DNA of 34,055 nucleotides. Source: Spirulina sp. SIO3F2 (GTDB lineage Bacteria; Cyanobacteriota; Cyanobacteriia; Cyanobacteriales; Spirulinaceae). The DNA lies in the NCBI GenBank assembly GCA_010672165.1, contig JAAHHN010000055.1:1-34055 (forward strand). Reading direction: 5' to 3'. Positions 1-34,055 of this stretch are shown piece after piece; within the stretch, counting starts at the first letter, position 1; every line of letters starts with the position of its first letter. The notes below the pieces were generated by a model. The model did no database searches. It saw nothing but the letters and a program-made list of their open reading frames with translations, and was not told where the DNA came from. A program made the position numbers and the translations under genes.

Positions 1-747
1 CGCTCGGCCGAGCTACTGAAGACGGGAGCCAGTAACACTCTCCGCCATCTCTTCACCCAAAGTGATGTTGTTGAGGTGCAGGTGCGCTGCCAACCTCCCA
101 GCAAGCTGTTGCAAGGCAATATTGACAGCTTCAAAATGTATGGCACCGGCCTGGTGATTCGTCAGGATTTTCGGACGGCAGAACTTTCCTTTGAAACCGA
201 TGCAGTTCTGCTTGATTTTGGTTCTGTGCTTAAGGGCCAGATTGCCCTGAAGCAGCCCACCCAAGCGATCGCCCAAGTCAAACTTACCGAGGCTGATATC
301 AACCATGCCTTCAAAGCCAGGCTTGTGCGTCAGCATCTGGAAAATCTTACGGATGAGCGTCTAACCAATCTCTCTGGCGGTGAACCCGTTTCGTTTACGG
401 ATGTCCGCCTCCAGTTATTGCCCCAGAACCGGATTTTGCTCCAAGCCAATGCCAATTTAATCAACAAAATAGTTCCCATTAGTTTTAGTTGTGGACTGGG
501 TCTGGTGAAGCGACGGCGGATTCGCTATGACGAAGCGCAGTTTGAGCCTGCGCCGATTCCTACCGAGATGCAAGGGCTTTCACAAATTTTGATGGAGATT
601 TTGGTGGAGATCCTCAATGAAATGGTGGATCTCGATCGCTTTAATCTTGATGGTGTAAAGCTCCGCCTCAACCGCCTCCAAACCCGAGGGCAGGAGTTAC
701 TCTTTAGCGGCTACGCCCAAATTGAGCATATTCCCCAGGTCGGTTAA
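1..747 (+). CDS. DUF2993 (LmeA-like) lipid-binding domain protein, 5' truncated
   Basis: The frame is open from base 1, so the N-terminus lies outside the window and the first internal ATG at position 136 is not the true start. About 248 residues are visible. The mix of short beta-strand patterns, such as SKLLQGNIDSFKMYGTGLVI, followed by LEADIN-like segments resembles DUF2993 proteins, a beta-rich, probably lipid-binding family often tied to the envelope. A signal peptide, if present, would be upstream. The gene converges on the RDD gene with only 9 bases between the stops. Family assignment rests on remembered sequence pattern; substrate unknown. Confidence 0.7.
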   Translation, partial: RSAELLKTGASNTLRHLFTQSDVVEVQVRCQPPSKLLQGNIDSFKMYGTGLVIRQDFRTAELSFETDAVLLDFGSVLKGQIALKQPTQAIAQVKLTEADINHAFKARLVRQHLENLTDERLTNLSGGEPVSFTDVRLQLLPQNRILLQANANLINKIVPISFSCGLGLVKRRRIRYDEAQFEPAPIPTEMQGLSQILMEILVEILNEMVDLDRFNLDGVKLRLNRLQTRGQELLFSGYAQIEHIPQVG

Positions 748-756
748 ACCGTAGGC

Positions 757-1563
757 CTAGAGGCGATCGCCATAGGCTTGCTGATAGGCCCAATAAACCG
801 CCTGTAAAACTAAGATTGAGGGTGACTGGAGGGCAAGCTCAGGTGCCTCAAGCCGCTCTCGGAGTTGCTGGGCTAGCTCATCACTTTTTGTCCGACGGGC
901 GGCTGGAAGCATTTTGTCATGGCGTTGGAGGTAGGTGCGAATAATTGCAAAGTTCTCCGGACTCAAGCGCTCAAGATTGACTTGTTCTAAGAGTTCTTGT
1001 GCCAATGCTTGAGCGGCTTCTGGTACTGGCAACCGTTTAGCCTGTCCTCGCCGCTCTTCTTGAATCACCAAAGTCCCCGCCAGCCAGTCGCCAATGCGCT
1101 TTTCCTGGCGGTTAAACAGGATAACCAAAACCCCTAAAAAGACGAGATCGTCAATGGGTCGTAACAGGGCTCTGAGCAAGGCTTGCGGGAGACGTGCCGG
1201 GCGGCCATTGTCTCGAATCACGCGAATGTTGACCCAACGTTTACCAGGGGTTTGCCCTTGCCACCCCACTTCAAAAAACACAAAATAGCCCACATAAATG
1301 GCGAAGATTGTTAGAAGATAGCTGGCAACTAACCAAAGCTCAAGAGAGTCTGTGAAGCGATCGCTCAGAATAGGTTCAAGCAGTTCAACCAGGCGTACCG
1401 AGACCAAGTACCAAACCAACGATATTCCGATTAGCATTAACGACCATAATATATAGTCAATCAGTAGGGCATAGGCGCGATTACCAATCCCCGCTAGTCT
1501 AAATTTAAGCGTGACGCTCTCAGGTGTTTGTAGGGTGACTTCGTTAAAGAGCTGCATAGCCAA
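757..1563 (-). CDS. RDD family membrane protein
   Basis: A 268-residue protein. The N-terminal half has the RDD layout: an Arg in RLAGIGNRAYALLIDY next to the first membrane segment, further hydrophobic segments near residues 40-60, 80-100 and 135-150, and the family's QGQTPGKRWVNIRVI loop. The C-terminal ~100 residues are charged and helical (ERLSPENFAIIRTYLQRH) and should be cytosolic. RDD proteins are poorly characterised; some are linked to ion transport, but no substrate can be named here. It starts 10 bases after the stop of the upstream membrane-protein gene, so it is probably the last gene of a leftward four-gene operon. Confidence 0.85.
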   Translation of the reverse strand: MAMQLFNEVTLQTPESVTLKFRLAGIGNRAYALLIDYILWSLMLIGISLVWYLVSVRLVELLEPILSDRFTDSLELWLVASYLLTIFAIYVGYFVFFEVGWQGQTPGKRWVNIRVIRDNGRPARLPQALLRALLRPIDDLVFLGVLVILFNRQEKRIGDWLAGTLVIQEERRGQAKRLPVPEAAQALAQELLEQVNLERLSPENFAIIRTYLQRHDKMLPAARRTKSDELAQQLRERLEAPELALQSPSILVLQAVYWAYQQAYGDRL

Positions 1564-1573
1564 TCCTCATCAG

Positions 1574-2599
1574 TTAAATTAGTTGTAAATCGATCCCCTC
1601 TTTACGAGCTTTGAGATCGTAATAAACAGTACTTTGTAAAATTTTCCAGAGGGGCAAAAATACGAAAATACACAATATTCGAACAGTTAAACCTAATAAA
1701 AAATTGAACCAAAATCCGATAAAGTCTGACGATGGATAATGAAAAGCTCCATCGTAGAGTAGAAAAATATAATGAGTTATAACTTGAAGTAACAATAAGC
1801 TCGGCATCATAATGACACCTGTGGTTAAAACTACAGCAATAATCCGCAAGGTATTATCTTGAGTAAGCTTCCAGCTCATGTTATCTGGTTTTTTAACTGC
1901 AACACCATCTTCAACCGCCAAGATTGTATCGCATACAAATAAACGTGCGAAGCAGAACAGCAGTGCGGCATAGATTGAAAATAAAAATAGAACAATGCCG
2001 ATTACCACAATAGTTTGACCTAGCTGTCCTGACCAAAAATTAACTCCGAACATATTACCGATCAGATAAAAAACGACTGAAACAATTATTCCCACGCCTA
2101 TATAAACCATGAAGAATGTGAAATAGACGTTAGTTGTAGCCGATAGGAGTTGACGTCTCCGAGCACGAACAAATTGGTGGGCTAACTGGATAGTTTCTGA
2201 AGACTGCAATAATGTCTGATACGATAGACGGGAGATCGTTGCCCCACAGATAATGGAACGAGAAATACAATAGGAGCCGATGATTAGTTGAATGACGATT
2301 GATGCGACGATCAAAAAAACTTGAAGCCCGATTTGATCGCTGGTAACGCTAGCTATGGCTCCAATTAGGAGGCTCATCAGACTCCATAACCAAAAGGTGG
2401 CTACCAACCATAATGCGGCTCTCATTGCCCAGCCTAGATAGAGCGTGAATTGTGCTCGATAGATCTGAATAGCGATATTGATAAGATTTCCCACTGACAT
2501 TGGCAATGGTAGCTGTTTGGGGAATTCAGTATTTGTCACAGTTGTCTTGTTTGTCAGCATCTTCGGTCTAGACGATTTCCCCTCGACTCTTCTGATCAT
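1574..2599 (-). CDS. multi-pass membrane protein, paralogue 1 of a tandem trio
   Basis: 341 residues with about six hydrophobic segments. It shares with the next two genes an N-terminal P(M)(S/T)xGN...I.(L/I)YR motif, a central ARLFVCDTILA segment, SWKLT, and a C-terminal PLWKILQ...YYDLKARKEGIDL box. The box resembles that of glycerophosphodiester-phosphodiesterase-membrane-domain proteins, a family of unknown biochemical role. The ATG at 2599 keeps the 12-base gene spacing seen along this operon; an internal ATG at 2560 would align better with the paralogues' N-termini. Unlike its two siblings the gene is AT-rich and I saw no HIP1 octamer in it, suggesting a different history or faster drift. 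Confidence 0.75.
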   Translation of the reverse strand: MIRRVEGKSSRPKMLTNKTTVTNTEFPKQLPLPMSVGNLINIAIQIYRAQFTLYLGWAMRAALWLVATFWLWSLMSLLIGAIASVTSDQIGLQVFLIVASIVIQLIIGSYCISRSIICGATISRLSYQTLLQSSETIQLAHQFVRARRRQLLSATTNVYFTFFMVYIGVGIIVSVVFYLIGNMFGVNFWSGQLGQTIVVIGIVLFLFSIYAALLFCFARLFVCDTILAVEDGVAVKKPDNMSWKLTQDNTLRIIAVVLTTGVIMMPSLLLLQVITHYIFLLYDGAFHYPSSDFIGFWFNFLLGLTVRILCIFVFLPLWKILQSTVYYDLKARKEGIDLQLI

Positions 2600-2611
2600 T
2601 AAACCTAGACA

Positions 2612-3595
2612 TCATGATGTCAGCAAAGACAGATCAATCCCTTCTTGGCAACTTTTGAGGTCATAGCAAGCCACCCCTTTGAGAATTTGCCAGAGCGGCA
2701 AGATCAAAAAATTACCGATTAAGCCAATGCTATAGCTGCCGAGCAATGCTGCTTGATCGGGAGGTAAGGGGATTATGGCAATCATCACGGACTGGGTCAA
2801 TGCCATCACAACTTGCAGGGTAATCAGTAGTGGTAATGTCACCAATGCCGCAACAACAATGACCCGGATAATTCGCACGCCGTGGCCTTTAGTGAGCTGC
2901 CAACTTTGACCCAAAACTTTACCCACTTGGGGCAGATCTGCAATGGCCAGCAACACTTCATACACAAACAGTCTGGCGATCGCCCAGAGCAACGTAAACA
3001 CAATCCCGACAAACAGGCCGAAAAAGATAATTAAACCCAGAATGCCCACAATCAGATCTTCGGTTTCAGTAGACAACGCTAGCTGATGATTTGATAAGGC
3101 AACACCAACCAAGCCCACGACCAAGAGGATTAGCATTACCCCAATAGAAATTAGACAGTAAACCCCAAATAAGCGGATGATATAGCAAACAAATGCCCAA
3201 AAGAGTCTCCATAGTCGGCGGCGTAGCCATTGGTGGGCAGTTTTACGCGTTTCGGGTTGCTGTTGTAACTCCCCAAACGCCAGTCGAGACATTGTCGCCC
3301 CACAAACCAGCGATCGCGCCCCACAGTAAACAGTGGCTAGGATGGCAATAACGATCAATAGCACCACTAAACCAGTTTGATGTTCGCTGGCAAATCCAAA
3401 GGTGTTTGGATTTGCTGTGAAGACAACACCGAGCATCCCCCATAACGCCAGCGCAATGAAGAGCCACAACAGCGCCTGGCTCGACAAAACCAGGTAATCA
3501 AGCCAACGCGATCGATAGAGTTGAATCGCAGCGTTCACAACATTCCCCGCCGTCATGGGCTGGTTCAGGGGGATTAATCGTTCAAAGTTCGTCAC
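2612..3595 (-). CDS. multi-pass membrane protein, paralogue 2 of a tandem trio
   Basis: About 327 residues, six or so membrane segments. It carries the shared QPMTAGNVVNAAIQLYRSRW start, ARLFVYEVLLAIADL, SWQLTKG, and a C-terminal PLWQILKGVACYDLKSCQEGIDL box. I prefer the GTG at 3595 (reading GTG ACG) because paralogue 3 also begins GTG ACT at the same place; a TTG two codons earlier (3601) is the alternative. HIP1 sites occur inside it (near 2978 and 3309). Short spacing to both neighbours suggests co-transcription and perhaps a shared membrane complex. No function is established for the family. Confidence 0.8.
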   Translation of the reverse strand: MTNFERLIPLNQPMTAGNVVNAAIQLYRSRWLDYLVLSSQALLWLFIALALWGMLGVVFTANPNTFGFASEHQTGLVVLLIVIAILATVYCGARSLVCGATMSRLAFGELQQQPETRKTAHQWLRRRLWRLFWAFVCYIIRLFGVYCLISIGVMLILLVVGLVGVALSNHQLALSTETEDLIVGILGLIIFFGLFVGIVFTLLWAIARLFVYEVLLAIADLPQVGKVLGQSWQLTKGHGVRIIRVIVVAALVTLPLLITLQVVMALTQSVMIAIIPLPPDQAALLGSYSIGLIGNFLILPLWQILKGVACYDLKSCQEGIDLSLLTS

Positions 3596-3614
3596 GGACA
3601 ACCGATGATAAGGT

Positions 3615-4583
3615 CTATGATGCGGAGAACTTCAGATCGATACCTTCCTGACGACTCTTGAGATCGTAGTAGATTACGCTCTTCACCACTTGCCATAAGG
3701 GCACTGTGATTAAGCTGGCAAATAGGCTAATTACAAAGCTCATCAACACAATCAACGCGCCAATAGCTCCCGGTGACGATGTCGCTTGGAGTTGAGCCCA
3801 AATCGATAAACCTTGAGCAATAAGCAGAAGCGGTAATGAAACCAAAACAGCAAGCAAGATTACCATTGACACGCGAAAGGCATTTTTGTTGGTGAGTTTC
3901 CAACTCAGGCCAAGGGTTTCTGCGGCGGCAACTTGTTCTTCAATGGCGAGGATGGTGTCATAGATAAACAAGCGGGCGATCAGCCAAGTAAAAACCCATA
4001 AAAAGAGGAGTACCGCGATCATGCTGATTAGGGCACTAATCAGCGCGGCGCTGCCAGAACCAGGGGCGCCACCACCAAGAGCAGCCGCTAAGCCACCACC
4101 GATCGCGGCAAAAACAACCAAGCCAATCAGCAGGCCAATGTAAGCCCCGATCAGAATGACCGCAAACAAAAATCCCGCCCAAATAAATTTCCACATGCGA
4201 CGGCGGGTAAAGCGGTGGGCTTCTTTGGGGGTTTCGGGTATCTGAAGCAGTTCACCAAAGGTCAGACGAGAAATGGCGGCACTATAAGCGACGGAACGGG
4301 CCAAACAGTAAATTAAGAGCACCAAGAACACGATTCCCAGTAAAACCATTAAACCCAAGGCGGAACCTGGGCCAGTTCCTGCGGCAGCGACACCACCAAA
4401 GAGAATGGCAAATACCACTCCAAACAGGAAGATGGGGATCACAATCCAGAGTAGGGATTGAAAAGCAAGAAGGATGTAGTCTTTGAATCGACTGCGATAT
4501 AACCCAATGGTGGCGGTGACAATGTTGCCCACGGTCATGGGTTGGTGGGGGGTTGGGGGTGTTGGTAAATTATCTGAAGTCAC
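3615..4583 (-). CDS. multi-pass membrane protein, paralogue 3 of a tandem trio
   Basis: 322 residues from a GTG start. Features: QPMTVGNIVTATIGLYRSRF near residues 14-33, Gly/Ala-rich membrane segments around residues 50-90 and 135-190, ARLFIYDTILAIEEQVA, SWKLTNKN, and PLWQVVKSVIYYDLKSRQEGIDL at the C-terminus. It is the promoter-proximal gene of the leftward operon and lies 75 bases from the divergent SpoIIM-family gene, so the two transcription units probably share one intergenic control region. Family resemblance is to GPDPase-membrane-domain-like proteins; function not known. Confidence 0.8.
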   Translation of the reverse strand: MTSDNLPTPPTPHQPMTVGNIVTATIGLYRSRFKDYILLAFQSLLWIVIPIFLFGVVFAILFGGVAAAGTGPGSALGLMVLLGIVFLVLLIYCLARSVAYSAAISRLTFGELLQIPETPKEAHRFTRRRMWKFIWAGFLFAVILIGAYIGLLIGLVVFAAIGGGLAAALGGGAPGSGSAALISALISMIAVLLFLWVFTWLIARLFIYDTILAIEEQVAAAETLGLSWKLTNKNAFRVSMVILLAVLVSLPLLLIAQGLSIWAQLQATSSPGAIGALIVLMSFVISLFASLITVPLWQVVKSVIYYDLKSRQEGIDLKFSAS

Positions 4584-4658
4584 AACACAGTTATCAATAT
4601 ACGGTAGAACTTATGGGTCATCATAAAGCGATTACTCCGGCTCAAATTTGGAAACTTT

Positions 4659-5612
4659 ATGAACATTAAACGCTGGATCGCGCGTCGGGAAATCTATTGG
4701 CAGACACTTGAAACGTTGCTTTACCGAATTAAGCGCCAGGGAATTCAACAGCTCTCAGCGAATGAGGTCAAAGAACTTGCCAGTCTCTATCGCACGGTGT
4801 CAGCGGACTTGGCCCGTGCCCAGACCCATCGCGTGGGTCAACGGCTAACCCAAATGCTCCAGGATTTAACTACTCAGGGCTATAGCCAAATCTATCAAGG
4901 GCAACGCCACCAGGAATGGGCTACGGTACGTGAGTTTGTGCTCTGGGGGCTACCGGCCGCACTCCAGCGCAATGCAGCTTATATTGCCGTAGCAACGCTG
5001 CTCTTTGGCAGTATGAGTCTGGTGGGCTGGGCGATCGCGGTTGCTGACCCCCGGTTTGTTGCCACCTTTTTGCCGGAGTCGCTTATTGAGCAGGTGCGCG
5101 ATCGCGGTGAGCTATGGATGGGGTCAATTTTGGGCACCGAGCCAGTGGCTTCAGCGGAAATTATGATCAATAATCTGCTGGTTTCTTTTGGCGCGATCGG
5201 TGGTGGCATCACCCTGGGCTTGTGGACGATCTATCTACTGATGCTCAATGGCTTGATGTTGGGTGTAGTGGGCACATTCGTGGGGCAATATGGTTTAGGT
5301 TATCCCTTCTGGGCGTTTGTTTTGCCCCACGGTTCCCTGGAGTTGCCCGCAATTTTTATTGCTGGAGGGGCAGGGTTGCTGATTGCGCGAGGCCTGGTTT
5401 ATCCCGGTCGGTACACCCGCCTCGCCGCCCTCAAGTATTACAGTGGCCAAGCTGCACAACTGGCGTTTGGGGTGATTGGACTGCTAGTCATTGCGGGTTT
5501 TATTGAAGGGCTATACTCTCCAAGCCCCCTGATTCCTGATGCCATTAAATATCTCACAGGCACAGCGTTACTCTTTTTATTAATTCGCTATGGTCAGCGA
5601 CAGAAGGGCTAA
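4659..5612 (+). CDS. stage II sporulation protein M (SpoIIM)-family membrane protein
   Basis: 317 residues. The N-terminal ~100 residues are soluble and charged, with the RREIYWQTLETLLYRIK and LASLYRTVSADLARA patterns typical of non-sporulating SpoIIM homologues. About five membrane segments follow (near residues 108-128, 172-215, 220-250, 270-285 and 295-312). The conserved VLPHGSLELPAIFIAGGAG segment matches the family's most recognisable motif (HGxxE). In sporulating Firmicutes SpoIIM acts with SpoIID/P in engulfment, but in other bacteria this branch sits beside RDD, MoxR and DUF58 genes, probably in envelope or membrane-protein homeostasis. That context is partly matched here by the adjacent RDD gene. 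Confidence 0.85.
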   Translation: MNIKRWIARREIYWQTLETLLYRIKRQGIQQLSANEVKELASLYRTVSADLARAQTHRVGQRLTQMLQDLTTQGYSQIYQGQRHQEWATVREFVLWGLPAALQRNAAYIAVATLLFGSMSLVGWAIAVADPRFVATFLPESLIEQVRDRGELWMGSILGTEPVASAEIMINNLLVSFGAIGGGITLGLWTIYLLMLNGLMLGVVGTFVGQYGLGYPFWAFVLPHGSLELPAIFIAGGAGLLIARGLVYPGRYTRLAALKYYSGQAAQLAFGVIGLLVIAGFIEGLYSPSPLIPDAIKYLTGTALLFLLIRYGQRQKG

Positions 5613-5656
5613 GATGGTAGCGTCTTTGAGCAGGTCAGCAATTTGGAGAGTTGATA

Positions 5657-6586
5657 ATGCAGTGGCACAAGTTAATGGGGTTCGGCATTGGGTTAGGATT
5701 TTGGGCTATGGCAGCGCCTGCCCAAGCCTATAATGATGAACACCGCCAGCAATTACTTGAAACCAATGAATGTCAAAATTGTGACCTCAGTGGTATCGAT
5801 CTCAGTGGTGCTGATTTGCAACGGGCTAAGTTGGCGGGGAGCAACCTGATTGATGCCAAGCTCACAGGCGCGGATCTCGATTTTGCCGATTTGACGGGAG
5901 CTAATCTGACCCTAGCAGATTTAAATAATGCCAAGCTGGAGGCGAGTACGTTGGATCAGGCCATTCTGCTCCGGGCAGATTTGGAGAATGCCAAGCTCAA
6001 AACGGCAATTCTGACCCGTGCGATCCTAACCCATGCTAAATTGCAGGGCGCTAATCTCAATGATGCCAACTTAATCGAGGCGGAAATTAGCGATGCGGAT
6101 CTTAGCAACACCAAGATCCGGCGAGCTAAGCTGATCGAAGCTAATCTTCGCAACACCAATCTCAATAATGCAGATCTCAGAAATAGCCGTCTCAATCAAG
6201 CTAATTTGAGCCTGGCGAATTTGCAGGTTGCAGATCTTTCCAATGCCAACCTGAGTCATGCAGACTTAACACGAGCTATTTTGGATGAGGCAACCCTCCA
6301 AAGCACTGATTTAGGTGCGGTAACGTTGCGGGATGCCCATATGCGAGAGGCGACCTTGCGCAATGCCAACCTGCGTCAGGCAAACTTGCGGAATATCATG
6401 CTCAGCAATAGTGATTTACGCAATGCTGACTTGAGCTATAGTGACTTGCGTAATGCTGATCTATCGGACTCAGACATGCGAAATGCCGATATCACAGGTG
6501 TGGAATTAGATACAGTTAATCTCTGCAATACCAAGTTGCCGGATAAATCAGTCTCTGATCAAGGCTGTCACCGTCGAGGAGAGTAA
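5657..6586 (+). CDS. secreted pentapeptide-repeat protein
   Basis: About 309 residues. I chose the ATG at 5657 because GGAGAG (5645-5650) sits 6 bases upstream; a TTG at 5651 would give two more residues. A signal peptide is evident (Met, Lys, hydrophobic core, cleavage after APAQA). From about residue 38 the protein is nearly all A(D/N)Lxx pentapeptides, more than 45 of them, predicting a long right-handed quadrilateral beta-helix. The entry motif CQNCDLSGIDLSGADL, with two cysteines capping the helix, is common in cyanobacterial exported members. Likely periplasmic or lumenal; no partner known. It converges on the WD40 gene with 7 bases between the stops. Confidence 0.9.
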   Translation: MQWHKLMGFGIGLGFWAMAAPAQAYNDEHRQQLLETNECQNCDLSGIDLSGADLQRAKLAGSNLIDAKLTGADLDFADLTGANLTLADLNNAKLEASTLDQAILLRADLENAKLKTAILTRAILTHAKLQGANLNDANLIEAEISDADLSNTKIRRAKLIEANLRNTNLNNADLRNSRLNQANLSLANLQVADLSNANLSHADLTRAILDEATLQSTDLGAVTLRDAHMREATLRNANLRQANLRNIMLSNSDLRNADLSYSDLRNADLSDSDMRNADITGVELDTVNLCNTKLPDKSVSDQGCHRRGE

Positions 6587-6593
6587 CTGAAGT

Positions 6594-7583
6594 TTATGGA
6601 CGTAGCTGAAACTGCGGCCAATGCCAGATTTTAATCTCGCCGTCATAAGCGCCACTGGCTAGCCATTGCCCATCTGAACTAAAGGTCAGCGAACTAATCC
6701 AATTGGTATGGAGCGGCCATTGGGCGAGTTGTTCTCCTGTTAGCCAGTTCCAGAGGTAAAGACGGTTCTGGATACTGGCGACCAAAAACGGTTCACTTGG
6801 ATGTAGAGCGATCGCGCCCACGGAACCCGGAGGATGTTCAAACGCTTGGCTAAGGTTGCCCGTTGTGGTTTCCCATAGATAAATTATTTCGTCTTGTCCC
6901 ACCGTCACCAGCCCAGCGCCATCGGGGGTAAAGGCTAGGGCTTGAATGGTGTCTTCATGGGCTTGCCAGGTCTGTTGACGATCGCCTGTGGTGAGATCCC
7001 AGAGTTGAATTGTGCCCTGAATTGTGCCGCTGGCCAGTTGGGTGCCATCGGGGTGCATCGCCAGCTCAGTCACAGGCAAAAAGCGGGCTAAGGTGGAGAG
7101 CGATCGCCGATTTTGCAGATCCCACAGCCGAATCCCCTCTAATCCACCGCTCACCAAGAGGCGATCGTCAGGGGAAATAACGATGCTCAAGAGGTTATAA
7201 AAGTCGACGTTGAGGGTGTGGGTGAATTTCCCCTCCGGCATCTCCCAAAAGTGAATGTAGCGATCTGCACCTGTCGTCACTAGCCATTCACCATTGGCAC
7301 TCAGGGCAAACGATTCAATGCCGGAGCCTTGAGCGCGATCGCGCTGATTGCGTTTGCCAGACTGCCAGTTCCACACCACAACCTGACTATCATTTTTGCC
7401 ACCGCTACTGATCAGCAAATGGGGATAGTCAGGATGAAATGTCAATCCTGTCACCCGCGCTTGATGCCCTTCAGCCAAGGTCTGATGGAGGGCCAGAGGG
7501 GATGATAGCTGAGCGAGTTGAGTGGGAGCAGGTGGAGGGGTGAGTAATAGGGGGGCGATTGGGAGCAAGGGCAAAAGTTTCAC
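6594..7583 (-). CDS. WD40 repeat protein with a predicted signal peptide
   Basis: 329 residues from a GTG start. The N-terminus is hydrophobic and proline-rich (about residues 1-25), probably a signal peptide, so the propeller is likely exported. About seven WD repeats follow, recognisable from GH...V..L.FHPD, S.GG....(V/I).LW(D/N/E) and a last blade ending SGAYDGEIKIWHW, enough for one seven-bladed beta-propeller. No enzymatic domain is attached. It would serve as a binding scaffold; the ligand is unknown. Convergent with the pentapeptide gene. Confidence 0.9.
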   Translation of the reverse strand: MKLLPLLPIAPLLLTPPPAPTQLAQLSSPLALHQTLAEGHQARVTGLTFHPDYPHLLISSGGKNDSQVVVWNWQSGKRNQRDRAQGSGIESFALSANGEWLVTTGADRYIHFWEMPEGKFTHTLNVDFYNLLSIVISPDDRLLVSGGLEGIRLWDLQNRRSLSTLARFLPVTELAMHPDGTQLASGTIQGTIQLWDLTTGDRQQTWQAHEDTIQALAFTPDGAGLVTVGQDEIIYLWETTTGNLSQAFEHPPGSVGAIALHPSEPFLVASIQNRLYLWNWLTGEQLAQWPLHTNWISSLTFSSDGQWLASGAYDGEIKIWHWPQFQLRP

Positions 7584-7645
7584 AATGTCTGAGTTTTTGA
7601 GTCTGAATTGTTATTGCACCATGCGTCGAAAACCAAGCATAGCAA

Positions 7646-7870
7646 TTAGCGCTCTAAGGTTTCATAGCTCTGTTGGAGTTGTTGCCACAGCAGATTAACC
7701 TGCTCATAGGCATTTTGAGTCGTAATTTTACCGTTTGTTTCTAAGCCACAAATATAGTTCACACGCTGGGCAAATGTCTGCAAATTTGCATTAAAAACCA
7801 GCTCTGAGGGAGTTAGATTACCTTGATACGAAGCATAGGGATAGAGATGGTTGTGGACTGAGTCAATCAT
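7646..7870 (-). CDS. small conserved cyanobacterial-type protein, function unknown
   Basis: 74 residues, ATG start, soluble and largely helical. The pattern YPYASYQG...PSELVFNANLQTFAQRVNYICGLETNGKI resembles a short protein that I recall as common in cyanobacteria (a DUF-type family, sometimes mis-annotated as isopropylmalate synthase-like), but I cannot assign a function. A GGGAG element lies about 17 bases upstream, far for a ribosome site. It sits between the WD40 gene (62 bases away, same strand) and the MITE-like insertion, so it could share a transcript with the WD40 gene. Confidence 0.65.
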   Translation of the reverse strand: MIDSVHNHLYPYASYQGNLTPSELVFNANLQTFAQRVNYICGLETNGKITTQNAYEQVNLLWQQLQQSYETLER

Positions 7871-8063
7871 AAGTATTGCAGATCTCCCATGATGTTTGAG
7901 TTGGATTCTGGCTTAGAGCATCGATGCAAACAAAGTGGTGAATGCATTTATAGATATCGGCATCGATAATCTCCCGTTACTATCCTAACCAACATCATCT
8001 GAGAATTCATCTAGATAAATTCTTGACCATAAAAGTAGTGATTGATTATGCCAAGATAATCTC
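7871..8063. other. intergenic stretch upstream of the 74-aa gene
   Basis: No convincing coding frame. The stretch is AT-rich and contains a short perfect palindrome GCATCGATGC near 7919-7928 and a related GGCATCGAT copy about 35 bases on. It should hold the leftward promoter of the 74-residue gene, but I could not pick out unambiguous -35/-10 boxes. The MITE-like element follows directly. Confidence 0.4.
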
Positions 8064-8070
8064 TAACATA

Positions 8071-8200
8071 ACCCAAGTTGCTAGTTACTAGTTGATTTTG
8101 TTGCCCTCGATACAAAAAATGAGTCTTCTGTATAAGATGCTGCAAGAAAATTCTCCGAAACTACTGGAATTCCTCGTTTTTGATGACTAGCAACTTGCGT
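8071..8200. mobile_element. 130-bp MITE-like element with 15-bp terminal inverted repeats
   Basis: The left end ACCCAAGTTGCTAGT (8071-8085) and the right end ACTAGCAACTTGCGT (8186-8200) are inverted repeats matching at 14 of 15 positions, including 12 bases in a row. Both ends abut a perfect 7-base direct repeat, TAACATA, at 8064-8070 and 8201-8207, as expected for a target-site duplication. The ~100-bp interior is AT-rich with no coding frame, so it would be a non-autonomous element moved by a transposase elsewhere. Ends beginning 5'-AC with a duplication of about this size recall IS982-type elements, but that family link is inference. It lies immediately downstream of the DUF4344 gene. Confidence 0.75.
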
Positions 8201-8223
8201 TAACATAGTTGCCTCTCAAGTCA

Positions 8224-9060
8224 TTACTCACCCTGCCAAAATCTCTCAAGTAGGGTAAACCAAGCCCTTGACTTCTGTTCATATTCAGCAGGACAGCGCT
8301 CGGCACGATCTTCAGGCAGCGCACCCTCTTCAATTAAGAATTCGTAGGTGTTAGGCTCACTTCCGTAAATTAGACAAGCTGTGTTGTAAAACCGTTGGGT
8401 ACTGAGGGAATGTTCACCCCAATAGGGCAAGTCTGCCAAGTTTTCCTGTTCCTCAATGGCCTCCGATTCAAACTGCCACATGCCACTAAGCAAGCCTGCT
8501 TCATCCCCGTAAATATCAATCAACATCACCGCAGCAAAATCATCCACCGCATCCTCTTCTCGCCCAGTGATCGGAAGTTCATATTGATGCACTAAGGCAT
8601 GACCCAACTCATGAAAAAACGTAAACAAGGACGCATCAATCACAGCATCATCAAAACCATCAGTCCCGTCTTCAACCCCAAAAATATAAATAAATTGCTC
8701 CAGCAGCTCATAGCACATTGTCACCTCAACATAATCAGGGTAATAAAACGCATTTACCTCACCACATTCGGTGAACGTGATTTGAATATCTTGAGGGAAG
8801 GCAAGATCTGTGTTCAGCTCATCAACGAGAGCATCAAAAAATCCATTGCTTGCCAAGGATTCATAGATGGCTTGGTGCTCAGCGATCGCGGGTGGGTCAT
8901 AGGTCAGCAGGATATCGCCGCTATCCTGGATCTTGACCACATGTGCAGCAGCGATTGAACCCAGTTCACCCCAGCCCCAGCAGGCGAGGCTTAAACCCAG
9001 GCCACCCAGCAAACGAGCGGGATAGTGAGCAAACCAAGAAGAAAAGGAAAGCTTTGCCAT
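8224..9060 (-). CDS. DUF4344-family putative zinc metallopeptidase, exported
   Basis: 278 residues. A long hydrophobic segment near residues 15-40, preceded by basic residues, suggests a signal peptide ending around IAAAH. The zinc motif HELGHALVH is at residues 150-158 (H150, E151, H154), followed by TGREEDAVDDFAAVML, whose acidic residues probably give the third metal ligand as in DUF4344 members. Four or more cysteines (C99, C116, and two near the C-terminus) could form disulfides after export. Substrate unknown. The gene stands alone; its 3' end abuts the MITE-like element, which may have replaced its original downstream sequence. Confidence 0.85.
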   Translation of the reverse strand: MAKLSFSSWFAHYPARLLGGLGLSLACWGWGELGSIAAAHVVKIQDSGDILLTYDPPAIAEHQAIYESLASNGFFDALVDELNTDLAFPQDIQITFTECGEVNAFYYPDYVEVTMCYELLEQFIYIFGVEDGTDGFDDAVIDASLFTFFHELGHALVHQYELPITGREEDAVDDFAAVMLIDIYGDEAGLLSGMWQFESEAIEEQENLADLPYWGEHSLSTQRFYNTACLIYGSEPNTYEFLIEEGALPEDRAERCPAEYEQKSRAWFTLLERFWQGE

Positions 9061-9277
9061 GAATTTTAAGATTCTGAATAGCTATTGCTTCTACGGTAAC
9101 TCAGAATTTGGCGGTCAAACATAACCTCGCAATCTGCCACAACATTCCCTAGAGGCTGTCGCCAGTTAGATTTCAAGTTCGTGATGTGACTGATTGACAG
9201 CCCCTTTGCCTGTTTTTGGATTTGGTTACTCTATTCCTTATCTCTCCAGACTCCTGGTGTTAATTGACAACGTTGTC

Positions 9278-12200
9278 CTAAATCCAAGGTTCCGGTTGAC
9301 CTGTGCCATAACCTTGCAGATAATCAATGCCAATTTCTTGGAGTTGCTGGATGGTGGCTTCATCTTCTACACATTCAGCGATCGTTTGTAAGCCAATCAC
9401 ATGACCCACATGATTAATCGACTCAACAATCGCATAGGTGGTTGGATCACTGATGATATCTTTCACAAAACGACCATCAATTTTGAGAAAGTCTACAGGT
9501 AAGGATTTAAGATAACCAAATGATGACATCCCACTGCCAAAATCATCCAAGGCAAAGTGGCAGCCCAAATTTTTCAACTCACCGATAAAACCGATCGCCT
9601 GGTTGAGATTCGCAATTGCTGTGGTTTCTGTGATTTCAAAACAGATTTGCTCTGGGGTGATCGCAAATTCAGCAAACTGGTCTTGAAGAAAGGCCAAAAA
9701 CTGATCATCATTGAGGCTGGCCCCTGAGAGATTAATCGCGCATTTCTGAAACGACGGCAAGGGATGCTCAGCAAAATGGGCAAAGCAGTTGCGGATAACC
9801 CATTGATCCAAGGCCGGCATCAGGTCATACCGTTCCGCAGCTGGGATAAATACTGACGGCGGAATTAGGTCTTGATTTTCATCCACCATGCGCAGGAGCA
9901 CTTCATAATGGGGAATCGCTGAATTTGTGGGGTCATGGGCCAACACAATCGGTTGACGGAGCAGACGAAAGCGATCGCTCTCAATGGCCTGACGAATACG
10001 TACACTCCAGCGCCGCTCTTGACGTTGGTACACCAATTCTGAGTCATCCGGTTGATACACCATCACTCGGTTGCGCCCCCGGTCTTTGGCCGCATAACAA
10101 GCCGTATCGGCAGCACTCAAGAGACTTGCCAAATTGGGACTGTGGTGATCTAAACAGACCAGGCCAATACTCACCCCCACGCCAAACATCTTGCCCTGCC
10201 AATTAAATCGGAAGTCATACACTGCTTGCCGGATCGCTTCAGCGACTTCGACGGCACTGTCAAGCGGGCAGTGATAGAGCAAGATACCAAACTCATCCCC
10301 ACCCAAGCGAGCTAAGGCATCAGTCGCCCGAATCTTGAGCTTAATCACCGAGCTGATTTGGCGCAGCAGTTCATCCCCCGCAATATGGCCACAGGTGTCA
10401 TTAACCACCTTGAATTGATCAAGATCCAAATAACAGAGCACATGCTGTTGGTTGTTTTGGCGCACACTGTCGAGCACAGTGGTGAGTTGCTCCTCAAAGT
10501 AGCGTCGATTCATCAACCCAGTAAGAGCATCATGGTTGGCTTGCCAAGAGAGCTGATTGGCCAACGTGCGAGCATGGGTTACATCTCGAAACACCAAGAC
10601 TGCCCCAACAATCTCACCCTGGCGATCGCGGATTGGCGCGGCCGAATCCTCAATGCTCGATTGCACCCCTTGACGATGCACTAGGGCAAGCTGGCTCCCT
10701 CCACTGAGTCGCTCCCCGGTCGAAATCACCTGCTCGACAATATTTTCGGCCGGTTGTAAAGTCAGCTCATGAATGACGGTAAACACCACCGGCAGGGGTT
10801 TGTTGCGAGCTTGGCTTAATGTCCAGCCCGTTAATTCAGCTGCGACTGGGTTGAGATAGGTAATCCGACCTTGGGCATTGGTGGTAATTACGCCTTCACC
10901 AATGGACTGAAGCGTGATTTGGGCGAGTTCCTTTTCTTGGGAGAGAGCATCTTCGAGGTTTTGCTCAAGCTGTTTTTGTGTGGTGATATCAATGCAAGAA
11001 CCGATATAGCCCGCAAACTGGCCATCAGACCAAAATCGGGGTGTACCATTACTGAGCAACCAGCGATATTCACCATCGGTTTGTTGGAGCCGAAACTCCA
11101 CCCGTAAGGGGAGGTGGCTGCGAAAGGCTGCCTCCGCCTCTGCCTGATAAGGGTCTTGATCCTCAGGATGCATGCCAGTGAGCCAGCCTTGCCCCTGTTC
11201 TTGGGCCAATGTGCGCCCGGTGAACTCCAACCAGCCCCGGTTGAAATAGTTGAATTGTTGTTCGGCATCGGCCATCCAAATCAGGACAGGTGCAGTATCA
11301 GCCATGGTGCGAAACCTGACCTCGCTCTCCCGAAGAGCGGCTTGGGCCCGCCTACGCTCACTAATATCCCGAATAACACTAACAAAACCCAGTAGATTCC
11401 CCGCGTGATCAGTGACTGAGGTTTCAACTGTTTCACAAGAAACAATCTCACCATTAGCTCGTCGATAGTTCACCTCATGAGGTTTGAGCTGCTCAAGGGC
11501 ATTGAGAGACTGATGGGGATATTTTTGATCGCGAGTATCAGGATTGGTGTCATAGGAGCTGACATATAAAATATCTGAAGGCTGACCCTTAATCTCGTTG
11601 AGTTCATAGCCAAACAAGCGGCTAAAGGCTGGATTAATGCGTCGAATGTGGTGCTGGGGATCGGTAAAGATAATGGCATCCGGAATGGCTCGGAAAATTG
11701 CTGCCAATTCAGCATTTTTGCGATCCAGCTTGGATTGAATCTGTGCCCGCTCGACAATTTCTTGTAGGAGTTCTTGATCGGTGGCACGGAGGGCCGCTGT
11801 ACGCTCTTGGATACGTTGTTCGAGCGTAACCTGCATTGCTCGAAAATCCAGTTCTTCGAGCTTTTTGGCTGTAATATCTCGCACAATGACAAAGACAGAC
11901 CGCTCCCCGTGGGGTAACATCCGGACTTCTTCATATCGAGATTCCCCCTCAACAGTGAAATGTTGGTCATATTGCAGTGGTGTTTGCAAGGTCAAGGTTT
12001 GTTCACAGGCTTCGATATAGCGCTGGGCAATCTCAGGGTCAAGAAATTGGCTTAAATGCGCCCCAGCGATGGGGCAAGCCTCGGCATCATCATTGGTTCC
12101 CAAGCAATGGTGAACGGACTGACGATAAACCCCTTGACGATCGAGAATAAACATCACATCCGGAATCAGGGTTAACAGCTGCTCTGGATCGAGGTGAGGA

Positions 12201-12772
12201 GAATGGGTCGTTGTTGAAGACATCTCTAGGGTGAGGAACGGGTGGAGCGCACGAGTCAATGGCAAAATAAGAGCTTGGAGCCATTGCCGTTCTTCTGGAC
12301 GCCAGGATCGCGGCCCGGAACAGTGGTGCAACGCCAGAAAGCCCCAAAGACGATCGCCGGTCGGAATCGCCAGTAGCAGTTGAGCTTGAACCGCAAACTG
12401 CTCACAAAAGTCTCGGCTCGTGGGGGAGAGCTGGAGTTGGCTGATATCCGCCGCCGCGATCGCGGTGATTGCAGCTAGCGCTTCATCACTGCGCAGTGCT
12501 ACCAACTCTGTGGGGAGAGACTGGCCGAGCAGACTGGGATAACTGGGTTGAACCTGCTCAGCAACCACTGGATACTGGTCAGACGCTTGCACCTGCACAA
12601 TCAAGACGCGATCGACGGCGAGCAAGGGCTGGAGACGCCCCACCACTAAATCGCATAGCGCAGTGAGATCGGGAGCTTGAGTCAGGTCATGAACCAAATT
12701 GGCAAACAGGGTGACGTCCGTCAAAAGCGGATGAGCGTGACTCTCGGCCGGGGAATGTGCAGGAACGTTCAT
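9278..12772 (-). CDS. GAF-PAS(x4)-GGDEF-EAL cyclic-di-GMP enzyme
   Basis: 1164 residues without membrane segments. Rough order: GAF (25-175), PAS (195-305), a coiled coil (305-350), three more PAS domains (355-470, 475-600, 610-730), GGDEF (740-895) and EAL (915-1160). The cyclase motif RLGGDEF is intact and is preceded at the correct five-residue distance by the RATD inhibitory I-site, implying product feedback. The phosphodiesterase half has EVL in place of EAL (a common functional variant), plus INLSG, FEITET, DDFGSG, LKIDG and the late Glu in AECVEDE, so both activities are plausible. The tandem PAS/GAF domains probably sense light, redox or a small ligand; no bilin-binding Cys motif was recognised. 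Confidence 0.95.
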   Translation of the reverse strand: MNVPAHSPAESHAHPLLTDVTLFANLVHDLTQAPDLTALCDLVVGRLQPLLAVDRVLIVQVQASDQYPVVAEQVQPSYPSLLGQSLPTELVALRSDEALAAITAIAAADISQLQLSPTSRDFCEQFAVQAQLLLAIPTGDRLWGFLALHHCSGPRSWRPEERQWLQALILPLTRALHPFLTLEMSSTTTHSPHLDPEQLLTLIPDVMFILDRQGVYRQSVHHCLGTNDDAEACPIAGAHLSQFLDPEIAQRYIEACEQTLTLQTPLQYDQHFTVEGESRYEEVRMLPHGERSVFVIVRDITAKKLEELDFRAMQVTLEQRIQERTAALRATDQELLQEIVERAQIQSKLDRKNAELAAIFRAIPDAIIFTDPQHHIRRINPAFSRLFGYELNEIKGQPSDILYVSSYDTNPDTRDQKYPHQSLNALEQLKPHEVNYRRANGEIVSCETVETSVTDHAGNLLGFVSVIRDISERRRAQAALRESEVRFRTMADTAPVLIWMADAEQQFNYFNRGWLEFTGRTLAQEQGQGWLTGMHPEDQDPYQAEAEAAFRSHLPLRVEFRLQQTDGEYRWLLSNGTPRFWSDGQFAGYIGSCIDITTQKQLEQNLEDALSQEKELAQITLQSIGEGVITTNAQGRITYLNPVAAELTGWTLSQARNKPLPVVFTVIHELTLQPAENIVEQVISTGERLSGGSQLALVHRQGVQSSIEDSAAPIRDRQGEIVGAVLVFRDVTHARTLANQLSWQANHDALTGLMNRRYFEEQLTTVLDSVRQNNQQHVLCYLDLDQFKVVNDTCGHIAGDELLRQISSVIKLKIRATDALARLGGDEFGILLYHCPLDSAVEVAEAIRQAVYDFRFNWQGKMFGVGVSIGLVCLDHHSPNLASLLSAADTACYAAKDRGRNRVMVYQPDDSELVYQRQERRWSVRIRQAIESDRFRLLRQPIVLAHDPTNSAIPHYEVLLRMVDENQDLIPPSVFIPAAERYDLMPALDQWVIRNCFAHFAEHPLPSFQKCAINLSGASLNDDQFLAFLQDQFAEFAITPEQICFEITETTAIANLNQAIGFIGELKNLGCHFALDDFGSGMSSFGYLKSLPVDFLKIDGRFVKDIISDPTTYAIVESINHVGHVIGLQTIAECVEDEATIQQLQEIGIDYLQGYGTGQPEPWI

Positions 12773-13126
12773 GATGGGCCAGAAAGACGAATACCTAAGG
12801 TCGAGTTGGAAAGACCAGAATCAGGGCGTCTGAATCGGTGCATTGCTAGGAAAGTTGCAGAAAGTATAGGCTCTCAAAACGAGCAGGTCGTAGTAGATAT
12901 AGCCGCATTGATCGATGTTTAGGACATCGCGTAGGGTGAGCAGTGCCCACCAGCAAAGGGGTTCAAATAATTATGAACTGTCCTAACTGAGTCTAAACCT
13001 TGCTATGGAACAAGAGGCAAGGGGGAATGCCTTGATCTTAAAGGGCAGTGCTCGGGATAGGAACAAATTTATGGATTTGTCTTGCAATTCACTCAAAAAT
13101 CAATGCAATTGCGCTGGGGACATCCC
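12773..13126. other. 354-bp intergenic region, no gene seen
   Basis: Lies between the start of the GGDEF-EAL gene and the end of the dynamin-like gene, both leftward. It contains several short inverted repeats: ACAAAT-TTATGG-ATTTGT at 13063-13080, AGGCA-N8-TGCCT near 13015-13032, and near-complementary GAGCAGTGCCC/GGGCAGTGCTC about 100 bases apart. None has a clear T tract in the leftward direction. The GGDEF-EAL promoter should be here, but no box was convincing. A small structured RNA is possible but unsupported. Confidence 0.35.
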
Positions 13127-15199
13127 TTATTCGCCCAAAGCCATAGCGCCTATGGTTTGAATATATTGCACATCTGCCGCTACGGCTGCTTCTAAATTCT
13201 GCAATCGCTTAATTTCCTGCTCCCGATGCACCGCATTGGCTTCTTTTTGGTGCAACAGATTATCCAGTTCGCCCTGGCGAGCATCAATATCTTGATCGAT
13301 GTGTTCGATCGCGGCGCTTTTATAGTCTTCAAAACAGCGCCGCACCGCATTATAAATCGGCTGCCATTGGTCACGGGCAATCTCCGGCAGATGTTTGGCA
13401 AATTCTTGTTTAACGGCTTTGAGAAAATCGCGGCGCACCAATTCCGCCTGCACGGCTACTGCCCCAGCCGTCAGCGCCACAGCACCAAAAATATTCAAGG
13501 CTAGGCTAGAGAATAAAATCGCCACCAAGCGCAAGGCAATGCTAATGCAGGCATAGATTAATCCCCATTGCAGCACCTGTTGCCAGAAGAGACTAAATGA
13601 GCGCATGGTGTCATTGAGGTAGTCGGGCACCGCAGTAAAAAGGTCTTGGAGGCGATCGCTCCAGGGGGAATAGTTTGCGCTAGTGTCCTGCGCCCCCACC
13701 GCATGGAAACGTCCTCCCAACAGTTTTTCGTTCATCACATCAACCACTTGGGCATAGGCAACCTGATAGTCTTGGCCTTGGCGATTGAGTTCAGTAAACG
13801 CCGCTGCGAGATCTTGACGGGCCATAAATTCCCAAGCTGCCAGGCGGTCATTGATATAGCGTTCAAAGGCCCGTTGGAAATCGCGTTGAAATTGCGATCG
13901 CTGTTTAGGGTCTAAGAATGCCCCCATATTCAGCTCGGGCTGAGTAGCGGCAAAATCAGTTTCAAAGGTAGCTTCGAGGTTGTGGATGTAGTCTCGGAAT
14001 GAATCCGCAATAGTTTGGGCTTGGGTATCCCGGGTTTGGTCAATTAGCTCTCCAAAGCGATCGCGGATCTCCCGTAACTGCTCAAATTCTCCTTGCACCG
14101 TGTCTAATGTCTGGCGGAGACTTGCGGCATCTTGATCAAGCAGGGGAATCCGTCGTGCTACCGATTCCTGCACTTGCCAATAGGCGCGTTGCGCCACACC
14201 GTAGGCATGTTGCACCTCGGTTTGACCCCGTTCATCCCGTAAAAACTGCGTCAGCGCTTGCAAAAGTTCCGACAGCCCTGTGCCCGTGAGATCTGCTTCC
14301 GCATTCGGGACACGACGACGATAAGCCGCCAACGCCGAAACCGGAAACACGCGCTCGGCATAGCGATCGCCACAATAGTCCGCAAGCTGGGTTTTGAGCA
14401 CGGTCTGAACGTTGGCTTCAGCCGCTGCAACCGCTGTGGCATCCTCCGGATCAACCAGGCTACTTTGCAAACGATCCCAACCATTCACCGCAAAAAAGAG
14501 CGCCACCCCGCGATCGCGCAAATAATTCTGGAGATAGCGGCGTTCGGTTAAGGTGCAGGGCTGAGTGGCACTGAGTACAAAGAGCACCGCATGGGCTTGG
14601 CTGAGATAGTTCAGCACCTGTTGGTTGCGGGCTTCCGTATCATTTAGGCCCGGCGTGTCAATTAGTTCAATGCCGTTCTGGAGCCAAGGAAGGGGATATT
14701 CCAGTACCGCATGGCTCACATCTGGAAAAGCGATTTGCTCACGGTCAGCTAAAGCTTTGGCTTCATCGGGGGCGATCGTATAGTCCCGCTTGAAAGTCTC
14801 AATATCTAATACTGTTGAGGCGCGTTCTGTTGCGTGATAATGGATGGTGACTTGCGGCGTTTCACTGGCGCGAATCACTGTTAACACCGCAGTGCAAGGG
14901 TTGACATCCATCGGCAATACCGCTGCCCCCAGCAAGGCATTAATCAATGTGCTCTTCCCCCGTTTCATATCCCCTAGCACCACCACTCGGAACCGAGACT
15001 GACGTAGATGTTGAGCTGCTTGCGCCAAGGTTTCAATCGCAGGCGATAATTCCAATTTCCCTGAAGTAGTTGCGCCGGTGCTTTCTGCTTCGGTCAGACG
15101 CTCTGCAAGGGTTTGGAGTGCAACTGCGAGGGTCTGACGTTGTTGAGGGAAGGCATGGGGAGATGAGGGGGAAGTTGGGTTGGCAAACGGCTGGGACAT
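13127..15199 (-). CDS. dynamin-like GTPase
   Basis: 690 residues from the ATG at 15199; a TTG at 15247, preceded by AGGA, would add 16 hydrophobic residues that do not fit the family's soluble N-terminus. GTPase motifs: G1 GDMKRGKS (residues 76-83), a G2 Thr in CTAVLT, G3 DTPGLND, and a G4 NGWD where NKxD is usual. The GTPase domain is followed by long helical stalk regions (QLREIRDRFGELIDQTRD) and a hydrophobic, membrane-inserting stretch around residues 545-590, then a coiled coil. This matches bacterial dynamin-like proteins, which bind and remodel membranes; in cyanobacteria, thylakoid or plasma-membrane maintenance is the likely role. HIP1 sites recur within it. Confidence 0.9.
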   Translation of the reverse strand: MSQPFANPTSPSSPHAFPQQRQTLAVALQTLAERLTEAESTGATTSGKLELSPAIETLAQAAQHLRQSRFRVVVLGDMKRGKSTLINALLGAAVLPMDVNPCTAVLTVIRASETPQVTIHYHATERASTVLDIETFKRDYTIAPDEAKALADREQIAFPDVSHAVLEYPLPWLQNGIELIDTPGLNDTEARNQQVLNYLSQAHAVLFVLSATQPCTLTERRYLQNYLRDRGVALFFAVNGWDRLQSSLVDPEDATAVAAAEANVQTVLKTQLADYCGDRYAERVFPVSALAAYRRRVPNAEADLTGTGLSELLQALTQFLRDERGQTEVQHAYGVAQRAYWQVQESVARRIPLLDQDAASLRQTLDTVQGEFEQLREIRDRFGELIDQTRDTQAQTIADSFRDYIHNLEATFETDFAATQPELNMGAFLDPKQRSQFQRDFQRAFERYINDRLAAWEFMARQDLAAAFTELNRQGQDYQVAYAQVVDVMNEKLLGGRFHAVGAQDTSANYSPWSDRLQDLFTAVPDYLNDTMRSFSLFWQQVLQWGLIYACISIALRLVAILFSSLALNIFGAVALTAGAVAVQAELVRRDFLKAVKQEFAKHLPEIARDQWQPIYNAVRRCFEDYKSAAIEHIDQDIDARQGELDNLLHQKEANAVHREQEIKRLQNLEAAVAADVQYIQTIGAMALGE

Positions 15200-15314
15200 A
15201 ATTAGCGAGGCAAGGACGACAAACCAGATAGGCCCACCATAACCCAATTTTCCTAGACGAATGACACCAAGGCATGACAGTGATGCAGATTAAGCGACTG
15301 GGCTGCGCTATTTA

Positions 15315-15344
15315 GCTGAGTTGGGTAGCGCTGAGTTTGGTAGC
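15315..15344. repeat. two tandem 15-bp units upstream of the EamA transporter
   Basis: GCTGAGTTGGGTAGC is followed directly by GCTGAGTTTGGTAGC, differing at one base. The pair ends about 43 bases before the transporter ATG, in the spacer shared with the divergent dynamin-like gene. It could be a double operator or a chance slippage duplication. Confidence 0.5.
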
Positions 15345-15387
15345 GTGGAAAGGTTATGCTCAGGGATCTCGGTAAAATCTATCCACT

Positions 15388-16353
15388 ATGGCTCAATCCT
15401 CTGCCCCTTCTCTCGCTCCTGCCAAACCCGATATGGGCGCGATCGCTACCCTCTGTATTGCCCTGATGGCGGTCTCGTTTGCCCCCATTTTTATTCGGTT
15501 TAGCGAGATGGATGTGGGTCCCAATGCCACAGTGCTCAATCGGATGTTGGTGTTTTTGGTTGTCTTTGGGTTGGGGCGAGGGCTGAGTCAGCTTTGGCAA
15601 CAATGGCGCACCCCTGAGCCGAGACAGTCCAGTGAAACTGCACCGATTACCCGTCGGCAATGGCTACTTTTGGGTTCGGTGGGCTTGGCTTCCGCAATTA
15701 CCTTGGGACTCTGGGCGATTTCTCTGGCTTACACTAGTGTGGCGAAGTCCATGTTGCTCAATAATCTCACCCCGGTGTTTGCCAGCGCGGGCAGTTGGCT
15801 GTTTCTGGGTAAGCGGTTTGATACTCGGTTTTTGCTGGGGATTGCGATCGCGGTGGCGGGGGCTATTTTGTTGGGTCTTGAAGATCTTCAGGGGGGTGAA
15901 GCGGATTCTCTAATCGGAGATGCCTATGCTCTGCTCTCAGCGGTTTTTCTGGCGATGTATTTCTTGCTCGTAGAACAATTGCGCACCCGGTTTGAGGCGG
16001 TGACCATTTTGCTCTGGCGCTGTGCGATCGGTTCAGCGTTATTGATCCCTTTCGTCTGGCTCACGGAAGGACAGCTTTTTCCCCAATCCTGGGTGGGGAT
16101 CTTGGCTGTTTTGGGTTTAGGTGTGATCTCAGAAGGCTTGGGTCAGAATCTGCTGGCCCAGAGCATGGCGAAGTTTTCTTCGAGTTTTATTGCGTTGTTT
16201 TTATTACTAGAGCCGATTGTTAGTGCGCTGCTGGGCTGGCTGATTTTTGCGGAGAGTTTGAGCCCTATTACAGGCGTGGGGTTTGTGATTGTTTTAGGTG
16301 GAATTTATTTGGCGAAGTCGAGTAGTTCAGCAATGCAGTCTGGTGGGCATTGA
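15388..16353 (+). CDS. EamA/DMT-superfamily transporter
   Basis: 321 residues with ten predicted membrane segments in two EamA halves (about 15-160 and 175-315). Family hallmarks are visible: FAPIFIRFSEMDVGP near the start, ISLAYTSVAKSMLLNNLTPVF and LFLGKRF at the end of the first half, and the repeated FIALFLLLEPIVSALLGWLIFAES in the second. These proteins usually export metabolites such as amino acids or drugs; the substrate cannot be read from sequence. ATG at 15388 is the first in-frame start. Divergent from the dynamin-like gene with a 188-bp spacer that holds a tandem repeat. Confidence 0.9.
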   Translation: MAQSSAPSLAPAKPDMGAIATLCIALMAVSFAPIFIRFSEMDVGPNATVLNRMLVFLVVFGLGRGLSQLWQQWRTPEPRQSSETAPITRRQWLLLGSVGLASAITLGLWAISLAYTSVAKSMLLNNLTPVFASAGSWLFLGKRFDTRFLLGIAIAVAGAILLGLEDLQGGEADSLIGDAYALLSAVFLAMYFLLVEQLRTRFEAVTILLWRCAIGSALLIPFVWLTEGQLFPQSWVGILAVLGLGVISEGLGQNLLAQSMAKFSSSFIALFLLLEPIVSALLGWLIFAESLSPITGVGFVIVLGGIYLAKSSSSAMQSGGH

Positions 16354-16372
16354 TGACTGATTTGCTCTGGTA

Positions 16373-17089
16373 TTACTCAACGATCGCGTCAGGATCAACT
16401 CCCAAGGCTTTCAACTGTGCGGCTAGGGCTGCGGCTCGTTCCAAGGAGCGATCGCGCTCCTGTTCTGCCTGTTGGCGTGCTGCTTGAGCGGCATCTCGTT
16501 CAGCTTCTGCCTGCTGACGACGTTGATCCAGTTCCACTGAGGTGAGAAAGGGCTGCCCATCGGGTCGCCAGATTTGCAGGGGCTCCCCCAGTTGAGTTCC
16601 AAAGCGAATCCCCAAGCGGGGGCTAACCCAGCTATTTGTTTGGGCGATCGTCAGCAGTGATGCGCCCTGTCGTTGCCAAATCCCTAGATCCATGACGTAA
16701 GGGTTATAAAGATAATATTCTTCGACGCCGTGGGTTTGATAAAACTCTAGCTTGCGGCCCATTTCACTCAGGGTATTGCCGGGGGAGAGAATTTCAAACA
16801 CCACCTGGGGCGCGATGTTGTCTTCTTCCCATTGTTTGTAGGAGCCGCGATAGCCTTTCGGACGGCCGATCGCTACCATCACATCTGGAGCACGGCGGGT
16901 TTTGTTGTTGCCTTTGATGGGATACCACAGCAGATCCCCCGCGACAAAGATATTAGGGTCGTCGGCAAAGAGGATTTCAAGGTTTTCTTTGATTGTGACG
17001 ATCCATTGAAATTGGAGCGTGTTATCTGCCATGGGTTGACCGTCGCTATCGGGATAAACCAGATCGGGTTTGGGGATTGGGTGAACCAT
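16373..17089 (-). CDS. Uma2 (DUF820) family PD-(D/E)XK-fold protein
   Basis: 238 residues. The N-terminal ~185 residues form a Uma2 domain: APDVMVAIG (Asp near residue 69), PQVVFEILSPGNT (Glu near 99), then GRKLEFYQTHGVEEYYLYNP, the best-conserved Uma2 segment. The C-terminal ~55 residues are a charged coiled coil (QQAEAERDAAQAARQQAEQE), a usual cyanobacterial add-on. Uma2 genes are present in large numbers in cyanobacteria; a restriction-endonuclease-like fold is accepted but their biological role is not. It is the first of three leftward nuclease-fold genes in this part of the window. Confidence 0.9.
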   Translation of the reverse strand: MVHPIPKPDLVYPDSDGQPMADNTLQFQWIVTIKENLEILFADDPNIFVAGDLLWYPIKGNNKTRRAPDVMVAIGRPKGYRGSYKQWEEDNIAPQVVFEILSPGNTLSEMGRKLEFYQTHGVEEYYLYNPYVMDLGIWQRQGASLLTIAQTNSWVSPRLGIRFGTQLGEPLQIWRPDGQPFLTSVELDQRRQQAEAERDAAQAARQQAEQERDRSLERAAALAAQLKALGVDPDAIVE

Positions 17090-17160
17090 CGTTGAGATCG
17101 AAGATGTGTCTTTAATATTTTAAGAAGTTCAAGACGGTTTCTTTTGATATTTGTTGGCTT

Positions 17161-17174
17161 GGGGCGATCGCCCC
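17161..17174. repeat. extended HIP1 palindrome
   Basis: GGGGCGATCGCCCC is a perfect 14-base palindrome built on the cyanobacterial HIP1 octamer. It lies in the spacer behind the OLD-type nuclease gene. No T tract follows it leftward, so it is not an obvious terminator. Confidence 0.7.
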
Positions 17175-17219
17175 TCTACTGTTTTCAAGCAATGCAATCG
17201 GTCTTATTGTGTTGTGAGT

Positions 17220-17339
17220 TTAATCCGGTAGCGGCAATACAATTGGTTTTGGCATTTCTGAGTTTTCTTCAATATCACAGGCTCGCACAATAACATGAGT
17301 TGTTGTCCATTTTCTTCCAACGTCTCCCAAAATATCCAC
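17220..17339 (-). CDS. possible 39-aa microprotein downstream of the OLD nuclease
   Basis: A GTG-initiated frame of 40 codons including the stop, beginning 10 bases after the OLD-type nuclease stop and in a different frame. It contains WTTTHVIVRACDIEENSEM and ends PKPIVLPLPD. An in-frame TAG lies two codons before the GTG, so it is not a read-through extension of a longer frame. No ribosome site is visible. The composition looks protein-like, but at this length it may be a chance frame or the tail of a decayed gene. If real it could be translated by re-initiation from the nuclease gene. I recognise no family. Confidence 0.3.
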   Translation of the reverse strand: MDILGDVGRKWTTTHVIVRACDIEENSEMPKPIVLPLPD

Positions 17340-17349
17340 TATCTATTAT

Positions 17350-20004
17350 TTATGTGTTCGAGTTGTCCTCATTATTGCTCTTCGCAGATTCATCAACAGA
17401 GTTGGTTATCTCATTTGTTTTTTGTTTTTTACTTTTACGAGATCTATTATTGGCAGGCTTATTATCAGTTTGAGATTTACTTACTGTTTTTTCTGTATTA
17501 TCACTGTATCCTGTAAGAGGATTAATTCCATTATCTTGGCTTGCTATAAGCCCAGCATATTTAACCCTTTCTAAACCTTTTTGAAATCCAAGGTAGTCAT
17601 GAATTGCCATATTCATGTCAGTATCAAGCTTGTAATCACGGCGCAAGTTTTGAATAGCACTTTTAATTGCTTCAATCTCTTTGATTGAATCATACCCAAT
17701 ATGTGCATCTAAAATACCTTCAATTTCATCTAGCAGAAGAACACCATCTTCTCGCCTAGCAGAGACAGGATGCTGTGCATTAAAATTCTTCTTGAGACGT
17801 TCTATTTTTTGTGTCAGTCTTTCATTTGTTAGCTTTTGTTGAGCACGGCGCTGCATAGAATTTAACTTTTTGAACAAAATCCTAAAGTTTTTTTCAAAAA
17901 TCTCAAGAGCATTACTCTGAGCTTCTGATAAACTTTTCTCTCGTCCCCATTCATTGACCACTCTAATAACATTGCGGGCAAAACCAACCTTGTTTATTTC
18001 TATTGATTGCTTGGTAGAGTCAAACAAGCTTTTCTCTAAAGCATCGATCATAGTGTGATCAGAAGCTTTACTTAAAACAAGCTCTTCAGTTAAATGGAAT
18101 AAGTCTTTCTTGTCTATACACAAAAACTCATGTAAATAGAGTTTTGTGGCTTCTATACAAATCAATACTGGAATGATGTCTTCTATTTCAATAGAGGTCA
18201 ATGTATTGTGTGTAGTCACCTTGAAGTCTTTGGATAAATCACTAAGCTGAAGGATGAAATCTTCTTTAAGTAAAGGTCTTCTATGCTGGCCACTTTTACC
18301 TAATAACTGCTTTTTTGCATTATTCCCGCTGCTATCACTATCTAGTAGAACAATTACCGCTGGTTGCTCTACATCTCTTCCACGAGCCAAATAAACTAAA
18401 TATGGGATATGCGAGGCTGAACCTGATGGGACAATAGTAACTTGATTCAAATCTAGGGTCTCAAGGTTAGCGTTTCCTCTAGATCGTAAATAGGTTGTAG
18501 CTCCTGCAATAACAATCTGGTCTGAAAGACCCTCAACCATTAAATTACAGTTACCGATAAAAGTTGTTTCTCCTACATAAGCTCCTATGGATGATCTTAA
18601 CGGCTCATAATGATTTCTTGCCGCATCTTTAACAACACGTGTTCCTTCATCCTCATTACCCTTCTGAAGAACTCGAATTCTCTCAGCATGATTTTTATCA
18701 ATTAGAAAAGGTGAGTGAGTTACATAAATGACTTGAATCGCTTCTTGTAAGTGAGAACCAGAACTTGGACTTGCAAATAGATCGAAAATCTTGAGTAAAT
18801 CTTGTTGTGCTTGACTAGATAAGTAAGCATCAGGCTCATCCATTAATAGAATTTCAGATTTACTTGCATGAGGCTCATGAGAACGATATTGAATGTAATA
18901 ACTCAGGAAGTATCGAAGCCCTTGACTTCTCTCATCGAATGAATACTCTGTCCCTGTCCGATCTGTTATGGTAAAAACTAGGTCGTAGTCTCTCGCCACT
19001 ACCTTCAAGCAAAAATTCCTATCTTGAACCCAATAGTTTGGGAAGTTGAAATTAATGGATAATTGACGATTTATTTTTTCTAGAATTCCATTAGCATAGC
19101 CCTGCATTCCTTTTTTGATTGCTTCAGCCAGATCAATTAGAGCATTGGAATCAACTTGTGCAATTTTACAAATAAGTTTATGCGCCAGTTCAAACTCCTT
19201 TGCCCTCTTTACATTATTCTCGTCAACCTTATCTAAGGTTGAAATAATTGATTTCAGTGGTTGTACAGCTCTGGAGTTTATTTCCTCTTTGCTATTACCA
19301 GTAATATGACGAACTTTCTCAACCAACTCTGGATCACCGCTAAGGTCATCGAGTGCATCTACAATAATATTTCGTTGTTTTCGACTAAGAAGTTCAAAAG
19401 TCCGACTATCCAATAGTTCTTTTTGATCTAATTCAACTAATTTTTTGATGGGTACACTGGGAGGAAGTGCTACATCAGATTTTATTTTTAGGATAGAGGG
19501 AAGTAAGCCCTGCAAATTTTCAGATTGATTTCCAATAACTTTATAAGGTCTGTAATCTCCCTTCTCTGGTAAATATACTGTTAGATCTTTGATATTCTGC
19601 CTGAACACCAAGAGACGGTCAATTTTTATATTTTCAGGAACATCTATTATTTTCCTTAAACTCACTTCTTCAGATGCAGAAAATCCAGACCATTCAGTGC
19701 CAAAATCGGGATACTTTAATTCATCTTTCTTGACAGTAAAAAAAGGTGAATAGCGACAGAAGTCACTGCGCTCAATACCTTTACCAGTTATGGACTTTTC
19801 AATAGCACTCAATAAATGAGACTTTCCGGACTCATTAGCCCCAACAATTGTTGTAATTTTTTCTTCAATAGGAACTTCAATATATGGATAGAAAGCGTTA
19901 TTAACCTTTTCCCAAGGCTTAGGTTTTACACGCTCATTATTTTTTCTCAAGAAGTCGTCATTGAAAGATTTATAGAAGCGAATAAAAACTTTCTTTAGAT
20001 GCAT
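17350..20004 (-). CDS. OLD-family AAA ATPase / TOPRIM nuclease
   Basis: 884 residues. ATPase part: Walker A GANESGKS at 55-62, a degenerate ABC signature ERSQGLRYF (358-366), Walker B ILLMDEPDAYLS with D389 and E390, and a switch His in YVTHSP (H430). A TOPRIM domain follows: Glu491 in LMVEGLSDQ and D555/D557 in VLLDSDSSG. The remainder is helical, and the last ~40 residues are Asn/Ser/Lys-rich and low-complexity. OLD nucleases cut DNA and many act in phage defence (P2 Old, GajA of Gabija, retron effectors). No UvrD-like helicase (GajB), reverse transcriptase or methylase is adjacent. The gene is visibly AT-rich and I found no HIP1 octamer in it, pointing to horizontal acquisition. Confidence 0.9.
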   Translation of the reverse strand: MHLKKVFIRFYKSFNDDFLRKNNERVKPKPWEKVNNAFYPYIEVPIEEKITTIVGANESGKSHLLSAIEKSITGKGIERSDFCRYSPFFTVKKDELKYPDFGTEWSGFSASEEVSLRKIIDVPENIKIDRLLVFRQNIKDLTVYLPEKGDYRPYKVIGNQSENLQGLLPSILKIKSDVALPPSVPIKKLVELDQKELLDSRTFELLSRKQRNIIVDALDDLSGDPELVEKVRHITGNSKEEINSRAVQPLKSIISTLDKVDENNVKRAKEFELAHKLICKIAQVDSNALIDLAEAIKKGMQGYANGILEKINRQLSINFNFPNYWVQDRNFCLKVVARDYDLVFTITDRTGTEYSFDERSQGLRYFLSYYIQYRSHEPHASKSEILLMDEPDAYLSSQAQQDLLKIFDLFASPSSGSHLQEAIQVIYVTHSPFLIDKNHAERIRVLQKGNEDEGTRVVKDAARNHYEPLRSSIGAYVGETTFIGNCNLMVEGLSDQIVIAGATTYLRSRGNANLETLDLNQVTIVPSGSASHIPYLVYLARGRDVEQPAVIVLLDSDSSGNNAKKQLLGKSGQHRRPLLKEDFILQLSDLSKDFKVTTHNTLTSIEIEDIIPVLICIEATKLYLHEFLCIDKKDLFHLTEELVLSKASDHTMIDALEKSLFDSTKQSIEINKVGFARNVIRVVNEWGREKSLSEAQSNALEIFEKNFRILFKKLNSMQRRAQQKLTNERLTQKIERLKKNFNAQHPVSARREDGVLLLDEIEGILDAHIGYDSIKEIEAIKSAIQNLRRDYKLDTDMNMAIHDYLGFQKGLERVKYAGLIASQDNGINPLTGYSDNTEKTVSKSQTDNKPANNRSRKSKKQKTNEITNSVDESAKSNNEDNSNT

Positions 20005-20049
20005 GATACAAAGACCGATGGCGCATCAGTTCTGTTTGTTGACTTTTCT

Positions 20050-20076
20050 AGTATAGCAGAAGATATAGAGTGTCAG
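20050..20076 (-). promoter_or_regulatory. candidate promoter of the OLD nuclease gene
   Basis: Read leftward, CTGACA (20076-20071) is followed after 15 bases by TGC-TATACT, with TATACT at 20055-20050, an extended -10 element. The predicted start would leave a leader of about 40 bases. The spacer is short, but the TGn extension can compensate. Inferred from consensus only. Confidence 0.45.
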
Positions 20077-20092
20077 TACTGATAAAATGAGA

Positions 20093-20118
20093 GGTTCAGA
20101 GCTTCGAAAATTTGAACC
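20093..20118 (-). terminator. weak hairpin between the HsdR-like and OLD genes
   Basis: GGTTCA and TGAACC flank a 14-base loop. Leftward, it is followed by TCTCATTTTATC, a poor T-rich tract. It may end transcription of the HsdR-N-like gene or act as an operator just upstream of the OLD promoter. Low confidence. Confidence 0.25.
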
Positions 20119-20147
20119 ACTATAAAACGTGTCGCTCCTCAAAAAAC

Positions 20148-20786
20148 CTAATCCACCATCAAAACAATTTCCCCCATCTGCTTCAGAATTTGTAACACAT
20201 CATAAAGCCGATTCCGACGTGGCAACAAAGAAAACACATCAGACAACTCATACTGTGGCATCGCGCCCCCCTGCACCTTCGCAAACACAAAACTTTCCCC
20301 ATTCGTGACCATGCCATAAACCGGGCGATCGCCATTCGGACTTGCCAGCAAATACGCTAAAAGCTGTGGGATGGCCAGGCCCAGCGAAAAACCTGTTTCC
20401 TTTGATTCGATCGCCAACACCCAAAACCGCTCTTGCAAAATTAAGGCATCAATGCGGCCGCGATAGCGCCGCTCATCTGCTTCGATCTCCAGATAGATGG
20501 TGTCTTCTGCCCGAAACTGAAAAGGCGGGTTGTAGAAACCCGCCAGTTGCAGCAACGGTGAAAGCACGATCAGCTTGATTGTTTCTTCCCCCAGACGTCC
20601 TTCAGAAAATTGATAGCGAAACTGAGCCCGAATTTGATCCAGACCACTGCGTTCGGCATCACTTAAGCTGGGTAACATCGTCAGCCATTCCTCAAAAAAG
20701 TCTTCTGCCTCAGCGGGTTGCAGCTTAAATTCCGTGTGGAGTTGAGCCAGGGTTTTGAGGTTGCGTTCAATGGCGAGGGTCGGCAT
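20148..20786 (-). CDS. solo type I restriction R-subunit N-terminal (HsdR-N) like nuclease
   Basis: 212 residues. A PD-(D/E)XK core is readable: Asp113 in GRIDALIL, Glu127-x-Lys129 in AIESKE, then PQLLAYL giving the Q141xxxY145 motif typical of type I R-subunit nuclease domains. No helicase, specificity or methylase domain follows; full HsdR proteins are near 1000 residues. Such stand-alone domains are frequent in cyanobacteria and their role is unknown. It shares orientation with the OLD gene (143 bases between them, with a candidate promoter and hairpin), so a separate unit is more likely than one operon. Confidence 0.8.
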   Translation of the reverse strand: MPTLAIERNLKTLAQLHTEFKLQPAEAEDFFEEWLTMLPSLSDAERSGLDQIRAQFRYQFSEGRLGEETIKLIVLSPLLQLAGFYNPPFQFRAEDTIYLEIEADERRYRGRIDALILQERFWVLAIESKETGFSLGLAIPQLLAYLLASPNGDRPVYGMVTNGESFVFAKVQGGAMPQYELSDVFSLLPRRNRLYDVLQILKQMGEIVLMVD

Positions 20787-20852
20787 GATGCGAACAGAGC
20801 AACGTTAAATAATTCAATTGTATCGTGATAGATGGATAACATTGGCGAGCAA

Positions 20853-20900
20853 GATGCCCGCGCTACGATCTCACAGGAGAACAACTGTAAAGCGGGCATC
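20853..20900. repeat. inverted repeat GATGCCCGC / GCGGGCATC
   Basis: Perfect 9-base arms at 20853-20861 and 20892-20900 flank about 30 bases. Sequences of the type GCAAGATGCCCGC...GCGGGCATC recur, as I recall, as interspersed repeats in several cyanobacterial genomes, so this is probably a copy or remnant of one. It lies between the HsdR-N-like gene and the end of ilvB and could also weaken leftward read-through out of ilvB, although it is upstream of the HsdR gene and has no T tract. Confidence 0.5.
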
Positions 20901-20932
20901 CCGACTCTCTCGAAACGACTTAGAGGGTCAAC

Positions 20933-22717
20933 CTACGAAGCAGCCCGATCGCCCTTTTTCTCTGGCAACCCCAACATCTCCGCATTGGCCTTACCCGGTG
21001 CGATCATCGGATAACAATTTTCATCCCTGACCACATGGGCATCGAGCAGCACCGGCCCATCATGAGCCAGCATCTCAGCGATCGCATCCTTGAGTTCACT
21101 GCGTTGCTGAATCATCATGCCCTTGACGCCAAAGGCCTCCGCCAGCTTCACAAAATCCGGCATCCCTTTTTGCATATTAGAAGACGAATAACGCTCCCCA
21201 TAGAAAGTTTGCTGCCATTGACGCACCATGCCCTGCCAACCGTTGTTGACCACCACGGTTTTCACCGCAATGCCATATTGGGCCAAGGTCGCCAACTCCT
21301 GCAAATTCATCTGGAAGCTGGCATCCCCACTAATGCAAATCACCTGCTCCTGGGGCAGCGCCACCTTCACCCCCATTGCAGCAGGCATCCCAAAGCCCAT
21401 CGTGCCGAGGCCTGCACTAGAAATCCAACGGCGGGGGCCGTAGTTGATAAATTGAGCCGCCCACATCTGATGCTGACCCACATCAGTTGTGTAATAAGCA
21501 TGGGGGGCTTGGCGACCGATTTCCACAATTACCTCTTGGGGGGCAAGTTGGGTCTCATAATCAGGCACCACTAAGGGATAATCCGATCGCCAGTCCTGAA
21601 TTTGAGAGCGCCAAACCTGGGTTTGGGTGGTACTCCGGGGCAAACCTAATTCTTCGATGCGGTTAAGCAACTGGCGCAATACCACCTGCACATCTCCCAC
21701 AATCGGCACCTGGGGGGCGCGGTTTTTGCCGACTTCTGCCGGGTCGATATCGATGTGAATCACTTTTGCTTTAGATGCAAAAGCGTCGAGCTTGCCCGTA
21801 ACGCGATCATCAAAACGTGCCCCAACCGCGATCAGCAAGTCACAATCTGTCACTGCAAAGTTGGCATAGGCTGTGCCATGCATCCCAAGCATCCCCACTG
21901 AGAGCTCATGATGCTCATCAAAAGCCCCTAAGCCCATTAGGGTTGTGGTCACTGGAATTTGAAAATGCTCAGCCACCTGTTGCAGTTCCGCATGGGCACC
22001 CGATGTGACGCACCCCCCTCCCACATATAGCAAGGGACGCTCTGCCTGTTGCATCAGCCGAATCGCTGCATTAATTTGGCGGGGGTTTCCTTTAACGGTG
22101 GGTCGATAACCGGGCCGTTTGATGCTGCTGGGAGGAACAGGAATATAGTCGCACTCTTCCAGACCCACATCTTTGGGCACATCAATCAGCACCGGGCCGG
22201 GACGCCCTGTGGAAGCCAGATGAAAAGCCTCTGCCACAATCCGGGCCATATCCGCTGCCCGACGCACCACGTAGGAATTCTTGACAATCGGCAGGGTAAT
22301 GCCCCAAATATCAGTTTCTTGGAAGGCATCGGAGCCAATGGCTGCCCGGGCGACCTGACCTGTGATCGCCACCAGGGGAATAGAGTCTAGATGGGCCGTC
22401 GCAATCCCCGTTACCAGGTTAGTCGCGCCGGGGCCAGAAGTAGCAAAACAAACCCCCACCTCACCCGTCGCGCGGGCATAGCCATCAGCAGCATGGGATG
22501 CACCTTGTTCATGGCGTACCAGAATATGTTCAATGTCGCCCCGGGCTTCAGCCCGATAGAGCTCATCGTAGATGGGCAAAATCGCGCCCCCTGGATAACC
22601 AAAAATATGCTTGACACCATGTTGAACAAGGCTATCAATGAGCGCGTAGGCACCGGAGCGTCGCATCGGCGCGATCGCCGTGGGGGGGACGGGAGATTGG
22701 GGGAGAGAAGAAACCAC
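20933..22717 (-). CDS. ilvB: acetolactate synthase large (catalytic) subunit
   Basis: 594 residues from a GTG start. The three thiamine-diphosphate-enzyme domains are readable: the N-terminal Pyr domain with the catalytic Glu in [18 protein letters not shown]; the central FAD/TH3 domain ([40 protein letters not shown]); and the C-terminal PP domain with [29 protein letters not shown] and the SGPGATN motif identify the biosynthetic AHAS type. The enzyme condenses pyruvate (or pyruvate and 2-oxobutyrate) in Val/Leu/Ile synthesis. The regulatory subunit ilvN/H is not in the window. No attenuator was seen in the long upstream region. Confidence 0.97.
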
Positions 22718-22987
22718 AGGTAATTAAGTTGAAGTGGGTTGAATGGATAGGTAGGCGGGCTATAACTTTGAGTGAACTCTGGTGCATGATTGAGTCGTCA
22801 AGACTATCACCAATGCGGTTTGAGCAGAGTTAACCTTTATATATACAAATTCCTCACAATTTAGGTCTTAAAGCAATCTGTAATGTTAATAATCTTCATT
22901 GTTGTTCTACAACGAACGAAGTGACAAAATCTACGCAGATTTCCAATACTCGTTATCGATAATTTGGGATATGGGCTGTAAACCAAA

Positions 22988-23209
22988 GTGGACGTAAAAT
23001 GCACTCATCTTAGAGCAGTTTGGCCCGATCGCTTGAAACGCTCTAAACAAAATTTGAGATTCTACATAGTGGGTCGGATTGCGCAAGGCAAAAAACAAAG
23101 CCTAGCAATGCTTCTCGGCAGACAATACAACCCAGGTTGGTATTCAGTGAGCCAGGCATTGGCGTTACTGCCCAGAGGGCTATGGACGCCCGTGCTCGTT
23201 CAGTACTAA
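22988..23209 (+). CDS. questionable 73-aa ORF in the ilvB-bioB spacer
   Basis: GTG-started frame with a TAA two codons upstream and no ribosome site. The C-terminal part, LLGRQYNPGWYSVSQALALL, followed by PRGLWTPVLVQY, looks more protein-like than the N-terminal part. It matches no family I recognise. It could be a short protein (perhaps from the internal ATG near 23108), the decayed remnant of a longer gene, or chance. Confidence 0.2.
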   Translation: MDVKCTHLRAVWPDRLKRSKQNLRFYIVGRIAQGKKQSLAMLLGRQYNPGWYSVSQALALLPRGLWTPVLVQY

Positions 23210-23290
23210 AGCGAAGAAATCGTGGTTCAGATATCCTATACTACTACTGATTAACGATTACGCTGTTGCTTGGCAGACTCCCCCCAAACC

Positions 23291-23311
23291 CATCAGCACC
23301 AATTGCTGATG
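23291..23311. repeat. hairpin with 8-bp perfect stem
   Basis: CATCAGCA and TGCTGATG flank a CCAAT loop. No T tract follows on either strand, so it is not a typical terminator. It lies about 210 bases before bioB and could belong to its leader. Confidence 0.4.
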
Positions 23312-23520
23312 CGTCTGTGAGTGTTGAGGGCAACCATTAAGTCTAATTTAAATTAAATTTAAGAAAAAAATATAGGTTTTTATTGTATAGGTTATCAATC
23401 GCAACTGTCTAGGGTGATATTGAGTTTGCGAGGAGCTTGTTTGCAAACTGTTTAGGGAGTTTGGAGGCAGGGGGGATAAGGGTGATAAGATCGCCCTATT
23501 TGGCATGGAAGAAAGCAACC

Positions 23521-24600
23521 GTGGTTCAAGTCGTTGAAATGGCTCCCCCGAGCAGCGATCGCCTCACTGGGACTGAGCTAGAAAACAGTTTAAACACCTT
23601 TGTGCGCCGGATTGTGGCGGGCGAGCGCCTCACCAAAGCCGAGGCAATGGTTCTCACTACCATTGAGGGCGAAGCAGACATCCTGCGCTTGTGTGCAGCA
23701 GCCGAACAAGTGCGGCAAGCTTGTTGTGGTAATACTGTTGATCTTTGTAGCATTGTTAACGTGAAATCGGGGAACTGCTCCGAAAACTGTAGTTTTTGTG
23801 CCCAATCCGCCCACCATCCTGGTGATAATTCACCAATTTATGGTCTCAAGTCGCCGGACGAGATTCTCGCTCAAGCCAAGTCTGCTGAATTAGCAGGGGC
23901 TAAACGGTTCTGTTTGGTCAGTCAGGGTCGGGGGCCAAAATATCAACACCACACCACCGAATTTGAGCAGATTCTGGCTACCGTCCGTCAAATTATTGCT
24001 CAAACCAACATCAAACCCTGTTGTGCCCTTGGAGAGGTAACGCCGGAGCAGGCTGAGGCGCTGCGAGAGGCAGGGGTGACTCGCTACAACCACAACCTGG
24101 AAACCTCTGAACAACATTTCCCGGAAATTGTCACCACCCATACCTGGCGCGATCGCGTTGAGACCATCCGTAATCTGAAAGCGGCCGGGATTCAAGCTTG
24201 TTCTGGTGGCATCTTTGGTTTAGGCGAATCTTGGGAAGATCGCGTGGATCTGGCCCTGGCGCTTCGGGAGCTTGCGGTTGAATCAGTGCCGTTGAACTTG
24301 CTGAATCCCCGCTCAGGCACGCCCTTGGATGAGAATAATGCCCTTGATCCCTATGAAGCCCTCAAGGCGATCGCTCTGTTCCGGTTGTTGCTCCCAGAGC
24401 AAATTCTGCGCTATGCAGGCGGACGGGAAGCCGTGATGGGCGAATTACAACATCTAGGCTTCAAGGCGGGGATCAATGCTATGTTAATTGGCCATTATTT
24501 AACCACCTTGGGCCAACCACCTGCGGCTGACCATGCCATGCTAGCTAACCTGGGTCTTGAAGGCGGCGAAGCCCCCATTCCTGGTGAGCAGCAAACGTAA
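23521..24600 (+). CDS. bioB: biotin synthase (radical SAM)
   Basis: 359 residues from the GTG at 23521, chosen because GGAAG lies at 23507-23511, nine bases upstream; ATG at 23539 is an alternative and the frame stays open upstream. The radical-SAM 4Fe-4S motif CSENCSFC (C86, C90, C93) and the following AQSAHH are diagnostic. Downstream are YNHNLETS, TTHTWRDRVETI, CSGGIFGLGE and LNLLNPRSGTPL, all standard BioB segments, including Cys and Arg ligands of the 2Fe-2S cluster. It inserts sulfur into dethiobiotin. The bioY reading frame overlaps its 3' end, so synthesis and uptake of biotin appear translationally linked. Confidence 0.97.
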   Translation: MVQVVEMAPPSSDRLTGTELENSLNTFVRRIVAGERLTKAEAMVLTTIEGEADILRLCAAAEQVRQACCGNTVDLCSIVNVKSGNCSENCSFCAQSAHHPGDNSPIYGLKSPDEILAQAKSAELAGAKRFCLVSQGRGPKYQHHTTEFEQILATVRQIIAQTNIKPCCALGEVTPEQAEALREAGVTRYNHNLETSEQHFPEIVTTHTWRDRVETIRNLKAAGIQACSGGIFGLGESWEDRVDLALALRELAVESVPLNLLNPRSGTPLDENNALDPYEALKAIALFRLLLPEQILRYAGGREAVMGELQHLGFKAGINAMLIGHYLTTLGQPPAADHAMLANLGLEGGEAPIPGEQQT

Positions 24601-25234
24601 CCCGCCACGACGCTCTAAAGCGATCGCTAACCGTCGTCCGGTCGTTCCCCTAACGCCCATGCAGCAATTACTTTGGGCAGGGATCGGCCTGGCGCTAACC
24701 ATTGGTGGCACCTTTACCCATGCCTCCATTACTACAGCTCCCTGGCTGTGGCTTGACCATGGTCTACAGTTTCAGCCGTTAAATGTCACCTACCAATTGG
24801 GCATGGTGCTGCTCATTGGTTGTTTGGGGGGCCCTTGGGGGGCAACCAGTGCTCAGCTTCTCTATGTGGCATTGGGGCTTGTGGGTTTGCAGATCTTTAC
24901 CCACGGTGGCGGTGTTGATTATCTCCAGGAACCCACCTTTGGTTATCTGGCGGGGTTTATTCCGGGGGCTTGGCTCTGTGCCCGACTGGCATTTCGCCAA
25001 GCGCCTACTCTGGAATCATTGATGCTTAGTTGTCTGGCGGGTTTTAGTATGATTCATCTCCTCGGCATTACCTATCAGGTGGGCTTGCAACTGGTGCAAT
25101 CCCTGAGTCTGGAAACGACTGAGCTGGGGAAAAATATTTTCCAATATTCCATTCAGCATTTGCCAAGTCAACTGGCAATGACCTGTGCCGTGGCATTGGT
25201 GGCGTTTGTGGTGCGGCGGCTGTTGTTCTATTGA
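24584..25234 (+). CDS. bioY: BioY, biotin-binding S component of an ECF transporter
   Basis: About 216 residues with six membrane segments. The hydrophobic part starts at MQQLLWAGIG; hallmarks are the LQFQPLNVTYQLGMVLLIGC region, the GGPWGA loop, LYVALGLVGLQIFTHGGG, and FGYLAGFIPGAWL. The start is uncertain: GTG 24584 (overlapping bioB by 17 bases), TTG 24557, or ATG 24659 (no overlap); none has a good ribosome site, which fits coupling to bioB. No ECF ATPase or EcfT gene is nearby, so it either shares a housekeeping module encoded elsewhere or works alone, as some BioY proteins may. Its stop overlaps the convergent M16 gene by seven bases. Confidence 0.93.
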   Translation: MSSKRNPPRRSKAIANRRPVVPLTPMQQLLWAGIGLALTIGGTFTHASITTAPWLWLDHGLQFQPLNVTYQLGMVLLIGCLGGPWGATSAQLLYVALGLVGLQIFTHGGGVDYLQEPTFGYLAGFIPGAWLCARLAFRQAPTLESLMLSCLAGFSMIHLLGITYQVGLQLVQSLSLETTELGKNIFQYSIQHLPSQLAMTCAVALVAFVVRRLLFY

Positions 25235-26517
25235 GCAAGCTCAGATGCAGCGAGCGCCTCAATGGTCTCCAAAGCAGGGGCTGGCCCCACCACCGTCAGG
25301 TAGGGCGTTGTGTTGAAGTAGGCGATCGCCACCGCTTGGAGCTGTTCAGCAGTGATCTGGGCAATAGCAGGGGCAAAATCGGTGTCAAAACCTATCCCAA
25401 GGCCAAGGGTTTCGTACCACCCTAAGAGCTGAGCGATCTCTGCATTGGTCTGCTTGCCAAGGGCATATTGACCCAGGAGTTTATTCTTGGCCATTTGTAA
25501 CTCTGCATCGCTCAGAGGCGTGGTCACTAAACGTTGCAGTTCCGCCTGTAAGCACGCATGAGCAGTTGCTGTATTTTCAGGGGCAGTGCCGATATAAGCC
25601 ACAAACTGGGAGCGATCGCAACGGGTGGGATAAAATGCTGATACGTCATAGGCTAAGCCCCGTTTCTCACGCAATTCCACGAATAGACGACTGGATAGGC
25701 CATTACCCAAGTAGGTATTCAGCAACTTAAGCGTCAAATAATCTAATTGCTGTTCTACTGAGGCGGCAGGATAGCCCAACATGATAATTGACTGTTGGGT
25801 TTCCTGGACAATGCCTTTAACTTGCGCTTGGGCCGGCAATGTCACAACAGGAGGCGAAGGCAATGGCGAGGGTGGAACTCGCCAGTCTCCAAACAGCTCT
25901 TCAGCCAAGGCGATCGCTGCTGCACTGCTGATGCGACCACAAATGCTAATCACAAGATTGTCTGGCCGAAAATAGCACTGATGATAGGCCTTGAGATCGT
26001 CTGACGTTAGCGTACTGACCGTTGCGTTTGTCCCTAATATCGAAGTGCCATAGGGATGCCCACCATACATTTGGCGGCGAAGATGGTCGTAGGCAACGGT
26101 AAACGGTCGTTCCTGCTGCGCCCGAATACTCTGGAGGGTGAGCTGTCGTTCTAATTCCACTTGCTCTGGCGGCAAACTGGGTTGGCACAGAATGTCTTGA
26201 GCCAGCGCCAGCATCGGCTCAAAATCGGCAGTCACGGTTTTGAGACTCAAGACAAAATAGTCTGCTGAGGCGTCCGTGCCCAAACTTGCGCCCACCGACT
26301 CTACTTTTTCGGCGATCTCCATCGCTGTCCACTGATGCGTTCCTTTGGTCATCACTGCGGCCAGCAAATGAGATAAACCTAACTTCTGGGGCGACTCCCA
26401 GCGGGTGCCGGCGCGGATAAACAAACGGGCGGCCACAATGTCAGTGGCTGGATTTTCAGTGGTAATCAGTGTAATCCCGTTCGGTAGACGGACGGAATGG
26501 GTTAACGATTGAGTCAT
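25228..26517 (-). CDS. M16-family peptidase subunit lacking the zinc motif
   Basis: About 429 residues from the ATG at 26517; a GTG at 26538 would add seven. Both M16 half-domains are present (LPNGITLITTENP at the start; YFRPDNLVISICGRIS in the middle). The zinc-binding HxxEH position reads HLLAA (about residues 50-54), so Glu and the second His are gone and this subunit cannot be catalytic alone. It keeps the R/Y-type substrate-binding region: LSSRLFVELREKRGLAYDV, then SAFY. This is the pattern of the non-catalytic partner in heterodimeric M16B peptidases; the catalytic partner is the next gene upstream. Probably processing or peptide degradation; location unclear. Confidence 0.9.
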   Translation of the reverse strand: MTQSLTHSVRLPNGITLITTENPATDIVAARLFIRAGTRWESPQKLGLSHLLAAVMTKGTHQWTAMEIAEKVESVGASLGTDASADYFVLSLKTVTADFEPMLALAQDILCQPSLPPEQVELERQLTLQSIRAQQERPFTVAYDHLRRQMYGGHPYGTSILGTNATVSTLTSDDLKAYHQCYFRPDNLVISICGRISSAAAIALAEELFGDWRVPPSPLPSPPVVTLPAQAQVKGIVQETQQSIIMLGYPAASVEQQLDYLTLKLLNTYLGNGLSSRLFVELREKRGLAYDVSAFYPTRCDRSQFVAYIGTAPENTATAHACLQAELQRLVTTPLSDAELQMAKNKLLGQYALGKQTNAEIAQLLGWYETLGLGIGFDTDFAPAIAQITAEQLQAVAIAYFNTTPYLTVVGPAPALETIEALAASELAQ

Positions 26518-26671
26518 CTGTGGGTGTAGTGTGGCCACATTGTATTGCCAGGTATATCACGACAGGGGAAGGTTAGAATCAATGGTTCAGAATAAGCATT
26601 GCTCACCAGATTAGGCGGTTAGCGATCGCCATTTTCCTTCCTTAATAAAGATTTTGCTGGACGCCTGCAAC

Positions 26672-27967
26672 TCACATGGGCTTGAGGGTGGTCACAGCAT
26701 AGCAGTCTGGGGAGAGATAGTGTTGAGCAACGGCTTGGAGTTGCTCAGGGGTGGTTGCTTGAATTCGCTCTGGGTATTCCACGGCTAGTGTTGCATCGGC
26801 AATGGTTTGGTAATAACCATAAAGCCCTGCGATTTGGGCTGGAGTTTCGGTGGAAAAGGCATATTCATTGGTCAGTAGACGCTGAGTACGGGCCAGCTCC
26901 CCAGATTGAACACCTTGATGGTGCAAACGCTGGAGGTGCTCAACAATGGTGGTTTCTACCCGTTCGAGCTGATCCATCTCAAGCCAAGCATTGATCGTGA
27001 AAAGACTGGTATCTCGCTGCAAAGAGAATTCGCAGTCAATATCCCAAACCCATTGCTGTTCCTCCCGCAATTCGCGTACCAACCGCGATGAACGTCCACC
27101 CCCTAAGATAACTGAGAGAATATCGAGCGCGATCGCCTGATCGAGTTGCTCAATGCCGGGTGCTAACCAAGCTAAGGTTAGACGGGCTTGTTCAAGGCGA
27201 GGGAGCTGTAACGTTGTCCGTCTAATCTGGTCTAGGGGCGGGAGGTCTTGCACTGAGGTGTGTGGGCATTCCGAACGCACAGGAAAATTGCAAAAGGCTT
27301 CGCTCACTAGTGCCAAAGCTCGATGATAGTCAATATCCCCTACCACCGCCACTGTCATGTTTTCTGGTTGGTAATGGGTGCGATGAAAACATCGCATCTG
27401 GTGAGGCGATCGCTGGCGAATTTGCTGTTCTGTGCCCAAGATTGAGCGTCCATAAGGTGATGAGCCATAAACGCTCTCACACAACGCCTGAAACCCGAGC
27501 CAATCTGGATCATCTTGGCAACTGTAAATTTCTTCGATGACCACATCCCGTTCTCGCTCAAATTCGAGTTCGGAGATTTCAGCATTGAGCAAGATGTCAG
27601 CAAAGGCTGGCAATACGGTCGATAAATGCTCAGTAGCAACCGTGATGAAAAAGTGGGCATAGTCATGGCTGGTTGCTGCATTGGTCATCCCGCCCCGATT
27701 TTCAATCAGCCAGTCAAACTCACCAGGCGCAATATCTGGGCTCCCTTTAAAGACCATATGCTCTAAAAAATGCGCCATCCCTGGCCAGTCATCTGGCTCG
27801 GTGCGTGTACCTGCTCTAACCCAAACATCCACTACCACAGTTGCGGTTGTGGGGAGTGATTGATGAATCAACGTCAAACCATTACTCAAACAAGTGCGAC
27901 GGGTTGAAGGGGTAACTTGTTGAGTGGATGTAGTGGGAAGGTGCACAAGCAGATAAAAATTAGGCAA
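26672..27967 (-). CDS. M16-family zinc peptidase, catalytic subunit
   Basis: 431 residues. The inverted zinc motif HFLEH is intact at residues 66-70 (H66, E69, H70) and the distal Glu ligand is in ERDVVIEEI. The segment where self-sufficient members carry the R/Y motif reads SSRLVRELREEQQWVWDI, without the usual Gly-Leu-Ala-Tyr, so substrate anchoring may depend on the partner subunit encoded 154 bases downstream. The two genes are transcribed in the same direction. A stretch upstream of SNGLTLIHQS is poorly conserved and could contain a later start, but no better ribosome site was seen. No signal peptide is obvious. Confidence 0.93.
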   Translation of the reverse strand: MPNFYLLVHLPTTSTQQVTPSTRRTCLSNGLTLIHQSLPTTATVVVDVWVRAGTRTEPDDWPGMAHFLEHMVFKGSPDIAPGEFDWLIENRGGMTNAATSHDYAHFFITVATEHLSTVLPAFADILLNAEISELEFERERDVVIEEIYSCQDDPDWLGFQALCESVYGSSPYGRSILGTEQQIRQRSPHQMRCFHRTHYQPENMTVAVVGDIDYHRALALVSEAFCNFPVRSECPHTSVQDLPPLDQIRRTTLQLPRLEQARLTLAWLAPGIEQLDQAIALDILSVILGGGRSSRLVRELREEQQWVWDIDCEFSLQRDTSLFTINAWLEMDQLERVETTIVEHLQRLHHQGVQSGELARTQRLLTNEYAFSTETPAQIAGLYGYYQTIADATLAVEYPERIQATTPEQLQAVAQHYLSPDCYAVTTLKPM

Positions 27968-28235
27968 ACCTACGATTAATCTTAGTTCATCGTAACGTCT
28001 ACCTATCCCTGTAAATTGCTATCTAGACTACCAAAATGCACTGAAATTGTTCCCATTGTGACCAATGCTGTTGCTAGATCACGGTAGTGCTGTGATTTCT
28101 GCCCCCCCTCGCTAGCGACGAAACACACAACTGTGCTGTTAGAGGTATCACGGGTATATCCCTGATGAGTTTGCATGATGGAAGAGTGTAGGAAAAACTA
28201 CGAGCAGAGAAATTTGTGGGGGAGTTGTGCTGCCC

Positions 28236-28430
28236 ATGAACTTAATACCTGGTGCAATTTTTGATATCCTTGCCTCCGTTGCAGATACAGGGCAACTCAC
28301 CCTGTGCGATCGCTACGGTCTGATGGCTGCAATTTTGGATGAGCAGCTCTCCGAGGATGAACGGCGAGCGATCGATCGCCTACTTCGATCCGTTCGACGT
28401 GGTCGGGTTGACTATGGTCAACCTGAATAA
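28236..28430 (+). CDS. small conserved cyanobacterial protein upstream of ndhA, unknown function
   Basis: 64 residues from the ATG at 28236, with GGGGGAG at 28218-28224 upstream; the GTG at 28227 is too close to that site. It reads MNLIPGAIFDILASVADTG, then LTLCDRYGLMAAIL, then an acidic stretch and RAIDRLLRSVRRGRVD. It is soluble, helical and contains one Cys. I recall near-identical short proteins in many cyanobacteria, with no assigned function. It is co-directional with ndhA but separated from it by 537 bases containing a candidate promoter, so it is probably monocistronic. Confidence 0.75.
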   Translation: MNLIPGAIFDILASVADTGQLTLCDRYGLMAAILDEQLSEDERRAIDRLLRSVRRGRVDYGQPE

Positions 28431-28447
28431 AGTATGCAAGCCGCTTC

Positions 28448-28575
28448 AAAAAAGTTAACCCAAAACACTTGACAAGCTATTTTCCTGAAGTATCATGTTG
28501 GTTGAGTGTGAGGAGTAAATTTAAAGAGCGTTTAGAGTCGAAACAAGGAAAGACGTCTAAGCGCTCTTTCATCAC
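28448..28575 (-). ncRNA. candidate structured RNA with the Yfr1 core motif
   Basis: Read leftward: a very stable hairpin (arms 28569-28556 and 28536-28523, 14 pairs including one G-U, extended by three pairs across a one-base bulge), about 19 unpaired bases containing ACTCCTCACAC (28516-28506), an imperfect stem (AACC...GGTT), then six T at 28453-28448. The 11-mer equals the published ultraconserved core of the cyanobacterial sRNA Yfr1, which lies single-stranded between two stem-loops. Against this, the 5' hairpin is longer than in Yfr1, the 3' stem is weak, and no clear leftward promoter is visible. The rightward strand is an equally viable reading (see the promoter entry). Confidence 0.3.
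28469..28496 (+). promoter_or_regulatory. candidate sigma70-type promoter in the ndhA leader
   Basis: TTGACA (28469-28474), 16 bases, TATCAT (28491-28496). Predicted start is near 28503, so the transcript would begin with GTGTGAGGAGT and run straight into the 17-bp hairpin at 28523-28569, then on toward ndhA about 465 bases away. This makes either an ndhA operon leader or a short rightward RNA plausible. Confidence 0.45.
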
Positions 28576-28822
28576 GCTCATCTAATACCAGCAATCCATC
28601 ACTATCCAGTCTTAGTAGGTCGGGACACGGCAAAACCGTATTTCAACCTATATGAATAGCGCTGTTGGACGTCCGCTCTAAGAAGACATTGAAGTCTAGA
28701 ACGGTCAGTCAGTAGAGTCGTTGGCATTGCCTTCTTAAGGAAGACTCGCGGCTGAGATGCTATCCATAAGTCTGATTTCTACGAGCTCTCCCCTTCAAGA
28801 CAAAACCAGAACTTAGATTGGC

Positions 28823-28852
28823 TCAAAACTCCCTGAATCAAAACTCCCTGAA
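28823..28852. repeat. two perfect tandem 15-bp units
   Basis: TCAAAACTCCCTGAA occurs twice head to tail, followed by the partial unit TCAA. It lies about 115 bases before ndhA. Possible operator pair or recent slippage duplication. Confidence 0.6.
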
Positions 28853-28967
28853 TCAATTCCAGCCAGTGAGAAGAAAAACCACTTGGGCGCTGACCGAGCA
28901 CGATATACTGATTAACCAGCGATGATTCATCTGCCCAAGGAATGCTCGGGAGCAACAGCAACAGCTA

Positions 28968-30086
28968 ATGAATTCAGGAATTGATTTACAAGGTAGCTTT
29001 ATTCAAACCCTGACCGACTTGGGATTCCCTCAAGATATTGCCTATGCCCTCTGGTTGCCTTTACCCATTGTCTTGATGGTGATTGGTGCTGTAGTGGGAG
29101 TACTGGTAACGGTCTGGCTTGAACGTAAAGTTTCAGCCGCAGCTCAGCAACGGATTGGCCCGGAATATGCAGGGCCGCTGGGCGTTCTCCAGCCCGTCGC
29201 AGACGGTTTAAAACTGGTGTTTAAGGAAGATATTGTCACCAACCAGGCTGACCCGTGGCTTTTTACGCTTGGGCCAGCGCTCGTGGTTATCCCCGTTATT
29301 TTGGCCTACATCATCGTTCCCTTTGGTCAAAATCTGTTAGTGACGGATCTGAATGTGGGGATCTTTCTCTGGATTGCCCTGTCTAGTATTGCGCCGATTG
29401 GTTTGCTGATGTCGGGCTATTCCTCCAACAACAAATATTCTCTGCTGGGTGGGTTGCGGGCTGCTGCTCAATCGATTAGCTACGAAATCCCGTTAGCCTT
29501 GGCTGTACTGGCCATCGTAATGATGTCCAATAGCCTTAGCACTATTGATATTGTCCAACAACAATCCGGCTATGGCATTTTGGGTTGGAATATTTGGCGG
29601 CAACCCGTTGGCTTTGTGATTTTCTGGATTGCGGCTTTAGCTGAATGTGAGCGCTTGCCCTTTGACTTGCCAGAAGCTGAAGAAGAATTGGTTGCGGGCT
29701 ACCAAACTGAATATGCGGGCATGCGCTTCGCCCTCTTTTATGTTGGGGCTTACATTAACCTGGTGCTTTCTGCATTGGTGGTCTCAGTCCTCTACCTTGG
29801 GGGTTGGGAATTCCCGATTCCCCTCGATCGCCTGGCTGGCTGGCTGAATGTGAGTGAAACAACCCCGTGGTTGCAGGTGCTCACTGCTTCATTGGGCATT
29901 ATCATGACGGTGCTCAAAGCGTATCTGTTGGTCTTCTTAGCTGTGCTGTTGCGGTGGACTGTGCCCCGGGTGCGGATTGACCAACTCCTGGATCTTGGTT
30001 GGAAGTTTCTGCTCCCTGTTTCCCTCGTGAATTTGTTGCTCACCGCAGCTCTGAAACTCGCTTTCCCCTTTGCCTTCGGGGGCTAA
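28968..30086 (+). CDS. ndhA: NAD(P)H-quinone oxidoreductase (NDH-1) subunit NdhA
   Basis: 372 residues with about eight membrane segments, the usual length for the Nuo-H/ND1 subunit. Diagnostic stretches: [75 protein letters not shown] and [18 protein letters not shown]. The acidic loop [14 protein letters not shown] lies at the quinone-channel entrance in complex I. Part of the thylakoid NDH-1 complex for cyclic electron flow and respiration. First gene of the ndhA-I-G-E block, with a long structured leader. Confidence 0.97.
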
Positions 30087-30135
30087 TCTTACGCTCCATC
30101 GTTAATGACCCAGTTGATGACCCACGCCCATTGCC

Positions 30136-30756
30136 ATGTTTAAATTCCTCCAACAAGTCGGTGATTACGCCAAAGGTACTGTTGAAGCGGCTAAATATAT
30201 TGGTCAAGGTCTCTCCGTAACCTTTGACCATATGCAACGCCGTCCGATTACAGTGCAATATCCCTACGAAAAACTTATTCCCTCTGAGCGCTACCGAGGC
30301 CGGATCCACTATGAATTTGACAAGTGCATTGCTTGTGAGGTTTGCGTGCGGGTTTGTCCAATTAATCTACCGATCGTGGATTGGGAAATGGTCAAGGTGG
30401 GTAAGAAAAAGACCAAAAAGCTCAACCATTACAGCATCGATTTTGGGGTTTGTATCTTCTGTGGCAACTGCGTGGAATATTGCCCGACAAACTGTCTCTC
30501 CATGACTGAGGAATACGAGCTTGCCACCTACGATCGCCATGAACTCAACTATGACAACGTGGCTTTGGGTCGCTTGCCCTACAGCGTCAATCAAGACCCG
30601 ATGGTGACACCCTTACGGGAGTTTGCCTATTTGCCCAAGGGGGTCGTCGAACCCCATGATTTGCCCAAGGGGTCACAACGGGCTGGACAGCGCCCTGAGG
30701 ACATTGCGGCAAAAGCGCCCGTTAAAACCAAAAAGTCAGCCAAAGCCGAATCTTAA
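30136..30756 (+). CDS. ndhI: NDH-1 subunit NdhI, 2x[4Fe-4S] ferredoxin-like
   Basis: 206 residues. Two CxxCxxCxxxCP clusters: C64, C67, C70, C74 and C106, C109, C112, C116, binding the two 4Fe-4S centres that pass electrons toward the quinone (ferredoxin is the donor in cyanobacteria). The N-terminal amphipathic helix anchors the subunit on the membrane arm. The C-terminal ~35 residues are an Ala/Lys-rich tail typical of cyanobacterial forms. It lies 49 bases after ndhA. Confidence 0.97.
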
Positions 30757-30798
30757 AATAGCCCATGGCGATCGCAAGTTAATCAGGAGAAACCCATT

Positions 30799-31395
30799 GT
30801 GAATTTAGCTGAGAATGTCCAATTTATCGCCTTTGCTGCTTTGGCTGTGTCCCTCATTGGGACAGCCTTAGGCGTGGTGCTATTGGATCAAATTGTGTAC
30901 TCCGCTTTCTTGTTAGCGGGGGTGTTTATGAGTGTCTCAGGGCTCTATGTGCTGCTCAATGCGGATTTTGTGGCTGCGGCACAGATCTTGGTTTATGTGG
31001 GCGCAGTCAATGTCTTGATTCTCTTCGCCATTATGTTAGTGAATAAACAAGAACCCTTTAGCACCCTGCGGCAACAGTGGTTGCGTCGGGGTGTAACAGC
31101 TGTGGTTTGTGTGGGGATCTTTGCACTGCTCTCGACGATGGTTCTGGCCACCCCTTGGGCGATCGACTCGACAATCAATACCACGAGTACGATAGTCGCG
31201 ATCGGCAAGCATTTTTTCAGTGACTATCTGTTGCCCTTTGAACTGGCTTCCGTTCTGCTGCTGATGGCGATGGTGGGTGCAATTATTCTTGCCCGCCGCG
31301 ACTTCATCCCCGATGCCCAACAGAATGCTGCTGCCGCTGAAGCTGCTTTGATGTTGCCTGAGCGTCCTCGGGATTTGGTGGAAGGGGAGAGTTAG
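30799..31395 (+). CDS. ndhG: NDH-1 subunit NdhG (ND6/NuoJ)
   Basis: 198 residues from a GTG start with AGGAG at 30785-30789. Five membrane segments; the segment ADFVAAAQILVYVGAVNVLILFAIM is the ND6/NuoJ signature containing the pi-bulge helix of the proton-pumping arm. The C-terminal ~25 residues after LARRDFIPDAQ are soluble. It lies 42 bases after ndhI and 132 bases before ndhE; that gap starts with degenerate heptanucleotide repeats. Confidence 0.96.
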   Translation: MNLAENVQFIAFAALAVSLIGTALGVVLLDQIVYSAFLLAGVFMSVSGLYVLLNADFVAAAQILVYVGAVNVLILFAIMLVNKQEPFSTLRQQWLRRGVTAVVCVGIFALLSTMVLATPWAIDSTINTTSTIVAIGKHFFSDYLLPFELASVLLLMAMVGAIILARRDFIPDAQQNAAAAEAALMLPERPRDLVEGES

Positions 31396-31422
31396 AAGTC
31401 TGAAGGCTGAAGCTTGAAGGAT
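31395..31422. repeat. four degenerate tandem heptanucleotides (STRR-like)
   Basis: GAAGTCT GAAGGCT GAAGCTT GAAGGAT: four 7-base units sharing GAAGnnT, starting on the last base of the ndhG stop codon. Short tandemly repeated heptanucleotides of this type (STRRs) are known from cyanobacterial intergenic regions. Confidence 0.6.
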
Positions 31423-31527
31423 GAGCGAGATGGAACTTAAAATTTTGTTCTGCCTTAAACACACTTGTGAATTCCCTTCTTCGGCGGGAGACGATACACT
31501 TTAATCGGTTCGATAGTAATCTCAATC

Positions 31528-31839
31528 ATGCAACTCCAACTTGAATATTTTCTCTTGCTGGGTGCGGCTCTCTTCTGCATTGGCATTTATGGTTTGGTGA
31601 CCAGTCGTAATGCGGTACGGGTGCTGATGTCTGTTGAGTTGTTGCTCAATTCAGTCAATCTCAACTTCATGGGATTCTCCAATTATCTCGATCCCGACGG
31701 CATCAAGGGCCAAGTCTTTGCCATTTTTGTGATCACAGTGGCGGCAGCTGAGGCCGCAGTTGGTTTGGCTATTATTCTGGCTATCTATCGCAACCGCGAC
31801 ACTGTGGATATGGAACAGTTCAATTTGCTCAAGTGGTAG
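31528..31839 (+). CDS. ndhE: NDH-1 subunit NdhE (ND4L/NuoK)
   Basis: 103 residues, three membrane helices. [36 protein letters not shown] and [19 protein letters not shown] are the ND4L/NuoK signature segments; the two membrane Glu residues (in SVELLL and AAEAA) take part in proton transfer. Follows ndhG after 132 bases; malQ begins 16 bases after its stop. Confidence 0.97.
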
Positions 31840-31855
31840 CGAGGACAATACATCA

Positions 31856-33367
31856 ATGACATTTTCAGGCCGTGCAAGTGGGCTCTTGCTACATCCCACT
31901 TCTCTCCCGGGCAATTGTGGCATTGGAGACTTGGGCGAAGCGGCCTATCGTTTTGTGGATTTTCTGGTAGCGAGTGGCCAGCAGGTTTGGCAAGTCTTAC
32001 CACTCGGCCCCACAGGTTATGGCAACTCCCCCTATCTATCCTATTCAGCTTTGGCAGGTAATCCGTTGCTGATTAATCTGGAATGGCTGGTGGCAGATAA
32101 ACTCCTGGAGCAGTCAGAGTTAGACGCATTGCCTGCGTTTCCAGTCTATCAAGTGGACTATGATGGGGCGATCGCCTGTAAAATGCCCTTGCTCAAAAAA
32201 GCGGCTCAACGCTTCCTTAAGGTAGCCAAGCCGGAACGTTTGGCGAGTTTTAAGTCTTTTTGCCAAAGTCAAGCCTATTGGCTTGATGACTATGCGTTGT
32301 TTATGGCTCTCAAGAGTGCCAACAATGGCGCAAGCTGGTATGACTGGGATGAAGCGATCGCCACTCGTGAACCCCAAGCCTTAGCCAAAGCCAAATCCCA
32401 GCTTCAAGATGAGATCTTTTTCCATCAATATGTTCAGGCAGAATTCTTCCGACAATGGTCAACCCTGAAGCAATATGCTAACGATAATGGGGTGCAAATT
32501 TTTGGCGACATTCCCATTTATGTGGCTCACGACAGTGTGGATGTGTGGGCCCATCGCGAGATCTTTCAGCTTGATGAAGAGGGTCAACCCGAAGCAATGG
32601 CAGGTGTACCACCAGATTACTTTAGTGAGACGGGGCAGCTTTGGGGCAACCCGGTTTATAACTGGGAAGAACTACAAGCCACCGATTTTAAATGGTGGAT
32701 CCAGCGCATTCAGGGAATGCTCAACTATGTAGACCTAATGCGTATTGACCATTTCCGGGGTTTCGAGGCCTATTGGTCGGTTCCCGGTGGCGAAAAAGTG
32801 GCGACGAATGGGGAATGGGTTGAAGCACCAGGGGCCGAGTTTTTCGAGATTCTCCAAAAGACCCTTGGTGAGTTACCGATTATTGCAGAGGATTTGGGTG
32901 TGATTACTCCAGAAGTGGAAGCCCTGCGCGATCAGTTTGGTTTCCCTGGTATGAAGGTGCTACATTTTGCTTTTGATTCCGGCCCAGGCAATCCATTTTT
33001 AACGTTTAACCACGGTCTTAACTGTGTGGTCTACACCGGAACCCACGATAACAACACCACGTTAGGGTGGTTTGCAGAGCGAGATCAGGAGGCGAAGGGT
33101 CGGGTTTATGACTACTTCGGTGGTGAGCCACCCGAGCCGATTAATTGGGCGCTAATTCGGATGGCAATGTCGTCAGTGGGGCAACTTGCGGTCTTCCCGT
33201 TGCAAGATGTTCTCGATCTAGGGGGAGAAATGCGGATGAATACCCCGAGTGAGGCGGAAGGGAATTGGGGTTGGCGCTATGCGGCGGTGCAATTGACGCC
33301 TGAGCGGATTAGCCGTTTGAAGCATTTAACAACGCTGTATGGGCGATTGCCACAGCCTCAGGATTAA
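31856..33367 (+). CDS. malQ: 4-alpha-glucanotransferase (GH77, amylomaltase)
   Basis: 503 residues from the ATG at 31856, with GAGGA at 31841-31845; longer in-frame extensions run through ndhE and are not credible. GH77 motifs: SGLLLHPTSLPGNCGIGDLG at the start, GPTGYGNSPYLSYSA, the nucleophile Asp in MRIDHFRGF, the acid/base Glu in IIAEDLG, and GTHDNNT with the stabilising Asp. The enzyme transfers maltodextrin segments and is used in glycogen breakdown. It starts 16 bases after ndhE with no terminator seen, so it is probably co-transcribed with the NDH-1 genes. Confidence 0.96.
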   Translation: MTFSGRASGLLLHPTSLPGNCGIGDLGEAAYRFVDFLVASGQQVWQVLPLGPTGYGNSPYLSYSALAGNPLLINLEWLVADKLLEQSELDALPAFPVYQVDYDGAIACKMPLLKKAAQRFLKVAKPERLASFKSFCQSQAYWLDDYALFMALKSANNGASWYDWDEAIATREPQALAKAKSQLQDEIFFHQYVQAEFFRQWSTLKQYANDNGVQIFGDIPIYVAHDSVDVWAHREIFQLDEEGQPEAMAGVPPDYFSETGQLWGNPVYNWEELQATDFKWWIQRIQGMLNYVDLMRIDHFRGFEAYWSVPGGEKVATNGEWVEAPGAEFFEILQKTLGELPIIAEDLGVITPEVEALRDQFGFPGMKVLHFAFDSGPGNPFLTFNHGLNCVVYTGTHDNNTTLGWFAERDQEAKGRVYDYFGGEPPEPINWALIRMAMSSVGQLAVFPLQDVLDLGGEMRMNTPSEAEGNWGWRYAAVQLTPERISRLKHLTTLYGRLPQPQD

Positions 33368-33475
33368 AGGGTGGGTTTTTGGATTTAAACTCAAGGATCT
33401 ATGAAAAGTGTTGGGCTTCGTATTGCTCCATCTGCTGCTAACGACCTTAATCTTGTAGCTAAACTAAGGGTTGTA

Positions 33476-33664
33476 ATGAGCACTTCGAGCCAGAACTCTG
33501 AGAGAAAATATGAGTGGCAGCCCCAACTTGAAGAATATGCTGCTCATCTAGATGCAATCGATAAGCCCGTGGAGCATGAAAAGATTTTCTACGATAATCT
33601 GTCTGGGGCTTTTGTTTGGCGTGACGAAACCGATGAAAATATTCTGATCGTGGATTATTCATGA
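33476..33664 (+). CDS. orphan small protein, unknown function
   Basis: 62 residues from the ATG at 33476, preceded by AAGGG five bases upstream; an earlier ATG at 33401 (AAGGA three bases before it) would give 87 residues. Acidic and soluble: KYEWQPQLEEYAAHLDAID, then EKIFYDNLSGAFVWRDETDENILIVDYS. No family recognised. It sits between malQ and an insertion sequence and could be either a genuine accessory gene or the truncated front of a larger gene. Confidence 0.45.
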   Translation: MSTSSQNSERKYEWQPQLEEYAAHLDAIDKPVEHEKIFYDNLSGAFVWRDETDENILIVDYS

Positions 33665-33674
33665 CAATTTCGAA

Positions 33675-33739
33675 AAATCGCTGAAAGCTTCTTCTGAAGA
33701 GCACTTTAGCGATTTGCTCAAAAAACAGTGTGTTTTTTG
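33675..33739. repeat. two adjacent hairpins behind the orphan gene
   Basis: First: AAATCGCT... pairs with ...AGCGATTT (33675-33715) with an inner GCTTC-TTCT-GAAG stem. Second: CAAAAAACA-GTG-TGTTTTTTG, perfect 9-base arms at 33719-33739. The second, with its T run, may terminate the orphan gene in the + direction, or it may mark the outer edge of the insertion sequence. Confidence 0.5.
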
Positions 33740-33924
33740 GGCTGTCCAGCCAGCACGGATTACAGCGGTTGGCGGATAATTCAGGCTGGCATAATTATTA
33801 TACAAAATCCGCATAGCAAAGGCTAAACTCTTGCGTAGGGTGCTTTTATTCAGCCCTTTCAACGCGAACACGTGTACAGATAGAGAACGATTAGAGTAGG
33901 GAATAGCAACCGAGAGGAAAAATA

Positions 33925-34055
33925 ATGTTATCCACAATCCTGGAAACATTCGCCCAAGAAAGTCCAGTGAGCGTAATGGCTCAAAGTTTGATGGTAAATA
34001 GGTTTTGTGCGGATAGCCTGGATACCTTGTTTGAAAAACACTCTCGAAACCAGCA
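33925..34055 (+). CDS. IS4-family transposase, 3' truncated by the window edge
   Basis: The first 43 codons of an ATG frame preceded by AGAGGAAA. The start MLSTILETFAQESPVSVMAQ, followed by SLMV... and ...LDTLFEKHSRNQ, matches my recollection of a common cyanobacterial IS4-type transposase N-terminus. The rest lies beyond the window, so intactness cannot be judged. The left terminal inverted repeat should be within about 33720-33900, but without the right end it cannot be located. Confidence 0.65.
   Translation, partial: MLSTILETFAQESPVSVMAQSLMVNRFCADSLDTLFEKHSRNQ

Follow-up and report, generated by a model that had tools for sequence, protein, structure and literature searches.

The insertion sequences of the IS982 family have been assigned the end consensus AC(N)6T(N)5TT and target duplications of 2–10 bp (PMC7335449, section 4), and the parts available to us of that 2020 review call their mode of transposition unknown. 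ISNsp1, a cyanobacterial member, is tabulated there at 1028 bp, with IR 16/17 and DR 6 (PMC7335449, Table 1). Miniature elements (MITEs) derived from IS982 are already known, since the accessible text on Cardinium describes MITECca01, about 240 bp long, from a genome that also contains its intact parent ISCca4 (PMC9769881). For cyanobacteria, the portions consulted report 147 MITEs, called type II, in Anabaena sp. 90 (PMC3542288), and Nezha is cited as a cyanobacterial MITE (PMC10969869, PMC3733652). Our literature search, which covered few subscription papers, found nothing that links IS982 to cyanobacterial MITEs, and the end word CAAGTTGCTAGT occurred in a single paper of the literature searched, an apparently unrelated mouse study.

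The window considered here is the whole 34,055-nucleotide stretch of contig JAAHHN010000055.1 from Spirulina sp. SIO3F2. At 8071–8200 (plus strand) it holds a non-autonomous IS982-type miniature transposon of exactly 130 bp, which has no transposase gene and lies between two exact copies of TAACATA (8064–8070 and 8201–8207, plus strand), a target duplication of the form TA-N3-TA that is common to the element family. The left terminal inverted repeat (8071–8087, plus strand), ACCCAAGTTGCTAGTTA, is identical at 17/17 positions to the ends of IS982 elements from Calothrix NIES-3974, while the right one (8184–8200), which reads ACGCAAGTTGCTAGTCA on the minus strand, agrees with the IS982 end at 15/17. 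Between themselves the ends match at 14/15 positions, the sole mismatch at position 3 being followed by 12 consecutive matching pairs. The inverted 15-base ends and exact flanks reported by the first-pass annotation are therefore confirmed at 8064–8207, and its claim that coding potential is lacking also holds, with no open reading frame of at least 80 aa overlapping 8071–8200. The G+C content of the element is 38%, against 49% for the whole window. At gathering scores, Rfam assigned no family to 8071–8200; the sole family in the window was the Cyano-1 RNA at 28502–28572 (plus strand; 58.6 bits, gathering score 41).

Compared with the IS982 family, the left end meets AC(N)6T(N)5TT fully and both ends begin with 5′-AC, whereas the right end has AC and the T at position 9 but TC instead of TT at positions 15–16, and a G at position 3. 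The 7-bp duplication lies inside the 2–10 bp given in the section of PMC7335449 cited above. Unlike the members of that family, including ISNsp1 (compared by its partial published description), the element is only 130 bp long and carries no transposase. It resembles MITECca01, as far as the accessible text portrays it, in being short, in having IS982-type inverted repeats and in lacking a transposase, and it differs in its length of 130 bp, its unrelated host and the failure to find a parental element in the genome. Like Nezha and the Anabaena sp. 90 MITEs it is a cyanobacterial miniature element with inverted ends, a likeness drawn from the available descriptions. The first 50,000 of the 56,037 bases of the Anabaena sp. 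90 plasmid pANA02 contained no end within 2 mismatches.

The element belongs to a large family. A scan of the contig collection with the pattern AGTTGCTAGT-N(90–114)-ACTAGCAACT returned at least 117 stretches; because it demands exact 10-base ends, the family counts are lower bounds, biased towards well-kept elements. Among the matches listed were 112 elements with these ends in 38 other assemblies, 37 of which are labelled cyanobacterial. From the matches listed and the Spirulina genome's own loci 126 elements were extracted, and 115, including the three own copies, were kept; the 11 dropped before any count came from other phyla, namely from 10 of the 16 loci that were set aside. Several set-aside loci carry tandem CTAGTTG-like repeats (a reading that covers neither L138 nor L143), and the tandem 7-base unit CTAGTTG / CAACTAG was seen in L049, L052, L078, L117 and similar loci, from Clostridia and other MAGs. 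One family member with an exact TATTATA duplication lies in a contig labelled as an Aquificota MAG (L079, 4662–4805), through either contamination or transfer, and was retained in the counts. Of the listed elements, 111 of 112 had flanks (one had none; the three own copies were excluded), and 79 of these 111 are bordered by exact 5–7 bp duplications, compared with 8.3% of shuffled pairings, leaving 32/111 without one. The duplications measure 5 bp in 41 elements, 6 bp in 29 and 7 bp in 9, and 71 of the 79 have TA at both ends, in the form TA-N(1–3)-TA, to which TAACATA conforms.

In Microseira wollei alone the 14-base end word occurs 722 times without a mismatch (reversed control, 0). A covariance model run on 148 relatives, own genome included, found 15 places in 11 other genomes at E 0.01, with both ends present in 15/15; at least one of these places (L283) is apparently the element already seen as L103. 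BLAST with the window element gave no match among 98 relatives at E 0.001 and none to plasmids; seven phage records matched over one and the same 27 bases at E 0.1, which was taken as chance. The interiors of some family members (L100, L091, L044, L058, L088) resemble other dispersed repeats (GATCCCCCTAAATCCCC..., TAATGGC..., GGTAATGG...), as if captured by the ends. Bases 25–102 of an Anabaena sp. 54 element (L061) match the Anabaena sp. 90 plasmid pANA02 (L298, 1001–1072) at 79.5%, in the intergenic region that separates avd from a reverse transcriptase gene of what is apparently a diversity-generating retroelement.

Full-length insertion sequences with the same ends exist. A profile search with PF13612 in 14 genomes with miniature elements matched 8 of them and returned 25 loci (L192–L216), five from Calothrix NIES-3974 with perfect ends. 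These five copies are identical over 1059/1059 bp, carry the end ACCCAAGTTGCTAGTTA at both sides and are flanked by duplications of TAATA, TACTA, TAATA, TATTA and TACTA; their protein scores 186.7 bits against NF033520 (IS982 family; cut-off 130), with IS5 as the next family at 29.4 bits (cut-off 110). Related IS982 genes with these or variant ends were found in same-order genomes and on plasmids of Sphaerospermopsis and Nostoc, and in a genome of the window genome's own family (G002) an IS982 right end alone was found. Of 24 further IS982 loci (L217–L240), ten entered the end table, the one-ended loci (L218, L219, L220, L223, L225, L226, L228, L239), duplicates (L231, L234, L235) and loci with no credible pair (L227, L230, L233) being left out. 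Among the 15 tabulated loci, which include the five Calothrix copies and some short or decayed ones, 10 have exact TA...TA duplications of 5–6 bp, the Rhodothermus locus has AGGATTT (1/15), and the remaining 4/15 have a two-base duplication or none, one of them being cut by the locus end.

The first-pass annotation had proposed, from the 5′-AC ends, mobilization by an IS982-type transposase. This proposal is supported by full-length cyanobacterial IS982 elements that share the 17-bp end exactly and show duplications of like form, and on this sequence evidence such mobilization is probable. The full-length insertion sequence sharing the ends that the annotation called for as a check was found in other genomes but not in Spirulina sp. 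SIO3F2, whose draft of 453 contigs yielded nothing with PF13612 at E up to 0.001; a search with the Calothrix transposase P0001 at E up to 1e-10 was equally negative. When full-length elements were sought by pairing ends at loci of Microseira and other genomes, the open reading frames enclosed read as host genes, and no transposase was recognized by reading. Across 148 relatives, IS982 relatives (fragments included) occur in 12 genomes and miniature elements in 12 (own genome included), with both in 4 (hypergeometric P 0.009, uncorrected for shared descent), so that IS982 matches are lacking from 8/12 genomes with miniature elements. Across the 60 BLAST rows listed, miniature elements and IS982 share mostly 20–30 bp and at most 49 bp at 78%, always at the ends; since sharing is confined to the ends in these rows, which do not include the window element, an origin by internal deletion of a known insertion sequence is unsupported.

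The best explanation, to which we give a probability of about 0.92, is that the element is a MITE in which two ends of the IS982-transposase type surround about 100 bp of unrelated filler and which was moved in trans. A DDE transposase of the IS982 family, supplied in trans, would bind both ends and release or copy the element at 5′-AC, the proposal accommodating either cut or copy chemistry. The element would then be joined across a presumably staggered cut at a TA-N(1–3)-TA target, and repair would leave the 5–7 bp duplication, here TAACATA, with the TA spacing of the target setting its length. The Spirulina genome would once have had such a transposase, since lost, or its draft may miss one. 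That transposase could instead belong to a different family, such as one that targets TA, the likeness to IS982 being secondary. This would fit the failure to find an IS982 transposase in the own genome, the single, fragmentary PF13612 match in Microseira wollei despite its hundreds of copies and the 11 PF01609 transposase-domain matches in the own genome, which are not assigned to a family. However, the 17-bp end recurs without a single difference in full-length IS982 elements, as do the TA-N-TA duplications, and the element end fits the published IS982 consensus, and we regard a transposase of another family as improbable. The 11 PF01609 matches (L009–L019), considered as a source, showed no pair of these ends at 11/15 or better.

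The two ends of the miniature elements differ systematically. Counting the matches listed and the window element (C192 and C33, the two other copies of the Spirulina genome, were left out), G occupies position 3 of exactly one end in 99 of 113 elements, of both ends in 2 and of neither in 12. With the window excluded, the one-G asymmetry holds for 98/112 listed elements and for the majority in 31 of the 38 assemblies, and it was read in 14 of the 15 covariance-model places of other genomes. The element interiors form 15 clusters without a BLAST link of at least 35 bp, and the asymmetry is the majority state in 11 of these and absent from four single-element clusters. Because it extends across the family, the mismatch between the window ends is a family trait rather than decay. 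IS982 loci mostly lack the position-3 G, which among the 15 tabulated loci occurs in Rhodothermus only, at the right end. The other exception is locus L220, in the same-order genome G092, where the 3′ terminus of a decayed IS982 gene lies at a distance of 20 bp from a G-type end, ACGTAAGTTGCTAGTTA (1481–1497), and a second end was not found. The asymmetry may have been inherited from an IS982 parent whose right end was of the G type, or the two ends may have different roles. The L220 end is a possible trace of such an asymmetric parent, and its position beside a decayed IS982 gene adds weight to plain inheritance.

In the Spirulina sp. SIO3F2 genome (a draft of 7.3 Mb in 453 contigs) two further full-length copies were found, at C192:1831–1958 and C33:1596–1722, with 79% and 78% identity. 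The three copies can be aligned end to end with a mean column identity of 86%, and a covariance model of them, run with stricter filters, found no fourth copy in the genome at E 0.01. C33, which sits between two genes that we read as similar methyltransferase-like genes, has one base pair altered in both arms (A-T to G-C) and, if its altered left end is taken as valid, is flanked on both sides by TAAAGG (6 bp); a clean target duplication is absent from C192. Several copies with differing flanks, named by the annotation as a check, do occur in the genome, the duplication being clean in the window element, 6 bp at C33 with its altered end, and not clean at C192. The suggestion that the insertion was recent fares less well, since the exact duplication alone favours it, whereas the other copies are only 79% and 78% identical and the searches of the genome for an IS982 transposase were negative. 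The diverged copies beside the exact TAACATA duplication indicate one well-preserved insertion within an old set of copies. Taken with the lack of an IS982 transposase match in the draft, they suggest that the 130-bp element is old and probably stranded at present in Spirulina sp. SIO3F2.

The insertion lies between two genes on the minus strand. The stop codon (TAA, 8224–8226) of a DUF4344 putative metallopeptidase gene (8224–9060) is 16 bp from the duplication, which agrees with the earlier placement of the insertion at the 3′ end of that gene, and on the other side the duplication starts 193 bp upstream of the ATG of a DUF7219 small protein (7646–7870). The further idea that the insertion alters the end of the metallopeptidase transcript is unsupported, because a simple scan of 7600–9200 found no terminator-like site. 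The own genome has a probable paralogue of the metallopeptidase gene (C156:9040–9682; 72% DNA identity). When 7600–9100 was compared with 59 genomes, own included (best six or fewer candidates per genome), no match spanned the site in the 58 relatives; all listed matches outside the own genome lie inside the DUF7219 or the metallopeptidase gene, and in the only other genome in which both were matched (G009) they are about 3.1 Mb apart. An empty site was found for another family member, an insertion in Brasilonema UFV-L1 (L043) that has TAATA as its target and sits at the stop codon of a gene that we read as hisA. The corresponding site is free of the element and has a single target copy in 6/6 loci read from six genomes (L251, L254–L258), as TAATA in 2 loci and TAATG in 4. 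In the Brasilonema locus, where the family member occupies 1070–1203, the target TAATA preserves the TAA stop of hisA.

Insertions near stop codons, in the window and in Brasilonema, would also suit a repeat adopted by the host (REP-like, protein-binding or an RNA hairpin) that ceased to move long ago and retains its ends for a cellular function. So would the paired A-T to G-C change in C33 and the single-stranded DNA fold of 8071–8200, which beats shuffles with a z of −2.46 (2/200 shuffles as good). Against such adoption, just three diverged copies were found in the genome, neither a terminator-like site nor an Rfam family was detected at the site, and a symmetric end change is equally expected of transposase binding sites; we consider host adoption less probable still than a transposase of another family. 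The reading of 8071–8200 as a non-autonomous transposon, already made in the first-pass annotation, is backed by the differently flanked copies, the family-wide target duplications and the empty site of a family member, and the element is a genuine non-autonomous transposon.

Four pairs of equal 7-mers spaced 40–500 bp apart in the window have inverted ends of at least 10/15, the other three scoring 10, 10 and 11, and 200 mononucleotide shuffles of the window gave 175 cases in total at that threshold. The frequency at 14/15 was derived by binomial, under which at least 14/15 is 5.4e-5 as frequent as at least 10/15. Chance inverted and direct repeats, for which the three weaker pairs might be cited, have a negligible probability: only about 5e-5 such cases are expected per window, and chance is excluded by the genome copies and by the elements of other genomes that share both ends and duplications.

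A more ambitious reading, which we put forward tentatively and think more doubtful than likely, is that the cyanobacterial IS982 miniature elements form a distinct lineage with functionally different ends (C/T versus G at position 3) and interiors exchanged for unrelated DNA, whose transposase recognizes TA on either side of the target, the spacing of which then fixes the duplication at 5, 6 or 7 bp. The MITE reading connects IS982, a named transposase family, with miniature elements that are widespread in cyanobacteria. The TA-N(1–3)-TA targets and one-G ends make the transposition mode of IS982 concretely testable. The IS982 link may also bear on cyanobacterial MITEs that have been reported without a parental insertion sequence, such as those of Anabaena sp. 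90 in the portions of PMC3542288 available to us.
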